A stretch of DNA of 64,000 nt from Mariniblastus sp. Lineage in GTDB: Bacteria; Planctomycetota; Planctomycetia; Pirellulales; Pirellulaceae. The notes below the pieces were generated by a model. It saw nothing but the letters and a program-made list of their open reading frames with translations, was not told where the DNA came from and ran no database searches. Each line of letters begins with the position of its first letter. Position 1 is the stretch's first letter. The translations under genes were made by a program, and so were the position numbers. The DNA lies in contig JAKVBG010000001.1 of NCBI GenBank assembly GCA_022447605.1, positions 214,072 through 278,071 on the forward strand, written 5' to 3'. Of the stretch, positions 1 through 64,000 are shown in pieces.

Positions 1-210
1 ACGCATCAAGGGGAGACCCGCGCCCAGCGGCTGGCCGAGTATCTGGAGGAAAACGAGACGCCGGTCGTCGCCCTGCGTGAGGGGAGCTGGCTGGAAGTGG
101 ACGAAGGTCGCTGCCAACTGGGTGGGACCACTGGAATGGTCCTGTTCCGTCGCGGCGAACCGGCCCGGGAGATCGGCCCGGTGGCCGACCTCCAATTTCT
201 GCTCGACTGA
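1..210 (+). CDS. pepE: Peptidase E (alpha-aspartyl dipeptidase), C-terminal part
   Basis: The window opens inside this gene, so only the last 69 residues are present. Reading from base 1 gives an open frame ending at TGA 208-210. The fragment begins THQGETRAQR and continues with PVVALREG and a GGTTG turn, which match the C-terminal end of peptidase E, family S51. That family consists of cytoplasmic serine peptidases that split dipeptides with an N-terminal aspartate. The catalytic serine lies upstream of the window, so activity cannot be judged here. No neighbour is clearly co-transcribed; the next gene starts about 260 bases later. A related S51 cyanophycinase-like protein is the main alternative, but the HQGETR block favours PepE. 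Confidence 0.72.
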   Translation, partial: THQGETRAQRLAEYLEENETPVVALREGSWLEVDEGRCQLGGTTGMVLFRRGEPAREIGPVADLQFLLD

Positions 211-467
211 ATCTGTCGCGGCCGTGCACAGCAGAAGCGCCGTCGATTTGATTTCTCTATCGTCAAAATGAACTCAGGTCGATCGCCGGACCTGGGGAAA
301 CCGTTTGCCGGGGATTGATCCGTTTCCTTGGAAAACACGTGGCAAAACAGTCTTTTCCCTCCTCTCATCAAGTCTCTTCTCCGTTTGGCACGCCAGCTGC
401 TTTTATCGGGATACAGAATGAGCGACTGACCATGTCAGAACATTCTACCAGAGCAAAGGCAAACGAC

Positions 468-1187
468 ATGAACATTCACCTATCACGCATTGCCACCTCG
501 GCATTGACCACCCTTTTGATCGGCGCGGCCGTTTCTCAAGTCCCAGCGCAACAGGCCGTACCGGCCATCCTGTTCAACCAACAGCAAGTGGGAGTCGACT
601 ACATCGTCCGGCCTCTCTCGAACGGACAGAACTACATCAAGATCACCGGGGTCAACCCGGGGACGCCCGCTGCCCGGGCCGGGCTGCAGGTGGGTGACTG
701 GATCTCCAAAGTCGGTAACCGCAGGGTGAAGAGTCAACTCAGTTTCGATAAAGCCGTCTACGGTTTAAATGGCCAGGTCAAGTTTTATGTCTGGGATTCC
801 AACAGTCGAAATTGGACCTGGGTCCGCGTCGACTTTGGATCGGCAACTCCGCCTCCCAACCCGGACGGTGGAGGTGGAGGTGGCGGTGGCGGTGGCGGTG
901 ACGCAACCCAGCTGACAGGAATCTGGCAGTCGAGCGGGGGTGGGACAGTCCATTTCCGCGCTGGCACACCCGACCTGATCCGCGCCGAATCGAATGTACC
1001 CTGGGTCGGAGCATCCGACCTGAGCATCACGCCCAACAATAATGGATCCTACAACTTCACGTACCAGCAGCGTGGCGGTTTCCGAGACAGCGGATATGGG
1101 AAACTGACACCGCTCAACGCGAATACCATCAATGGCTACCTGGTCAATGGATTGGGGATCCGGGTCGACTTTGTGCTGACCCGTTAG
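468..1187 (+). CDS. Secreted PDZ-domain protein with poly-glycine linker
   Basis: A 239-residue protein of unknown role. Residues 1-28 form a signal peptide with a hydrophobic core (TTLLIGAA) and a likely cut after VPAQ. Residues about 42-110 form a PDZ-like domain: the ITGVNPGTPAARAGLQVGD block carries the usual spacing of G-x-PA-x-x-AGL-x-x-GD. After a Pro-rich stretch comes an uninterrupted run of glycines near residues 133-145, then a roughly 90-residue domain rich in Gly, Asn and aromatic residues that looks like beta structure. There is no protease domain, so this is not an HtrA or Ctp enzyme. ATG 468 was chosen because it directly precedes the signal peptide; in-frame ATGs at 432 and 315 would lengthen it. 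A periplasmic or surface binding role is inference. Confidence 0.7.
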   Translation: MNIHLSRIATSALTTLLIGAAVSQVPAQQAVPAILFNQQQVGVDYIVRPLSNGQNYIKITGVNPGTPAARAGLQVGDWISKVGNRRVKSQLSFDKAVYGLNGQVKFYVWDSNSRNWTWVRVDFGSATPPPNPDGGGGGGGGGGGDATQLTGIWQSSGGGTVHFRAGTPDLIRAESNVPWVGASDLSITPNNNGSYNFTYQQRGGFRDSGYGKLTPLNANTINGYLVNGLGIRVDFVLTR

Positions 1188-1312
1188 GGAGCACTCGGTC
1201 AAGCCGGGAGACGTATCGGGCCGGGCCCGTAACACAAAGCCCTGGGTCCGGTCCGAAACGGCTCCCCGGTGACCTGTCCCGCAACGCCCTTTAACTGATT
1301 GGAACCCAGATC

Positions 1313-1906
1313 ATGACACGACGATACCAACAACTACTGACACTCGCCCTGTTTTTTATCCTCGGCACCATCGCCTCGATCACGTGGGCCCACGAGAACC
1401 CGTACGTGGAAAACCTCGCGGTGCAAATCGAACAACAGGCAACGCGGGTCAGGGCTGAAGCGATCCGTTTCAACCGGGGCCATACGTACTACCAACTGGT
1501 AGGCAACCTGACTCAGATCGAACATCTGGCCGGCCATATCCAGCGAATGGCCCGGCACAGGGACAATCTCCGACACCTGAAACATGACCTGAGAAGGCTC
1601 GACCGACTGGTACACGAATCGGAGGATCTGTTCCGTCAATTGGAGCGGGCGGCTCATCATGGCCACCACCATTTTCACCGAGGCGTTCACCCCGCTTATC
1701 GGTTATTCCACTCGATGGAAGTGGCCATTCACCAGCTCCAGAACATCGTGGAACGCACAAACTCAAACTGCCAATCGCAGTGGACCAACCAACGCCAGGA
1801 CTACCTACCGATCCAGGGCCAGCCGCTCGGCTTCGGCGGGTTCAGCCTCAATCGGAACGGGATGGTAATCCGTAACGGAAGGTTCGGATTCAACTTCAGT
1901 TTTTAG
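1313..1906 (+). CDS. Secreted histidine-rich helical protein
   Basis: A 197-residue protein not matched to a named family. Residues 1-26 are a signal peptide ending TWA-H. Residues 30-150 are rich in His, Arg, Gln and Leu and read as long amphipathic helices, with a histidine cluster HHGHHHFHRGVH near residue 118. The last 40 residues turn into a Gly/Asn/Phe-rich tail (FGGFSLNRNG, RFGFNFSF). It stands alone, 125 bases after the PDZ protein and pointing at a shared terminator with gltX. The His cluster could bind metal, but no known metal-binding fold is visible, so that is only a suggestion. Confidence 0.6.
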   Translation: MTRRYQQLLTLALFFILGTIASITWAHENPYVENLAVQIEQQATRVRAEAIRFNRGHTYYQLVGNLTQIEHLAGHIQRMARHRDNLRHLKHDLRRLDRLVHESEDLFRQLERAAHHGHHHFHRGVHPAYRLFHSMEVAIHQLQNIVERTNSNCQSQWTNQRQDYLPIQGQPLGFGGFSLNRNGMVIRNGRFGFNFSF

Positions 1907-1986
1907 GTCGGTACCGTTCGTCCTTGGTCGACACCCACTTGTCAAGCGGAAGTCCCACGGGACCGAAAAAACAGAATTGGCTCGGC

Positions 1987-2017
1987 AAAAGGTCGCTCCA
2001 TTCCGGGGCGACCTTTT
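1987..2017. terminator. Bidirectional Rho-independent terminator
   Basis: A 10-bp perfect stem (AAAAGGTCGC at 1987-1996 pairing with GCGACCTTTT at 2008-2017) around an 11-base loop. It has A's on one side and T's on the other. It lies between the convergent His-rich protein gene and gltX and can serve both. Confidence 0.75.
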
Positions 2018-2072
2018 CTTCCATCATGACTCGAGTCGCTCTACCCAGGCTCGGCTCGGCACGACGGGACGA

Positions 2073-3650
2073 TCACTTGGCTCTCTGGCTCAACTGCTCC
2101 AGCGCCCGGTCGATACGGCGAACCGTCCGCTCCCGCCCGAGGATCTCCATCGTCTCGAACATGCCGAACCCGGCCGCTTTGCCGGTGACGGCGACCCGCA
2201 AGGCGTGGATAATCTGCCCGATCTTGATCTCCTTTGACTCGCAGAACTGGTGCAGCCAGGCATCGATTCGCTCGGTGGTAAAGTCGTCCACGTCGGCCAA
2301 GGATTCCCGGAACGCGGCCAACAGTTCGCCCGCATCTTCCGGCTTGACCAATCGCTTTTCAAACGGCTTCGATTCATACACCAAAGCTTCGTCGGCCACA
2401 AAGAAGTCATCGAAATTCAGGATGTCACCGGCCACTGCAACCCGGTCATCGGCCGCCCGAATAATAGCCGCCAGGTAAGTCAGAGTCTCCTCGTCGGCCG
2501 GATCAACAACCAGGCCGGCCCGTTGCAGGTAAGGGAGGCAGAGGGCGACTTTCTGGTCGACCGGCAGATCGTTCATGTAGCGCTGCTGGAACACGAGCAA
2601 TTTCTCCGGGTCAAAACTGGCGGCCGATTTGACCACCCGTTCCAGGGCAAACAGGTCGATCATCTGCTGCCGGGAAAAATCCTCCGTCTTGTCATCCAAC
2701 GACCAGCCAAGTAACAACAGGTAGTTGACGATCGCGTCGGGCAGGAAACCTACCTCGCGGTAAAAATCGACCAGCACCGGGTTGAAGGAATTCGGTTCCA
2801 CGGCGACCCCGACCCGCTCGGCGATCGCCTGGCCCCGGTCAAAAAGTTTCTTGAAATCCCGGTTCTTCATGTACTGTTCGATTTTTCGCTTGCTCAGCTT
2901 GTTCTTGCTGCCGGGCTCGGCGACAAACGGAATATGGGCATATTGTGGTAGTTCATACCCGAGCGACTGCGCAATAAATATCTGCCTCGGTGTGTTGGAA
3001 AGATGCTCCACGGCGCGAACCACGTGCGTGATCTCGAAATCGTGATCGTCCACGACGCTGGCCAGGTGATACAGGCATGTCCCATCGGCTCGCTGGATCA
3101 CATGGTCCTGCTCCCGCGACCATTCAAAACGGACCTCGCCTCGGACCAGATCATCAATCTGGCAGGTTCCCTCACGGGGCATCTTCAGCCGGACGACAAA
3201 CGAACGGCCCTCTGCCTCAAACCGCTGGCAATCCTCTTCGGTCTCGGCCATCCAACGCCGGCTGTAGACAAAATCCCGTTTCTCTTTCTCGGCCGCCTCG
3301 CGTTCCTCGGCCACTTCCTGGGGAGTCGCATAGTCCCGGTAGGCATGGCCCGACTCCAGCAATTTCCGCGCGGCAGACTGGTATCGTTCCAGTCGCTCGG
3401 ACTGGAAGTACGGCGCATGGCCTCCGCCCACTTCCGGCCCCTCGTCCCAGTCAATGCCCAACCAGCGAAAACCATCCAGAATCGGCTGCAGCGCCGCCTC
3501 GATGTTCCGCTCGGAATCGGTGTCATCGATCCGCAGGATGAACTGCCCCCCCTGTTGCCGGGCCAGCAGCCAGTTGAAAAGGGCCGTGCGGACCCCGCCA
3601 ATATGCAGGTATCCGGTTGGACTGGGGGCAAAGCGGGTGCGTACGGTCAT
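2073..3650 (-). CDS. gltX: Glutamyl-tRNA synthetase
   Basis: A 525-residue class I aminoacyl-tRNA synthetase that joins glutamate to tRNA in the cytoplasm. The N-terminus [19 protein letters not shown] holds the HIGH-type signature, and NKLSKRK near residue 250 is the KMSKS-type loop. [12 protein letters not shown] and the [13 protein letters not shown] block are typical of GluRS. Length is normal for the bacterial family. ATG 3650 was chosen because the conserved domain starts at once; the frame runs open to an ATG at 3716, which would add a 22-residue leader with no homology. GatCAB is encoded at 23.0-26.3 kb, so this enzyme may be non-discriminating and also charge tRNA-Gln; that is inference from family knowledge. 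Confidence 0.95.
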
Positions 3651-3764
3651 CGTGGGTAAACCATCCTGCTGGGGCAAGTGAATTGAACGCGACGATTTTA
3701 TGCCATCAGCTGCCAACTGGGAACGTGCGACCCTGTCTTAAATCCCGAGACCATCCGAGATGGA

Positions 3765-5063
3765 TCAGGCCGCCCGATTCTGCCGTTTCTGGAGTTTCCT
3801 CAGCCGGCGTCGCTCCGACTTGGACAGATGTTCTTTTTCCAGCAGGTGGAACATTTCGATCTCGTCCTGTTCCAGGTCAAAAGAAAAATCGGGAGAGGGG
3901 GCCTGTTTCTTCTTGATCCTCGAACCGAGCGGAGTGCTTGCCTGCGGTTTTTTATTCACCGACTGCTTCCCCTGTTTCCTCTCCACCTGCGGAACGTTCA
4001 CCTTGCCCCGCTTTTCAACCGCCGCAGGGGCAGACGTTTTCTCGGTCGGCGCCACACTGGCTGGTACTGGCGGGATGAATGTCTCGGCAGTATCTGCTTC
4101 CCGGCTCTTCTTTTCTGGCCGCTTCTTTTCTTGTTGTGTCTTCATTTCCTTCTTCGTCTGCTGCCCCTCGGGCCTCGATGTCTTTCTCTTCTGAGCGGGG
4201 GCGATGTCGGCAGCCAGCAGACCGTTGGAATGCAGGAAGACGAACCGGGCGTACACGATTACCGACAGGAAAACCGTACTGATGCCAATCAACAGGGAGT
4301 TCCCGTAATAGAGCGGAACGTCCAGCGCCAAGTTGTCCCCGACGCCAGGGATCTGCAGAACGACCGCGGTCGTCAAAGCGATCCAGGCCAGAGCTGCCCC
4401 GGTCAAGGCAACCCGGGAGGACCTCACCTCAAACAGTCCGCGTACCACGAGTCCCGTAAGCAACAGCAACTTGGCCGCCACCAGCCAAACCAGACCGTCG
4501 CCCGGCAAAGTTCCAAACAGGGCTGACACCCCGCTCTGCAACAAGCCGACCAGGTCGACCGAGCATTGGATACTGGCTAACAGGAACAGAGGGGCCATCC
4601 ATCCCCACAGACGGTATGTCCCCCGGTAGTCGTCACAGCGGTGCTGACGCAGCGCGTAGAGTTGAAGGGATGCCAGGCTGGCAAGCACCAGCAGGAACGA
4701 ACAGAACCAACCGGCCAGGCTCCCCTGGCCGCTGAGTGCGAACGCCTGCAGCTGACTGGTCGTCAACTGGTCCTGCCAGTCGGGGGAATAGGCCGAGAGC
4801 AGGTTGAGACCACAAACGCAGGCCACCAGAAGCATGGCAACCAGGGTGACGGCGCGGTAGCGCTTCGGGATCAGATCGGTCGTCTTCTTTTGATATCGTC
4901 GCTGGGCGCTGCTCGAATAGACCTTGGCACCCTTCTCCCGGGACGACTCCGGCTCGACAATCGTCGCGGACGATTCTCCCGGGTGCGAGGCTTGGCGGGC
5001 CGATTGAGTCACCTCTTCCAGCACGACCCGTCTGCGCCGTTGATTCATGCGTCGATTGGCCAT
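3765..5063 (-). CDS. Polytopic membrane protein with charged cytoplasmic tails
   Basis: A 432-residue protein of unknown function. Residues 1-70 are strongly basic (MNQRRRRVV, then QRRYQKKTTDL). About five membrane segments follow between residues 70 and 285 (AVTLVAMLLVACVCGLNLL, WFCSFLLVLASLASLQLYAL, WMAPLFLLASIQ, LVWLVAAKLLLLTGLVV, LIGISTVFLSVIVYARFVF). The C-terminal third is a Lys/Glu/Pro-rich low-complexity region ending in a basic helix (LSKSERRRLRKLQKRQNRAA). It follows gltX upstream on the same strand with about 115 bases between. No enzymatic motif is visible. It is probably lineage-specific. Confidence 0.65.
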   Translation of the reverse strand: MANRRMNQRRRRVVLEEVTQSARQASHPGESSATIVEPESSREKGAKVYSSSAQRRYQKKTTDLIPKRYRAVTLVAMLLVACVCGLNLLSAYSPDWQDQLTTSQLQAFALSGQGSLAGWFCSFLLVLASLASLQLYALRQHRCDDYRGTYRLWGWMAPLFLLASIQCSVDLVGLLQSGVSALFGTLPGDGLVWLVAAKLLLLTGLVVRGLFEVRSSRVALTGAALAWIALTTAVVLQIPGVGDNLALDVPLYYGNSLLIGISTVFLSVIVYARFVFLHSNGLLAADIAPAQKRKTSRPEGQQTKKEMKTQQEKKRPEKKSREADTAETFIPPVPASVAPTEKTSAPAAVEKRGKVNVPQVERKQGKQSVNKKPQASTPLGSRIKKKQAPSPDFSFDLEQDEIEMFHLLEKEHLSKSERRRLRKLQKRQNRAA

Positions 5064-5255
5064 AACACCGCTTCAGAATAGAAACTTCCCTGTCTACTCG
5101 GATGAAATCGGCGCGTTGCAGGGAGGGACTTGATTGATCGACCCGGAGGCCGGAAAACCAGAACTCCAGGGCCCGATTGACCGTCCCAGATTTCGGGCAG
5201 AAACGATTTTGTCTGTTGCAACGACGGGGGCACTTCCCGGATTGCTAGCGAACCG

Positions 5256-6116
5256 TCAAACCACCGGGTTGGAAAGCGTCCCGATTTTCTCGATCTGCAC
5301 GGTCAACTGGTCGCCTGGTTTCAGGAAAACGGGGGGGGTGCGGCCCGCCCCGACCCCAGCCGGCGTCCCGGTAAAAATAAGGTCTCCTGCCTGCAGAGAG
5401 AAGAATTTCGAAAGATGGGCAACCAGGTAATCAACCGGGAAAATCAGTTGACCGGTCCGAGCATGTTGCATCCTCTGACCGTTTAATTCACAAACGATTT
5501 CCAGGTCATGGGGATTGCCCAGTTCATCCGGGGTCACCAACCAGGGACCGAGCGGGGCAAACGTATCGAAGGTTTTCCCCAACAGCCACTGGCCGCCCGG
5601 CCGGCCTTTCTGCCAATCGCGCGCGGAAATATCGTTACCAGCGGTATACCCTAACACATGGTCCAATGCGTTTTCCTGCCGGATATGGCGGCCAGAGCGA
5701 CCGATCACGACAACTAATTCTGCCTCAAAATCGACCGATTGACTGATCTCGGGCAGGACGATCGGCTGCCCGGGACCGACGATGGCCGAGGCAAATTTAC
5801 TGAAAACGATCGGTAAACCGGGAGGCTCCGATTCCATTTCCCTGGCATGATCTTCGTAGTTCTTGCCAATACAAATCACTTTACCGGGTCGGGCCACGGG
5901 CGGCAGAAGGTCAAGCTCCGACAAGGCAACCGTTTCCCATCGACCCTGCTCAAGCACCGCGATTAACTCCGGCTCGGAAACCGGGGCAACCTGCTCAAGC
6001 CAGTCGGAAATCCCCTGGACCGGCCGGCCCGCTTCCGGTTCGAGCACGGCCCATTGCTGGTCCCGCTCAACGGCTAGGCGGCTCTCTCCCCGTAGGCTGA
6101 CCGAGGCAATTTTCAT
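5256..6116 (-). CDS. Fumarylacetoacetate hydrolase (FAH) family protein
   Basis: A 286-residue protein of the FAH superfamily, cytoplasmic hydrolases or decarboxylases acting on 2-oxo acids with a divalent metal. The core starts at GKNYEDHAREM, followed by VDFEAELVVVIG (metal-ligand acidic residues), GYTAGNDISARDWQ and the terminal FTGTPAGVG block. Members include fumarylpyruvate hydrolases, 2-hydroxyhepta-2,4-diene-1,7-dioate isomerases and oxaloacetate decarboxylases, and sequence reading does not separate them. ATG 6116 was chosen over an upstream in-frame start at 6314 because a GAGGGAGA ribosome site precedes it by a few bases and the conserved N-terminal domain MKIASVSL begins there. 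It is divergent from sodA. Confidence 0.88.
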   Translation of the reverse strand: MKIASVSLRGESRLAVERDQQWAVLEPEAGRPVQGISDWLEQVAPVSEPELIAVLEQGRWETVALSELDLLPPVARPGKVICIGKNYEDHAREMESEPPGLPIVFSKFASAIVGPGQPIVLPEISQSVDFEAELVVVIGRSGRHIRQENALDHVLGYTAGNDISARDWQKGRPGGQWLLGKTFDTFAPLGPWLVTPDELGNPHDLEIVCELNGQRMQHARTGQLIFPVDYLVAHLSKFFSLQAGDLIFTGTPAGVGAGRTPPVFLKPGDQLTVQIEKIGTLSNPVV

Positions 6117-6549
6117 GGCATTCTCCCTCGCCCTGGTTCTTGTCTGGCGAGCATCGCGTCGTCCGGTCCCCAGGCGGTAAAACCCAACGCCACTGTGAAA
6201 ACGGTTTGGACCGGTTTGTCCGAACGAGAAACGTCCCCTCGCCCAAAACCGTGGCACCGACCTTCCATGGCAACCGGTTCTCTGCTGTCCGTCGGTCCGT
6301 CCTCGCCCGACCAACTTACCCGTTTGTCAGGATCGCCGCGAGCGGGCGAGTGGCCACAGTATCTGGTGATCCGGGCTCACGATACGAGCATGAAAATCAT
6401 TGGTGGCCAGACGAAGATCATATAAATAACCGGCTCGACCATCCCGGTACGCTCATTGCCTCGTGATGAGGTTTCCATTATCCTCGTCTTAGGGCGAGTT
6501 CCTGCTCCCCGTAACCAGCAAACGAGATTCCTGTTTTTGAGGAAAAAAA
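6117..6549. promoter_or_regulatory. Divergent intergenic region between FAH-family gene and sodA
   Basis: This 433-base gap separates two genes transcribed away from each other and must hold both promoters. I see no convincing coding frame in it. On the plus strand a sigma70-like pair is visible near the sodA end (listed separately). The part next to the FAH gene shows no clear box to my eye. Confidence 0.5.
6456..6484 (+). promoter_or_regulatory. Candidate sigma70-type promoter for sodA
   Basis: TTGCCT at 6456-6461 and TATCCT at 6479-6484 are separated by 17 bases, about 65 bases upstream of the sodA ATG. The match to consensus is partial. A small palindromic CCTC-GTGAT-GAGG sits between the boxes. 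Confidence 0.35.
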
Positions 6550-7155
6550 ATGGCATATACCTTACCAGAACTTCCCTACGAGTACGGCGCTTTGGAGCCA
6601 CACGTCGATGCGCGGACCATGGAGATCCACTACACCAAGCACCATAATGGATACGTGACCAAGTTGAATGCGGCCCTCGAGGGAACTGGGATCGATGTAC
6701 CGATCGAAGAGTTGGTCGGCAACCTGGACATGGTGCCCGAAGAGAAGCGGATGGCCGTACGCAACAACGGGGGAGGGCATGCAAACCACTCACTGTTCTG
6801 GACCGTCATGAGCCCCGATGGCGGTGGTGCCCCCACCGGCGAGTTGGCGGCGGCCATTGATGAGTCATTTGGTAGCTTCGAATCCTTCAAAGAGGCATTT
6901 TCCAATGCCGCGGCCACCCGTTTTGGCAGCGGCTGGGCCTGGTTGAGTGTCGACAATGGGAAACTGCTGGTCGAAAGCACACCGAACCAGGATAACCCGT
7001 GGATGGAAGGGAGAACCCCGGTCCTGGGACTCGATGTCTGGGAGCACGCCTACTACCTGCACTACCAGAATCGCCGGCCCGACTACATTTCTGCCTTCTT
7101 CAACGTCGTCCATTGGGACGAGGTAGTGAGGCGGATAGCAGCAGCCAAGCGTTGA
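6550..7155 (+). CDS. sodA: Superoxide dismutase, Mn type
   Basis: A 201-residue Fe/Mn-family superoxide dismutase converting superoxide to hydrogen peroxide and oxygen. The four metal ligands are visible: His in [10 protein letters not shown], His in [10 protein letters not shown], and Asp and His in [10 protein letters not shown]. The Gly in GGGHANH together with Gln in TPNQDNP is the pattern usually seen in manganese rather than iron enzymes. No signal peptide, so it is cytoplasmic. The start ATG follows a GAGGAAAAAAA ribosome site. A strong hairpin terminator lies 35 bases after the stop, so this is a single-gene unit. Confidence 0.95.
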
Positions 7156-7189
7156 TTTCAAGTTAATCGACGGAGTCACCCATAGTTTC

Positions 7190-7223
7190 ACGGCCACGAC
7201 CGAAAAGGTTCGTGGCCGTTTTC
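7190..7223 (+). terminator. Rho-independent terminator of sodA
   Basis: ACGGCCACGA at 7190-7199 pairs perfectly with TCGTGGCCGT at 7210-7219 over a 10-base loop, followed by a short T run. It lies just after sodA. Confidence 0.8.
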
Positions 7224-7376
7224 ACGCTAGCGACCTCAAATTGACCCGGCAATTCAGCTATTGACCCGACCGACGGCCACTCCTATTATCCGCCCCACGT
7301 CGATTTCCAGGAAGGAACCAGGACGCGCCGAACGACAGAGGTTCAGCCGTCTCTACATTGGCAATGGGATAGTAGC

Positions 7377-8555
7377 ATGAAGCCGACCATTTTCAGTCAT
7401 TTTAGACTGCCCACGTTATTGCTGTTTACCGTGATCTTCTCGGTCCCCGGTTGTCAGACCAGCAAGTTCCCATTGCCCAGTTTGCCTGGGATGTCAATCT
7501 GGAGCGGTGACAAAATGGATTTGACACCGAGGAAGCTGGATACGCCCTCCTCCCAGTTCCACCCGGAATTTGCCAATTCAGAAGAAGCCCCGGCTTCATC
7601 GGCCAGGGAGGATGTGCAGCAAAAGGTAGACGAACTGATCCGCAGTGCTGAAAAAGAGAAGCAACATTCAAATCAGAACCAGCCTCTGCGGCAACCCTAC
7701 AGCCTGGAATCGATCGATCCGAAAATGAGTCAGGCCGACACTGACCTGGAATCGAACAACAGTTTTGAACCGGTCAATACATCGCAACCGAACCCTCCGT
7801 CTGCCAACGGTTTCTCGATGCCAGGGAACCAGTTCAAGAACTTACAGAACGCGCTAAACCAGTTGCCCCCGGAAAACGTTCCGCAGGCCAGCCCCGCCCA
7901 GCCAGCACCCAAGAATTCAATACCAGGCTGGAATAACGACTTTGTCCCGGGTAAGGCACAATCGGCCCAACCTGGTTCCAACGGGAGTCCCACCAACAGT
8001 TTTCAACCGATACCGACTCAATCAGGTACTTCGCCCCAACCAATCTCCTCGGCCCCTGCGGGTAACGGCGCGATTCCCAGCAACGTCGGGAACGGGTTCG
8101 ATCCGCCCGCCATGCCCAAACTGAACGCCTCACCGGCACCCCACAACCTGTTGCAACCAGCTACCCCGCAAACCAACAACCAGTTTCCAGCGACGCCCCA
8201 GGCAACCATCCAGTTACCATTGGCGCCGATTCCCCAAAAGAGCGGTCAGCCCATCTCCGTTCCCGATGGCGGTGCCACCCTGATCGGTGGAATCAGCTCA
8301 CCTGCTGCCACGAATGCACCAGCCAGGAACGTTGCGCCACCAGCTGACAATTCATTCGGCCCCATCCCCTTCCAGAAACCTGGACCGGTCACCGAAGGGA
8401 TCCCTGGCAGCCTGCCCGGTTCGCTCAATGCAGAAACGGTCAAACCAACACTCGAAGCGAACACGTCCAACGGATTGCCCGCCGCTCTACAAATGGGAAG
8501 TGGTGGATTCGCGCCGGGCAGTATCAAACAGCTGAAACCGGCAGACAAAAACTGA
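7377..8555 (+). CDS. Pro/Asn/Gln-rich lipoprotein
   Basis: A 392-residue predicted lipoprotein of unknown function. The N-terminus has a hydrophobic segment LPTLLLFTVIFSVPGC, where VPGC is a good lipobox with the acylated Cys near residue 26. Past residue 90 the chain is low complexity, dominated by Pro, Asn, Gln, Ser, Ala and Gly (for example QPAPKNSIPGW and ATPQTNNQFPATPQ), with no recognisable domain, and probably is unstructured. It is flanked by the sodA terminator and a convergent SDR gene, so it seems to be transcribed alone. A cell-envelope spacer or adhesive role is possible but not shown. Confidence 0.62.
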   Translation: MKPTIFSHFRLPTLLLFTVIFSVPGCQTSKFPLPSLPGMSIWSGDKMDLTPRKLDTPSSQFHPEFANSEEAPASSAREDVQQKVDELIRSAEKEKQHSNQNQPLRQPYSLESIDPKMSQADTDLESNNSFEPVNTSQPNPPSANGFSMPGNQFKNLQNALNQLPPENVPQASPAQPAPKNSIPGWNNDFVPGKAQSAQPGSNGSPTNSFQPIPTQSGTSPQPISSAPAGNGAIPSNVGNGFDPPAMPKLNASPAPHNLLQPATPQTNNQFPATPQATIQLPLAPIPQKSGQPISVPDGGATLIGGISSPAATNAPARNVAPPADNSFGPIPFQKPGPVTEGIPGSLPGSLNAETVKPTLEANTSNGLPAALQMGSGGFAPGSIKQLKPADKN

Positions 8556-8612
8556 CATCCACCGTTTGGCTGCCAAGCGTGGTGTGGGGAATCCCGGTTA
8601 ACGGCAAAACCA

Positions 8613-9368
8613 TCACCAGGGCGTATTGCCACCATTGACGCAGATCGTCTGCCCCGTCACAAAACTCGCCTGTTCACTGGCCAGATAGAGCACCGCCTGA
8701 GCCACATCCTCATCCAGACCCCAGCGACCCACCGGGATTTCGGCAAGGTACGCCTGCTTGGCAGCTTCCGGGTCATTCACATGGCGCTCATTCGGTATCC
8801 AGCCCGGCGCCACCGAATTCACCGTAATTCCAAACGGTGCAAGTTCCTTGGCCATGGTCCGTGTCCAGCCGATTTGACCTCCCTTGGCCGCCACGTAAGC
8901 ACTAAACGGTGCCACCGAGTCGTGAAAGACCTCGCTGGTGATATTGACGATCCTGCCCCAACCTTGCTGTTTCAGGTGGGGCACAATCGCCTTGGTGATC
9001 AGGAAGGGACTCTTGATAAAGAAGTCGATCATTTCCTGGTAGAGGTCCCATTCGGTCTCCTCGATCGGCAACTGGGGCTGCGGCCCGGTGGCGTTGGGAA
9101 CCAGGATATCGACCGGACCCGCTTGCTGGGCGATCTCTTCCAGCATACGGGAAATCTCGGTCGAATCGGTCACATCGGCCTGAACCAGGAACGTGTCGAT
9201 ACCGGCGGCCTGGTACTCCGCCATGGCCCGCTCGGCCCGTTCACGATTGTTGGCAAAGTTAACTGGAACCTTCGCTCCGGCAAGGCCCAGGGCCAGTCCA
9301 ATCGCCTTTCCCAAACCGGCGCTATTGCCGGTCACCAATGCCGTGCGGCCTTTCAATGAAAATTCCAT
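8613..9368 (-). CDS. Short-chain dehydrogenase/reductase (FabG-like)
   Basis: A 251-residue classical SDR, a cytoplasmic NAD(P)-dependent oxidoreductase. TGNSAGLG at residues 14-21 is the cofactor-binding T-G-x3-G-x-G. NATG near residue 90 stands for the usual NNAG. The catalytic set is ITSEV (Ser), then SAYVAAK (Tyr-x3-Lys). The end, VTGQTICVNGG, is typical of 3-oxoacyl-ACP reductase-like SDRs. Length is standard. The substrate cannot be read from the sequence, and FabG-like paralogues of this kind are common. It is divergent from birA, with about 100 bases between the starts. Confidence 0.88.
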   Translation of the reverse strand: MEFSLKGRTALVTGNSAGLGKAIGLALGLAGAKVPVNFANNRERAERAMAEYQAAGIDTFLVQADVTDSTEISRMLEEIAQQAGPVDILVPNATGPQPQLPIEETEWDLYQEMIDFFIKSPFLITKAIVPHLKQQGWGRIVNITSEVFHDSVAPFSAYVAAKGGQIGWTRTMAKELAPFGITVNSVAPGWIPNERHVNDPEAAKQAYLAEIPVGRWGLDEDVAQAVLYLASEQASFVTGQTICVNGGNTPW

Positions 9369-9466
9369 CTGCTTCCGATCCTCTCAAGGGTGGTGAGCCT
9401 GTCCGAGTTACGTTAAATAATAGTTTCCATTTGACAAGCATCCCTGGGACCTTATCCGGCCGATTT

Positions 9467-10300
9467 ATGCCAGATTCCAAACCGTTTGATTCGGAACGCC
9501 TACTGAAGAGCGGGCGGATCAAGTCGGTCGAGTTCAGACAGACCACCCCTTCGACCAACGACTGGGCCAAACAGTTGATTGAGCAGCAGGCCGACCCGTC
9601 CGAGGGAACCGACCTGTCCGCCAGCTGCCCGAAACTGCTGCTGGCAGCGATTCAGACAGCCGGGCGCGGTCAACAACAGCGCTCCTGGTGGTCCGGGCGG
9701 GGAAGCTTGACCTTCTCACTGGTAGACGTCTTGCCCGACAGCATCTTGCCGTTGACCACAGGTTTGGCGACAGCCCTCTCCCTGGCCGAGACGCTCAACG
9801 AGTTGGCGCCCCAGCTGGAACCTCGCATCAAGTGGCCGAATGATCTCTACCTGAACCGTCGCAAGGTGGCAGGCATCCTGGTCGAATCGGTCCGCTGCCA
9901 TGACAGGGCATTCCAGGTCATTGGGGTCGGCGTCAACGTCAACAATGTTCTCACCGATCTGCCGGACGAGGTCCGAACCATGGCCACCAGCCTGGCCGAG
10001 TGCACGGGACAGTCCTACGACTTAACCCGTTTCCTGATCCGTTGGTCGAACCATTATTTTGCTGCGCAGCAACTCCGCCTGGCCAACCCAACCGAATTGG
10101 TCAGCCGCTGCCAGGCGCGTTCCCAGCTGGAACCGGGCCAGGCTGTAACGCTGGAACTTCCCGACGGTCGCCAAGTCGAAGGAACATTTGCCGGCCTGTC
10201 CGAGCGGGGAGGCCTTTTGCTCCAACAGGACGGACCGGCCGAAGAATTCCTGTCGGCCAGGCTGAAACCGCGCGCCGATCCGAACCCACCTGTAAGCTAA
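9467..10300 (+). CDS. birA: Biotin--[acetyl-CoA-carboxylase] ligase
   Basis: A 277-residue biotin protein ligase that attaches biotin to the carrier protein of acetyl-CoA carboxylase. Visible blocks are STNDWAK, the biotin-adenylate loop GRGQQQRSWWSGRGSL, and KWPNDLYLNRRKVAGILVE. The C-terminal SH3-like domain is present (VTLELPDGRQVEGTFAGL). There is no N-terminal winged-helix domain, so it is a monofunctional ligase and not the E. coli-type repressor. ATG 9467 gives a normal-length enzyme; the frame is open further upstream to 9338, overlapping the divergent SDR gene, which is unlikely. No strong ribosome site is visible. Confidence 0.9.
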   Translation: MPDSKPFDSERLLKSGRIKSVEFRQTTPSTNDWAKQLIEQQADPSEGTDLSASCPKLLLAAIQTAGRGQQQRSWWSGRGSLTFSLVDVLPDSILPLTTGLATALSLAETLNELAPQLEPRIKWPNDLYLNRRKVAGILVESVRCHDRAFQVIGVGVNVNNVLTDLPDEVRTMATSLAECTGQSYDLTRFLIRWSNHYFAAQQLRLANPTELVSRCQARSQLEPGQAVTLELPDGRQVEGTFAGLSERGGLLLQQDGPAEEFLSARLKPRADPNPPVS

Positions 10301-10597
10301 ACCACCCTGACCGAACCAAAAGCGATCTTCCTGACCGAATTTCTTCCGATCGCCGGCCGTTTGACAATGATTGGGCATCGCTACCCAGCCGTCTGAAACC
10401 GGGACCAGGCTTCCCGCCCGGCGGACAAGACCGTATTTTTCCTTTGGGCATCTGCTGAAATTACCCGTTCTTGACTGGTCAATTGTGATGGGAAGTGTCA
10501 AAATTCAAGGGACGCCCGAAGCCGGGTAGTCCGATTGCCAAATGACTTATCCCTTCCCACCGAGCTTGAGTTATCGTCTCGTTACAAGGAACCACAG

Positions 10598-10921
10598 ATG
10601 CCATTATTTGAAGTTGAAACGGATGCGCACATCATCATCACCTGGGCCAGCGATGAAGATACAGCAACCAGCGTTGCCAATTCATCGTACCCCAACGAAA
10701 ACATCGTGCGCCTCACCAAGCGGCCTCGTGACAGCTGGGTTATCTCCAAGGGAGTCCTGGGGATCGCGACCCAGTCGGACCCCTGTAACGTCGCCAGGGA
10801 TTGCCTCTCCAAGGCAGCTGGCGACAAGGTTCACGCCATTCGCCTGTACATGCACGAAACCGGAACCGATCTGGAAAAAGCGCGCAAAGTCATCGAATCC
10901 AATATGGTGATCGGCTGGTAA
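10598..10921 (+). CDS. Conserved small protein of unknown function
   Basis: A 107-residue soluble protein that I do not recognise. It has no signal peptide or membrane segment. It mixes acidic and basic stretches (TWASDEDTATSV, LTKRPRDSWVISKG) and ends in a helix (DLEKARKVIESNMVIGW). The start ATG 10598 is backed by an AAGGA ribosome site 7 bases upstream; a TTG-initiated frame from 10535 is open but less likely. A clean terminator follows. The 297 bases before it (10301-10597), after birA, show nothing else I can identify. Confidence 0.6.
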   Translation: MPLFEVETDAHIIITWASDEDTATSVANSSYPNENIVRLTKRPRDSWVISKGVLGIATQSDPCNVARDCLSKAAGDKVHAIRLYMHETGTDLEKARKVIESNMVIGW

Positions 10922-10964
10922 CCCCCGTTGGACATTCAGGACAAGCTGTCCTTTCGATCTGATC

Positions 10965-10990
10965 GGCCGTCAAAACGACGGCCTTTTTTA
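10965..10990 (+). terminator. Rho-independent terminator
   Basis: GGCCGTC (10965-10971) pairs with GACGGCC (10977-10983) over a 5-base loop, followed by six T's. It ends the small gene at 10598-10921. Confidence 0.8.
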
Positions 10991-11049
10991 TTGGCTGCGC
11001 CGCAACGGTGGCCTTGGGGTCAGTTCCTTGAAACGTTGATCTGCAGTCA

Positions 11050-12606
11050 TTAATCCGCCACGAGTTCCACTGCGAACAGGCTGGCCTGCTCCAGGTGAAT
11101 TCGCAACATGTATTGGCCACGCGGTAAATCTGCCAATGTCTTATCCCGCCAGGCAACCGTGTGCCGCAAACCATCACCCTCGATGGAAACGGCCTCGTCT
11201 CGCGAGAACCCGGCAACGCGATAGCCGTCGGCATCCAGCAGTTCCACCAGAATCTTCCCCTGGTTCGCATCGGCATTTAACTTGACCGAATGGACCTCTG
11301 CCAGGGATCGCGGTTTCATGGTGACCTGTCCAATATGGCGCCGTGGTGTGCGCAAGGTCGCCTGGTCACTGAGAGCGACCGGTCGAAGGCCAGCGAACCG
11401 ATCACGTGGAATCGAAAAAAAACCGACCCCGCTCTCCTGTTGAGTGTCATCTGCCCCGGTAGCACCCAGTGAATACGCACCGTAATAGAACCGAATCTCA
11501 TCCTCCAACACGACCGGCGTAGAATTGGTAAACAGGGAACCGCGTTCAAAATTCCGGCCACCTTCGCGCGAGAAAAAAAACTCATCTCGAAATGGCCGAT
11601 TCCAATCGAACCCATCGTGGCTAATCATTAACTCGATATCCATCACGCCGCCATTTTCAGCCCGGTTGAGGATCTGCGCCAGACAAAAATGATAGCCAGC
11701 ATATTCAAAGACGGGGGCCGTGTGGAATTCCACATGCGGTGCATCATGCTCATCGGGTGTCAGGATCAGTTCCGGCTTGGACCAGTGAAGAAAATCTTTA
11801 CTTTCACTTCGGCCGACGCCATGTTTCCAGAACATCTTTCCATCGGGACCGTCGATCCACATCTTCGCCACATCGACAAACATCTTTCGTTTCTTGTCGT
11901 AGTAAATGTCGTGGGCATCGGCAATCGAAAGAGGAACAGCCCACTCACGACCTGGTTCGTTACGGAGGGGCAGCGGATCTTCGTAGTTGCCATAGGCGGT
12001 CGGCATCAAGGGCATCGGGATGTCGGGGCGTTGCCAATGAATTCCATCGGGAGAAAAAGCGACAAACAGTCCGGGCATGCTCTTCTCTCCGCCCGTACTG
12101 AAATCAAAGTAAGCCATCTTGTATCGGCGTTGCGGGTCCGGATCCCGCGGGTCAAAGATAACGCCATTGCCGTACCGCAAGGAATGCCCGCCATTGCCGA
12201 CCATGACAATGTTCGTCCTTTCGGTCTCGCCGTAAGGGAACAGGTCCAGGCGGGGCTTGGACCATTGCACCCCATCCCGGGACGTCGCATAGCAGGTCAC
12301 ACACTGGGGCTGCGGCGATCCCGGGCCTCCGTACGCCTGATACCAGATCTGGTAACGTTGACCCACCGGATCGTAATGCACAGAAGTCCACGCAATCGCG
12401 ACCTCCCAGGGAAGGGTCTCGGCGATCACCGGATTGGCAGGACAACGCGTCGTCGGATGCAGAAAACGCTCGGTCCCTGAGCGGTACAACACATGTCGGT
12501 CATCGACCAATAACAAGGTTCGATCAGAATCCTGGCATCGCGCCGGCGCCGATCCGCAACATACCAACAGCAGGGTTAACGGGATGGCCAACTGCTTGCA
12601 GCGCAA
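11050..12606 (-). CDS. Secreted five-bladed beta-propeller, glycosidase-like (GH32/43-type)
   Basis: A 518-residue exported protein. A signal peptide (LAIPLTLLLVCCGSAPARCQ) is followed by repeated blade motifs of the form S-x-DG-x2-W-x-x-P: SRDGVQWSKP, SPDGIHWQRP, SKDFLHWSKP and SHDGFDWNRP. This repeat is typical of planctomycete proteins placed near glycoside hydrolase families 32, 43 and 62. The last 100 residues look like a beta-sandwich module. The catalytic acidic residues cannot be fixed by eye, so enzymatic activity is unproven. The frame opens at GTG 12657, but TTG 12606 has an AAGGAG ribosome site 6 bases upstream and puts the signal peptide at the N-terminus, so I prefer it. Confidence 0.68.
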   Translation of the reverse strand: MRCKQLAIPLTLLLVCCGSAPARCQDSDRTLLLVDDRHVLYRSGTERFLHPTTRCPANPVIAETLPWEVAIAWTSVHYDPVGQRYQIWYQAYGGPGSPQPQCVTCYATSRDGVQWSKPRLDLFPYGETERTNIVMVGNGGHSLRYGNGVIFDPRDPDPQRRYKMAYFDFSTGGEKSMPGLFVAFSPDGIHWQRPDIPMPLMPTAYGNYEDPLPLRNEPGREWAVPLSIADAHDIYYDKKRKMFVDVAKMWIDGPDGKMFWKHGVGRSESKDFLHWSKPELILTPDEHDAPHVEFHTAPVFEYAGYHFCLAQILNRAENGGVMDIELMISHDGFDWNRPFRDEFFFSREGGRNFERGSLFTNSTPVVLEDEIRFYYGAYSLGATGADDTQQESGVGFFSIPRDRFAGLRPVALSDQATLRTPRRHIGQVTMKPRSLAEVHSVKLNADANQGKILVELLDADGYRVAGFSRDEAVSIEGDGLRHTVAWRDKTLADLPRGQYMLRIHLEQASLFAVELVAD

Positions 12607-12732
12607 CTCACTCTCCTTGCCTTGACCGCATGAACTCACCCAGCCGTTTCGGTTCACTACGCTTCCACCGCACAGGCTACCAGGCTGATGAAAGATGTTT
12701 GTGAAATCGGCTTCGGTCCAAGCAACAGCGAG

Positions 12733-13266
12733 TTACTTGAAAATGGACGACGCGCCCCCGCCATCTCCACCCGTGACACCCGATTCCACGGCATTCGGAT
12801 CCTGTCCTGGGGCGTTCGGGTTCGTCGCAGCGGTCGAATTGCCGGCGCTGCCAGCCTGGCGGTAAACGAGCTGCAGGAACTTGTTGTCGGCCGTCGAAGC
12901 AAACCCGGTCGGAAAACTTCCATCCTTGCTGAAGGTAATGGTCAGGCCCTCATTATCCAACTTGTAGATCGCATTGACCTTGTTCCCTTTGTCCGCACCA
13001 TTGTCGATGGTGAAGACCAGCTGGGCCGGGGTGGCCAAGCTGTTGGCCCCCAACGTCCCACCCGAAGTGAGGCTGCCGGAAACGGCCGAGAAGCTGGTGC
13101 TGTTAATCGACAACTTCATCGACGCCAGGGCATTGGCAGGAACAGTCTGTCCATCCATCGTCCCCGAAGCGACCGACCATTCACCGTTGAGTGACTGTCC
13201 GGAAACAGGAAGGGTCAACAAAGCGCCAATCGCAATCGCCGCGGCGTATCGAATCGGATGAAACAT
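12733..13266 (-). CDS. Secreted TIGR03067-type protein
   Basis: A 177-residue exported protein. After a signal peptide (AAAIAIGALLTLPVSGQ) comes LNGEWSVASGTMDGQTVP, then a beta-rich stretch with VFTIDNGADKGNKVNAIYKLDNEGLTITFS and a closing LQLVYR. This layout fits the planctomycete TIGR03067 domain, whose function is unknown. The C-terminal 35 residues are a Gly/Asn/Pro-rich tail (NPNAPGQDP, GGDGGG). ATG 13266 has a GAGGAG ribosome site and directly starts the signal peptide; an earlier in-frame start at 13302 is less likely. It lies upstream of, and divergent from, the ABC operon. Confidence 0.7.
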   Translation of the reverse strand: MFHPIRYAAAIAIGALLTLPVSGQSLNGEWSVASGTMDGQTVPANALASMKLSINSTSFSAVSGSLTSGGTLGANSLATPAQLVFTIDNGADKGNKVNAIYKLDNEGLTITFSKDGSFPTGFASTADNKFLQLVYRQAGSAGNSTAATNPNAPGQDPNAVESGVTGGDGGGASSIFK

Positions 13267-13549
13267 CTGGTTCTCCTCTTGTGAGATATCCAATAAAAAC
13301 ATCGGGAATTAGGGGCCGACCTGGAAAACGAACTGGCTCGTTGAAAAAACCGGGACGCAGATCACCTCTCTATAGGATAAGATGGCCGTTTCCCACGGTC
13401 CAGTCAATAAACCGCGGGAGTTCCATTATTTGTAGACCGGGCCTGGATAAGGGCTCTTTACCAGACCTTCTCTCGAGGCCAGACTTGAACTTGGCTCACG
13501 TCCCGGCCGTTCGCCCCGTCCCCCATTTTGTCGATTCCAACGCAAACCT

Positions 13550-14485
13550 ATGCCTCCATTGATCGCGGTTCAGAACATCGTCAAGAATTACCGGCGCATG
13601 CGGGCGCTGAACGATGTCAGTTTCGAGATCCAACCAGGTATCACCGGGCTGCTCGGCCCCAACGGCGCTGGCAAATCAACGCTGATCAAAGTCCTGATGG
13701 GACTCGTACGGGTTTCCAGTGGCAGCGGTACGGTGCTGGGCAATCGATTGGGAAAACAGGGACGGCTGATTCGATCCAAGATTGGCTACATGCCAGAAGA
13801 CGATTGCTACATCCCTGGCCTCAAGGGAGTCGAGGCAGTCCAGTTCTCGGCCTGCCTGGCCGGCATTCCAGCGACCGAGGCGTTGCGCCGATCGCACGAA
13901 ATCCTGGATTTCTGTGGCATGAAGCAGGAACGTTACCGTGAGATCGAAACCTATTCGACCGGTATGCGACAGAAGATCAAGTTTGCCGCGGCGATCGTCC
14001 ACGATCCCGAGTTACTGATTTTCGACGAACCGACTGCCGCCCTGGACCCCGAGGAACGGGACAACCTGCTGAACCGGATCCAGATCCTGTGCAGGGATGC
14101 CGGAAAATCGGTACTGATTTCGACCCATATCCTGCCTGACGTCCAGACCATCTGTGACCACGCCCTGATCCTGGCCTCGGGGCAGGTTCGGTTGAACGAA
14201 AGCCTGGAAGTCCTTAACCGTCCGACCGCCCCCACGATTACGGTCAAGCTGGCCCGTCAAGAAACAGCCTTTACCGAAGACTTGCAGCGACTCGGACTGC
14301 AGGTGCAACAGGACCACGATTTCCGGCACCTGAAGGTCTCGGGGGATCGGGAAAACCTGTCCCAACTGGTATGGAAAACGGCGCAGCAGAACGGCGTCTC
14401 GATCCACGCGCTGAGCCCGGCCAAGAACTCGCTGGAAGAAATTTTCATGTCCGCTGTTGAGGAGGCCAACGTTGCCGATTCATAA
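13550..14485 (+). CDS. ABC-2 type exporter, ATP-binding protein 1
   Basis: A 311-residue ATPase subunit. Walker A is GPNGAGKST near residues 36-44, the signature is YSTGMRQ, Walker B is LLIFDEPTAALD and the switch His is in STHILPD. This CcmA/NatA-like pattern belongs to exporters with ABC-2 permeases. The last 90 residues form the usual accessory domain. It is the first gene of a tight four-gene run, and its 3' end overlaps the ribosome site and start of the permease that follows. The substrate is unknown; lipids, polysaccharide or drugs are all possible for this family. Confidence 0.9.
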   Translation: MPPLIAVQNIVKNYRRMRALNDVSFEIQPGITGLLGPNGAGKSTLIKVLMGLVRVSSGSGTVLGNRLGKQGRLIRSKIGYMPEDDCYIPGLKGVEAVQFSACLAGIPATEALRRSHEILDFCGMKQERYREIETYSTGMRQKIKFAAAIVHDPELLIFDEPTAALDPEERDNLLNRIQILCRDAGKSVLISTHILPDVQTICDHALILASGQVRLNESLEVLNRPTAPTITVKLARQETAFTEDLQRLGLQVQQDHDFRHLKVSGDRENLSQLVWKTAQQNGVSIHALSPAKNSLEEIFMSAVEEANVADS

Positions 14486-15560
14486 AGTGGGCTACCGAGG
14501 TTGGGAAGGCCAGAAGATTCCCGTTTCCCGTCGCTGGTGGATCATTTCCAGAACAGGCATCCGTGTCGTCCTGCGCTCGCGCTGGGTGCGGCGGTTGATG
14601 TTCATCTGTTTCTTCCCGGTTCTCTACTGGGGATTGGCCGTGTTCGTCCTGGAACAGTACATGGCTCAACCCGATTTGCAGGAGAACTTGAGTAAAACGA
14701 CAGAGCAGATGCGACAGATTCAGCAACTGGATCTCGGTAACCGACGCGATAATCGTCGTTTTCGAAGAAACCTGCCTCCTGAAGTCCGCAGACTGCAAAG
14801 ATACCAGGAGAATCTGGCGATGCTGCCCAAGAGCGATATCGTCATCGATGCACTGCAATCGCCGGGGGCCGATACACGTCATATCGTCTGGTCATGGCTG
14901 CTGATGACGTTTTTCCGCTACCCGCAATCGATCATGTTGCTGTTCCTGGTCGGCTTTATCGCGCCTGGACTGATATCAAGGGATGTTCGCTCACGCGCTT
15001 TCCTGTTGTATTTTTCTCGCCCGATTGGCAGGTTCGAATACATCCTCGGCAAGTTGGTCGTTCCGGCAATGTTCATCGCGTTCATCACCTGCCTGCCCGC
15101 CCTGGTGCTCTATGTATTTGGGGTCATGCTGTCGACCGAATGGTCCATTATCGGCATGACCTGGGACATCCCGTTTCGGATTTTGGCGGCTACATTGATC
15201 CTGATTTTACCGACGGCCTCGATCGCCTTGATGCTTTCGTCTCTCACCCAGGAATCGAGATTTGCCACGTTTGCCTGGTTCGCTTTGTGGATCATGGGGC
15301 ATGGGGCATGGTTGGCAATCGTCCTCAGCCAGGCGGTTTCCTTCCGGGAACCACCCTTCTCCGAACAGGTAATGAATTCTCCGCTGGTGGAAAACTGGTC
15401 GCTGATCTCGCTTTACAACAACCTGGGTGACGTCCAGAGTTGGGTATTCGGTTTTGATCAATTCTCGGATATCTGGCCCAGTTTCATGATTCTCAGTTTC
15501 CTGACCCTCGTCGCGCTGCTGGTGCTGTTTCGCCAGGTCTCGGCACCGACTCGCATTTAG
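14472..15560 (+). CDS. ABC-2 type permease 1 with long extracytoplasmic loop
   Basis: A 362-residue membrane protein. The first membrane helix (FICFFPVLYWGLAVFVL) is followed by about 75 polar residues with a Gln/Arg-rich helical character (TTEQMRQIQQLDLGNRR, RRFRRNLPPEVRRLQRYQ). Five more helices follow from about residue 150, including the LISRDVRSRAFLLYFSRPIGR loop typical of ABC-2 permeases. It overlaps the upstream ATPase by 14 bases. TTG 14472 was chosen because GGAGG sits 6 bases ahead. It pairs with an ATPase of the same run, most simply the one before it. Confidence 0.82.
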   Translation: MPIHKVGYRGWEGQKIPVSRRWWIISRTGIRVVLRSRWVRRLMFICFFPVLYWGLAVFVLEQYMAQPDLQENLSKTTEQMRQIQQLDLGNRRDNRRFRRNLPPEVRRLQRYQENLAMLPKSDIVIDALQSPGADTRHIVWSWLLMTFFRYPQSIMLLFLVGFIAPGLISRDVRSRAFLLYFSRPIGRFEYILGKLVVPAMFIAFITCLPALVLYVFGVMLSTEWSIIGMTWDIPFRILAATLILILPTASIALMLSSLTQESRFATFAWFALWIMGHGAWLAIVLSQAVSFREPPFSEQVMNSPLVENWSLISLYNNLGDVQSWVFGFDQFSDIWPSFMILSFLTLVALLVLFRQVSAPTRI

Positions 15561-15569
15561 GAAAAAGCC

Positions 15570-16538
15570 ATGATGATTGAACTCGACCAGGTAACGAAAC
15601 TGTACGGAACAGTGATTGGTGTCAACGATATCAACCTGGCGCTGGAACCAGGGACGTACGGCCTGTTGGGACCCAACGGCTCGGGTAAAACAACCCTCAT
15701 CAACCTGATCCTGGGACAACTTCGACCGACCCTCGGTTCGGTGCGCCTGTTTGGCAAGAATCCCTGGAGCCGGGATTCGCTATTGAAAAGGATTGGTCTC
15801 TGCCCGGCGACCGAGGTCTCCTATCCCCGCGTGACCGGTTACCAATGGGTCAAGTACCTGATTCGCAAACAGGGATTTTCGTCCCGGGTGGCGGATCAAC
15901 TCGCCCGGAAGTCACTGGCCCAGGTCCGCCTGGAAGATGCCATGCACCGACCGATGCAAAATTACTCGTTGGGCATGCGACAACGCGCCAAGCTGGCCCA
16001 GGCGATCGCCCACGAGCCGGACCTGTTAATCCTCGACGAGCCTTTCAACGGGCTGGACCCGGTCGGTCGCGCAGAGATGATCCAGTTCCTGCAGGATTGG
16101 GCAAGCCAGGGTCGCAGCCTGATCCTGGCCAGTCACATCCTGCATGAAGTCGAGGCGGTCCACCCTTCGTTCCTGCTGATATCGGGGGGACGCCTGCTCG
16201 CTTCGGGGTCACCGGACCAGGTCCGGTCGATCCTGGCTGACACGCCCAACACGATCCGGCTCCGCACCTCCCAGGCCCGACTGCTGGCCAGTCAACTGGT
16301 AGAGAACGCGGCCGTCGATGAAATTTCGATCGTGGCTGCCGAACGGGGTGAAGCGGGTGAGGTCCTGCAGGTCGCCACCCGTTCAGCCGCCCAGGTCTAC
16401 CAGGTTTTACCCGGTCTTTTGGCCAGCAACCAGATTGAGATCTACGAGATGCAATCGGCCGATGAGTCACTTAGCCACCTCTTTTCTACCTTGATGAAGA
16501 TACACCGAGGGGAATCCCAGGGAGGACCTTTGACATGA
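15570..16538 (+). CDS. ABC-2 type exporter, ATP-binding protein 2
   Basis: A 322-residue ATPase subunit related to the first in this operon. Walker A is GPNGSGKTT, the signature YSLGMRQR, Walker B LLILDEPFNGLD, and the switch region ASHILHE. It begins 9 bases after permease 1 and overlaps permease 2 by the ATGA junction at 16535-16538. This implies translational coupling and that ATPase 2 works with permease 2, or that the four proteins form one asymmetric exporter. The substrate is not evident. Confidence 0.9.
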   Translation: MMIELDQVTKLYGTVIGVNDINLALEPGTYGLLGPNGSGKTTLINLILGQLRPTLGSVRLFGKNPWSRDSLLKRIGLCPATEVSYPRVTGYQWVKYLIRKQGFSSRVADQLARKSLAQVRLEDAMHRPMQNYSLGMRQRAKLAQAIAHEPDLLILDEPFNGLDPVGRAEMIQFLQDWASQGRSLILASHILHEVEAVHPSFLLISGGRLLASGSPDQVRSILADTPNTIRLRTSQARLLASQLVENAAVDEISIVAAERGEAGEVLQVATRSAAQVYQVLPGLLASNQIEIYEMQSADESLSHLFSTLMKIHRGESQGGPLT

Positions 16539-17335
16539 GATGGCTGCACAGCATCCTGGCAACCTTCCAGTTCGAACTGGGCAATTTCCTGTCGCTGCAA
16601 CGGATAGCCGTGACGGCCATCCTCGCGCTGTTCCCGCCCGTGATGCTGGCGCTGATTTTTGTCGGTTTCCGGTTTACCAGTGAGACGTTTGAGTACCCGT
16701 TGATCGTGACCGTCCTGTTTGTCACGATCGTCTCCTTGCTCGGCATGCTGTTGTGGGCAACACCCAACATTTATTCCGAGCTGGAAGGCAAGAGCTGGAT
16801 CTTTGTGGCCAGTCGCCCGGGGGGCCGCATCTCGATCGTACTGGGCAAGTATTGTTCGGCAGTCCTGTTCGGGTTTTCGATCAGCCTGATCTCGATCACC
16901 GGCTGCCTGGTCGTCATTCAAACGATGTCCGGCTCCCTGAGGAATCCGATCTGGGTCTGGTTCAGCATGAACCTTCTCTATCTGATCGGCTGCATGAGTT
17001 ACGGCGCGATCTACTCGCTGATTGGAACGATGTTCTATCGCCGGGCGATGGTCGTCGCCGCCGCCTACACGATCTTATCCGGCATGGTCCTGGCCAACGT
17101 ACCGGCCGTCGTCAGCCGTCTGACATTGCGGTACCATCTGCAATTCATCGGCTACCGCTGGTTTGGAGAAGAGGCCGGAGTGACCCTGGCCGATCTGATG
17201 GCCCACTATTCATTGGCCGAAGCGCCGTCGACAGGTTGGCACCTGTTATGGCTCGCCGTGGCGATCGTGACCGCCTTGTTCCTCGCCGCCTGGGTCGTGA
17301 TCTCCTGCGAATACGTTAGCTCGGATGAAACGTAG
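16535..17335 (+). CDS. ABC-2 type permease 2
   Basis: A 266-residue membrane protein with about six predicted helices (AVTAILALFPPVMLALIFVGF, LIVTVLFVTIVSLLGMLLWA, VLFGFSISLISITGCLVVI, LLYLIGCMSYGAIYSLIG, VVAAAYTILSGMVLANV, LLWLAVAIVTALFLAAWVVI). The SELEGKSWIFVASRPGGR loop resembles that of permease 1 and of other ABC-2 permeases. It lacks the long first loop of permease 1. The ATG overlaps the stop of ATPase 2. The operon ends here, 17 bases before the convergent stop of comEC. Confidence 0.82.
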   Translation: MRWLHSILATFQFELGNFLSLQRIAVTAILALFPPVMLALIFVGFRFTSETFEYPLIVTVLFVTIVSLLGMLLWATPNIYSELEGKSWIFVASRPGGRISIVLGKYCSAVLFGFSISLISITGCLVVIQTMSGSLRNPIWVWFSMNLLYLIGCMSYGAIYSLIGTMFYRRAMVVAAAYTILSGMVLANVPAVVSRLTLRYHLQFIGYRWFGEEAGVTLADLMAHYSLAEAPSTGWHLLWLAVAIVTALFLAAWVVISCEYVSSDET

Positions 17336-17352
17336 ACCGTTTTGCCAACCGT

Positions 17353-19905
17353 TCAATCAGTTTGCCATTTCCCAGCCCGGTACGTTTCCTGGATCAGATT
17401 GCCGGATGGCTCGACGCGGTAACGAACGGCTCCCGGGGCACCGGTTCGGTGCACGGTACGCCCGTTGCGACCCAGGATCTCCATCGTCTGGTTGGCGACC
17501 TTCTTCGGGCTGGCACTTACCAGGACGTATTCCGGTCGCGACCATTCCAGGAAGTCGTCCGGCCGGCTGTTGGGACTACCGTGATGGGGAGCCATCACCA
17601 CATCACAGTCAACCGGTGGCCGGGAAAGAAGCAGGTCCATACCGACCCCTTCCAGGTCACCCGGAAGCAGGAACTTTCTCCCATACGCTTCGATCAGCAG
17701 GACAATACTGTCCGAGTTGTCCGTGGACCCAGTCCCTTCAGGGGGCGGGGAGAGGACGGTTCCCCGGGTATGTCCTCCCCACTGGAACTCGGTTTTCCAG
17801 CTCAATTCGTGCACCTCGATGTTCTGTTCTTGCAAACGATCCAACAGCAATTGAACAGAGAGGGATGAACTGTCGTTCATCGGTGGGGTGAGATAAACCA
17901 CACCGATGGAAAAACGTCGACACAAATCCGGGATCACATTGAAATGATCCAGATCCGCATGGGAAACAAACAACGCATCGACATGTCGCACCTGTTCCGA
18001 CCAAAGTAAGCCCGAGACATTGTTCAAGCCGAACCGGGGCGATCCAAGCGTCCCCGCATCGTACAGCAGATTCGTTCCACCCGGGGTCTGTATCAGCACA
18101 CTCGTCCCGTGACCCACATCGACAAACGTACAAACCAGTTCAGCTTGACGATCGGAGCGTTGCCAGTGTGAATGGATCGCTGCCGGAACCAGCCAGGCCC
18201 AGACGAGCCAGGCCAGCCCGCATAGGGGCAGCCAGACCTTTTGCTTTGATCTGGGCAAACCGATGCACAAGGCAAAAAACCCAAGGTAAAAAGCCAGTGT
18301 GGCCAGCGCCGATGGACCGACGGTCCAAAAATGACTGAATGGCAATCGTTGGCACACCTGGATAGCCGACTCCAGACCGGACAGGGCAAACGTGCAGGCC
18401 ATTCCCAGGCAATCTGCTACCGGTTTCAACCAACCCCCAAACAGGAACAGGCCCATTCCCGTGTACAGAGCCAGGCTGATGGGGATCAGCAGCAACGGGT
18501 TCAGCAAGGGAGCGATGGGGGAAACCAGGTGAAATCGGCACGCCACCAGCGGTAACGCCAGCAACCAGATCAGGCTGCTCACCAGCACTACTTGTCGAAC
18601 ACGCCAGGTTAATCTCTGCAAACAACGTGTTGGCCAACAGCGCGTCGTCCGAATCAATCGTTCCAGCGGGTCGTCTGAGGGTGGGCGAAAAATCCAGTCT
18701 CGAAACAGGATGATTCCGGCCACCGCCAGGAATGACAACTGGGGCCCTACCTGGAACAGGTCAGCCGGGTTCATCACCAGCACGACCAGGGCAGCCAGGG
18801 CCAGCAGGTTAAAACCAAACCCCCTTTTCCCATACAGCCGACCAAGGCATAGCAGGACCAACAGGATCGAGGCCCGGGTAACGGGTGGACGGAACTCGAC
18901 CAACCAGGCATACACCAGGACAAAAACAAGGGTCAACCAGAGTGCCCAGTGGCGACTGGCAAAGCCAACACGAAACAGCAGGAAAAAAGTCCCGGCTAAA
19001 ATCCCCACGTGCAAACCGGAAATGGCCAACAGGTGAACGGTCCCGGTTTGGACAAACTCCTCCCGTCGAGTCGCGCTGAGTTGTTCCCGATTACCGAGCA
19101 GAATGGCCGAAGCCAGCGGGGCCCGGTCCGGACCCACATATTCCCAAACGAGGTCATTGAATTGACGGCGAAGCGTCGACAACAACCAGCCAGGAACCGC
19201 CCGGTTGACCGACGATTCAACGCGGACGGAATCACTGAAATAGGCATGCACGATCGCCAATCTCGACTCACCACGACTTGACTCGTGAAAATCAAACTGG
19301 CCCGGATTGGACGGTGGCGAAATTCTGACCAGGGTACCAAATATCAGTACCTGATCACCTACTCTCAAATGTCGGCATCGATCGTGGATCATCAACTCCG
19401 AACGACCCGACACCGATTCCCAAACGCTGCCGTTGCGAATTTGCTGTGGCTTGATTTTCAAAAGAGTTCGCGACCGCGAGGGGATCGGGTTCAACAAGCT
19501 TCCTTCCGTACAGGCCATCGGGCGCGGTTCGGAACGAATCTCGGCCCGCAGGCAGACCGGGGTCGGAATTTCAGAAGCAAACTGACTGATATCCCGTGCG
19601 GGAAACCAGTTCCAGCGACCGTGGTGCCAACTTGCCCCCAAACCGGCAATCGACATAAGTAAAACCAAGGCAGCGATCCGTTCTGCCCGGCCATGTCGCT
19701 TGAATCGCAAGAACAGCCAACACCAAAGCACCCAGGCGGATAAGGAAACCGTCAAGCTGATCACGAAACTGACATCGATCGTTCGATCGAACAGAATGCC
19801 CCCGCACCATGCCACGACCACCCACAGGATCGGGCTGTAGCTGATTCGAGTGGACCGGTTTCTGGAAGAGGGGATCATCGAGCCAATCCAAGGTGGAAGC
19901 CGCAT
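17353..19905 (-). CDS. comEC: ComEC/Rec2-family DNA uptake channel
   Basis: An 850-residue inner-membrane protein of the ComEC family, which carries single-stranded DNA into the cytoplasm in naturally competent bacteria. The N-terminal region (two helices plus a soluble fold, residues 25-230) is followed by the competence core with the diagnostic HLLAISGLHVG near residue 290 and about ten helices. The C-terminal third is a metallo-beta-lactamase-like domain: FVDVGHGTSVLIQ, then SHADLDH (the H-x-D-x-DH metal motif) and VMAPHHGS. All three parts are intact, and length is typical of the full-size form. No other competence gene is in the window. Function in uptake is inference from the family. 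Confidence 0.92.
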   Translation of the reverse strand: MRLPPWIGSMIPSSRNRSTRISYSPILWVVVAWCGGILFDRTIDVSFVISLTVSLSAWVLWCWLFLRFKRHGRAERIAALVLLMSIAGLGASWHHGRWNWFPARDISQFASEIPTPVCLRAEIRSEPRPMACTEGSLLNPIPSRSRTLLKIKPQQIRNGSVWESVSGRSELMIHDRCRHLRVGDQVLIFGTLVRISPPSNPGQFDFHESSRGESRLAIVHAYFSDSVRVESSVNRAVPGWLLSTLRRQFNDLVWEYVGPDRAPLASAILLGNREQLSATRREEFVQTGTVHLLAISGLHVGILAGTFFLLFRVGFASRHWALWLTLVFVLVYAWLVEFRPPVTRASILLVLLCLGRLYGKRGFGFNLLALAALVVLVMNPADLFQVGPQLSFLAVAGIILFRDWIFRPPSDDPLERLIRTTRCWPTRCLQRLTWRVRQVVLVSSLIWLLALPLVACRFHLVSPIAPLLNPLLLIPISLALYTGMGLFLFGGWLKPVADCLGMACTFALSGLESAIQVCQRLPFSHFWTVGPSALATLAFYLGFFALCIGLPRSKQKVWLPLCGLAWLVWAWLVPAAIHSHWQRSDRQAELVCTFVDVGHGTSVLIQTPGGTNLLYDAGTLGSPRFGLNNVSGLLWSEQVRHVDALFVSHADLDHFNVIPDLCRRFSIGVVYLTPPMNDSSSLSVQLLLDRLQEQNIEVHELSWKTEFQWGGHTRGTVLSPPPEGTGSTDNSDSIVLLIEAYGRKFLLPGDLEGVGMDLLLSRPPVDCDVVMAPHHGSPNSRPDDFLEWSRPEYVLVSASPKKVANQTMEILGRNGRTVHRTGAPGAVRYRVEPSGNLIQETYRAGKWQTD

Positions 19906-20184
19906 GAAAACACACCTTAACGGGCCGACGAACTGCTTGGCAAATCCTTACGTGAAGCAGGCAACACCCGGGCCAGAAAGAACCGGAAATAACCCGGCTT
20001 CCTCGTCTGGCATGTTTGTTTTTTGACCGAAACAGAAGATCAACCATCACGAGTTACCGTTGGCTGTTAACCCGTTACGGGGCTCAGCCAGTGCCACTCC
20101 CTAGGCCAAGACTCTGCAGGGCGACTTTATTTCCACTAGAATACAGACGACAGACGATCCACGCCCGCGGCAGGAGACATGTAG

Positions 20185-20919
20185 ATGGAACCGCTCGACA
20201 TCGTTATCTACACGGTCGTTCTCACAGCCGTCGTCTTGGCCGCCGCCCAAACAGCCTTCCTCAACCTCTCCGATAAAGCGGAAGAAGTCCCCCTGATCAA
20301 CAAGATCATCGGCATGCTCGGACTGGCAGCCGCCGGTTTCACACTCTTTGCCTCGCCGATCGTTCTGGGTGAAGTCAAAGGCGTCATTTTGATACTGTTG
20401 GTGCTGGCCATCGTCGCCGTTGCGGCACTGGCTGGGAAAATCAAAAAAAGTCGGCAGCCACAACCAGAAAAAGAGCCGATTCCAGAGAGAGCCATCAGTT
20501 CCCACGAACCCGATCCAAAGGTAGCGTGGTGCGGCCATTGCCGAGCACACACAATAGCCGGACAAACGACAGCAACCCATCACAATGAACACGGAGCCGT
20601 TACATCAAGTTATCCAGTAGCTTGTTGCGGGCATTGCCAAGCCCGCATGTTATGGAATGTCCCTTCGGACATTCGCCAAGCTAAAAACTGGACGCTCGGG
20701 TGTGCCACGGTGGTCGGCCTCATCACGGCCGCCAGTTTTATACTCGGCGCGCTGTGGAACAATGTCTTTGGACTTTTAACGGGAACCTTTGCGGCTGCAC
20801 TATTTGTCGTAGTACTAGGGTTCCTGATCTGGTTTCTCTTTTTGAGATGGCAATGGCGCAAGTGGCTCAGCCAGCAACCACGGCCATTCTCGATTGATCG
20901 GACCAGGGAACCCGTCTGA
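20185..20919 (+). CDS. Membrane protein with two CGHC knuckles
   Basis: A 244-residue protein of unknown function. It has three hydrophobic segments before residue 90 (IVIYTVVLTAVVLAAAQTA, IIGMLGLAAAGFTLFASPIVL, VILILLVLAIVAVAALAG), a polar middle part, then WCGHCRAH and CCGHCQAR about 34 residues apart, and two more helices after residue 170. The paired C-x2-C motifs look like a zinc knuckle set between two membrane halves. The CGHC core also matches the thioredoxin/PDI active site, but the surrounding fold is absent. The start has a CAGGAG ribosome site 9 bases upstream. It is followed by the structured gap at 20920-21372. Confidence 0.6.
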   Translation: MEPLDIVIYTVVLTAVVLAAAQTAFLNLSDKAEEVPLINKIIGMLGLAAAGFTLFASPIVLGEVKGVILILLVLAIVAVAALAGKIKKSRQPQPEKEPIPERAISSHEPDPKVAWCGHCRAHTIAGQTTATHHNEHGAVTSSYPVACCGHCQARMLWNVPSDIRQAKNWTLGCATVVGLITAASFILGALWNNVFGLLTGTFAAALFVVVLGFLIWFLFLRWQWRKWLSQQPRPFSIDRTREPV

Positions 20920-21372
20920 CAAAAACGCTCCAGAGATATCAGTGCCGACATGATTTCGGCATGATTATCCATCAGCGTGAACTGGCCCACGCTAGCGCAA
21001 AAAAAAGTCACAGCATGTCGCTCCGTCGTCATGCTATGACTTTTATCCTGACACGGGACAATCCATGTCCCGCCCTCCCGGCATGGGCATTACACCTTAT
21101 CGTCTTGTCAAATGAATTTATCCAAGTCATTTACAACAAATTGACGATTCGACGGAAAAGTCGTTAAAGCAGTCACAAATTCCGGGCCGCAGCGAACGGC
21201 CTTCCCGTTTCGCTGGCAGAGTTTACTGGCAATAACGAAAAAATGACTCGCTCGCTCACTTGGCAGACATGATTGAGTGGACCAAAATTTTTTACGCCCC
21301 GGCCGATCACCCCGGATCACTACCCGTTGGGCGGCAGGAGGGAGGGAATCCGGAGGATTCTGGCAAGGAACC
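20920..21372. other. Structured intergenic region with several hairpins
   Basis: This 453-base gap has no convincing gene. It holds TGCCGA/TCGGCA around 20942-20958, the strong terminator-like hairpin at 21003-21044, and a perfect CGGGACA/TGTCCCG hairpin at 21054-21072. An AT-rich stretch follows at about 21105-21180, which could hold the promoter of the UvrC-like gene. Confidence 0.5.
21003..21044. terminator. Long hairpin, probable bidirectional terminator
   Basis: The 15-base arms at 21003-21017 and 21030-21044 (AAAAGTCACAGCATG against CATGCTATGACTTTT) pair with one mismatch over a 12-base loop. An A run precedes and a T run ends the structure. It is suited to ending the membrane-protein transcript. 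Confidence 0.7.
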
Positions 21373-22617
21373 ATGAGCACCTTAATCGAACGGCCGCAAC
21401 GATTCACCGGTTTCGGTCCGTCCATCCTGGTTCGGACGTTACGCGGTCGCCGGCGTGTTAGCCCGATCCCCCCGGGGCGGCTGGCAGCGCGGCAGATGTT
21501 GCGTGAACAGTGCCCAACACGACCGGGCGTGTACGGCTGGCTGGACGCCAACGGTCAACTTGTTTACGTCGGCAAATCCAAATCACTCCGCGGTCGCCTG
21601 CTCTCCTACTTTGCCAAGACCCCGACGGACCACAAGATGGTCCGTATCCGCCAGGCGAGTGAATCACTGGTATGGGAACCGGTGGCCAACGAACTCCTGG
21701 CCCTGATCCGGGAACAGGAGCTGATCTATCGTTGGCGACCCGCTTTCAACTCTCAGGGTCAGCCCCACCGACTGAAACCTGCCTTTGTCTGTCTCAGCAA
21801 TTCTCCAGCACCCAACGCGTACCTGGCACGACAAATTTCCCCCCGTGTCGAACAGGCCTTTGGTCCGATCGCGGGAACCCGGCGATTGCAATGGGCAATC
21901 GAAAGCCTGAATCATGAATTCCAGTTGCGCGACTGCGCCGATAAAACCGGGTTTGAGTTTAACGACCAACTCCATCTGTTTGACAATCTCTCGACCGCCC
22001 AGTGCATCCGCTACGAACTGGGGACGTGCCCGGCACCGTGTGCTGGTTTCTGCAGCGCCCACGATTACCAGCAGCGAGTCGACCGACTGGTTCGATTCCT
22101 GACCGGCCAGGACCGGACCTTGCTCGATCAATTGAAATCAAACATGCGGACGGCCGCCGGGCAACAGGCATTCGAGCGGGCAGCCAGTATCCGTGACCGC
22201 CTCGACCACCTCTCCTGGCTGGACCGCCGCCTGCAGGGACTGCGGATGGGATTCACCAAGCTGAACGGTGTCCTGCCAGTTCTGAATCGGAAAAATCGGG
22301 TGGCCTGGCTCGTGCTGCGACAGGGAAGACTCTTGCAGACAATCGCCCAACCGACCCGTCAGGCGGACCGGGCTAAAACGACCCGGGGCACGTTGATCCA
22401 GGTCGCCCAGGGGCCGGCCGAATTACCCGCCAGCCGCCTGGAGATCAGCCTCCAGCTGATCATCCTCTCCTGGTTCCGCAATCACCCGCAGGACCTCCGG
22501 AAAATCATCGGTTTCCAGCAGGCGATCGAGGCTTGCCAGGTCTCCCTGCCAGAGGCTGTGCAACCTCCGGGAGAACGGGAAAAGCGGTCCGATTGGCTGG
22601 AATTCTCGCAAAACTAG
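21373..22617 (+). CDS. UvrC-like GIY-YIG nuclease lacking the C-terminal nuclease half
   Basis: A 414-residue protein resembling the N-terminal half of UvrC, which makes the 3' cut in nucleotide excision repair. The GIY-YIG domain is at residues about 55-140: PGVYGWLD, LVYVGKSKSLRGRL with the Arg, and the acidic residue in NELLALIREQELI. Four cysteines match the UvrC iron-sulfur set: LRDC, TAQC, GTC and APC. A UVR-like helix pair follows (AAGQQAFERAASIRDRLDHL). The RNase H-like and helix-hairpin-helix parts of UvrC are missing, replaced by about 150 other residues. ATG 21373 follows AAGGAACC; an upstream start at 21277 is possible. It may act as a Cho-like accessory nuclease. Confidence 0.78.
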   Translation: MSTLIERPQRFTGFGPSILVRTLRGRRRVSPIPPGRLAARQMLREQCPTRPGVYGWLDANGQLVYVGKSKSLRGRLLSYFAKTPTDHKMVRIRQASESLVWEPVANELLALIREQELIYRWRPAFNSQGQPHRLKPAFVCLSNSPAPNAYLARQISPRVEQAFGPIAGTRRLQWAIESLNHEFQLRDCADKTGFEFNDQLHLFDNLSTAQCIRYELGTCPAPCAGFCSAHDYQQRVDRLVRFLTGQDRTLLDQLKSNMRTAAGQQAFERAASIRDRLDHLSWLDRRLQGLRMGFTKLNGVLPVLNRKNRVAWLVLRQGRLLQTIAQPTRQADRAKTTRGTLIQVAQGPAELPASRLEISLQLIILSWFRNHPQDLRKIIGFQQAIEACQVSLPEAVQPPGEREKRSDWLEFSQN

Positions 22618-22715
22618 CCGTTGTAAAATAAGCCTGCCTTGGTATACTTCCGAATTCGTTTCTAATGATAGTCGAGCGTAATCGGCAGAACTCAGAGTTG
22701 GGATCAGGTGCAGCG

Positions 22716-22976
22716 ATGGCACGCGTTTGTGAAGTTTGTGGTAAGCGGGCCCAAATGGGCAACTCGGTGGAAACACGGGGTAAGGCGAAATATCTGGGCG
22801 GTGTCGGTACGAAAATTACCGGGATCACCCGTCGCCAGTTCCGACCCAACCTGCAACGGGTTCGTGTCGCGACACCTGACGGTGGCGTCAAGACGATGAA
22901 AGTTTGCACCCAGTGCATCCGCAGTGGTATGGTCCGCAAGGCCGTCAAGCAGAAGCCATTCAAACTGCCCGGTTAG
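22716..22976 (+). CDS. rpmB: 50S ribosomal protein L28
   Basis: An 86-residue ribosomal protein of the large subunit. MARVCEVCGK at the N-terminus and VCTQCIRSGMVRKA near the C-terminus give a C-x2-C / C-x2-C zinc-binding set, seen in part of the L28 family; TRRQFRPNLQRVRV is the family core. The frame is open from 22665, but the conserved protein begins at ATG 22716. It lies 42 bases upstream of gatC on the same strand and may share its transcript. Confidence 0.93.
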   Translation: MARVCEVCGKRAQMGNSVETRGKAKYLGGVGTKITGITRRQFRPNLQRVRVATPDGGVKTMKVCTQCIRSGMVRKAVKQKPFKLPG

Positions 22977-23018
22977 TCACCCGGCCAGTCTCCGCCGGTC
23001 CATGGATACGGTGAATCG

Positions 23019-23333
23019 ATGGGTCGTTCCCAAGAACGTTTTTCCGCAGAATCTACTGCCCGCCTTGCGCGGATTGAGTTGAATTCTGAGCAAGCTGAGA
23101 AAGTTCAGATCGAACTGGAAAAACTCCTGGCCTTCGTGGGACAAATCGACCAGTTGGCACTGGATGATGTCGATCCATTTTACGGAATCGGATCGACCGA
23201 AGATTCGACACGAACCGACGAAATTCGACCGAGTTGTCCGCGTTCCGACATCCTCCACAACGCTCCTCAAACTGACGGCGAGCACTTCCTGGTGCCACCC
23301 GTGTTTGGCCAGCAGGACTCCCGGGAGGACTAA
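23019..23333 (+). CDS. gatC: Asp/Glu-tRNA amidotransferase subunit C
   Basis: A 104-residue small subunit that stabilises GatA and bridges it to GatB in the amidotransferase complex. STARLARIELNSEQAEKVQIELEKLLAFVGQ is the conserved helical belt (ARLARI and the leucine spacing), followed by the DVDPF turn and a C-terminal LVPPVF segment that wraps its partner. It is immediately followed by gatA with no gap (stop 23331-23333, ATG 23334), so the two are translationally coupled. Confidence 0.9.
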   Translation: MGRSQERFSAESTARLARIELNSEQAEKVQIELEKLLAFVGQIDQLALDDVDPFYGIGSTEDSTRTDEIRPSCPRSDILHNAPQTDGEHFLVPPVFGQQDSRED

Positions 23334-24788
23334 ATGGATCTCTCCTCCTTCTCGGCCCATCAGTTGATCGATTTACTGGACCGGCAAGAACTGAGCGCGG
23401 CCGACTGCGTCGGTTATTTCCTGGCACGAACGGACGATCAAAATCCGGAACTGAATGCGTTTTTGACCGTGGCCCACGAGTCGGCCATGGATCAGGCCCG
23501 TTCGATCGACCAGCGGCGACAGCGGGGAGAAACCGTGGGGCGAATGGCCGGACTGCCCGTGGCGGTCAAAGACGGAATCTGTACAGAGGGGATCCGGACT
23601 ACGGCCGGATCGCGCATGCTGGAAGAGTTTGTCCCCTTTTACAATGCCACGGCCGTCCAGCGTCTGCTGGAAGCCGATGCCATCCTGATCGGTAAAACGA
23701 TGATGGATGAATTCGGCATGGGGAGTTCCACCGAAAACCCGCATTTTGGCAATACGCGCAACCCATGGGATCCACAGCGGGTTGCCGGTGGTTCCAGTGG
23801 CGGTTCGGCAGCCGCCGTCGCTGGCGGACTGGCCCCCCTGGCGCTGGGCTCCGATACGGGCGGCTCGATTCGCCAACCCGCCGCCTTTTGTGGCCTGACC
23901 GGTTTGAAGCCGACGTACGGCAGGGTCAGCCGTTACGGACTGATTGCCTACGCCAGCAGCCTGGAACAGATCGGGCCGATCACCCGGTCCGCTCAAGATG
24001 CCGCCCTGCTTATGGAGATCTGCGCCGGCCACGACCCGAGTGATTCAACTTCGGCCCAACGTGCCGTCGACGATTACACCCACCAGCTCGACTCCGATAT
24101 CCAGGGCCTGCGGATTGGCGTTTGCCGTGACCACTTCGGTACCGGGCTGGATTCGGAAATCGGAGTGGCCCTGCAAGAAGCACTCAACGTTTTGCAGTCT
24201 CTCGGCGCCAAGTTGGTCGATATTGAACTGCCGCACGCCTCCCATGCCGTCGCCGCCTACTACGTGATTGCGCCGTGCGAAGCGAGCGCCAACCTGGCTC
24301 GATTCGACGGGGTTCGTTACACCCGACGGGCCGAATCAAGCAGTCTGGACCAAATGTACAGCCGAACCCGCTCCGAGTTCTTTGGACAGGAAGTCAAGCG
24401 ACGGATCCTGCTCGGTACGTTCGCTCTCAGCTCCGGTTATTACGACCAGTACTACCGGAAGGCATCCCAGATCAGGCGGCTGGTAAAACACGATTTTGAC
24501 ACGGCTCTGGCAGAGGTCGACCTACTGGTCGGCCCCACGACACCTGGCACCGCCCTCCCGATTGGCCAATGGGAAGATGACCCACTATCGATGTACCTGG
24601 CAGACGTCTACACCGTGTCCGCCAACCTGGCTGGCATACCGGCCCTCTCGATCCCCTGTGGGACAGATGCCAACGGCCTACCCATCGGGATGCAACTGCA
24701 GGGTCGTCCTTTTGCTGAATCGACGCTCTTGCAGGTTGCCCACCAGTACCAGCAGCAGACCGATTTTCACACTCGGAGGCCTGACTGA
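23334..24788 (+). CDS. gatA: Asp/Glu-tRNA amidotransferase subunit A (glutaminase)
   Basis: A 484-residue amidase-signature enzyme that frees ammonia from glutamine or asparagine for the amidation of misacylated tRNA. The catalytic Lys is in AVKDGIC, and the Ser-cisSer pair lies in AGGSSGGSAAAVAGG and SDTGGSIRQPAAFCG. PTYGRVSRYGLIAYASSLEQIGPI is the conserved core. Length matches the family. It abuts gatC and overlaps gatB by one base (TGATG), so gatCAB is one coupled unit. Confidence 0.95.
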   Translation: MDLSSFSAHQLIDLLDRQELSAADCVGYFLARTDDQNPELNAFLTVAHESAMDQARSIDQRRQRGETVGRMAGLPVAVKDGICTEGIRTTAGSRMLEEFVPFYNATAVQRLLEADAILIGKTMMDEFGMGSSTENPHFGNTRNPWDPQRVAGGSSGGSAAAVAGGLAPLALGSDTGGSIRQPAAFCGLTGLKPTYGRVSRYGLIAYASSLEQIGPITRSAQDAALLMEICAGHDPSDSTSAQRAVDDYTHQLDSDIQGLRIGVCRDHFGTGLDSEIGVALQEALNVLQSLGAKLVDIELPHASHAVAAYYVIAPCEASANLARFDGVRYTRRAESSSLDQMYSRTRSEFFGQEVKRRILLGTFALSSGYYDQYYRKASQIRRLVKHDFDTALAEVDLLVGPTTPGTALPIGQWEDDPLSMYLADVYTVSANLAGIPALSIPCGTDANGLPIGMQLQGRPFAESTLLQVAHQYQQQTDFHTRRPD

Positions 24789-26257
24789 TGTCGTGCGAAA
24801 AAGCGACCATAATCGGCCTCGAAGTTCACGTGCAGCTGGACACACAAAGCAAGTTGTTTTGCGGTTGCTCCACTCGATTTGGCGCCCCACCCAACACCCA
24901 TATCTGCCCGGTCTGCCTTGGCGCGCCGGGCGCTCTGCCGGTCCTCAACCGACAGGCACTCGACCTGGCGATCCAGGTTGGGCTGGCATTGAACTGCGAA
25001 ATTGAAACGAACACGAAGTGGGACCGAAAAAACTATTTTTATCCCGATCTGCCCAAGGGTTACCAGATCAGCCAGTTCGACCGTCCCATTTGCGCCAACG
25101 GTTACCTGGACCTGATAGATCCCGAGGCCCATTTCGCCGATCGCCGGGTACAAATCGAAAGGGCTCACCTTGAGGAAGATGCAGGCAAGAGCAGCCATGA
25201 TGAAACGGGAGCGGGCGGCAGCTCGAAGATCGACCTGAATCGAGCCGGGACCCCGTTGCTGGAAATCGTCACCCGGCCCGACCTGCGGTCGGGTACGGAA
25301 GCGAAAGCATTTCTCACAGAACTCAAGCTGATCCTGTCCAATCTTCAGGTTTCCGACTGCAACATGCAGGAAGGGAGCTTGCGCGTCGATGCCAACGTCA
25401 ACCTGCATCTGGCGGAAGGGGATCGGACGATTGCCACGCCGATCGTGGAAATAAAAAACCTGAACAGTTTTCGAGCGGTTCAGCGGGCGATCGACTTTGA
25501 ATCGGAACGACAATGGAAACAGTGGCAAGAAGACGGACGGACTATCGACCAGGCAGCCAAACAGACGAGAGGCTGGGATGACGAATCGGGCCAAACCGTC
25601 CTGCAACGAACCAAGGAAGACTCGGCCGACTACCGTTACTTCCCCGAACCCGATCTGGCGGTCGTCCATACCACCGTGGAGCAACGGGAGACCATCGGGA
25701 AAAAAATTGGGCCGCTCCCTTCCCAACAACGGGCGGAACTGATTTCGGCTTATTCTCTCTCTGCCTACGATGCCGGGGTCCTGGTGCAACAGGGCAGGCG
25801 GTTTGTCGACTTTTTCGAAACGATTGCCCGCCCCCTGGACGATGGGAAACTGGTCAGCAACTGGTTGCAACAGGAAGTGTTGCGATATCTTAAAGAACAG
25901 CAGGCAGACATCGATCAGTTCCCTGTTTCAACCGAGCAATTCATTGCCTTTCTGAAACTGATCCAGTCTGGAAAACTGGATACGTCGCGAGGTAAAGCGG
26001 TCATGCAAAAAATGATGGAACAGCGACTCTCTCTCGAGGAGTCGATGGAACAACTCGGAATCGCCCCTGTCGAAGATGACGAGCTGGCGGCCATCTGCCG
26101 GCAGGTGATCGAGGAAAACCCCGACATTATCCAACAGATAAGAGAAGGGAATACCAAGGCAGTCGGAAATCTGATTGGCCAGGCCAAGCAGATCAATCGC
26201 AATGTTGATCCGGCTCTGGTACGTAAACAAATCTTAAATTTCATGAAAACAGGATAA
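24788..26257 (+). CDS. gatB: Asp/Glu-tRNA amidotransferase subunit B
   Basis: A 489-residue subunit that binds and phosphorylates the aminoacyl-tRNA before amidation. IIGLEVHVQL opens the catalytic cradle. The zinc cysteines are in LFCGC and HICPVC; PVLNRQA and YFYPDLPKGYQISQ are conserved. The C-terminal helical and YqeY tail (MEQLGIAPVEDDELAAICRQV, AVGNLIGQAMK-like) is intact. With gatC and gatA it makes the heterotrimer used where AsnRS or GlnRS is missing. Confidence 0.95.
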   Translation: MSCEKATIIGLEVHVQLDTQSKLFCGCSTRFGAPPNTHICPVCLGAPGALPVLNRQALDLAIQVGLALNCEIETNTKWDRKNYFYPDLPKGYQISQFDRPICANGYLDLIDPEAHFADRRVQIERAHLEEDAGKSSHDETGAGGSSKIDLNRAGTPLLEIVTRPDLRSGTEAKAFLTELKLILSNLQVSDCNMQEGSLRVDANVNLHLAEGDRTIATPIVEIKNLNSFRAVQRAIDFESERQWKQWQEDGRTIDQAAKQTRGWDDESGQTVLQRTKEDSADYRYFPEPDLAVVHTTVEQRETIGKKIGPLPSQQRAELISAYSLSAYDAGVLVQQGRRFVDFFETIARPLDDGKLVSNWLQQEVLRYLKEQQADIDQFPVSTEQFIAFLKLIQSGKLDTSRGKAVMQKMMEQRLSLEESMEQLGIAPVEDDELAAICRQVIEENPDIIQQIREGNTKAVGNLIGQAKQINRNVDPALVRKQILNFMKTG

Positions 26258-26386
26258 GGGTTGCAGCGACTCCGCAACGCTTCGCGATGGCTTGTGAGCT
26301 CAGCAGTTCCCGGACAAGGGCTTCCCTCAAATCAAACTTGCACGGTCTTTCAAGATTGATCAAAATGGAAGACTTCTTGACGTTAC

Positions 26387-26408
26387 GGAACATTTTCGGA
26401 ACATTTTC
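26387..26408 (+). repeat. Tandem 11-base direct repeat
   Basis: GGAACATTTTC occurs twice head to tail at 26387-26397 and 26398-26408, about 70 bases upstream of the small gene at 26480 and next to a TTGACG box (26378-26383). It could be an operator or chance. The gap 26258-26479 shows nothing else certain. Confidence 0.4.
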
Positions 26409-26479
26409 AGGCACTGCTTGTCCCGGGTTAATCAATAGCTTGGAACGCCTCTGGACAACCGATCCCGGGAGATAGACCA

Positions 26480-26767
26480 TTGCCACATTGTGTCGAGGGA
26501 AGAATTTCAGAGATCGGACCAAGTGGAAGCCTGGTGACGGACATCCTGCAAGAACAGTTGGCCGGCGCTCCGCACGATGAAAATATCTCCATCGAGTTTT
26601 CCGGACATCAGACGTTTGGACTGTTCGACCTCGACCACGACCAACCCGAATCGACCATGGTGGCCAAGATCGGTGAGAAGGGGACCGTTGAAATTGAAAT
26701 CGTCGGCCTCAGTCTCAGTGAAATGCTCGGCATCGGTGCGGGGGAAACGGTCAAGGTCTGCTGGTAA
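26480..26767 (+). CDS. Stand-alone SAM-hydrolase C-terminal-like domain protein
   Basis: A 95-residue protein. Its order VEGRISEIGPSGSLVTDI, FSGHQTFGLF, TMVAKIGEKGTVEIEIVGLS and LGIGAGETVKVCW is that of the C-terminal beta-barrel domain of the SAM hydroxide adenosyltransferase (DUF62, fluorinase-like) family. The N-terminal domain, which holds most of the active site, is absent, and no frame for it lies upstream. The enzyme activity of the full family is therefore not expected; a binding role is possible. The start is TTG 26480, with GGAG 8 bases upstream. It follows gatB by 220 bases. Confidence 0.6.
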   Translation: MPHCVEGRISEIGPSGSLVTDILQEQLAGAPHDENISIEFSGHQTFGLFDLDHDQPESTMVAKIGEKGTVEIEIVGLSLSEMLGIGAGETVKVCW

Positions 26768-26781
26768 ATCATGACCGGTTA

Positions 26782-27240
26782 CTAACGCTTGGCCTGCCTG
26801 ACCCCCTGGCCGCGCGCCTCTTTGGCCAGTCGAAACGCCTCATCCTCGCCAAACGCATCGACAGCAAAAGAGCGGGTCCGACGGCGACCGTGGCCATCGG
26901 TCCACTGGGCGACCCAGAACCAGTAATGGAACTCGTAATCACCGCGATGGTTGACCTGTTTGTGTCGCCGCACCCCGACAATTCCTGAGCGGTTGCGCGC
27001 CGAGGGATTCCGAGCCAGTTCGCTGACCGAGTATTTCGACGAGGCCTGTTCCAGGCTGTCCCGGTACTGCTTGGCTGCCAGCAATGCTTTGCGTTGACCA
27101 CCAAACTGGTTGTCAGAAAAATACTTGCTGGTCGTGCGACCGCGCCGCTGCAGTCGAACTTGCCAGCCGCCATGCACTTTCCCGGCAGCGTTTTTCGATT
27201 CCGTACGACTGATATTCCGCCTGGGATTCTTACGGGCCAC
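26782..27240 (-). CDS. AP2-like DNA-binding domain protein
   Basis: A 152-residue basic protein with two segments that resemble AP2/ERF-type beta-sheet DNA-binding domains. The first is GWQVRLQRRGRTTSKYFSD...GGQRKALLAAKQYRD, the second SGIVGVRRHK...YWFWVAQWTDGHGRRRTRSFAV...EDEAFRLAKEAR. Each has the W-x-V/A-x-W/L strand set followed by an Ala/Lys helix. Such domains occur in bacterial and phage proteins, often with homing nucleases, and in planctomycete small proteins. No nuclease motif is visible here. The start is GTG 27240. It lies 90 bases downstream of the TolR-like operon on the same strand. Confidence 0.6.
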   Translation of the reverse strand: MARKNPRRNISRTESKNAAGKVHGGWQVRLQRRGRTTSKYFSDNQFGGQRKALLAAKQYRDSLEQASSKYSVSELARNPSARNRSGIVGVRRHKQVNHRGDYEFHYWFWVAQWTDGHGRRRTRSFAVDAFGEDEAFRLAKEARGQGVRQAKR

Positions 27241-27330
27241 AGCAACTCATCGAACAGGGTGAAAATGGACCACGATCATCCGGGAGCTACCTGTCGCCAT
27301 GGGTCATCCCCAGGCCAATCTTGAAAGGGG

Positions 27331-28344
27331 TTATTGCGATGCGGCGCGGAACCCCTTGGGACCACCGGAGATCAACTTGCCGAATTGTAACGGCCAAGTC
27401 GCGATTTGAAATCCCTTTTCCCGTAACTGCTTCTTGAGGATCGAAAGGTCGTCGTACGAATCGGGGTAAACCCAGAGCGAGACCGTGGTGCGGTTCGGGT
27501 TCAGCCGTTCGATCTGGTTACCGAAGTTCGAACCGTCGGCCAGCGCGACTGTCACCTGTTCACCCGTCTGACTGGAAAGCGGCTTCAGGACAAAGTGGTC
27601 AAACTCGGTAATGCGACGATCGACGGAGCCCATCTCGGTGGGGACTTTGACCATTTTGGATGCCAACTGGTACTGCAAACGGAACTCCCCGATCGGCCCC
27701 ACGGTTTCATAGGTATTGCTGGATAACAGCAGCTTTTCGGCCTTCACCTTCCATTCCGCCTTCATCCGTTCAAGCAACGCGTCCATCGGGACAAACGTGA
27801 GACGACCACCCATCAACTGGAAGTGAACTTCTTCCGTAAACACGGTCTTAGCGATCGGCGCGGGAAAATGTTCAATCTCTTCAATACGAGCCTGCCGGCT
27901 GGCCTGAACCGCGTTGATTTTCTTGCGCGTCGAGGCAAACTGGTATTTCATGTCGTCCAATTTCGCTTCGGCCGCCAGTCGCAGGTTTTCGGCGCTGGTA
28001 TTTTCCTCGTTTCGTTTTTCCAGTTCTCGTTTCACCATCGACATTTGGACCAGCATGGCATGTCGCTGTTCCTGCAACTGGTCAACCACCGAGCAATGGG
28101 CAGCGATTTTCTGTTCCAACTCCTGATTTTCCAACTGGCGACTGCGGGCCTCCCGGGCTGCCAAGTCCAATTTTTCCTGCAAGTCCTCCACCGTTTCCTG
28201 TTGATCCGTATCCACGGTGCGATGCGTCCAGGACGACTGGGCCTGGGCGCCGACCAGGACAACCAGAATGACCAGAATGCCTACCAGGTTGGCCACGATA
28301 TCGAGGAATGAGTCCTGTCCAGCATTGAGATTGGCCGACTTCAT
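27331..28344 (-). CDS. TolR/ExbD/MotB-like protein with transmembrane aspartate
   Basis: A 337-residue protein with a single N-terminal membrane helix, SFLDIVANLVGILVILVVLVG (residues 12-32). The Asp at its start lies where ExbD, TolR and MotB carry the proton-handling aspartate. A coiled coil rich in Glu, Gln and Leu covers about residues 48-165, then a roughly 160-residue periplasmic domain with mixed strands (FTEEVHFQLMGGRLTFVP, TVSLWVYPDSYDDL). Its ATG overlaps the stop of the preceding gene (ATGA at 28341-28344). It is the last gene of a three-gene coupled operon with a channel protein and a second TolR-like protein. The exact role is unknown. Confidence 0.7.
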   Translation of the reverse strand: MKSANLNAGQDSFLDIVANLVGILVILVVLVGAQAQSSWTHRTVDTDQQETVEDLQEKLDLAAREARSRQLENQELEQKIAAHCSVVDQLQEQRHAMLVQMSMVKRELEKRNEENTSAENLRLAAEAKLDDMKYQFASTRKKINAVQASRQARIEEIEHFPAPIAKTVFTEEVHFQLMGGRLTFVPMDALLERMKAEWKVKAEKLLLSSNTYETVGPIGEFRLQYQLASKMVKVPTEMGSVDRRITEFDHFVLKPLSSQTGEQVTVALADGSNFGNQIERLNPNRTTVSLWVYPDSYDDLSILKKQLREKGFQIATWPLQFGKLISGGPKGFRAASQ

Positions 28345-29897
28345 TGCCCCGCTCCTTCGATGTCCAGGCCGCTACCCTGCAGGAGTTCAAGCAACTGTTC
28401 CATCTGGCTTTCCGCGCCCGGGGCCACAGTAAACCTGAGTTCGGGTACCCAGTAGCCATTGGCCCCCGTGACACCCCAAGAGTCGATCATTCTCCAAATC
28501 TCGTCGACCATCGTATCGACAGCCAGTACCATGTTGGTACCAACCTTGATCCGCACTCTGCGGCTCGATTGGCTTTTCGTCTCGAAGGTGATTTCTTCCC
28601 TGGAAAAATAGACCCGGATTGGACGCCGATAGCCGACCGCCCCGGCCGTCATCGATGGCAGAGCCCAATTTTTTCCGCGCTGTTGAGCCAGGCTGACCCC
28701 GCTTCCCCGGCCGCCCGTCTGGCTACCCGTTTGATCAGGCCCGCCCGCCTGTTCGGGCCCTTCCTGGTCATTGCCTGTCGCGAACATCGGTTCGTTACCC
28801 TCCGCCTGAGGCGTTCCACGATGGGCAACTTGACGTCCAGCTTGACGTCCAGCTTGGCCTAACCCTTGGCCAGATTCCATCCCCTCCGACTGGTTCACAA
28901 ATCCTCCATGTCGACGGGATGCCCGCAGGCCAGGCTTGACGGCCATCGACTCCCTCCGTCGTTCGTTCGCTGCCAGGGCCCGTCGGTATTCCATCAATTC
29001 TCTCTGCTCCCGGATCGACTCTGCCACAGCCTGCCGAATCTCCTCGGTCAACTGCGGGTCCGATTCGCCGTAAACCAATCTCTTCTTCTCGGAAACCAGC
29101 TCGTACCCAAACTCGTCATCCCAGCCTCGTATCGCATGCCGGGCCAGCGAGTACGAATCGGCGCCGTCGGGACGAACCACCAAGAGCGGGTAGGGACTGC
29201 CCTGGGAGCCATTCAGGTCGTGTCGCAGGTAATATTCCCGGACAGCCATCAAGGCGGCATCCAGCGGGTTTTTTTCGCTGACCGGGATGGCAAAATCCGG
29301 GAGATCGATGGTGATATTGTGGGGCTGGATGATCATCCTCTTGCCGCGACATTCGATATAGATCGGAATTCGCATCTCACCGCCAGACCCATCATACGGA
29401 ACGATGGAGTACATGACGGGTTGTCGATTGGACACCAGCTGCTGCTTCTGTTCCAGTTCGGTCACCGCTGCGGCCAGCCTGGATTCCCATTCCTTCAACT
29501 GCTGGTCGATCGCTTCCAGCTGGCGGTTGCCCGGTTCTTCATCCTGCCGTTCAAGTTGTCGCGCCAAAATAGCCGCCTCTTCGTTCATCCTCCTGATTTC
29601 ATTTTCCAGATGGCTCCGGATGTGCCGGACATTCTGCAAGCGTTCCACCAGTTCCGGGCGAACTTCGCTGAGACCCTCGGACCGCACCAGTTCCAGATCC
29701 AACTGCCCATTCAATTCGTCTACCCGTTTTTCGATCTGCTCAAGGTCAGCCTGATTCGCCTGCTGGGCACTCTGGTCGGCTACCTTGACCGCCAGGACCA
29801 GTAGGATAAAGAGGACGCCGAATGTGCAAATCAACACGGCGAGAAATGGAAACAGAGAAACCTCAAGGGTTTCACGGCGGCGACCTGAACGTCTCAT
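28341..29897 (-). CDS. TolR-like coiled-coil protein without transmembrane aspartate
   Basis: A 518-residue protein with one N-terminal helix, VSLFPFLAVLICTFGVLFILLVLAV (about residues 13-37). It has the TolR/ExbD topology but no acidic residue in the helix. A coiled coil follows (about residues 45-150), then a mixed domain with IPIYIECRGKRMIIQP and SPYPLLVVRPDGADSY, a Gln/Gly-rich linker near residues 335-405, and a C-terminal domain (RPIRVYFSREEITF, VPELRFTVAPGAESQMEQLL). A 12-base tandem repeat at 28829-28852 encodes part of the linker. It is coupled by ATGA overlaps to both neighbours. The two TolR-like proteins of the operon may form a heterodimer. Confidence 0.68.
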   Translation of the reverse strand: MRRSGRRRETLEVSLFPFLAVLICTFGVLFILLVLAVKVADQSAQQANQADLEQIEKRVDELNGQLDLELVRSEGLSEVRPELVERLQNVRHIRSHLENEIRRMNEEAAILARQLERQDEEPGNRQLEAIDQQLKEWESRLAAAVTELEQKQQLVSNRQPVMYSIVPYDGSGGEMRIPIYIECRGKRMIIQPHNITIDLPDFAIPVSEKNPLDAALMAVREYYLRHDLNGSQGSPYPLLVVRPDGADSYSLARHAIRGWDDEFGYELVSEKKRLVYGESDPQLTEEIRQAVAESIREQRELMEYRRALAANERRRESMAVKPGLRASRRHGGFVNQSEGMESGQGLGQAGRQAGRQVAHRGTPQAEGNEPMFATGNDQEGPEQAGGPDQTGSQTGGRGSGVSLAQQRGKNWALPSMTAGAVGYRRPIRVYFSREEITFETKSQSSRRVRIKVGTNMVLAVDTMVDEIWRMIDSWGVTGANGYWVPELRFTVAPGAESQMEQLLELLQGSGLDIEGAGQ

Positions 29898-31345
29898 GCG
29901 GTTTTGTTATTGGAGACAAACGTATCAACGGAGATAGGACGTGCACTTGATTGCCAACCGCTTGGAATGGCAGCGCTCGCCTGGTAAACAGGCAACTCAC
30001 CCCGCCGAGGGGCAGGTACGTCATCATCGGTCGTTTTCACAACTGGTTTCATATCGGAAATTGCTGAGCAAAGCGTCTGCAAGGTATCGTTAAGACGGTT
30101 TTCATCCACAACGAAACCCGTTTTCTGATTCTCGTCGCCCTGCTTTGATTGGATGTCCCGGATCTGCTCGATCAATTGGCTCAAGGACTCGGATTGACGG
30201 ACCATTTCGGCCTGCTGGCCCGCCACGGCCCGCGCATTGTCGGACAACATCACTTGCCATTGTTCCCAGCGCTTGCTCATGCATTCATCGGCGTTGACAA
30301 TGTTCTTGCCAATCGCTACCTGCAACTGGTCAACGACCTGGGAAAATGACTCTTTCAAACTGGCCGTCACCGCTTCGTTCGAATCGGAAACGGTCGTTTT
30401 CCAGGCCGCTTCGGCATCCTGAATGGTCGCCTTCCAAAGCTCGGCCTGCCGCTGCACCAACTGGTAGGAAGATGCCATGACCACCTTTCCCATCCGTTCC
30501 ATGGCGACCGTACCGGCATCGGTGGCAGGCTCCTTTTCAAAATGGCCAGCCATCTCCTGGACCACTTTCTGATCGACCATCGACAGGAGTTGGACTTCAA
30601 ACCGGTCCACCAGAAACTGGATGAACATCAATACAATTGACAAAGTCAGGGCCAAGGCGGTGGTATCAAACGCGACATACAAACTTGACCTGAGACCGCT
30701 CATCATCTGCTGGAAGTCATTCTCCGGGCCGACCTGGATACCGCCCAGGGCCTGGGAAATTCCCAGCACCGTCCCCAGGAAACCGAGCATCGGGATCGCC
30801 CAGACCAGGATACGAACCAGCGAGTAGCGCTGCTGCTGGCGTTCAATGTCGAGGTCAGCATGGTACTTCAACTCGTCTTCCACACCTTGGGTCGACTCAT
30901 TCCTTTGAATGAACTGGAGACCTTTCTCCAGGCGCTGCCACAGGTAGTGGCCATGAATTCGATTGGGATACTGGTGGAGTCGACCGAGTGAACGGGCAGC
31001 ACGCTCGGCTGTCGAATCCGTCTCCCGGTCCAGTGGTCGCCGTTGTCCCGATCCCCTGGCACCGCGGTCCGGCAGATCGGGGGAAAGGTGAACCCGATTG
31101 AATGCCCGGAATTGCTGGCCGAGGTTATCGGCGATCATCACCAGGGATGCAAAACCGATACAGAACAGCGCCAGTGTAATCTTGGATATCGGGTGGCCAG
31201 CCAAGTACCGACGAAGCGTCGGGTGCTCGATCAAATCCTGCTCGATCAAAAAGGAAATTCCCAGATACAGGGAGAGACCGAGGCAGATGGGAATCACCAG
31301 GGCCGGTAACGCCCTGGTCCAGTTGATTCTACGTTGTTGCGACAT
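29894..31345 (-). CDS. MotA/TolQ/ExbB-type proton channel protein with long C-terminal tail
   Basis: A 483-residue membrane protein. Helices 1 and 2 lie at about residues 12-34 (LVIPICLGLSLYLGISFL) and 52-73 (ITLALFCIGFASLVMIA). Helix 3 holds IPMLGFLGTVLGI and helix 4 FDTTALALTLSIVLMF, the two conserved MotA/ExbB segments. After them comes a tail of over 200 residues with helical, Gln/Glu-rich character (QRQAELWKATIQDAEAAW, EMVRQSESLSQLIEQIRDIQ), longer than in TolQ or ExbB. It overlaps the next gene by ATGA. ATG 31345 was chosen; an upstream start at 31435 has no family support. It is expected to form the proton path and drive the TolR-like partners. Confidence 0.78.
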   Translation of the reverse strand: MSQQRRINWTRALPALVIPICLGLSLYLGISFLIEQDLIEHPTLRRYLAGHPISKITLALFCIGFASLVMIADNLGQQFRAFNRVHLSPDLPDRGARGSGQRRPLDRETDSTAERAARSLGRLHQYPNRIHGHYLWQRLEKGLQFIQRNESTQGVEDELKYHADLDIERQQQRYSLVRILVWAIPMLGFLGTVLGISQALGGIQVGPENDFQQMMSGLRSSLYVAFDTTALALTLSIVLMFIQFLVDRFEVQLLSMVDQKVVQEMAGHFEKEPATDAGTVAMERMGKVVMASSYQLVQRQAELWKATIQDAEAAWKTTVSDSNEAVTASLKESFSQVVDQLQVAIGKNIVNADECMSKRWEQWQVMLSDNARAVAGQQAEMVRQSESLSQLIEQIRDIQSKQGDENQKTGFVVDENRLNDTLQTLCSAISDMKPVVKTTDDDVPAPRRGELPVYQASAAIPSGWQSSARPISVDTFVSNNKTA

Positions 31346-31721
31346 TCCGCCGAATCCACAATTTGGCTCATACGCTGCTGTTGCGCAGCATGGCCGATGC
31401 GACAACAGCAGCGGACCATCTCGTTCATCGACCAAATTGCCCAGCCAGTTAACTCAATTTCACCCAAAAAGTGAAATTAACCCTCGTAGATTACCCAGTC
31501 CCTACTTTGGTTATTCTCGTCAAGATTTGCCAAAGTATTCTCCGGAACAGTGCCGATAACAACCTGCAGATTCAAATGAAGGTGTCGCAGCAATGCGATA
31601 TCCCAGGGGGGTAACCCGGCGGTATTGGCAACAATCGGCCGGGTTTTTTTATACCCTGCTGGCAAACGACCCCGCCTGGTAACTATGCTGGTGGAGTCCA
31701 GTTGTTCGCCGGTGGATCTGC
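31346..31721. promoter_or_regulatory. Divergent region with palindrome and internal terminator
   Basis: This 376-base gap lies between the channel operon (minus) and the prenyltransferase gene (plus). AATTTCAC (31456-31463) and GTGAAATT (31471-31478) form a perfect 8-bp inverted repeat. A Rho-independent terminator at 31613-31650 lies on the plus strand upstream of the prenyltransferase gene, where no coding frame precedes it. A small RNA or an attenuated leader would explain it. No known riboswitch family is recognised. Confidence 0.5.
31613..31650 (+). terminator. Rho-independent terminator in leader of prenyltransferase gene
   Basis: AACCCGGC (31613-31620) pairs with GCCGGGTT (31638-31645) over a 17-base loop, followed by a T run. 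It lies about 70 bases upstream of the start at 31722, so it would act as an attenuator or end a short upstream RNA. Confidence 0.7.
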
Positions 31722-32669
31722 ATGTCAACGACCGATACCTCAATTTCCCGGGACAACCATCTGTTGCCCTGGTTGCAACTGCTGCGGATCTCGGCAGCGC
31801 CCACCGCAATCTCCAATATCCTGGTCGGGTTCCTGCTGGTCCATGGAAGCTGGGAACCGGTCGTCCCCCTGATCCTGCTGATGACGTCCAGCTTCTTCCT
31901 CTATTCGGCCGGTATGGTTTCCAATGATATCGTCGACGTTTCCACCGACCGCGAAGATCAACGGCACCGGCCGATCGCCGATGGACGGGTCGGGATCGGG
32001 GCGGCGCGATGGGCCTGCATCGGAATGTTCCTGTTGGGTACCCTCTGTGGGGCAGCGGTGGGCAGTCGCTCGCTACTCATCGCGTTGCTCTTGACGCTCA
32101 CGATTCTGCTCTACAACGGACCACTCAAGCGGACCTGGGCCGGGCCTGTCGCTATGGGTTTATGCCGCAGCCTGAACGTGCTGCTGGGTGCCAGTTTCCT
32201 GCAAGACTCGGTCACTGCCCCAAACGCTTGGCTCGGCTGGCCACCGTCGGTCTGGTGGGTCGCGATCAGTCTGGGCATCCTGATCACCGGTTTGACCTGT
32301 TTCGCCAGGAGCGAGGCCAGGCCCGAAAGCCGCAGGCCGTTGATCGTGGGAGCCGCCATCATCGTGTTGGGGCTGGCCGGTTTTGCTACGACTGTGTTGA
32401 CCAGCACTGATTCGGGCAAGCTGGAACGCATCTTCCCTTTGCTGATCCTCCTGCTCTCGGCTCCCGTCGCGACCCGCCTCCTGTTGGCCATCCGCTCATG
32501 CCGGCCACGGCAGGTGCAATTTGCCGTGATTTCCTTACTGAAAAGCCTGATCATTTACGATGCGTCGATCTGTCTGCTATTCGGTCAGCCCAATTTTTTC
32601 TATGCCCTAATCGTCCTGTCCCTGTTGCTGCCCTGTCTGCTGCTGGGCAAGTGGATATCGTCGACCTGA
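31722..32669 (+). CDS. UbiA-family prenyltransferase, EboC-like
   Basis: A 315-residue integral membrane protein of the UbiA superfamily, with eight or nine helices. The first acidic motif is NDIVDVSTDREDQRHRPIADG, the N-D-x2-D-x3-D-x4-R-P core that binds prenyl diphosphate through magnesium. The second acidic motif usually found between later helices is weak here. The gene order with a TIM-barrel protein and an EboF-like phosphodiesterase suggests the EboC branch rather than menaquinone or haem O synthesis. The start ATG 31722 follows a leader with a terminator hairpin. The native acceptor is unknown. Confidence 0.82.
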   Translation: MSTTDTSISRDNHLLPWLQLLRISAAPTAISNILVGFLLVHGSWEPVVPLILLMTSSFFLYSAGMVSNDIVDVSTDREDQRHRPIADGRVGIGAARWACIGMFLLGTLCGAAVGSRSLLIALLLTLTILLYNGPLKRTWAGPVAMGLCRSLNVLLGASFLQDSVTAPNAWLGWPPSVWWVAISLGILITGLTCFARSEARPESRRPLIVGAAIIVLGLAGFATTVLTSTDSGKLERIFPLLILLLSAPVATRLLLAIRSCRPRQVQFAVISLLKSLIIYDASICLLFGQPNFFYALIVLSLLLPCLLLGKWISST

Positions 32670-32793
32670 GTGATCTCCCGTTTGAAAAAATGGGTACGGC
32701 GCTTCAGGCCAATTGATTTTTGGCCGCAATGATTCATCATGGAGGTCCAGAGAAAGAGGATACTACCCGGGAAGTCGATACAGTTTTTCATTC

Positions 32794-33648
32794 ATGAAAT
32801 TGGGATATAACACGAACGGCCTGGCGCACCACGAGCCTGTCCAGGCCTTGGAGATGTTGGCCGAAATTGGCTATCGGAGCGTGGCCATCACGATCGATCA
32901 CGCCTGGCTCGCCCCCTTGCATGACCAGCGGGACAGCCAATTGCGGGAAATCCGGGATTGCCTCGCTTCCCACAAAATGGACTGTGTCGTGGAATCGGGG
33001 GCCCGCTTCCTGCTGGACCCTTACCGAAAACATTACCCAACACTACTCGACCCCGACCAGGCGATCGCTGCCAAGCGGGTCGAATTCCTCAAGTACTGTA
33101 TCGATACGGCCGTGGAACTGAAGGCCGATTGCGTTTCGATCTGGTCCGGCCAGAAACCGGAAGGGATAGAAGATCAACAGGCCCTCGACACGCTCGCCGA
33201 AAATCTGGCCGGGGTGCTCCAGCATGCCGAACAACAGAACATGGAGATCGGGTTCGAACCGGAACCGGACATGTTCATTGACACGATGAAGAGCTACGAG
33301 CGCCTGTTGGAATGGATTGATTCACCCCGTCTCGGTTTGACACTCGACATTGGCCACCTGTTCTGCATGGGCGAGTTGCCGATCGTCGACTTCATCCAAC
33401 GCTGGCAGGATCGAATCCTGAATGTCCATATCGAAGATATGCGGGCCGGGATCCACGAACACCTGATGTTCGGAGAAGGGCAAATCTATTTCCCTCCCAT
33501 CCTCCAGTCGTTGATGGAAATCGGTTACACCGGCGGCCTGCACGTCGAGTTGAGCCGACACAGCCATGATGCCTTTAACATCGCCCGGCAGTCTTTCGAT
33601 TTCCTGGCCAACACGATTAGTGAATTACCGTCGTTGCCAGAAAGTTGA
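32794..33648 (+). CDS. TIM-barrel sugar phosphate isomerase/epimerase family protein
   Basis: A 284-residue soluble protein of the xylose isomerase-like TIM-barrel (AP endonuclease 2) superfamily. MKLGYNTNGL, AEIGYRSVAITID, the metal-site stretch IGFEPEPDMFI, LTLDIGHLFCMGE and the closing NVHIEDMRAG and HEHLMFGEG blocks carry the expected Glu, Asp and His ligands. ATG 32794 starts at the first strand of the barrel; an earlier TTG at 32713 has no family support. It lies about 120 bases after the prenyltransferase and 5 bases before the phosphodiesterase, so the three look like one unit. The substrate is unknown. Confidence 0.82.
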   Translation: MKLGYNTNGLAHHEPVQALEMLAEIGYRSVAITIDHAWLAPLHDQRDSQLREIRDCLASHKMDCVVESGARFLLDPYRKHYPTLLDPDQAIAAKRVEFLKYCIDTAVELKADCVSIWSGQKPEGIEDQQALDTLAENLAGVLQHAEQQNMEIGFEPEPDMFIDTMKSYERLLEWIDSPRLGLTLDIGHLFCMGELPIVDFIQRWQDRILNVHIEDMRAGIHEHLMFGEGQIYFPPILQSLMEIGYTGGLHVELSRHSHDAFNIARQSFDFLANTISELPSLPES

Positions 33649-33653
33649 ACGCC

Positions 33654-34976
33654 ATGGCTTCCAAGGTCATCCTGTTAACCGTCCCGGCACTGAGGGTTTC
33701 GGACCTGAAAAACATGCCCAGGTTGAAATCACTTGTTGACCAGGGTAGCCAGGCCCGGATTCAACACTCGTTCCCGGCCGTCACCTGGCCAGCCCAAGCC
33801 AACCTGCTGACCGGCCAGACACCGGAACAACACGGCGTCATCGCCAACGGCTTTTACTGGCGAGAGGAAAAGCGCGTCGAAATGTGGACCGCCTGGAACG
33901 AAGTGATTGAATCACCTCAAATCTGGGATCGGCTGCCACAAATTGACCCGAACCTGAAATCGGCCGCCTGGTTCCCGATGCTGAGCAAGGGGTGCGGTGC
34001 CGATTACGTCTGCATGCCCGCCCCGATTCACCAGGAGGACGGGAGTGAGGACCTCTGGTGCTATACCAAGCCGCAGCCGTTTTACGGTGAACTGCTCGAG
34101 TCGATGGGCCATTTCCCGCTGCAGCACTTCTGGGGACCCATGGCCAATATTCAATCGAGCCAGTGGATTGCCGACTCTGCCGCACTCGCTTTTGAGCGTT
34201 ATCAACCGGACTTTTTCTATATCTATCTGCCGCACCTCGATTACGCGGCGCAGAAAACGGGCCCCGATAGCCCAGCCGCCCTGACGGCAGTCGAGGAACT
34301 GGACCAGGTGATCGGGGGACTGGCCGAGAAAATCCTGGCGGCCCACGAATCGGTAACCTGGCTGGTCGCCAGTGAATACGTGATCACGCCGGTCGACCAC
34401 GTCAGTTACCCGAATCGCATCCTCCGCGAAGCGGGCCTGTTGCAGGTGCGCCAACAGGATGACGGGGAACATCTCGATTTGGCCGGCAGCGCCGCCTGGG
34501 CGATGGTCGACCACCAGTTCTCACACGTGTTTGTGAAAGACTCCGAACCGGCCATCATCGATCGCGTCAAGGATCTGTTCCAGGGAGAAGCGGGGATCGG
34601 CCAGGTGCTGGCCTTGCAGGAGCGTCAACAACTGCAGATGAACCATGAGCGGAGCGGGGAAGTCATCCTGGTTTCAACTCCCAACAGTTGGCAGGCGTAC
34701 TACTGGTGGCTGGACGACGCCCGGGCACCCGGCTTTGCTCGCACGGTCGATATCCATCGCAAACCGGGTTACGATCCGGTGGAATTGCACTTTGACCGGG
34801 AGACCAAATCGATCCCGCTCGATGCCAGCCTGGTGCGCGGGTCGCATGGGGCGCCGGCCGTCTCGCTGGAACAACAGGGAGTCGTCTTGAGTTCCTGCCC
34901 GGATCTGTTGACGGGCGACCCAATCGCGGAAACCGATCTCTGCGACCTGGTCCTGGGGTTGTTTCGGCAGGCCTGA
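33654..34976 (+). CDS. Alkaline phosphatase/nucleotide pyrophosphatase family protein, EboF-like
   Basis: A 440-residue phosphodiesterase-fold protein. The nucleophile block is FPAVTWPAQANLLTGQTPEQHGVIANGFYW, with the Thr as the likely nucleophile; YIYLPHLDYAAQKTGP and TPVDHVSYPN carry further metal ligands. The Asp normally near the N-terminus (in a DGL-type turn) is missing, as LLTVPALRVSD stands there. This is also my recollection of EboF proteins. No signal peptide. ATG 33654 was chosen; a TTG at 33645 would overlap the upstream stop. It forms a tight unit with the TIM-barrel gene. Confidence 0.78.
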   Translation: MASKVILLTVPALRVSDLKNMPRLKSLVDQGSQARIQHSFPAVTWPAQANLLTGQTPEQHGVIANGFYWREEKRVEMWTAWNEVIESPQIWDRLPQIDPNLKSAAWFPMLSKGCGADYVCMPAPIHQEDGSEDLWCYTKPQPFYGELLESMGHFPLQHFWGPMANIQSSQWIADSAALAFERYQPDFFYIYLPHLDYAAQKTGPDSPAALTAVEELDQVIGGLAEKILAAHESVTWLVASEYVITPVDHVSYPNRILREAGLLQVRQQDDGEHLDLAGSAAWAMVDHQFSHVFVKDSEPAIIDRVKDLFQGEAGIGQVLALQERQQLQMNHERSGEVILVSTPNSWQAYYWWLDDARAPGFARTVDIHRKPGYDPVELHFDRETKSIPLDASLVRGSHGAPAVSLEQQGVVLSSCPDLLTGDPIAETDLCDLVLGLFRQA

Positions 34977-34997
34977 ACATGTCGCTCAAGACGAACG

Positions 34998-36527
34998 TCA
35001 GGGACCGATCAATTCACAATCGGTTTCGGAAAAGACATCGTACAAGTCGTAGAACTTGTCTTCACTGATCCCTGTAAACGAAACGTTCAGGTATTTCAGT
35101 TTCTTTAATTGCTTCAGTGTCTCGACCGATTGGTCCGTGATGCCGGTCGAACCGAGGTGTACCCAGTCCAGGTCGTTCATCGCGGGTAATTGCTTGACGG
35201 CCGCATCGGTAATTTTGGTCTTATCCAGATTCAGCCAGTGCAGCTTGGGCAATTCGGTCAACTGGGCAACCACGTCGTCACCCACTTTGGTATCCCACAA
35301 GTTCAATTGGGAGAGATTACCCATCTTGGCCAACGAGGGTCCAGCCGCATCGGTCACGCCCGGGGAATTCGTCTCGCTCAGGTCGAGCTTGGCCAGGTTG
35401 GGAAGTTTCGTCAACGAAGCAATACCGGCATCCGAGACCTTCGTGTCTCTCAAATTCATGGTGACCATGTCGGGCATCCCCGCCAGGACCTTCATCGCCG
35501 GATCGCCCACCTGGGTTCGGAACAGGTAGATTTCCTTCAAGTTCAGACCCGCCAGTTTTTCGATCCCCGCATCGGTCACCGCCGTGTCGTTGAGACCGAG
35601 GACTTTCAGCCCTTTCATCTGGGCAACTGATTCCATTCCCGCATCGGTAATCTGGGGACCCCAGACCTTGAGGAACGTGAGACGGGGCAACCCCTTGAGG
35701 GATTGCAAACCAGCATCACTGACACGGTTGCAATCCATCAGGTCGAGGGCCCGAATCGTTTCGGAATCCTGCAAGTGACGCAGCGCCTCGTCGCTGATCC
35801 GGGTCTGGCCACAGCGGACCTGCTGCAGGTTTGGAATCTGGGCGATGAACTCAAAGGCCTCGTCACTGACATCGGAGCGAAAGAGCTGCAGGAAGGTCAG
35901 GTTTTCGAGCGACGTCAAGTGCGACAGCGACTCGGCTGTGGCCGGGGACTGTTCCAGACCCAGGTTTTCCAACGACCCGATCTGGCCTAACAACTTGAAC
36001 GTGTCGAGATCGACCTGGGTTCCATTCAAGGAGAGATGCGTCAGGCCGGGCAGGCCCTTCAATTGCTCGACCAGCGCGTTGTCATGCGTCGCGATGCTCA
36101 GGTCGACCTGCCAGACTTCGCCCGCGTCATTGACCGAAACATAACCGTCCACCGCCTCGATCTGTTCGATCAGCGCGGTCTGTTGCTCGGCAGAGAGGGC
36201 CGCTGGTTTACCCGCGTCCGGATCGGCCGAAGTCGTATCACTCGTATCACTCGAATCGGTCGAAACGCCGTTCGCTTTGAGCGCCTTGATCTGCTGCTCC
36301 AGCTGCTGGATCCTGGCCTCCAGTTCCTCGTGCTGGGCCGTATTGGAACCTTCCCCCAGTTCATCCATCCGGGTCTCCAGCTGCTTCAGCTTCTTCTTCA
36401 TGATCAGCGGCTCGTAATCGGTCGTCTCACAACCGACCGACAGAGCAAGGCCCAAGCCGAACAGCAGGATCAGTGGCCAGCCAGGGCACATATCAAGGGC
36501 GCGCTGTGAGAAACGAGAATGAGGCAT
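34998..36527 (-). CDS. Leucine-rich repeat lipoprotein with coiled-coil stem
   Basis: A 509-residue protein. PGWPLILLFGLGLALSVGC gives a signal peptide with a lipobox ending at Cys 33 or so. A coiled coil follows (LKQLETRMDELGEG, HEELEARIQQLEQQIKALK), then a Ser/Thr/Asp linker (STDSSDTSDTTS). From about residue 150 to the end there are around 14 leucine-rich repeats of the type L-x2-L-x-L-x2-T-x-VTDAG-x2-x-L, as in TDAGMESVAQMKGLKVLGLNDTAV. Such repeats mediate binding; no enzyme motif is present. ATG 36527 was chosen; ATG 36491 is an alternative. It is a single gene, convergent with the phosphodiesterase. Confidence 0.75.
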   Translation of the reverse strand: MPHSRFSQRALDMCPGWPLILLFGLGLALSVGCETTDYEPLIMKKKLKQLETRMDELGEGSNTAQHEELEARIQQLEQQIKALKANGVSTDSSDTSDTTSADPDAGKPAALSAEQQTALIEQIEAVDGYVSVNDAGEVWQVDLSIATHDNALVEQLKGLPGLTHLSLNGTQVDLDTFKLLGQIGSLENLGLEQSPATAESLSHLTSLENLTFLQLFRSDVSDEAFEFIAQIPNLQQVRCGQTRISDEALRHLQDSETIRALDLMDCNRVSDAGLQSLKGLPRLTFLKVWGPQITDAGMESVAQMKGLKVLGLNDTAVTDAGIEKLAGLNLKEIYLFRTQVGDPAMKVLAGMPDMVTMNLRDTKVSDAGIASLTKLPNLAKLDLSETNSPGVTDAAGPSLAKMGNLSQLNLWDTKVGDDVVAQLTELPKLHWLNLDKTKITDAAVKQLPAMNDLDWVHLGSTGITDQSVETLKQLKKLKYLNVSFTGISEDKFYDLYDVFSETDCELIGP

Positions 36528-36736
36528 ACTGGCAATCCGCAAAGGGTTCAGGGGAACAAGGTTTGGATCCCACGTACCGGCCGCACGTGTTCCATTTATT
36601 AACGTATTACAACCCGATTTTTTTTCAATTCTAACTTGAATAAATCGGCAGGTTTGAACCGTTTTGCCCGGAATCATCGGCAAAACAGGAACCGGACGAA
36701 CCGGATCCGCACAACCGACTGGTCTGGCAAAATAGC

Positions 36737-37552
36737 TCAGTCACCGTTGAACTGGCCTGCCCGGGGACGGGTAATCTGCAGGACCTGTTCATGCAGGGCC
36801 GCATTGCAGCCGATCGCCTCGCCCGCATCGATCCTGGCCACACCGGCCCAGTCGGTAAAACGACCACCCGCTTCTTCGATGATCGGCTGCACGGCGGCCG
36901 CATCCCAGATATTCAGTACCGGGTCGATCATCACGTCGACGCGCCCGGTGGCGACCAGCAGGTAACCGTAGACATCTCCCCAGGTCCGAGCAAAATAGGT
37001 CGCCTCGGTCAATTGTTGCCAGATCTCGATCGAATTCCGTTTGGCAAACGTCTCAACCTCAGTTGTCACCACGACCGCTTCGGCCAGCTCATCGCGGTCG
37101 GAAACGGTAGCCCGCGTCGGCGATGCCTCGCCGCGAAAATGCCAGGCACCCTGGCCCGAACAGGCATAGATTCCTTCATCCAAGCCGGGGAAATAGACCG
37201 AGCCAATGGTCGGTACGCCGAGGATTTCCACGCCGATCATCGTGCCGAACAGGGGTACACCCGAGATAAAGCTCTTGGTCCCGTCGATCGGATCGAGGAT
37301 CCAGCGGACATCCGGGTTCCCCTGTTTCTCAGCAAACTCCTCCCCCAGGATCGTATCTTCAGGAAACTCACGTTCAATCTCCCTGCGCAGGAACTGCTCG
37401 GTCTCCCGGTCGGCAATCGTCAACGGCGATTGGTCCGCCTTCTTCTCCAATTCAAACCGATCGGTCTGAAAGTAGGTCCGGATAATCTCACCCGCTTCTC
37501 TGGCAATCCGGTTGGCCAGGGTGAGCCGTTCACTCAGCATAGAGACCGACAT
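36737..37552 (-). CDS. hisN: Histidinol-phosphatase of the inositol monophosphatase family
   Basis: A 271-residue magnesium-dependent phosphatase. EEFAEKQ (with the first acidic ligand), WILDPIDGTKSFISGVPLFGTMIG and the terminal IWDAAAVQPIIEEAGG make up the metal site. TKSFISGVPLFG after DPIDG is characteristic of the HisN-type histidinol-phosphatase, which removes phosphate in histidine synthesis, rather than inositol or fructose bisphosphate phosphatases. Length is normal. It lies downstream of lspA on the same strand with a 78-base gap. Confidence 0.85.
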   Translation of the reverse strand: MSVSMLSERLTLANRIAREAGEIIRTYFQTDRFELEKKADQSPLTIADRETEQFLRREIEREFPEDTILGEEFAEKQGNPDVRWILDPIDGTKSFISGVPLFGTMIGVEILGVPTIGSVYFPGLDEGIYACSGQGAWHFRGEASPTRATVSDRDELAEAVVVTTEVETFAKRNSIEIWQQLTEATYFARTWGDVYGYLLVATGRVDVMIDPVLNIWDAAAVQPIIEEAGGRFTDWAGVARIDAGEAIGCNAALHEQVLQITRPRAGQFNGD

Positions 37553-37630
37553 TTGTTCTATCCCCTACAAAGAAAGGTGATCCCGGCGGCGTGCCCGGCA
37601 TGCGACGGCTGGCCAGAAACCTCAACAACA

Positions 37631-38302
37631 CTACGAGGCATGTTCGTCGTCCTCGGCAAGTAAGGATTCGTCCGCTGCCTCAGGAGGCTTGGTCCACAAC
37701 GCATGTAAAAACAGCAGGATCGCACCGACGACCAACAGGCTGTCGGCGATATTGAAATTGGGCCACGGGTCAAAAAACGGCACACCTTCCAGACGGAACA
37801 GGATCCAGTCCCTCACATTGTCACGGACGGCTTCCGGGAATCCCTGGACATAGCCCCAGCCGACCCGGTCATATAAATTGCCGATGATGCCACCGCTCAC
37901 CAGGCCCAGAGCGACCGTCAGCCATCCGTCACAGCCTGCTCGCCAAATGAACATCCAGCAGAAAATCCCGATCAGGGCCCCAATCGAAATCGTAGCAAAA
38001 ACCCAACTGTAGCCGGCACCCAGGCCAAACAGGGCACCCGGATTGTGGGATGTCTGCAGGCCAAAAATTCCGTCGATCCACCAATGAGGGATTTGAGGGA
38101 AACCTTGTTTCGCCAATTCGGGCGAATAGTAATCGGCAAAAGCGTAAGACTTGGTCCAGAGATCGAGCCCGGCACCGATGATCACCAGACAAAAAAACAG
38201 GACGTAGCGATTTCCTGGAACGGCTACGTCCTTTGTCCGATTTTCCGTTGAGTCACTGGGACTAGTAGTTCCCGGACTCGAGCTCACTGGCACATTTGAC
38301 AC
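37631..38302 (-). CDS. lspA: Lipoprotein signal peptidase (signal peptidase II)
   Basis: A 223-residue inner-membrane aspartyl peptidase that cuts signal peptides of lipoproteins. Four membrane helices are visible. The catalytic aspartates lie in IGNLYDRVGWGYV and FNIADSLLVVG, and LQTSHNPGALFG is a conserved block. An N-terminal extension of about 30 polar residues and a C-terminal acidic tail make it longer than E. coli LspA. The start is uncertain: GTG 38302 (used here) overlaps the upstream DksA-like gene by 41 bases, and in-frame GTG 38287 would overlap it by 26. The window encodes several lipoproteins it would process. Confidence 0.9.
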   Translation of the reverse strand: MSNVPVSSSPGTTSPSDSTENRTKDVAVPGNRYVLFFCLVIIGAGLDLWTKSYAFADYYSPELAKQGFPQIPHWWIDGIFGLQTSHNPGALFGLGAGYSWVFATISIGALIGIFCWMFIWRAGCDGWLTVALGLVSGGIIGNLYDRVGWGYVQGFPEAVRDNVRDWILFRLEGVPFFDPWPNFNIADSLLVVGAILLFLHALWTKPPEAADESLLAEDDEHAS

Positions 38303-38645
38303 AATAAGGCGTATAGGGGATGGTTTTCAAACGCATTTTCGGGATTTTTGAGGAACACTCAATGCAGAAACCATAAACGCCTTCTTCGATCCGTTCAAGT
38401 GCGGCTTCGATCTGTGCCAATGTCTCACCCTCGTTGTTCATCAACAAAATGGTGTTGTCCTGTTCAAAGGTATCACTACCAATATCGGCAATATGGCTGG
38501 GAACCGAGGAGCTCCCGGAACCACCACCCGATGATTTGGACAAGGCAGCATTGGCCAAGGTCGAAACGTCCCCCCGTAATCTTGCTCGCAGCGCAAGCAA
38601 CATCTCCTTGAAGGGTTTCACTTCGGATTTCTTCATTTTTGCCAT
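38262..38645 (-). CDS. DksA/TraR-type zinc finger protein
   Basis: A 127-residue protein of the DksA/TraR family. The N-terminal half has helices and a Ser/Gly-rich linker, and the C-terminal C4 zinc site is FCIECSSKIPKMRLKTIPYTPYCVKC (given in part: C-x2-C at CIEC and CVKC). The coiled-coil tip motif is IGSDTFEQDNTILLMNNEGETLAQIEAALERIEEG. DksA binds the secondary channel of RNA polymerase and adjusts initiation at stringent-response promoters; many short relatives have unknown targets. It overlaps lspA at its 3' end. Confidence 0.85.
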   Translation of the reverse strand: MAKMKKSEVKPFKEMLLALRARLRGDVSTLANAALSKSSGGGSGSSSVPSHIADIGSDTFEQDNTILLMNNEGETLAQIEAALERIEEGVYGFCIECSSKIPKMRLKTIPYTPYCVKCASELESGNY

Positions 38646-38959
38646 CTCTGTTCTCCGTTGACTGACGAGGGGAGGCGGGATGAGCCATTGATTGGCCTCA
38701 CCTTCTCAGCGAGCGGCACATTCTATGTACGGCGCTACCGATAGTCAAATAATCCTTTTTAAATTTGGCCAATTTGGCCATAAACCCTTGCAATCAAGTC
38801 ACTTCCAGCGGAATAACCCGTTTTTTTTGACATCCACAGCCACCCGAATGCCGGGGTTACTGGCTCGTTGAAGTCACGTGATGTAAGGAATAAACTACGC
38901 CGTTCAGGTTCCCGTTGGTTCCCTTTCAATTCGATCCCTGTCGTATTCCCGAGACCGTG
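38646..38959. promoter_or_regulatory. Divergent region between DksA-like gene and thrC
   Basis: This 314-base gap serves two genes transcribed in opposite directions. No coding frame is visible. A run of eight T's lies at 38821-38828. A plausible promoter for thrC is listed separately, and the DksA side shows no clear box. Confidence 0.45.
38868..38896 (+). promoter_or_regulatory. Candidate sigma70-type promoter for thrC
   Basis: TTGAAG at 38868-38873 and TAAACT at 38891-38896 are 17 bases apart, about 60 bases before the thrC start. The match is fair but not strong. Confidence 0.35.
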
Positions 38960-40345
38960 ATGAGCCTCCAACGCGCGTCATTTCAAAAATGCATCTCGCC
39001 CGAATGTGGCGCGATGTTTGATTTGTCACAAACATTGGTCGCCTGTCCTGACTGCGGTCACCTGTTGGACATTTGCTATGAGTGGGACCGGCTGAAGGTC
39101 CCCGAACGCCTCGATTATTTCGAACAATTCTGGTCGCAGAGACGGAACCCCCAGAGGTTCAGTGGGGTCTGGCGTTTCCACGAACTGTTACCCTTTACCG
39201 AGATCGGTGATTGCTTGACGATCGGTGAAGGCCAAACCGTATTGCAACAGGCAGATCGACTGGCCAACCTGGTCGGCCTGCAGCCCGGCAAGCTGTTGCT
39301 GCAATACGAGGGCTTTAATCCATCCGGCAGTTTCAAGGACAATGGAATGGCCGCTGCCCTGACCCATGCCTCGCTCCAGGGAGCAAAATTTGCCGCCTGT
39401 GCCTCGACCGGAAACACCAGTGCCAGCCTGGCCATGTTCGCCGCGGTGACCGCCGCGGTAAAAGCGATTGTCTTTGTCGGGTCGGGTAAAATTGCCTATG
39501 GCAAACTCTCCCAGGCACTCGATTACGGGGCCTGTACCATCCAGATCGAAGGCGATTTTGACGATGCGATGCAGCGCGTCCGACAGGTCTGCCCGGACCT
39601 GGGAATCTACCTGGTCAACAGCGTCAACCCGTTTCGCCTGGAAGGTCAAAAGACCATCATGTTGCGCGTGCTGGAAGCGCTGCGCTGGGAGCCTCCCGAC
39701 TGGATCGTCGTTCCCGGTGGGAATCTCGGCAATAGCAGTTCCTTTGGCAAAATCTTTGGCGAGCTGAAAATGCTCGGTTTGATCGACCGAATCCCCCGGC
39801 TGGCGGTGATCAACGCCGAGGGGGCCTCGACCCTCAACCATTTGTACAACGAGCAGCACCTGCGGTGGCAGGGAGGGCAGTTTTCTGCCAACCAGATGGA
39901 GTCCTGCCTCGATTCGCTGAGAGACTCCCGGGCGGCTGCCCAGACCGTGGCCAGCGCCATCGAAATCAACCTTCCGGTCAACCTGGCAAAATGCCTGAGG
40001 GCCCTGGAAATCACCGATGGCGTCGTACGCGATGTCAGCGATGAAGAGATTCTCGACCACAAGGCACTGATTGGTCGGCACGGCTTCGGCTGCGAACCGG
40101 CCAGTGGGGCCAGCCTGGCGGGGGTTCGCAAGTTGCGCGAAGAAGGGCTGATCTCCGAATCGGACCGGGTTGTCTGTATCCTGACCGGGCATGGACTGAA
40201 AGACCCGGATGTGACCGTCGGTTACCACACCAACCCGGCTTGGCGCGAGGAAAAAGGAATCGGCCAGGCCACCTCGGCCAACCCCCCCACCACAGTGCCC
40301 AACGAAGTCGAACAGATCATCGCCGCCATCAGGCAATTTCATTAA
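38960..40345 (+). CDS. thrC: Threonine synthase
   Basis: A 461-residue PLP enzyme that turns O-phosphohomoserine into threonine. The N-terminus has a zinc-ribbon-like CISPECG...VACPDCGH. The PLP lysine lies in [14 protein letters not shown], and [12 protein letters not shown] binds the phosphate. [19 protein letters not shown] is a further family block. ATG 38960 starts just ahead of the ribbon; a longer frame begins at 38915. It is followed by dapB 13 bases later, so two aspartate-family genes form one unit. A second threonine-synthase-like gene lies at 51.6-52.9 kb. Confidence 0.92.
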
Positions 40346-40358
40346 CGAGAGGTTCCCC

Positions 40359-41153
40359 ATGACAAACGTTTCCATTTTTGGAGCTGCCGGCCGGATGGGA
40401 AAACGGCTGGTCGACCTGGCCTCCCAAGACGAACAGGTCTCTTTGGTCGCAGCCGTTGAAGCGAATGGGCATCCCCTACTTGGCCAGGATGCGGGTACCG
40501 TGGCGGGGATCGGCCCGATCGATCTCCCGTTGACATCGGAACTGCCGGAAGACCAGCAGGTCGTGATTGATTTCTCCCAGGCTGAAGCAGTGGACGGCAT
40601 CCTCGAAACCTGCCTGGCAGCCGGGCGGCCGATCGTGATTGCCACCACCGGATTCGGTCCGGCAACGGTCGAACGAATTGAAACAGCCAGTCGCAGCCTG
40701 CCGATCGTCTGGGCACCCAACATGAGTCTGGCGGTCAACCTGACCATGAAGCTCTCGGAAATCGCAGCCGCTGCGTTGCGGGAATCGGGCAATCGAACCG
40801 ATGTCGAGATTATCGAGACACATCACCGTTTCAAGGCAGACGCTCCCAGTGGCACAGCCCTTAAATTTGGCGAGTTGATCGCCGGACAACTGGGGATCGA
40901 TCAGCACCAGCATGGGCGACAAGGAACGACGGGGGTGCGAGATGCGAATGAGATCGGCTATCACGCGGTCCGCTCAGGGGACGATGCAGGGCAGCATACG
41001 ATCCTGTTTGGTATGATGGGGGAAAAGATCGAATTACGAGTGGCTGCCTCCAACCGGGACTGTTACGCCCTGGGAGCGATTGCGGCCGCCAAGTTCATTG
41101 CCGATCAGCCGGCCGGAATGTACAGCATGTACGATGTCCTCGGCCTGAACTAA
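40359..41153 (+). CDS. dapB: 4-hydroxy-tetrahydrodipicolinate reductase
   Basis: A 264-residue cytoplasmic NAD(P)H enzyme of the lysine and diaminopimelate pathway. FGAAGRMGK at residues 7-15 is the nucleotide-binding loop. VIDFS and TTGF are core motifs, EIIETHHRFKADAPSGTA is the diagnostic substrate-binding block, and LRVAASNRDCYALGAI ends the C-terminal domain. Length fits the family. It follows thrC closely with an AGAGG ribosome site in the gap. Confidence 0.95.
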   Translation: MTNVSIFGAAGRMGKRLVDLASQDEQVSLVAAVEANGHPLLGQDAGTVAGIGPIDLPLTSELPEDQQVVIDFSQAEAVDGILETCLAAGRPIVIATTGFGPATVERIETASRSLPIVWAPNMSLAVNLTMKLSEIAAAALRESGNRTDVEIIETHHRFKADAPSGTALKFGELIAGQLGIDQHQHGRQGTTGVRDANEIGYHAVRSGDDAGQHTILFGMMGEKIELRVAASNRDCYALGAIAAAKFIADQPAGMYSMYDVLGLN

Positions 41154-41190
41154 ACGCAATTTCCAATTTCGTTTTCTGGCGAGTTCCAAT

Positions 41191-41562
41191 ATGGCCAAGT
41201 GTGATGAGGGCTATTTCTGCAGCGTCTGTGGGAACGACGTGAAAAACGTCACCTACAGCGATCTCTACCTGCGTTACGTAATTGGCCAACTCGATCCCGA
41301 GTTACTCCATACCACCCCCGAGAAACATATTCGCTGCAACCCGGAACTGGCCCAGTTCATCGTGGCCGAAGATTTCCAGCCGGTCACCGTGGAAGGGCCG
41401 TTTTCCAAGACCGAACTCGATCCCGACTTTGTGGCCCAGCAGGAGGCATGGGTCACCCGGGGGTGGCAACGGCTGAAGGAAATCCACGACATGCAGGACG
41501 TGTCGATCCTCGAGTTCCCCCTGCCGGAAGTGGTCGAAAAACTGAAATCGCGCCAGGAATGA
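41191..41562 (+). CDS. Small zinc-ribbon-like protein of unknown function
   Basis: A 123-residue soluble protein. FCSVCG near residue 9 is half of a zinc ribbon, and Cys in HIRCNPELAQ is the only later candidate ligand. The rest contains a conserved-looking SDLYLRYVIGQLDPELLH helix and a W-rich segment (EAWVTRGWQRLKEIHDM). It sits 38 bases after dapB on the same strand and may ride on that transcript. I recognise no family. Confidence 0.6.
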   Translation: MAKCDEGYFCSVCGNDVKNVTYSDLYLRYVIGQLDPELLHTTPEKHIRCNPELAQFIVAEDFQPVTVEGPFSKTELDPDFVAQQEAWVTRGWQRLKEIHDMQDVSILEFPLPEVVEKLKSRQE

Positions 41563-41618
41563 CCCTCCTGGGGTAGTCGTGGCGCAGGAAACAGAGCGGA
41601 CGCGCCGATCCCGATCGT

Positions 41619-41666
41619 CAGACAGACAGACAGACAGACAGACAGACAGTCAGTCAGGCAGGCAGG
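41619..41666. repeat. CAGA tetranucleotide microsatellite
   Basis: A perfect run of CAGA units (7 copies plus CAG) covers 41619-41649, followed by decayed TCAG and GCAG units to about 41666. The decayed end overlaps the last codons and stop of the DUF952 gene on the minus strand. Confidence 0.9.
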
Positions 41667-42004
41667 TGATCGGGGAATTGATGTCCACCGGTCGCTTCCA
41701 GCACCAGCTCATCCTGTGAGACCACGGCCGATAGCGGCAAGGGATCATACAGGTGCGGAAACAACGTACCATCAGCCGCCGGTTCCCATTTCAACTCGTC
41801 ACCCAGCATCCGGGCGTCCACCCCGACCAATACCAAGCCATCACGACCCTGAAAAAACCGGTCCGCCGTACGGCGAACCTGTTCCGCCGAGGAAAAGTGG
41901 ATGAACCCATCCTCCAGGTCAATTTCCGCGCCTTCGAATGAGCCGTTTTCCAACGCCCGGTTCCATGTATCCCGCGCGACAATTTTGTAGATGATGGATG
42001 ACAT
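41654..42004 (-). CDS. DUF952 domain protein
   Basis: A 116-residue protein matching the DUF952 family (IIYKIVARDTWNRALENGSFEG, DGFIHFSSAEQV, LVLVGVDARML, ALKWE-type ELKWEPAADGTLFPHLYDPL). DUF952 proteins are single-domain and of unproven function. ATG 42004 was chosen because the domain starts there; 42022 is an alternative. Its C-terminal codons and TGA (41654-41656) lie inside the decayed microsatellite, so repeat-length change could alter the end of the protein. It is divergent from the SGNH gene. Confidence 0.8.
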   Translation of the reverse strand: MSSIIYKIVARDTWNRALENGSFEGAEIDLEDGFIHFSSAEQVRRTADRFFQGRDGLVLVGVDARMLGDELKWEPAADGTLFPHLYDPLPLSAVVSQDELVLEATGGHQFPDHLPA

Positions 42005-42102
42005 CGCAAAAGCCCTGTACAATGCGAACGTTTCAATACGAACGATTCAAGATTGGAGCGGTCAGGTCAAGCTTCTTCAATACGGGGAGGACCCCGGGAA
42101 CC

Positions 42103-43074
42103 ATGAAAAAAATTCTATCCGCCATGCCGCTCGGTGTCATCCTGTTGCTGCTGTGGGGAGCGGTCGCTACGGCCCAACCGACAACCGCCGACCCGGCAGA
42201 GCGCTGGGAGGAGGTGATCCGGAAGTTCGAAGCCCGGGATGCCGAACAAATGCCCGAGCCCGGCCAGATCCTGTTTGTCGGCTCCTCATCGATTCGGTTC
42301 TGGGATACCGAACGTTCGTTTCCCGAGGCAACCATTATCAACCGTGGCTTCGGTGGTTCACAAATCTCAGACGTGAATTATTTTTTTGATCGGGTCGTCG
42401 CTAAATACAAACCGTCCATCATCGTGTTTTACGCAGGGGACAACGATATCGCACAGGGGGAATCGACCGACTCGGTCGTCTCCGATTTCCACCAGTTCTG
42501 GCAGACCGTTCGTCACAAAATCCCCGACTGTACAGTCATCTATATCCCGATCAAACCGAGCCTGTCCCGCTGGAATCTTTGGCCCCGGATGGATGCGACC
42601 AACGGGAAAATCGGCCAGATTGCCAGCAGCCAATACAACTTGCGGGTTGCCGATATCGTGAAACCGATGCTCGGTTCGGACGGTCAACCAAAACCGGATC
42701 TATTTGCCAGGGATGGGCTGCATCTGAGTCCCAAGGGGTACCAGATCTGGACACGGGTCGTGAGCCAACTGCTAAAGGAAACGACGGAACGGATGGTTGT
42801 TGAGGCGCCCGAGATAACACGCCACGGGGAAACGGCCAGTGTATCGGCAACGGTCCTGGTAACCGATACACCGAAAAATGGACCTTGGCAGTTGGACTAT
42901 CGATTTGATGGCCAACCATGGCAAACGATGCAGAACGGTGGGACCAAGCGAGACTGGAAGTTCGACTACCCGGGCGAACTGGATTACGGACAGCATCAAC
43001 TGGAGATCCGGCTCTCACCGACCACGGGGAGTCGCCGGACCATCACACGGTCGGTCAAGGTGATCGAAGAATGA
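42103..43074 (+). CDS. Secreted SGNH/GDSL-type esterase
   Basis: A 323-residue exported hydrolase. A signal peptide (ILSAMPLGVILLLLWGAVATAQ) leads into the SGNH fold: block I ILFVGSSSIRFW (Ser), block II NRGFGGSQISD (Gly), block III VFYAGDNDIAQG (Asn), and block V RDGLHLSPKGY (Asp and His). The last 90 residues form a beta-type module (PWQLDYRFDGQPWQTM). Relatives remove acyl groups from sugars or lipids. ATG 42103 lies behind a GGGAGG stretch; a start at 41998 would overlap DUF952. The sulfatase pair nearby suggests a polysaccharide setting. Confidence 0.85.
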   Translation: MKKILSAMPLGVILLLLWGAVATAQPTTADPAERWEEVIRKFEARDAEQMPEPGQILFVGSSSIRFWDTERSFPEATIINRGFGGSQISDVNYFFDRVVAKYKPSIIVFYAGDNDIAQGESTDSVVSDFHQFWQTVRHKIPDCTVIYIPIKPSLSRWNLWPRMDATNGKIGQIASSQYNLRVADIVKPMLGSDGQPKPDLFARDGLHLSPKGYQIWTRVVSQLLKETTERMVVEAPEITRHGETASVSATVLVTDTPKNGPWQLDYRFDGQPWQTMQNGGTKRDWKFDYPGELDYGQHQLEIRLSPTTGSRRTITRSVKVIEE

Positions 43075-43175
43075 ACTGTCCTGGCGCGCCCCTCAACCAG
43101 GCACGCCACGTGGCCGCGCAACAGAAGAGCCCCGCTCGCCGGAAAACGTCAATAACGATCCCCGCAGGCCGTTGC

Positions 43176-44921
43176 TCATTTGTTTTTCTCTGAGCCGTTT
43201 TTCTTGGCCTTCGGCTTTGGCTTCGGCTGGGGACAGGGGAAGACGGCGCAACGGTCGGCATACTTTTGCCATTGGTCGGCCATTTTCCGGACTCGCTCCG
43301 GCTGCTTTCCAGCCAGATCATTCTCCTCAACCCGATCGGCGGACAGGTCGTACAATTCCCAGGTCACCGGTTGACTGCGATCGGCCATTCTACCCTTGGC
43401 AACCAACTTCCAATGACCGTCGCGAACGGCACGGTTCCCTTCGTGTTCCCAGAACAGCCACCGGTCAATCGGCTTATCTGCAAAGGCCGTCATCAAGGAC
43501 TCTCCCTCCAGCGGGGTGATCGCCATCCCATCACGCTCCTGTGGGTAATCGGCCGAGGCAACGTCGACACAGGTTGCCATCAAGTCAATCAGGTGCGCCG
43601 GCTGGTGACGGAGTTCGTTTTTCTGTTTGATTCCGGCCGGCCAATGGGCAATCAGCGGGGTGGAGATTCCACCCTCGTGGACCCAATGCTTGTATTCACG
43701 GAAAGGCGTATTGGAAACGTTGGCCCAGTTCCTACCGTAACCGATGTAGGTATCCGCCGGCCCCGGCATGACGTGACCTCGGAGAATAGGCCAGCCGTCA
43801 CGCGTCTGTTTCGGCACCGAACCGAAATAGTGGACCAGGTCCTTGGGCAACGGGTCCAAGGAAGGCGACTCGGCGCGCACCGGCTTTTCTCCTTGGCGGC
43901 CACACGGTTCCGCGCAACCACCGTTGTCCTGCAGGAACAGAATCAACGTATTGTCATACTGCCCGGTCTCTTTCAATGCATCGACAATCCGCCCGATCCC
44001 CTGGTCCATCTGGTCCACCATCGCCGCGTAGACTTCCATGCAGGCCGCTTCCCAGCGTTTGTCATCGACCCCATTCCATTGCCCCACGGCTGGCGTCAAC
44101 TCGGTATCGTTGGCTACCAGGCCGATCTGCTTCATCTTTTTCAGACGTTTTCTCCGCACCGCCTGGTAGCCCGCGTCATACGCGCCCTCGTATTTCTTGA
44201 TGTCGCGAGGTCGGGCGTGCATCGGCCAGTGAGCGGCCGTATACGAGACGTACATGAAAAACGGATCATTCGGGTCGTGCTCTTTGACAAACTTGACTGC
44301 GTTGTCACTGATGGCATCGGTAAAGTGGTACGGCTCCTCCGGCTCATAATGGGGATCGTTCACGCAGGTAATCAGTTCGTTACCGCGAACCAGGGAATTC
44401 GGATCCCATAAACTGGAAGCCCCATTGATGATCCCGTAGTAACGATCGAATCCCCGTTGCTGGGGCCAATTGAACTTCTCGGAATCATCTTTCGGGTTCA
44501 CATGCTTGGTAACGTGCCATTTGCCTGCCATGTAGGTGGAATAGCCGGCCGGCTTGAGCGCTTCGGCGATCGTCAGCGAGGAACGATTCAATTCACCGCG
44601 ATAACCATCCAACCCCTGGTCATTCATCATCCATCCGACGCCGGCCTGGTGGGGATAGAGACCGGTCAACAGGGAAGCCCGTGTGGGGCAGCAACGGGCC
44701 GTATTGTAGAACTGGGTGAAACGGAGACCGTTGGCAGCCAGGCGATCCAGGTTCGGTGTCTGGATCTCACCGCCGTAACAACCGATATCCGAGTACCCCA
44801 TGTCGTCCGACATGATCACGATAATATTGGGGCGCTGGGAGGCACCCGATTCAACGGCCAGCAGGGGGGTGACAGCGGCCAGCAGGAACCACAAGGTGGT
44901 TACCGGGATGAAACGGTTCAC
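43176..44921 (-). CDS. Secreted arylsulfatase, formylglycine type
   Basis: A 581-residue exported sulfatase. A signal peptide (VTTLWFLLAAVTPLLA) precedes PNIIVIMSDDMGYSDIGCYGG with the first calcium ligands. RCCPTRASLLTG holds the C-x-P-x-R motif whose cysteine becomes formylglycine. GKWHVTKH, and LFLQDNGG further on, carry more active-site residues. The C-terminus is Lys/Pro-rich (CPQPKPKPKAKK). The GTG start at 44921 has GGAG 8 bases upstream. Type-I sulfatases are numerous in Planctomycetota and remove sulfate from algal polysaccharides. It is divergent from the next sulfatase. Confidence 0.92.
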   Translation of the reverse strand: MNRFIPVTTLWFLLAAVTPLLAVESGASQRPNIIVIMSDDMGYSDIGCYGGEIQTPNLDRLAANGLRFTQFYNTARCCPTRASLLTGLYPHQAGVGWMMNDQGLDGYRGELNRSSLTIAEALKPAGYSTYMAGKWHVTKHVNPKDDSEKFNWPQQRGFDRYYGIINGASSLWDPNSLVRGNELITCVNDPHYEPEEPYHFTDAISDNAVKFVKEHDPNDPFFMYVSYTAAHWPMHARPRDIKKYEGAYDAGYQAVRRKRLKKMKQIGLVANDTELTPAVGQWNGVDDKRWEAACMEVYAAMVDQMDQGIGRIVDALKETGQYDNTLILFLQDNGGCAEPCGRQGEKPVRAESPSLDPLPKDLVHYFGSVPKQTRDGWPILRGHVMPGPADTYIGYGRNWANVSNTPFREYKHWVHEGGISTPLIAHWPAGIKQKNELRHQPAHLIDLMATCVDVASADYPQERDGMAITPLEGESLMTAFADKPIDRWLFWEHEGNRAVRDGHWKLVAKGRMADRSQPVTWELYDLSADRVEENDLAGKQPERVRKMADQWQKYADRCAVFPCPQPKPKPKAKKNGSEKNK

Positions 44922-45112
44922 AGTTTATCTCCGTCGATGAAGTAAATGACCCCCCGACCCCGCCCATGGGGTAGAGGTGTTGCCTATCAAAGATTGCCAG
45001 TAATCATGGATATTTCAACCACCTATTGTTACCAGTATTTGCCACGAGGGGTTAGAATGTTCAAATTCCATCCCAATTTCACTCGAACCGCACTCCCTGA
45101 CAGGCCCGAAAT

Positions 45113-46621
45113 ATGTCCCGTTACCTGATTTTCACCGCCTTGGCCAGCGTTTGCCTGGCAATGCAGGTCTCCTCCTCCCATGTCCTGGCCGACCAACCCG
45201 TCGCGCCCACGAGCCACGAGGAAAAAATGAACCTGATTGTGATCATGACGGACGAGCATAATTTTCGGACACTCGGTTGCTATCGAAAGACGATGGAAGG
45301 TCGTCAGGCCTACATGTGGGGGCCCGACGTGGTCGAGACGCCGCATATCGACTCCCTGGCAGAGCAGGGGGCCCTCTGCTCCAGTTTTTACGCCACAACC
45401 CCCGTTTGCAGTCCGTCGCGAGCCTGCCTGATCTCCGGTCTCTATCCACAGAAAACGCCGGTCGTCAAAAACAACATCCCGCTCAATGACGACATCGTCA
45501 GTTTTGCCGAAATCCTGGGCCAGCAGGGCTACGCCACCGGGTTTGCCGGTAAATGGCACCTCGACGGAACGGCCAAACCGGGCTGGGAGCCGAAACGAAA
45601 ATTTGGGTTTGCCGACAACCGTTACATGTTCAACCGGGGACACTGGAAAAAACTGGATCTGACCAAGACGGGGGCCAAGGTGGCCGCGCGAAAAAATGGT
45701 GGACCGAGTTATGACGTGGACGGTGCTGACGAGCAGACGTTTACCACCGATTTTCTGATCGACCGACTGATCGACTTCGTCGACAAGAACCGGTCCCAGC
45801 CATTCTGTTACATGGTCAGCCTGCCCGATCCGCATGGCCCGGACACGGTCAGACAACCGTACGACTCGATGTACCAGGAGCATCAATACCTGAAACCAAC
45901 CACATTCGACAAACCGGACGAAGGCCTGCCCTCCTGGGGTCAGAAGCAGAAATCCGGATTCGGCATGGCCAGCTATTACGGGATGGTAAAATGCATCGAT
46001 GACAATATCGGCCGCCTGATCGAACACCTGGACAAAGCCGGAATCCTGGACCAAACGGTAATCGTCTTCACGGCGGATCATGGAGATCTGCGGGGTGAGC
46101 ACCATCGGCAGAACAAGGGAGTTCCCTACGAAGGATCGACCCGGGTTCCGTTCCTGGTCCGGTTTCCCGGGAAAATCAAACCGGGCACGCGCGTCGACCA
46201 GGCGCTGACCAGTATCGATTTCGCACCGACCATCCTGCCAATGATGGGCATCCAAACCGATCGGGAATTCGACGGTCGTAATGCATCGGCACTGTTCCAG
46301 TCCGAACCGGCCGACCCATGGCAGGACATCTCGATCGTACGCGGCACCGGAGATAAGCAGGGCTGGCTGATGGCCGTGACGGATCGGTACAAACTGGTCG
46401 TCTCGGCAACCGATCCTCCCTGGTTGTTTGACCTGCAGCGGGACCCGGACGAGGTGGTCAACCTGTTTAGCCATCCCGGATACCGGGAAATTGCCCGCCA
46501 GCTCGCCACGTCGCTGCGGGAATACGGGGAGCAGCATCAGGACCCGTTTATCCGGCCAGCCAAAGTCGACGCCGATCTGACCTGGGCGATCCGCGGCTCG
46601 GGAGAGTACCCGGGGCGATAA
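45113..46621 (+). CDS. Secreted sulfatase, formylglycine type
   Basis: A 502-residue exported sulfatase. A signal peptide (IFTALASVCLAMQVSSSHVLA) is followed by MNLIVIMTDEHNFRTLGCY. VCSPSRACLISG holds the C-x-P-S-R formylglycine motif. GFAGKWHLDG and IVFTADHGDLRGEH supply further active-site residues. It belongs to a different branch from the divergent arylsulfatase, as the motif and flanks differ, so their sulfate esters are probably different. It shares a 191-base promoter region with that gene. Confidence 0.92.
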   Translation: MSRYLIFTALASVCLAMQVSSSHVLADQPVAPTSHEEKMNLIVIMTDEHNFRTLGCYRKTMEGRQAYMWGPDVVETPHIDSLAEQGALCSSFYATTPVCSPSRACLISGLYPQKTPVVKNNIPLNDDIVSFAEILGQQGYATGFAGKWHLDGTAKPGWEPKRKFGFADNRYMFNRGHWKKLDLTKTGAKVAARKNGGPSYDVDGADEQTFTTDFLIDRLIDFVDKNRSQPFCYMVSLPDPHGPDTVRQPYDSMYQEHQYLKPTTFDKPDEGLPSWGQKQKSGFGMASYYGMVKCIDDNIGRLIEHLDKAGILDQTVIVFTADHGDLRGEHHRQNKGVPYEGSTRVPFLVRFPGKIKPGTRVDQALTSIDFAPTILPMMGIQTDREFDGRNASALFQSEPADPWQDISIVRGTGDKQGWLMAVTDRYKLVVSATDPPWLFDLQRDPDEVVNLFSHPGYREIARQLATSLREYGEQHQDPFIRPAKVDADLTWAIRGSGEYPGR

Positions 46622-46731
46622 CGATCCCGGGTCCTTTGCGTCGGTGGCCCAACGGCGATAAACTGGGAACCAGTCCGTTGTTCTCGTGAATGACGTTTAC
46701 TCCCGATAAAACCCGTCTGGCGACCAGAATC

Positions 46732-47766
46732 ATGAGTCATTTTTTCCGTATCGGCTGTTCCCTGTTGACCCTCTGCCTGTTGGTTCCCAGTGCCGCAGCG
46801 TGGCAAGCCGCCGCTCCCTCCACACCCGTCAAAACCGACAACGATTTTGCTTACCAGGGAGAGTACCACGGCAATCTCAACCTCGCTGGAGCTCCTGGCA
46901 AGTACGGCGTCCAGGTCATCGCCACCGGCAAGGGGACATTCCAGGCCGTTCTCTACAAGGGCGGTTTGCCCGGCGCCGGCTGGGATCAATCGGATCGGTA
47001 CGAGTGGAAAGCACCTGGAAAATTTGAACCGCAGGGCAGCACCGATCCGATTACAGGTCGTCAAGGATTGGTGCAGTTCCAGGGTGATCCCCACGGGGAC
47101 GCCGTGATCCAGGACGGTCACTTTACCTTGATGAACCGACAGGGAAGGCTTGCCGGAAAACTGAAGAAGGTCAATCGCCGGAGCGAATCACTGGACGCCA
47201 AACCGGTTAACGGGGCGGTCGTCCTGTTTGATGGCAAGTCGGCCAATGGCTGGAAGAACGGCCGGATCACCGAAGACGGGTTGTTGATGCAGGGGACGAC
47301 CAGCGAAAAGACGTTTGACGACTTCAAGTTGCATCTCGAGTTTCGCTTGCCGTACATGCCGGAAAAGAAAGGGCAGGCCAGGGGGAACAGCGGGATCTAC
47401 CTGCAAGGCCGCTGGGAAGTGCAAATGCTGGATTCGTTCGGCCTGACGGGTGAACAGAACGAGTGCGGCGGCATCTACTCGGTTGGCAAACCGGACGTTA
47501 ACATGTGCCTTCCCCCGCTCTCCTGGCAGACTTACGATATCGATTTCACCTCGGCCAAGTACGACGAAAACAACCAGCTCCAATCGAATGCTCGAATGAC
47601 GGTTTGGCACAACGGGGTCAAGATCCACGATGACTTGGAACTGCCCGACCGGAAGACAACCGCTGCTCCGGTCAATGTCGGCCCGGAACCGGGACCCATT
47701 TTCCTGCAGGACCACGGCAACCCGGTTCGCTACCGCAATATTTGGCTGATGGAAAAGAGCCCTTAA
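46732..47766 (+). CDS. Secreted DUF1080 (3-keto-disaccharide hydrolase-type) protein
   Basis: A 344-residue exported protein. A signal peptide ends near VPSAAAW. An N-terminal domain of about 130 residues (FAYQGEYHGNL, YGVQVIATGKGTFQAVLYKGGLPG) precedes a DUF1080 domain: LFDGKSANGWKNGRI, FKLHLEFRLPYMP, NSGIYLQGRWEVQMLDSFG and GNPVRYRNIWL. DUF1080 is a lectin-like beta-sandwich; members include 3-keto-glycoside hydrolases. The active site here is not verified. ATG 46732 begins the signal peptide; 46690 is an alternative. It follows the second sulfatase by 110 bases. Confidence 0.82.
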   Translation: MSHFFRIGCSLLTLCLLVPSAAAWQAAAPSTPVKTDNDFAYQGEYHGNLNLAGAPGKYGVQVIATGKGTFQAVLYKGGLPGAGWDQSDRYEWKAPGKFEPQGSTDPITGRQGLVQFQGDPHGDAVIQDGHFTLMNRQGRLAGKLKKVNRRSESLDAKPVNGAVVLFDGKSANGWKNGRITEDGLLMQGTTSEKTFDDFKLHLEFRLPYMPEKKGQARGNSGIYLQGRWEVQMLDSFGLTGEQNECGGIYSVGKPDVNMCLPPLSWQTYDIDFTSAKYDENNQLQSNARMTVWHNGVKIHDDLELPDRKTTAAPVNVGPEPGPIFLQDHGNPVRYRNIWLMEKSP

Positions 47767-47835
47767 CGGCAAAAACCGCAAGATGCCACAAGTCGATCTG
47801 GTCGTTCCGTTCAACCCACTTTCCCGATACGGGTC

Positions 47836-48183
47836 ATGATGCGACTTTTCGAAGGGACCGAGTTTGACCGCCCGCCCCGCTGTGATGCGTGTGAGGAGTT
47901 GCTGGCCGACTGCCAATGCCCCCCACCGGGCGAACCGGAAGTGCCCGCTGAACAGCAGATCCTGAAACTGGCAGTGGAAAAACGGAAGAAAGGGAAGGTC
48001 GTCACCGTGATCAGGGGACTGGCCCAGGGCAATTCCCATGCAGCACTGCTGACAGCGCTCAAGTCAGCTTGTGGGGCAGGGGGGACAATCCGGTCCGGCC
48101 CGACCATCGAGATCCAGGGAGATCACGAAGTGCGAATTCGACGCCTATTGGAAACTCGAGGATTTCCGATCGGGAAACGATAA
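47836..48183 (+). CDS. SUI1/eIF1-like translation initiation factor (YciH type)
   Basis: A 115-residue protein. The C-terminal 75 residues are a SUI1 domain (RKKGKVVTVIRGL, LLTALKSACGAGGTI, IEIQGDHEVRIRRLLETRGF). A short Cys set, CDACEELLADCQC, lies before it. Bacterial SUI1 proteins resemble eIF1 and affect start-site choice in ribosome initiation; the importance in bacteria is modest. It follows the DUF1080 gene by about 70 bases on the same strand. Confidence 0.85.
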   Translation: MMRLFEGTEFDRPPRCDACEELLADCQCPPPGEPEVPAEQQILKLAVEKRKKGKVVTVIRGLAQGNSHAALLTALKSACGAGGTIRSGPTIEIQGDHEVRIRRLLETRGFPIGKR

Positions 48184-48345
48184 GACGGCAAGCGATCTCC
48201 GCGGATGAAATCGTTCCAAAACAGATCGATTTTCCCAACCGACGAGCATCCCGATCGGGCAAACTCGCGATCGCTCAACGATGACAAGTCCAGCGTCCAA
48301 AAAAACAGGAACGGACACCTTGGCGAATTGCGCAAACCGACGGGG

Positions 48346-48373
48346 CAATTTTCCTTTCTCAATTTTCCTTTCT
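48346..48373. repeat. Tandem 14-base repeat in AT-rich leader
   Basis: CAATTTTCCTTTCT occurs twice in tandem at 48346-48359 and 48360-48373. It lies in the AT-rich stretch (48184-48478) before the small lipoprotein gene. The gap otherwise contains a TTGACA box at about 48425-48430 with no convincing partner. Confidence 0.5.
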
Positions 48374-48478
48374 TTTTCTGCAAATTAAACTGTTTGGCAA
48401 GTTTTTTTCTTTGGCAATGGATAGCTTGACAGCTCAAAGCAGTGTAAAACAGCCTTTGCTATTTTAAAGGAGATATTA

Positions 48479-48742
48479 ATGAAAAACACTTTATTCGCAT
48501 TTTTGACAGCCGCTTTCTTCGCTTGTTGTATTGGTTGTGGTCCTAGTGGAACGGGTGGGCCAGGTTACCCCTATGCCACGGAGTGGAACGAGTTCTTGCA
48601 GGCGAAAGAGGACAAGAATCAGCAGTTGCAAATCGACGCTCTGCAAAAAATCTTGGACAAGGATCCTGAGGCAAGATCGCCCAATATGCAACCGGTCAAA
48701 AACCTGTTGAAATTCGCCAAAGAAAATAAATTGTCGAATTAA
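48479..48742 (+). CDS. Small lipoprotein
   Basis: An 87-residue protein. The signal peptide TLFAFLTAAFFACCIGC ends in a lipobox (CIGC), so the mature form is a short acylated peptide of about 67 residues with Lys/Gln/Asp-rich helices (NEFLQAKEDKNQQLQIDALQ). The start is preceded by AAAGGAGATATTA, a strong ribosome site. Base composition is poorer in G+C than the neighbours. It ends before the bidirectional terminator. I recognise no family. Confidence 0.65.
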   Translation: MKNTLFAFLTAAFFACCIGCGPSGTGGPGYPYATEWNEFLQAKEDKNQQLQIDALQKILDKDPEARSPNMQPVKNLLKFAKENKLSN

Positions 48743-48805
48743 TGACCCTGTCTACCGGTATTGGGAACGGTCATCCGCTCCCTCCTCGGTGAGTTGGTTC
48801 CATTG

Positions 48806-48836
48806 AAAAAAGGCAGGCCGCTGGCCTGCCTTTTTT
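48806..48836. terminator. Bidirectional Rho-independent terminator
   Basis: AAAAAAGGCAGGCC at 48806-48819 pairs perfectly with GGCCTGCCTTTTTT at 48823-48836 over a 3-base loop. It lies between the small lipoprotein gene and the convergent ABC-F gene. Confidence 0.85.
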
Positions 48837-48945
48837 CATTCCCAATCCTGCCAAGTCAGAACGGCCTCACAGGCCCTGCATCGGCTCCACGGCATCCAGT
48901 GGGTAAAACGCGGCCTGGCAATCGAAGCAACCTCGATTGGTCCTC

Positions 48946-50712
48946 TTATTCTTCGGTTAACTTCAGCCAACGTTCTTCGTACTGCTGCAACTCCTGGCTG
49001 ACCTCGGTAAAACGGGCATGCAACTTCAAGGCTTCACTCGCATCGGTCGTGTCCAGCAGTTGTTGATTGAGAGATTTACTGTCTGCTTCCAGCGCACTGA
49101 TCCTCTGCTCAATCCGCCTGAGCTCTTTTTGCTGCTTACGGTTCATTTTCTGCGCCTGCCGGGGCGCCGGTTTTCCCGCCGGAACGGCTGAAGTGTCTTG
49201 TTCGGCACGTTGCTCTTTCTCTCTCTCCACAATTTCCTGGTTGATCGAGTAGAGGTAAGAGTTGTAATCCCCCATGTAATGCCGCGCCTGACCATCACGC
49301 ACCTCGATGATGTTGGTGGCCACGCGGCTCATGAAATGCCGGTCGTGACTGGTGAACAAAATGGTTCCCTGGTAATCGAGAAACGCCGCAGCCAAGGCTT
49401 CCACCGTCTCCACATCGAGGTGGTTACCCGGTTCGTCCAGAACCAGGATGTTGTGTTCCCCCAGCAGCAAGCCGGCCAGACAAAGGCGGGCCCGCTCGCC
49501 CCCGGAAAGGACCGATATTTTCTTTTCCACATGCGAATCCCGAAACAGCAGGGCGCCCGCCAGGGCCAGGATGTCCTGGTTGGTCGTGCCTGGCATCGCC
49601 TGGTATTCCAGGTACTCCAAAACCGTTTTTGATTCGGGCAACGTCGAGTAGACATGCTGGGCGTACGTGCCGATATCGCTGGCGTGACCCCATTTCAGGC
49701 TCCCGCCTCGCAAATCGAGTGAACCGACCAGGGAGCGGAGCAAGGTCGTCTTGCCCTGCCCGTTATCGCCGACAATTGCGGCCCGTTGGCCATGTTCAAT
49801 CTCCAGGTTGACCTGCCGTGCCACCTCGCAGTCGGGATAGCCAATCACCAGATCAGTCGTCCTCAACACGGTCCCTTGTCGGCGGTTGACCCGTGGCGCC
49901 CGGATGCTGGCCGTCCGTTCCAGGGCAGCAATCTCGGTTGTTTGAAGACGATCCAACTGCTTCTGCTTGGAACGGGCCTGGCTCGCCGTGTTGGCCCCGG
50001 CCCGGTTCTTGTCGATAAACCGCTGCAGTTGCTTCTGCTTGGTCACGATCGACTGATTGACTTTCAAGTCGTGCTCAACCCGTTCCGCCTGGTACTGGAT
50101 GAACTGGTCAATTTTGCCCGGGTACAGGGTCAACTTGCCACGGGAAAGGTCAAGGGTCTGCTCACATGTCTCTTTCAGAAAGGCCCGGTCGTGGGAAACA
50201 ACCAGGATACCGCCGCGGAATTTCCTCAGAAAATGCTCCAGCAGGATCTGCGTTCTCAGGTCGAGGAAATTGGTCGGCTCATCGAGCAACAACAGGTTGG
50301 GATCGTGCAACAGCAGGGCGGCCAACTTGACACGGGTTTGCCAACCCCCGGACAGGTTGGAAACGGGACCCTCAAGGTAGTCTCCCTTCAATTCAAACTT
50401 CCCGGCCACTTCGCCGCACTTCCACTCCTCTTGCCCGCTATCGCGCTGCAGGAACTCGATGGCAGTTTCACCTGGCAGGAATGGGTCGTGTTGCCTGAGG
50501 TAACCGACCCGCAGCCGCGGATGCAGGGTCAACTGTCCGGAATCGAATTCTTCTTCGCCCAGGATAATTTTCAACAAGGTCGATTTGCCGGCCCCATTGC
50601 GACCAACAAAGCCGATCTTGGCGCCTTCGACAATCGATACATCAGCACCGTCGAGCAGGACCTGGTCGCCGTAGCTCTTATGCGCTTTATTGATTTGAAT
50701 CAGAACCGCCAC
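48946..50712 (-). CDS. ABC-F family ATPase
   Basis: A 588-residue cytoplasmic protein with two ABC domains and no membrane part. Domain 1 has GRNGAGKST, NLSGGWQTR and LLLLDEPTNFLD; domain 2 has GDNGQGKTT, LSGGERARL and LVLDEPGNHLD. The linker between them carries the ABC-F pattern (VTKQKQLQRFIDKNRAGANTASQ). A C-terminal coiled coil follows (RRIEQRISALEADSKSLNQQL). ABC-F proteins act on ribosomes, as in translation rescue or antibiotic resistance. The frame is open to 50940, but GTG 50712 matches the start of the conserved protein; no strong ribosome site is visible. Confidence 0.9.
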   Translation of the reverse strand: MAVLIQINKAHKSYGDQVLLDGADVSIVEGAKIGFVGRNGAGKSTLLKIILGEEEFDSGQLTLHPRLRVGYLRQHDPFLPGETAIEFLQRDSGQEEWKCGEVAGKFELKGDYLEGPVSNLSGGWQTRVKLAALLLHDPNLLLLDEPTNFLDLRTQILLEHFLRKFRGGILVVSHDRAFLKETCEQTLDLSRGKLTLYPGKIDQFIQYQAERVEHDLKVNQSIVTKQKQLQRFIDKNRAGANTASQARSKQKQLDRLQTTEIAALERTASIRAPRVNRRQGTVLRTTDLVIGYPDCEVARQVNLEIEHGQRAAIVGDNGQGKTTLLRSLVGSLDLRGGSLKWGHASDIGTYAQHVYSTLPESKTVLEYLEYQAMPGTTNQDILALAGALLFRDSHVEKKISVLSGGERARLCLAGLLLGEHNILVLDEPGNHLDVETVEALAAAFLDYQGTILFTSHDRHFMSRVATNIIEVRDGQARHYMGDYNSYLYSINQEIVEREKEQRAEQDTSAVPAGKPAPRQAQKMNRKQQKELRRIEQRISALEADSKSLNQQLLDTTDASEALKLHARFTEVSQELQQYEERWLKLTEE

Positions 50713-50858
50713 GGTGAATCCCGGACCTGGTGGGAGCAAAGGGAAAAGGACGATTAAAATTGACCCGACATCCGATGTCAACAACCAAAGGAAACGGGGT
50801 GAGCCGAACCGAGCGCAGCCGAGGCCGAGGCAGAATCGGCGCAGCTTTCGGAGCCACC

Positions 50859-51437
50859 TTACCTTATCTCGAAAAAGAGGACGAACAGCATGATCAGGGC
50901 AGCCGTCCCCCCCCCGACCAGCAGAAGCGATCCGATCCAACCGAGGCGCTGGGCAACTTGGAGCATGCCCCGTTGTTTCTCGTCCAATTTTTTTTCGTCA
51001 ATTGACCGCAAATCCCGCCCAGCGTGATAGCGGACCAGGGGGGCAAGCGGCCAAACAATCAGGCCGATCAAACCCAAAAAAAGTAGCGAAGTACCCCGTT
51101 CCCTGGGTTGGTCCGGTTGGTACGCCGACCTGGCCTGGAACATCCAGCGACCCGCCTGGACCAGGCCAATCCAAATGCAGATCCATCCCACGAACGAAAA
51201 TTGGGAAAGAAGAGTCGGGTAACCGGTCCAGCCCAGGCGGCTCCGCGGTGAAAAGTAGATCATCATGAACTGGAACAGGTTGGGAGCAAATTCCAGCAGC
51301 AAAAGGATCGTGAGCCCGATACCCAACCAGTAACGTCCAGCCGAAACCGGAAATCTGCAGGTCGCGAACAGGCACCCGACCAAACAGATGAGTGACAGGA
51401 CAAAGCAGAAGACGATGAACAGGAAAGCAGCCAACAT
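50859..51437 (-). CDS. Four-to-five-helix membrane protein of unknown function
   Basis: A 192-residue protein. Helices are visible at FLFIVFCFVLSLICLVGCLFA, LGIGLTILLLLEFAPNLF, FVGWICIWIGLVQAGRW, LLFLGLIGLIVWPLAPLV and IGSLLLVGGGTAALIMLFVL, with a short basic loop between the fourth and fifth. No motif for transport or catalysis is seen. ATG 51437 was chosen; TTG 51452 would add five residues. It lies upstream of the ABC-F gene on the same strand. Confidence 0.55.
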   Translation of the reverse strand: MLAAFLFIVFCFVLSLICLVGCLFATCRFPVSAGRYWLGIGLTILLLLEFAPNLFQFMMIYFSPRSRLGWTGYPTLLSQFSFVGWICIWIGLVQAGRWMFQARSAYQPDQPRERGTSLLFLGLIGLIVWPLAPLVRYHAGRDLRSIDEKKLDEKQRGMLQVAQRLGWIGSLLLVGGGTAALIMLFVLFFEIR

Positions 51438-51639
51438 ATCGGGAGATTTCAATCATTCAGCAACGGTGAAATATAAAATCCGCTGGATCACGAAAACAGG
51501 TCTTACCGTTTCATTCTTCCAGCCGGATGCCCCGCTCCCATCTACCTGGATAGGCAGCGTGATGACAGGATTACCGACCCCATTCTAAGAGCTTTGACAA
51601 TGGATGGGTATCGGCGTCCTGGCGGGTGCGCCGCACGGA

Positions 51640-52881
51640 TCAGGAATCGCTCCCGGCACGGCGAATCGCTTCGTAATCGATCGGCTGAGCCAGATCGATG
51701 GTACCGTGAGCCGATTGCATCGGGTACTTCAGTCCGGTGGCGCAGTTGAACAGGACAGCCCTTTCATTTGGCTGGATGCGGCCGGTGGAAAGTTCCTGTT
51801 GCAAGGCAGCCAGCGTCGCCGCACCCTCGGGACAGAGCAGGATTCCCTCCCGGCGGGCGCATTCCCGCTGCGCTTCCTCAATTGCGTCATCACTGACGGC
51901 CACCGCAAATCCGCCACTCTCCCGCACGGCGTCCAGGATCAGGTAGTCACCCAGCGCCGCCGGTACGCGGATGCCCGAGGCGATCGTCGACGCGTTGGAC
52001 CACGGCTCCGCGTGGCGATCTCCACGCTCAAACGCCCTGACAATCGGCGCGCAACCTGCGGCCTGCACCGCCACCATTCTGGGTCGCTTGGATCCAATCC
52101 AGCCAATCGCTTCCAGTTCCTGGAACGCCTTCCACATACCGATCAGGCCAGTGCCTCCCCCGGTCGGGTAGAGAATCACGTCGGGGACGTCCCAGCCGAG
52201 TTGCTCGGCCAATTCCAGTCCCATCGTTTTCTTCCCCTCGATCCGGTACGGCTCCTTGAGGGTGGACGTGTCAAACCAGCCCATCGCCTCTTGGCCCCCG
52301 GCCACGATCTTCCCACAATCGTTGATGTAACCATTGCAGAGAAAGGTCGTGGCCCCCTGGAAAGCAATCTCCTGCACATTGACCGTCGGTGTGTCCTGAG
52401 GGCAGAAAACATACGTTTCGATACCCGCCCTCGAGCCGTAAGCCGCCAAGGCCGCGCCCGCATTCCCGTTGGTCGGCATCGCCATCCGTCGCACGCCGAG
52501 TTCCCGGGCCATCGCCACGGCCAGGGCCAGGCCCCGCGCTTTGAAGGAGCCGGTCGGCAGACGGCCTTCATCCTTGATCAGAATCTCGCCGCAGCCCAAT
52601 CGCTGTTGGAGTTTGGCCGCTGGAAGCAAGGGCGTCATTACCTCTCCCAGGCGAACCACATTTTGCGATTTTCGAACAGGCAGAAATTCACGGTACCGCC
52701 AAAACTCCGGTCGTCTCGAGAGCAACTGCTCCTTGCTGACGGATCGGGCCAGAGCTTTCAAGTCGTAGCGGACCCAGAGCGGTTTTCCGTGATCGGAGAG
52801 GCCCCGCAGCTGATCCGCCGGATATGTTTCTCCCGTCTCACTGCATTCCAGGTGGGTTACAAAAGTCGGATACTCTTTCAT
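51640..52881 (-). CDS. Threonine synthase-like PLP enzyme
   Basis: A 413-residue fold-type II PLP enzyme of the threonine synthase branch. The N-terminal module THLECSETGETYPADQLRGL resembles the Cys-containing start of many ThrC proteins. The PLP lysine is in LPTGSFKARGLALA, and AMPTNGNAGAALAAY and YPTGGGTGLIGMW bind phosphate. The start used is ATG 52881, close to the conserved start. It is a second gene of this kind beside the thrC at 39 kb and lies away from other threonine genes. It may be a paralogue with another substrate, such as a diaminopropionate or cysteate synthase-like reaction. Confidence 0.82.
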   Translation of the reverse strand: MKEYPTFVTHLECSETGETYPADQLRGLSDHGKPLWVRYDLKALARSVSKEQLLSRRPEFWRYREFLPVRKSQNVVRLGEVMTPLLPAAKLQQRLGCGEILIKDEGRLPTGSFKARGLALAVAMARELGVRRMAMPTNGNAGAALAAYGSRAGIETYVFCPQDTPTVNVQEIAFQGATTFLCNGYINDCGKIVAGGQEAMGWFDTSTLKEPYRIEGKKTMGLELAEQLGWDVPDVILYPTGGGTGLIGMWKAFQELEAIGWIGSKRPRMVAVQAAGCAPIVRAFERGDRHAEPWSNASTIASGIRVPAALGDYLILDAVRESGGFAVAVSDDAIEEAQRECARREGILLCPEGAATLAALQQELSTGRIQPNERAVLFNCATGLKYPMQSAHGTIDLAQPIDYEAIRRAGSDS

Positions 52882-53157
52882 CAAGGGAACCAGCAACAGG
52901 TATCGGGAGATCACCCCAAGGCGAGGTGTAGGCCATGACAGAATACCTGATGATACAACATCTGGTTGTCACGTCAGAAGCCCTGTCGAGCCGTTTCACG
53001 GTGAGAATGATCACCAATTTCAGTTCGCCCCACGGGGGCATCTAACGTTCCGTCGGTTCTTGCCAAAATTTATGACAATCCATTTGCATTGAACCAGCGA
53101 AAACAAAATAATGTCAGCGGCAGGCATGTAAACGTCATCAATCAAAAAGGGAATCGA

Positions 53158-54348
53158 TTGAAATCGGGCAGCCGCAGAGCGTTTATCGCGGGAAGCTTGG
53201 GAATGGGAGCCTCGGCCTGGGGCTCTCTCCATTGGCCGAACCGTCTCGGTCACCCAGCCACTGCCCCGGACGCTGCCGCACCTGATCGCCAAGTCACCCG
53301 CAGGATGTCGTCTGCATCTTTTCGTCCACCCGCTTTTGCCATCATCCCGGTCGTATCGGATGGCAAATGGAACTGGAAAGAACCTCCCCAGGATTCGACC
53401 GGGTACCTGCAGCCACGCGATTTTGAAGTCTCGGTCGGAATGAGCTTTACCGGGCGAGGTTTTGGCAGGAACCTGCGCGCCACCACGGTGGCACCGATCG
53501 GTTTTCCGGAACAGGAAATCCTCGACTTCCGGATTGAAAACGAGGGATGTTCGGCCAGGATCCTGCCGATCAACGCGGGAGCGGCTCAACTCGCTCTATC
53601 GGCCGACTCGTTGGCACCAGGGCAAACGATCTATGCGATGGCTCATTACAAATTGCGCGTGTCGAAGGTCTACCACGGTTTTCAGAAAGAGCAGTTTCCC
53701 AGCCAACAGGAACAGGTCGAGATCTTTTCCAGTCGCTACCTCCGCAACAGTCCCGGGATCAAGGTGAAATCGAAGCTGGTGGACGAGTTGGTCAAACGGA
53801 TTACCTCGCCAGAGATGCACCCATGGGACAAGGCGATCAAGTTCCAGCAGTGGGTTTGGGAGAATATCGAGGGGGTCCCGGGCCGTTATACCAGTGTGGA
53901 AGAGGCAATCCGGCAAGGCAAAGGGGACTGTGAAGAGAGGGCCTGCCTGTTCATCGCTCTCTGTCGCGCCGCCGGCATTCCCGCTCGGCAGGTCTGGGTA
54001 CCGAGTCACGTCTGGGCGGAAATCGGACTGCATGACCGTGAAGGCCGGCCTTGTTGGGTCCCCGTTCATACGGCCGCCTACAACTGGTTTGGCTGGACGG
54101 GAGCCCACGAGATCGTGCTACAGAAAGGGGATTACATCCGGATCGGTCACCGCAAGAAAACGGTCCGCCTGGTGGACGACTGGTACCAGCTGAATGGTCC
54201 CCGACCGGAAATGTATTTTTCGGCCCGCGTCCAACCAATCGCACCGGCCGGCCATGACGCCGGGCCCGGTGCCCGCCTGAAACGGCCGGACGGCCGATGG
54301 CAGCTGGCGGGGAATCACCCGGACAACAAGCATATGCGTGACAAGTAG
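53158..54348 (+). CDS. Tat-exported transglutaminase-like protein
   Basis: A 396-residue protein. SRRAFIAGSLGMGASAWG near the N-terminus is a twin-arginine signal peptide. After a beta-rich middle part, the transglutaminase-like core holds KGDCEERACLFIALCRAAGIPARQVW (Cys and fold) and SHVWAEIGL (His), with the Asp in the WVPVHTAAYNW region replaced or shifted. Such proteins are usually papain-fold hydrolases or amidases, not true cross-linkers. TTG 53158 has an AAAGGG ribosome site 6 bases upstream and places the Tat motif at the N-terminus; an earlier TTG at 53089 is open. It is convergent with metH. Confidence 0.78.
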   Translation: MKSGSRRAFIAGSLGMGASAWGSLHWPNRLGHPATAPDAAAPDRQVTRRMSSASFRPPAFAIIPVVSDGKWNWKEPPQDSTGYLQPRDFEVSVGMSFTGRGFGRNLRATTVAPIGFPEQEILDFRIENEGCSARILPINAGAAQLALSADSLAPGQTIYAMAHYKLRVSKVYHGFQKEQFPSQQEQVEIFSSRYLRNSPGIKVKSKLVDELVKRITSPEMHPWDKAIKFQQWVWENIEGVPGRYTSVEEAIRQGKGDCEERACLFIALCRAAGIPARQVWVPSHVWAEIGLHDREGRPCWVPVHTAAYNWFGWTGAHEIVLQKGDYIRIGHRKKTVRLVDDWYQLNGPRPEMYFSARVQPIAPAGHDAGPGARLKRPDGRWQLAGNHPDNKHMRDK

Positions 54349-54387
54349 CCAACGGGTCGCGCCGCAGACTGACTACTGAAGGGAGCA

Positions 54388-57300
54388 CTAGTATCCAAGG
54401 ACCGGCGATAACCAGCGCTCGACATCCTCGACAGAAGCTCCCTTGACTTGGGCATAACGCTCCACCTGGTCCCGCGTGATCTTGTTCACGGAAAAATAGC
54501 GGGATTCGGGATGACCAAAATAGAGACCACTGACGGCAGCACCGGGCCACATGGCAAACGACTCGGTCAAACGGATGCCGGTAGCCGCCTCAACATCCAT
54601 CAACTTCCACAACGTCGCTTTTTCCGTATGGTCGGGACAGGCCGGGTAACCGGCGGCAGGCCGGATACCACGGTATTTTTCGTTGATCAGATCTTCCTGC
54701 CCCAGATCCTCCAGCGCTCCAAACCCCCAATCGTGTCGTGCCCGTTGGTGCAACATCTCGGCAAACGCCTCGGCCAGTCGGTCGGCCAGGGCGGCCACCA
54801 TGATGGCGTTGTAATCATCGAGGGCTTCGCGGTAACCAGCCGCCAATTCATCGCATCCATGGCCCGTCGTCACCGCAAATCCACCGATAAAATCGGGCCG
54901 CCCGCTCTCAACCGGTGCCACGTAGTCGGCCAGCGATCGAAAATGCTCGATCCCGCGTCGCTGCCACTGCTGCCGCAACATATGAAACCGGGTTTGCTCC
55001 TCAGAGCGTGATTCATCGGTATACAGGACAATCGAGTCACCGTCGGAGTTTGCCGGCCAAAATCCGAAGATGCCCCGTGCATCGAGCAGGCGTTCGTCGA
55101 TAATCCTCTGCAACATCTCCCGGGCATCGTCGTATAACTTCCTCGCCTCCTCGCCGACCAGTTCATCGTCCAGGATACGAGGGAATTTCCCGTGCAGTTC
55201 CCAGGCCATGAAGAAGGGGGTCCAGTCGATAAACTCAGCAACCTTCTGCAGGTCAATCTCTTCATCGACCTCCGGTCGCCCTACCGCTTTGCCCGCCGGC
55301 GCGGTTCCCAGCAAACGCGTCCCTGTAAACGAAGGCCGGGCAATCTCAACCGTCTCCCAGTCGGTCGGATAGCGCTTGCTCAGTGCTTCCTCGTAAGGGA
55401 CCAGCTTCATTTGCCGTTCTTCATAACCGGCCACCAGCTTCGCCTGGGAGATCGAGTTTTCAGTAATGAATTCGGTCTTGGAATCCGGGTTGATCAATCG
55501 ATCGACAACGCCCACACTGCGCGACGCATCCAGCACATGCACGACACCGTGCTGGTACTGGGGTGCAATCTTGACCGCCGTATGCTTGTCGCTGGTCGTG
55601 GCCCCGCCGATCAACAGGGGAATCGTCATCCCGGTTCGCTGCATCTCTTTGGCCACGTAAACCATTTCATCCAGACTGGGCGTGATCAGGCCGGACAAGC
55701 CAATCATGTCGACACCGTGCTGGACGGCCGCTTCCAGGATTTTTTCACAGGAAACCATCACGCCCAGGTCAATCACCTCGTAGTTATTGCAGCCAAGTAC
55801 AACGCCCACGATGTTCTTGCCAATGTCGTGAACATCTCCCTTGACCGTGGCCATCAGGATTTTGCCACGGTAACTTGTGCTCTCGAGTCCCGCCTCCAGC
55901 TTTTCCTGTTCCATATAAGGCATCAGGTAGGCGACCGCCTTTTTCATAACGCGGGCCGACTTGACGACTTGGGGCAGAAACATTTTTCCACTGCCAAACA
56001 GGTCTCCCACCACAGCCATGCCATCCATCAGGGGGCCCTCGATGATCTGCAGGCAGCGGGCATATTTCTGGCGGGCCTCCTCGGTGTCCTCCTCGACAAA
56101 CCTGTCGATCCCTTTGACCAAGGCATGGCTCAGCCGTGCTTCTACGGATGCCTCGCGCCACTCGAGGTTCTCGGTTCGGCCCTGCTTCTTCTTATCCTTG
56201 ACCGTATCGGCAAATTCGAGCAAGCGGTCTGTCGCATCCGGTCGCCGGTTAAGCAACACATCTTCCACGTATTCCAGCAGGTCGGCCGGGATCTCCTCGT
56301 AGATCTCCAATTGGCCCGCATTGACAATGCCCATATCCAGGCCCGCTTCGATGGCGTGGTACAGGAACGCCGCGTTGATCGCTTCGCGGACCGTGTTGTT
56401 TCCCCGGAAACTGAAACTGACATTGGAGACGCCACCAGAAACCTTGGCGGCCGGACAGACCTGCTTGATCTGACGCGTCGCTTCAAAAAAGTTGACCGCG
56501 TAGTTGTCGTGCTCCTCCATCCCGGTCGCAATGGTCAGGATGTTGGGGTCGAAAATAATGTCCTCGGGCGGGAAATTGGCCTGCTCGACCAACAGGTCAT
56601 AGGCCCGCTTGCAAATCCGCACCTTGTCATCAATCTCTACGGCCTGGCCCTGTTCGTCGAACGCCATGACTACGGTGGCTGCCCCGTAGCGCCGTATCAA
56701 ACGAGCTTTTTCCAGGAACTCGGCTTCTCCTTCCTTGAGACTGATCGAGTTGACAATGGCCTTGCCCTGGACCGCCTTCAACCCCGCCTCGATGACCGAC
56801 CACCTGGAACTGTCGATCATCACCGGCACCGCGCTGATATCCGACTCACCGGCAATCAGGCGGAGGAACCGTGTCATCGCCGCTTCCCCGTCGAGCAACG
56901 CATCATCCATATTCACATCGATGACCGCCGCGCCTCCCTGGACCTGGTCACGGGCAACCTCGATCGCTTCCTCGAACAGCTCCTCTCGAATCAACCGGGC
57001 AAATTTCCGGGACCCGGTCACGTTGGTCCGCTCCCCGATCATCAGGAAATTGGCATCACTCCGCAAAGTCAGAGGGAGCGAACCTGAGAGGCGGGTAAAG
57101 GACGGAATCTTGTTTTTTCGGTGGGGCTGACTCCGTTTGACAGCGTCGGCGATGGCCGCAATGTGGGTGGGCGTCGTACCACAACATCCGCCGACAATGT
57201 TCAACCAGCCACTTTCGGCCCATTCCCTCAGAGTGGAGGCCATCGGACCGGGCTGCAGATCAAACTGCCCCATCTCGTTGGGCGTGCCGGCATTGGGGTG

Positions 57301-58131
57301 GCAGCTGATGAAGGGCGTGGAGATCTTCTGCAACTCCTCGATATGGGGTCGCATCACGTCTGGCCCCAGTGCACAGTTCATCCCGATGCTGAGCATCGGA
57401 AAGTGGGAAATGCTGTTCCAAAACGCCTCGACGACCTGCCCCGAAACAAAGGTCGCGCCCGATTCTGCAAATGTGCCGGAGACCATCACGGGCACTCGGT
57501 TCCCGTACTCATTAAAGTAACGCGCAATTGCAAACAGGCATGCCTTGAGGTTCAAAGTGTCGATGACCGTTTCGGGGAACAGCAAATCCACGCCACCTTC
57601 CACCAGCGCTTTGGCTTGGGCGTAGTAGGAATTTTCCATTTCATCAAAGGTAATACCACGGAACGCAGCGTCCTCGACACGCGTTGAAATGGCTGTTTGC
57701 TGAGCGGTCGGACCGATCGAACCAGCTACAAACCTGGGTTTGTCGGGCGTCTTTTCAGAAAATTCATCGGCCGCACGACGCGCATTGGCTACCGCAGCCA
57801 GGTTGATTTCTCTCACGACTTCATCGGGAAAACTGAAATCGGCCAGGCCAATCGGACTGGCATTGAAGGTATTCGTTTCAATGATGTCGGCACCCGCGGC
57901 CAGGTATTTTCGATGGATTTCCACGATCGCATCGGGGTTCGTCAGGCCGACCACGTCGGTGCAGTTTTTCAGGTCGACTGCCCAATCAGCAAATCGCTCT
58001 CCCCGAACGTCCGCTTCTTCCAACTGCAGCGCATAGATCATGGAACCCATGGCACCGTCAAGGATCAGTATTTCATGCTCCAGGCGATCCAGCAAAATCT
58101 GTTCGGAATGAGGTCGGGAAGCGACTGACAA
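54388..58131 (-). CDS. metH: Cobalamin-dependent methionine synthase
   Basis: A 1247-residue four-module enzyme that methylates homocysteine from methyltetrahydrofolate through cobalamin. Module 1 is the homocysteine domain, with [11 protein letters not shown] as zinc ligands. Module 2 is the pterin domain, with [15 protein letters not shown]. Module 3 is the cobalamin domain with [17 protein letters not shown], the D-x-H-x2-G base-off motif. Module 4 is the reactivation domain binding SAM and flavodoxin ([13 protein letters not shown]). Length equals that of full-size MetH. The start is TTG 58131, with AGAGG about 11 bases upstream. No cobalamin riboswitch is recognised in the 205-base leader. 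Confidence 0.96.
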
Positions 58132-58336
58132 GTTGTTGATACCTCTGTTTTGTCGACTGGCCGGCGACCCCCAGGCTGCCGCTCAGAAAAACCCTTGTAA
58201 AACGCTGACGGTTAATCCGATTAAGCGCCGTTGCAATCCGTCTAATCTATCTACAGTTCAAGTAAGCCACAATGCGATCCGATCATTTAATTCTGTTGAC
58301 TGGTAAATTCCTGAATGTGCCCTGTGGACGGAACCT

Positions 58337-59539
58337 ATGGACCCTTCTTTTTCTGTCGATACCCATTACGTTACCCCCAACCCGATCTTTGTCCCGAGCC
58401 CAAACAGTCAGCCTAATCGTACGAAACGTACCGCAAACGACCGAACCAAGGTTCACCAGGCCGATGACCTGCACGACCAGTTAGAGGGCAATTTCGAGAC
58501 GGCGTCCGGGGTAGAACGGCAGTATTCGGACGATTACTTTCACGGCATCCCCGTCAGTTCCTTTTTTGTCCACCCTTTGGCGAAAAACGACGATGCTCCC
58601 TCTGCGGATCAACTGGTCTCCGCCGAGTATGGGGTCGACAACCAGACCCCCGTTTCCAGCATCCCGGCACTACTGTCCGATGTGGAAAAAAATCCAATTG
58701 CGGCGTGCCATCCATGGACAACCAGTGAAACACTCGATTCCGTTCGGCGTTTCCATGCATCGCCTCAACCGCTGGTCGACGACCTGGATTCGACGACCCG
58801 GCCCGATCAACCGGGCCCCGAATCGCACCTGACTCGGGACAACGCCTTTTCGACCGAGGCAGGCCTCGTAACGGGCAACGGCTTTGCCTGGCCCGAACTG
58901 GTTCTCCAACTGGTCAATGACCCACGTGGCGCGATCGATTCACTGGGCCAAGCGGTTCTCCATTTGCTGGGCCATGGTGAAAATCGGATTGGCATTACGT
59001 CCACCCGTTTTGGTGAAGGCTGCTCGACCATCGCTGCCAGCTTGGCGCTGTGGGCCTCCAATTTCGATCAGTCGGTGTTATTGGTCGACGGTCATTTCAA
59101 CCGCCCACGCCTGGCACAACAGCTGGGCATCAAAGTGGCGGAACCCTGGACCGTTTCGAGCCATGACCCCGATTCTATCGAAGAGCGCATCCACCACTTG
59201 GGAGGAACTTCGGTCGGGATGCTGCCACTGGCGACTGAGGGAGCAGTGATGGATTCTCCTGAACAGGCGTTCGATGTTCTCGGCAGATCCTTGCGGACCA
59301 TTTCCGAGCAGTACGACCTGGTCGTGATCGATATCGGGCCTGTTTTTCAGTTGATGACTGAACTGGAAATATCAACCCATCTGATGGACGTCGCGATCCT
59401 GGCATCGGCAGTCAACCGCACCAGCATCGTGGAGAGAAGTCGCTCGCAGGAAATCCTGACATCTCTGGGCACCCAGAAGATGGTCGTCGCCGAGAACTTT
59501 GCCCAACGAACCTGGCTGGAAACAGGCGGGAAGCTCTAA
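58337..59539 (+). CDS. BY-kinase/CpsD-like P-loop protein with degenerate Walker A
   Basis: A 400-residue cytoplasmic protein. The C-terminal 200 residues resemble the bacterial tyrosine kinase (CpsD/Wzc cytoplasmic) ATPase domain: IGITSTRFGEGCSTIAASLALWA, VLLVDGHFNRPRLAQQLG and YDLVVIDIGPVF. In the P-loop the expected lysine of GEGKS(T/S) is cysteine (GEGCST), and the Walker A' position reads DGHFNRP where family members have DADLRRP. The N-terminal 190 residues are polar and low in structure with no family. It may not hydrolyse ATP. It sits upstream of a membrane glycosyltransferase on the same strand. Confidence 0.7.
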   Translation: MDPSFSVDTHYVTPNPIFVPSPNSQPNRTKRTANDRTKVHQADDLHDQLEGNFETASGVERQYSDDYFHGIPVSSFFVHPLAKNDDAPSADQLVSAEYGVDNQTPVSSIPALLSDVEKNPIAACHPWTTSETLDSVRRFHASPQPLVDDLDSTTRPDQPGPESHLTRDNAFSTEAGLVTGNGFAWPELVLQLVNDPRGAIDSLGQAVLHLLGHGENRIGITSTRFGEGCSTIAASLALWASNFDQSVLLVDGHFNRPRLAQQLGIKVAEPWTVSSHDPDSIEERIHHLGGTSVGMLPLATEGAVMDSPEQAFDVLGRSLRTISEQYDLVVIDIGPVFQLMTELEISTHLMDVAILASAVNRTSIVERSRSQEILTSLGTQKMVVAENFAQRTWLETGGKL

Positions 59540-59664
59540 ACGTTACTACGGGTAAAGCGGAACCGTGCCACGTCCTGGCCAGGATTCGTGTAACATGGAC
59601 TGCCAGTACGGGGGACCGGCCTCTGTCCAAGTGATCGCCACCGTTGACCGTTGCGTGTGATTGA

Positions 59665-61260
59665 GTGACTTCCTATAGACAACTTGGCTTGATCGGGTTG
59701 GCCTTGCTGGTCGCGCTGGTCGCCATCGTTTTAAGGTGGATGATCAGTCTCAACGAACCGTTATGGATCGATGAATTGCATACGGCCTGGTCCGTCGACG
59801 GCCCGCTGGACTCTGTTGCCAGCCGCGCCGCCCAAGGCAATCAGACACCCCTCTATTTCTGGTTGGAATGGCTGGTTTGCCGGCAGTTCGGATTGACAGA
59901 ATTCTGGCTGAGACTGCCTTCTATGCTGTACGGCAGCCTGACCGCCGTCGCCGCCAGCCTGCTGGTCTGGAAATTTCAACGTGCTCCGATGGCGGCCCTA
60001 ACGGCCGGGCTGCTGATTGCCATCGACCCACTTTTTCTCTTCTACGGAAGTGAAGCCAGGCCGTACGCTTTACTGCATCTGCTCAGCTTACTGCAGGTGT
60101 TTTTTTTCATCCGTGAAATGGAAATTTCCCAGGATCCAGCCCGGGTACCAAGGCGTCGAGTTCCTACGTGTCTGGCAATCTTGACCGCATTGATGTTATG
60201 GACCCACCTGACAGCCGTCTTACTGGTTGTGACGGAACTGCTATTCCTGCTGTTCTTTGCCCGGCGATTTCCTGTCAAGGCGCCCTTGATCTCGATCGCA
60301 GTCGGTAGCCTGGCACTGCTGCCCATGACCTGGTTGGCCATGGACGTTTTTTCCAAACGGCAAGATTGGCAAACGGTTTCCGATTCAGGCCTCTTGATTC
60401 GACAACTCTGGCCCGCGCCGCTTATTTGTGTCATGGTACCAGCCTTGACAGGTTGGCTGGTCAGTTGGCGAAAAACGGTTCAATCAGTTACTCAACCAGC
60501 TACTCAACCCTCCCAGCAGCGCTGGATCCCCTGGTTGGCATGGCCTCTGGCCTGGGGGCTCACCCCATTGCTCCTTCTCTGGTTCGCCGATTTGTCCGGA
60601 CTCGCCCCCGCCGCCATGAACCGTTATGCCCAGGTGGGCGCACCGGCCTGGCCAGTGCTTTGCGGCGTATTGCTAGCCCGAATCCCGGTCCGCTCCTACC
60701 GTTTCGCCGCCTCGCTTCTCGTCCTGGCAGTGGCGATCTTCTTCAGTGGCAACTTGGGCAGCCTGTTGGAAAAAGGGATGCCGGGTCGCCACCGACATGA
60801 AAACTGGGCTGCCGCGGTCAACCTGATCAACTCGAAAGGGACGACCGGTCCCCTGTTCCTGTTTTCGAACCTGATCGAAGATCATCAGGCGCTACCCCGC
60901 ACCGGTTCCGGCTCCGAGATCAACCAAGACAAACGGTTGGCCTATCTCTCGTTCCCTGTAACGGGAATCCATAAAATCAAATCGGGGATCACGGTCATTC
61001 CACGACCCACGCTCCCGAATCGGCGTTTCACCCCAAGCGACCTGGCTGCGGTGCAGAAAAACGGCGGAGCCTGGCTGCTAGTGAGAGGAGACCCAAGGTT
61101 GACCGACGTCATCGCGGCCGAACTGGAAAACGGATTGGCACTCCCTGCTGGGCAGTCCAGTCGGGTAGACGTCTGGGAACTGACGGGCAGTCTTGTTTAC
61201 GTCGCCAGGCTGCGAATCGTTCCCGATGAATCGGACTCGTCAAAGCGTACTGCCGATTAA
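59665..61260 (+). CDS. GT-C membrane glycosyltransferase (GT39/83-like)
   Basis: A 531-residue polytopic protein with about eleven helices. The first loop has LWIDELHTAW, whose acidic pair is the catalytic site of GT-C enzymes such as PMT and ArnT. FYGSEARPYALLHLL matches the S-x3-R-x-Y-x-L block of this group. A C-terminal soluble part of about 120 residues follows the last helix. These enzymes move a sugar from a polyprenyl carrier to protein, lipid or polysaccharide. The start is GTG 59665 with a weak ribosome site. It follows the kinase-like gene by 125 bases, and its stop overlaps the convergent thiO stop (TTAA at 61257-61260). Confidence 0.82.
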   Translation: MTSYRQLGLIGLALLVALVAIVLRWMISLNEPLWIDELHTAWSVDGPLDSVASRAAQGNQTPLYFWLEWLVCRQFGLTEFWLRLPSMLYGSLTAVAASLLVWKFQRAPMAALTAGLLIAIDPLFLFYGSEARPYALLHLLSLLQVFFFIREMEISQDPARVPRRRVPTCLAILTALMLWTHLTAVLLVVTELLFLLFFARRFPVKAPLISIAVGSLALLPMTWLAMDVFSKRQDWQTVSDSGLLIRQLWPAPLICVMVPALTGWLVSWRKTVQSVTQPATQPSQQRWIPWLAWPLAWGLTPLLLLWFADLSGLAPAAMNRYAQVGAPAWPVLCGVLLARIPVRSYRFAASLLVLAVAIFFSGNLGSLLEKGMPGRHRHENWAAAVNLINSKGTTGPLFLFSNLIEDHQALPRTGSGSEINQDKRLAYLSFPVTGIHKIKSGITVIPRPTLPNRRFTPSDLAAVQKNGGAWLLVRGDPRLTDVIAAELENGLALPAGQSSRVDVWELTGSLVYVARLRIVPDESDSSKRTAD

Positions 61261-62375
61261 GAGATTTCTTCTTTGACCCGGGCCGGGTCAAACGGCGCAA
61301 GGTCAATGCGTGGAGGTTTCTCTTCGACCAGGTCGGCCATCACCAGGGCCGTGCCGGTCGATTGCTGCAGACCGACTTTGAAATGCCCGGTCGCCACGAA
61401 ACCGTTCTCCCAGTTCGGCAATCTTCCCAGGTAGGGAAACCCATCGTAGGTCGCCGGGCGCAAACCAGCCCACTGGCTCTCCAAGCGTTCCGGGGTCAGC
61501 GCGGGTAACAGGCTTGCAGCAAAGGCCTCCAATTCGGCCAGGACCGGCTTGGTCGTGGTCGGTTCAAACCCGGCCTCTTCGGTAGACGAACCGACCAGGA
61601 TATGACCATCCGGGCGCGGTACCACATAGCGCGAACCTTCGTTCAAGATTGTTTTCAGGCCACTCTCCGGCCAAAAGTAGAGCAACATCTGGCCGCGAAC
61701 GGGTATCATCGAGAGATTCACGCCGAGCGGATGCAGCAATTCACTGGTCCACGCGCCCGCCGTGATACAGAACCGGTCACCCTCAATCCTCTGGTTCCCC
61801 AGACGGAGTGCAACCAACTGACCCGATCGTGTTTCAAAACAGGGATCGCCAACCGACTGGTGAAATTCCACCCCCCGCGACCGGCAGCCGGCCCGCAAAG
61901 CGCGGAGGTGGTGTGGATTGCGAATCTGGGCTTCCCCCGGTACCGAGAGGGCCATTCGCACACCCGCGGTCGAGAGGTGAGGCTGCTGGAGACCAAGGGC
62001 CGTGGCCGAAAGTTCGAGGTATTCAATTTGACATTCTTCCCAGTAGCCCCTTAATCCCGAAAGGGCCGCCGCTTCTCCCAAGCTGCGGGCCAGGTAGATA
62101 CCGCCGCAAACCTGGAACCCATTGTCGATGCCCGTCTCCGATTTCAAATCGACCGCCCACTCGGCATGCAAGCGATTACTCAGTGCCGTCAACTGATCGA
62201 GCGGGTGGATGGCCGTCTGCTCGTTGGCAGGAACGAGAATCCCTGCCCCGGCCCACGAGGCGGGTCGCCCAACCTGTTCCCGGTCGACCAGGCTCACACG
62301 GTGCCCCCGCCCGGACAGCTCCCAGGCAATCGAGAGCCCCATGATCCCACCGCCGATCACCACGGTTCGCGTCAT
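61257..62375 (-). CDS. thiO: Glycine oxidase-like FAD enzyme (ThiO)
   Basis: A 372-residue flavoprotein. TVVIGGGIMGLSIAWELSGRG is the dinucleotide-binding fold, PASWAGAGIL follows it as in ThiO, and VRGQMLLYF, YVVPRPDGHILVGSS and WAGLRPATYDGFPYLG complete the D-amino-acid oxidase family pattern. ThiO oxidises glycine to the imine used in thiazole synthesis. No other thiamine gene is in the window, so a different amine substrate remains possible. It overlaps the upstream TIGR04282 gene by ATGA (62372-62375), so both are translated together. Confidence 0.82.
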   Translation of the reverse strand: MTRTVVIGGGIMGLSIAWELSGRGHRVSLVDREQVGRPASWAGAGILVPANEQTAIHPLDQLTALSNRLHAEWAVDLKSETGIDNGFQVCGGIYLARSLGEAAALSGLRGYWEECQIEYLELSATALGLQQPHLSTAGVRMALSVPGEAQIRNPHHLRALRAGCRSRGVEFHQSVGDPCFETRSGQLVALRLGNQRIEGDRFCITAGAWTSELLHPLGVNLSMIPVRGQMLLYFWPESGLKTILNEGSRYVVPRPDGHILVGSSTEEAGFEPTTTKPVLAELEAFAASLLPALTPERLESQWAGLRPATYDGFPYLGRLPNWENGFVATGHFKVGLQQSTGTALVMADLVEEKPPRIDLAPFDPARVKEEIS

Positions 62376-63073
62376 TCGATCTGCCCTCCCAGTCTGGAAC
62401 CGGACAAGGTAGCGTTCAGTGCTTCCCGTAACCGATGTTCTTCCGGGTCGCTCGACTGATCCAGTTCCCGCAAAAGTTCTTTCAGATCCTCCCCGTCATC
62501 GACATCCAGCAACGCAGGCAACCGACCATACGGGAGTTCATGGCGATCCAGGCGCTTCACCGTCTCCTCCCAGACCTGGTCCGTGCTCCAGGGCATCTCG
62601 GCAAACAGGTCAAGACCGGGCGGTAGCGAGGGAAGATCGAGCCCCAACAAATAATAGCCACCATCCTGGCTGGGCCCCAAAACGACCGGGGAATGATCCA
62701 GTCGCTGCTCTGCCTGAACAATCAGGCTGGGCGCCAGATGCGGGGTATCGGAACCGATCAGCAGGACCTTGCCACCACCCTCGGTCTGGCTGGCGGACCA
62801 ACGAAGGAAATCGGCCAACCTGTCACCCAGGTCACCCTCCGACTGGGCCCGATATGCCCAAGTGTCACCAAACTTCGACTGGAACTGGCCACCCGTTTCG
62901 ACCGGAGAGAAGACCAGCGTTCTTCGATCACAACATTGTTGCAGGTTAGTCATCAAATGCTGTAAAAAGACCAGATAAAGATCGGCGGCAAGCTGTTCGC
63001 CCAGTTCCACCGCCAAACGTGTCTTCACTCGGCCCGCCTGCCAGTACTTTGCGAACATTCCCAAGTGAGACAT
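62372..63073 (-). CDS. TIGR04282 (DUF2064) nucleotidyl/glycosyltransferase-like protein
   Basis: A 233-residue soluble protein. LGMFAKYWQAGRVKTRLA near the N-terminus, LLIGSDTPHLAP in the middle and LGPSQDGGYYLLGL further on are the family blocks; this GT-A-like fold resembles molybdenum cofactor or mannose nucleotidyltransferases. TIGR04282 members are named for arsenosugar-related synthesis, but the role in most genomes is open. The start is ATG 63073. It is coupled to thiO. It is divergent from the kinase gene, with 287 bases between that show no gene and a TATAAT box at 63123-63128 without a clear partner. Confidence 0.78.
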   Translation of the reverse strand: MSHLGMFAKYWQAGRVKTRLAVELGEQLAADLYLVFLQHLMTNLQQCCDRRTLVFSPVETGGQFQSKFGDTWAYRAQSEGDLGDRLADFLRWSASQTEGGGKVLLIGSDTPHLAPSLIVQAEQRLDHSPVVLGPSQDGGYYLLGLDLPSLPPGLDLFAEMPWSTDQVWEETVKRLDRHELPYGRLPALLDVDDGEDLKELLRELDQSSDPEEHRLREALNATLSGSRLGGQIE

Positions 63074-63360
63074 CCAACAATCTCCCGATCACCCATTCCA
63101 TTCCGCGACCAACGGAATCGACTATAATTGAATTGATAAAACCAACCATGGAATCGACAAAACGAACCTGAGGGCCAAAATTAAAGGGGCGTCAGGTAAA
63201 AAGTCCCGTGAATCCAGCCAGGCTCGAACGACTCGTTTACCCCTCGGGTCGGTAAGAGGTTAGAATAACATTGACGGGTGGATTTTCGCAGGCCCAATCC
63301 CCAACCGGGCCGGATACTCTTCCCCGGCAGTCGAACAAGCAAACGAAAGGTCAATTTCTG

Positions 63361-64000
63361 ATGGCAGTCGCCAGCGGCAAGAGCTTTATTGCATTATTGG
63401 AACGAAGCGGGATTGTCGCTCCCCAGGATCTCGATTCGGCGCTGGAGAGACTGGACAGGAATTCCGCAGACCCTTCCCAGGAACTGGAATCGTTACAACG
63501 GCACCTGGTCGAGTCGGGACTGATCACCGAGTGGCACTGTGAAAAACTGACTGCCGGAAAATATAAAGGTTTTTTCCTGGGCAAGTATAAACTGCTGCGC
63601 CACCTGGGTACGGGCGGCATGAGCACCGTTTACCTGGCGGAAAACAAGATCACCGGCCAGAAGCGGGCCATCAAGGTGCTGCCCCGCAAAAAGGTCAGTA
63701 ACAAGAGTTTCCTCGAGCGATTTTACCGGGAAGCACGTGCTGCAGCGGCCTTGAACCATCCCAACATCGTGCGCGTCTACGATATTTCAGATCAGGAGAA
63801 TACCCATTACATGGTCATGGAATACGTGGAGGGCATTGACCTCTACGCGCTGGTCAAACGGGAAGGTCCGCTTCCGTTTGACGAGGCCCTGCGATACGTA
63901 CGACAGGCAGCCAAAGGATTGCAACACGCCCACGACCGGAACCTGATCCACCGCGACATCAAGCCGGCCAACCTGTTGTTGTCAGAGAACGGGCAGGTAA
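63361..64000 (+). CDS. Ser/Thr protein kinase (Hanks type), N-terminal part
   Basis: The gene runs off the window, so only the first 213 residues are seen. The first 70 residues (FIALLERSGIVAPQDL, LVESGLITEWHCEKLTAGK) form the helical N-terminal extension common in planctomycete kinases. The kinase domain follows: LGTGGMSTVYLAE (glycine loop), RAIKVLP (ATP lysine), YREARAAAALNHPNIVRVY (helix C Glu) and IHRDIKPANLLL (catalytic Asp). All core residues seen are intact. ATG 63361 is preceded by GAAAGG. The downstream domains, often a membrane helix and a sensor region, are outside the window. Confidence 0.9.
   Translation, partial: MAVASGKSFIALLERSGIVAPQDLDSALERLDRNSADPSQELESLQRHLVESGLITEWHCEKLTAGKYKGFFLGKYKLLRHLGTGGMSTVYLAENKITGQKRAIKVLPRKKVSNKSFLERFYREARAAAALNHPNIVRVYDISDQENTHYMVMEYVEGIDLYALVKREGPLPFDEALRYVRQAAKGLQHAHDRNLIHRDIKPANLLLSENGQV

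Follow-up and report, generated by a model that had tools for sequence, protein, structure and literature searches.

The window, by which we mean the whole 64,000-nucleotide stretch of Mariniblastus sp. DNA analysed here, carries three minus-strand genes (M, A, and B) that run into one another. These genes, their junctions, the gene downstream of them, and a second operon of the same kind elsewhere in the genome are as follows.

29894..31345, minus strand: M, a MotA/TolQ/ExbB-family channel subunit of 483 aa (open reading frame and PF01618 match)
28341..29897, minus strand: A, an Asp-less axle-like partner of 518 aa, no Pfam family over cut-off
27331..28344, minus strand: B, an Asp-bearing axle-like partner of 337 aa, no Pfam family over cut-off
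29894..29897, minus strand: ATGA overlap of the M stop and the A start
28341..28344, minus strand: ATGA overlap of the A stop and the B start
26782-27240, same strand as the operon: AP2-domain gene (PF00847), downstream of B
L036:1708-5024: second M-A-B operon of the same genome, A without Asp (SLFPFLSI), B with Asp (DSLLDT)

An earlier note, made from the letters of the sequence, had described a MotA/ExbB-type channel gene translationally coupled to two different partners, and the three frames lie at the place it named, with ATGA at both junctions. Operons of the second type in two other genomes (L148 and L160) likewise have A without and B with the Asp. Other second-type loci are less complete, with M and A only in L149 and, in a scan, B without M or A in L159 and L161.

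M matches PF01618 (MotA_ExbB) over residues 139-250 (E 1.3e-12; 48 bits against a cut-off of 22.9). The 233 residues behind this match agree with the tail of over 200 residues that had been proposed. When the M family profile is searched against the PDB, solved ExbB and TolQ chains appear at E 0.0009-0.02, ranked below helical matches to the M tail. The pore motifs in the window are GFLGTV and AFDTTALAL, i.e., the GxxGTV stretch and the conserved Thr of the last pore helix; residues P185, G188, G191, T192, V193, and T229 are invariant among 29 aligned M. Residue D227, positioned two residues ahead of the conserved Thr (AFDTT), is present in 147 of 151 aligned M, and four ExbB of the window genome have Leu, Ile, or Val at this place. 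Such a channel-borne acid recalls Glu49 of GldL.

The membrane helix of B, DSFLDIVANLVGILVIL, contains Asp11 and Asp15. The helix of A, SLFPFLAVLICTFGVLFIL, contains no acid between Glu12 and residue 38, so that the Asp is confined to one partner helix as the note had it. The AlphaFold2 model of B has its membrane helix at residues 10-37, followed by a long helix (46-148) and by a domain at 171 to 327. In the A model, helices 16-120 and 126-158 precede two domains, at 175-318 and 403-514, which a low-confidence stretch (340-398) joins. Both models place domains behind a long helix, in accordance with the proposed long coiled coils and large periplasmic domains. Profile-profile alignment (hhalign) relates A to B across the helix and the coiled coil with a probability of 97% and E 8.4e-11, a score partly owed to the coiled coils. 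In this alignment, B-Asp15 lands on A-Ala20.

Neither partner could be placed in a Pfam family. Up to E 1, the Pfam matches of A and B include neither ExbD/TolR (PF02472) nor the peptidoglycan-binding OmpA/MotB family. PF02472 is also absent among the best 25 of 83 families for 48 A relatives and the best 25 of 69 for 53 B relatives, and a profile of nine ExbD proteins from the window genome does not align with A or B (hhalign E 0.17 and 0.28). We therefore reject membership of ExbD/TolR or MotB by sequence; the label 'TolR-like' given earlier holds for the layout and fails for the family. Searched against the PDB with Foldseek, neither model gives a match at E 0.001. For A, the top-ranked structures were a yeast CKM chain (E 0.007) and, from E 0.008 up, chains that we take from their names to be ribosomal protein uS11; we do not count them as a finding. 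The PDB sequence matches of A and B fall within the coiled-coil stretch. The closest named relatives of B come from Mariniblastus MAGs (77 and 67% identity). As a control, the window genome encodes ten ExbD genes of PF02472 (L245-L254), of which eight form four tandem pairs, each made up of two different genes. All ten keep the Asp, indicating that an asymmetry of the A type is not general.

The model of A, with a helix, a long helical stretch, a low-confidence linker, and a C-terminal domain, has a plan that we take to be like that of TolA. A could then be the force transducer, lying outside an M pentamer that holds a B homodimer with two Asp, as TonB and TolA do. The missing Asp of A would suit this role, and other transducers adjoin tolR-like gene pairs (PMC12204202). 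Against it, the A helix aligns with the B helix and lacks the His that the available text of PMC12204202 names for transducer helices. We regard this arrangement as unlikely, although it is the alternative to which we give most weight.

B is present in 60 of 60 genomes searched in the genus, family, and order. Of 198 genomes from the class, 158 have it at E 1e-6, and in 147 genomes drawn from the phylum, matches outside the class are weak (E 8.7e-8 or worse). The order set comprises 59 loci, one for every genus, family, or order genome searched except the window's own. A adjoins B in 56 of them, and the other three are contig ends. M adjoins A in 50, in 44 of which the four-base overlap is identical; the six loci with A and without an adjoining M are three contig ends and three genomes with another channel type. 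The A site is Ala in 51 and Asp in three of 54 readable order loci, and the Asp of B is present in 56/56 pairs.

A similar picture is found farther out in the class, where 40 further loci were chosen, 30 of them outside the family f86. A adjoins B in 29 of these 30 (the miss is a contig end), with Ala in 24, Thr in three, and Ser in two of the 29 readable A sites and the B Asp in the same 29. Another 80 loci were fetched by a pattern that includes the Asp of B and are therefore not counted for that Asp; their A site is Ala in 71, Thr in two, unreadable in six, and absent in one. Among 24 genomes searched for A, all 15 with B have A, and eight of nine without B are also without A; in the ninth (G380), a contig end cuts through A. 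The outcome named earlier as counting against the heterodimer, the two partners lying apart, was not seen in the order loci. The pairing of A with B is ancient, and the comparison across genomes points to A and B functioning as a matched pair.

In six of six loci of family f87 (L121-L126), the membrane helix of B contains an Arg (VVGIIxR). Two f87 genomes without A and B (L157:5707-7221 and L156:1356-2951) have an M-like gene near a protein whose helix, SMWMLDVFCCALGCVTLL, has an A-like look and carries an Asp.

The linker between the helix and the periplasmic domain measures 155 to 297 residues in A and 139 to 291 residues in B, and the two lengths are correlated (r 0.90 over 155 loci with both anchors found, which include 72 of the B-Asp-pattern set, some sharing genomes with others, and one f86 row, L118, with an unsure anchor). 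With duplicates removed, independent contrasts give r 0.87 for 128 unique pairs, and 0.48 without the 20 strongest contrasts. Control contrasts for the second linker of A and the domain of B range from -0.09 to 0.13, and the M tail control gives 0.02 and 0.04 raw (116 loci). Matched linkers are predicted by a strut in which A and B lie side by side, and also by AA and BB homodimers that span one periplasm.

In family f86, M adjoins A-B in none of the ten fetched loci (L111-L120). The periplasmic part of A is recognised in nine of these loci and that of B in all ten, and A and B are adjacent in eight. The helix motifs FPFLAV (A) and DSFLD (B) are gone; L117 and L120 keep the NLVGLL part of B, with Gly at the Asp place. 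Loss of the motifs where no M adjoins fits a B Asp that is needed only with M. More distant M proteins occur elsewhere in f86 genomes (E 1.6e-24 to 1.1e-36). The f86 linkers were looked at in nine loci with unsure anchors, and we claim no covariation there. In L151:2838-3590 and L153:2453-3220 of this family, a separate M-like gene precedes a partner whose helix, GEDSFVAVVVTKLTG, contains a Lys and has Ala where the Asp would be.

These observations bear on a second alternative, that A and B form separate AA and BB homodimers, each with M, the AA-M complex being non-conducting or regulatory. A and B are translated in sequence, both could dimerise through their coiled coils, and the width of the periplasm could account for the matched linkers. 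However, separate homodimers do not lead one to expect that A and B are missing together (the eight of nine genomes above) or that they stay adjacent in f86 loci without M alongside, and the known proton site would be unavailable to a homodimer without the Asp. We consider this alternative quite improbable.

In three order genomes the A site is Asp, and in none of the three does M precede A: it is located elsewhere in G054 and G037 and is reversed in G053. All three have a variant channel, M2, which forms a clade of M with a support of 1.0. M2 has His in GTVxHFG, for the Gly of the GTVxG stretch, and Asn in AFN, for the Asp before the conserved Thr. Searching 197 order genomes for M2 gives 16 strong matches (E <1e-100), 128 weak matches (E 1e-45 to 1e-30), and 53 genomes with no match. 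Thirteen new M2 genomes were selected in the order by their M, with A still unread. Their A site is Asp in 11, Glu in one, and Ser in one (G387). In seven sister control genomes with weak M2 matches the site is Ala in six and Gly in one, with no acid, and in 30 further weak-match genomes it is Ala in 27, Gly in one, Ser in one, and unreadable in one.

On one tree, an acid is present in 15 of 16 M2 genomes and in none of the 117 others that were readable (for some of these M was not read directly: L074 and L125 end before M, and the seven sisters were classed by the M2 search). The corresponding Fisher value, 6.6e-19, assumes that genomes are independent and should not be read literally. Parsimony on the same tree gives six changes of acid state and seven of M2, and the count of independent gains is approximate because branch support is weak (0.11, 0.33) for some M2-bearing A. 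Wherever A has gained an acid, it sits at the Asp position of B, which again argues against A as a transducer outside the pore.

Outside the order the association is looser. Among 297 class genomes, 22 match M2 at E 1e-55, comprising five of the order, two with ordinary M (G207 and G259), and 15 others, of which 11 had A read (all except G515, G545, G560, and G568). In G358, G376, and G535, M2 adjoins A-B and A has Asp. In G322, G335, G355, G361, and G364, M2 lies elsewhere, no ordinary M was found, and A has Ala. In G350, G370, and G214, M adjoins A (with ordinary motifs in G350 and G370, and not recognised by the pattern in G214), M2 lies elsewhere, and A has Ala. Ten f21 genomes chosen with ordinary M adjoining A have Ala in 10/10.

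Altogether, 24 M2 genomes showed no ordinary M next to A (an absence taken from the M2 search in G392, G393, G399, G451, G461, and G465); A carries an acid in 18 of these 24 and in 0 of 130 others (117 + 10 + 3). The acid in A is associated with M2, and all 18 acid-bearing A are from M2 genomes. A rule from M2 to an acidic A held in the order (15 of 16) and failed in the five M2 genomes outside it; we keep it as an association. The six M2 genomes with a neutral A, these five and G387, indicate that M2 does not force the acid. In genus g283, which accounts for four of the 24 M2 genomes, a second, degenerate M adjoins A, as seen for G457 and G451, and in the g283 loci L297 and L399 M2 lies about 2 kb from A.

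The exchange of Asp227 for Asn in M2, where A is usually acidic, also bears on a third alternative, in which the proton site is on the channel, as with GldL Glu49, which is required and protonatable (PMC8986121); B-Asp15 would then be structural, and A and B need not be equivalent. Its conservation across the family, set against the aliphatic residues of the ExbB proteins from the same genome, means that Asp227 might be a working proton site, which counts against reading B-Asp15 as the only one. On the other side, the M of G405, G412, G414, and G421 is without Asp227 and A there is still Ala, which led us to drop a simple transfer of the acid from M to A; B-Asp15 is kept in every pair of the order set. 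Of the alternatives, we hold this to be the least credible, with a small chance of being right.

Drawing on the operon, the paired inheritance, the aligned site, the matched linkers, and the association of the acid in A with M2, all obtained by computation, we infer that M, A, and B form a 5:1:1 ion-driven motor with a hetero-axle in which B-Asp15 is the sole proton acid, a reading that we consider somewhat better than an even bet. Five M would surround an axle of one A and one B, both helices sharing one pore. B-Asp15 would take and release the proton as the only proton-carrying acid on the axle, and A-Ala20, at the matching place, would act as a permanently neutral site, like a protonated Asp. 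A and B would run side by side into the periplasm as a parallel strut of matched length, and their differing periplasmic domains would act on a target there. With one loaded site, a turn would cost about five protons instead of ten. In M2 lineages, the acid usually back in A would make a two-site motor. The motif loss in f86 and the repeated asymmetry of the second operon also speak for this reading. The heterodimer proposed in the earlier note is favoured, indirectly and in part, by the matched linkers, the alignment of Asp15 with Ala20, and the restriction of acidic A to M2 genomes, with B homodimers and A elsewhere as a less probable alternative. We put forward more tentatively, at slightly less than an even chance, the wider claim that the motor is 5:1:1 across the class, its hetero-axle being obligate and bearing a single proton site, and that some lineages switch between one-site and two-site axles along with a change of channel.

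The flanking genes point to no target for the A-B strut. The eight neighbours in 23334-36683 are of unrelated kinds (Pfam types Amidase, GatB, SAM_HAT_C (weak), AP2, UbiA, AP_endonuc_2, Phosphodiest, and LRR), and a relative, by sequence likeness, of the AP2-domain gene of the window, which lies downstream in 26 of 79 B-Asp-pattern loci, is the same-strand neighbour seen most often. A word search of the main text of a paper on gene essentiality in Planctopirus limnophila (PMC10632474) returned none of six gene terms.

If the 5:1:1 reading is true, a one-acid motor has been kept across much of the class, with the second acid restored along with a changed channel in some lineages. M and M2 lineages would be natural matched pairs for measuring the proton cost per turn. 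Two questions are touched, the ability of a 5:2 motor to turn with a single axle acid and that of unlike partners to occupy the same pore.

ExbD or TolR is present in its motor as two copies of one protein with a small periplasmic domain. The M-A-B system resembles ExbB-ExbD and TolQ-TolR in that M belongs to the same Pfam family and the acid of B lies early in a single N-terminal helix, and differs in that its two partners are unlike each other, have long coiled coils, and carry domains for which Foldseek gives no match at E 0.001.

PADLOC gives weak matches to Zorya proteins (M to ZorA1 at 1.3e-6, B and A to ZorB1 at 0.0011 and 0.0066), and M shares with ZorA a long channel tail. None of the eight neighbours in 23334-36683 has a PADLOC match at E 0.01, and a Zorya defence motor was rejected on both grounds. 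ZorA-ZorB is a 5:2 complex (PMC11890865), from which the present system also differs by its two unlike partners.

In the PVC group, a tolQ-like gene occurs with pairs of unlike tolR-like genes beside TPR and vWA genes (PMC12204202). The combination of a tolQ-like gene with two unlike partners is common to both; unlike those clusters, the eight window neighbours have no TPR or vWA Pfam match at E 1e-4, and the available text of PMC12204202 does not mention loss of the Asp in one partner. Among the literature matches listed, from a library poor in subscription papers, none describes an M-A-B operon or an Asp-less partner.

GldL-GldM is a 5:2-type motor with a long periplasmic shaft formed by one self-dimerising protein (PMC9389320), and GldL has a conserved acid, Glu49, in a membrane helix (PMC8986121). 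M-A-B would share with it the 5:2-type plan and the long shaft, and has a channel subunit that likewise carries a conserved membrane-helix acid. The two unlike shaft proteins are particular to M-A-B, and an axle Asp is not part of the GldLM mechanism as described in these sources.

A close parallel in plan is AglRQS of Myxococcus xanthus, in which one MotA-like subunit and two different single-helix partners are likewise encoded in one cluster. AglQ and AglS are both MotB homologues with a helix aspartate (PMC9389320; also PMC3169522 and PMC9120999), and whether they form a heterodimer or homodimers is stated as unknown in PMC9389320. Both match PF02472 (PMC3169522), unlike A and B, neither of which does. 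The two-partner plan is already known from AglRQS, and what M-A-B adds to it is a partner, A, without the Asp.
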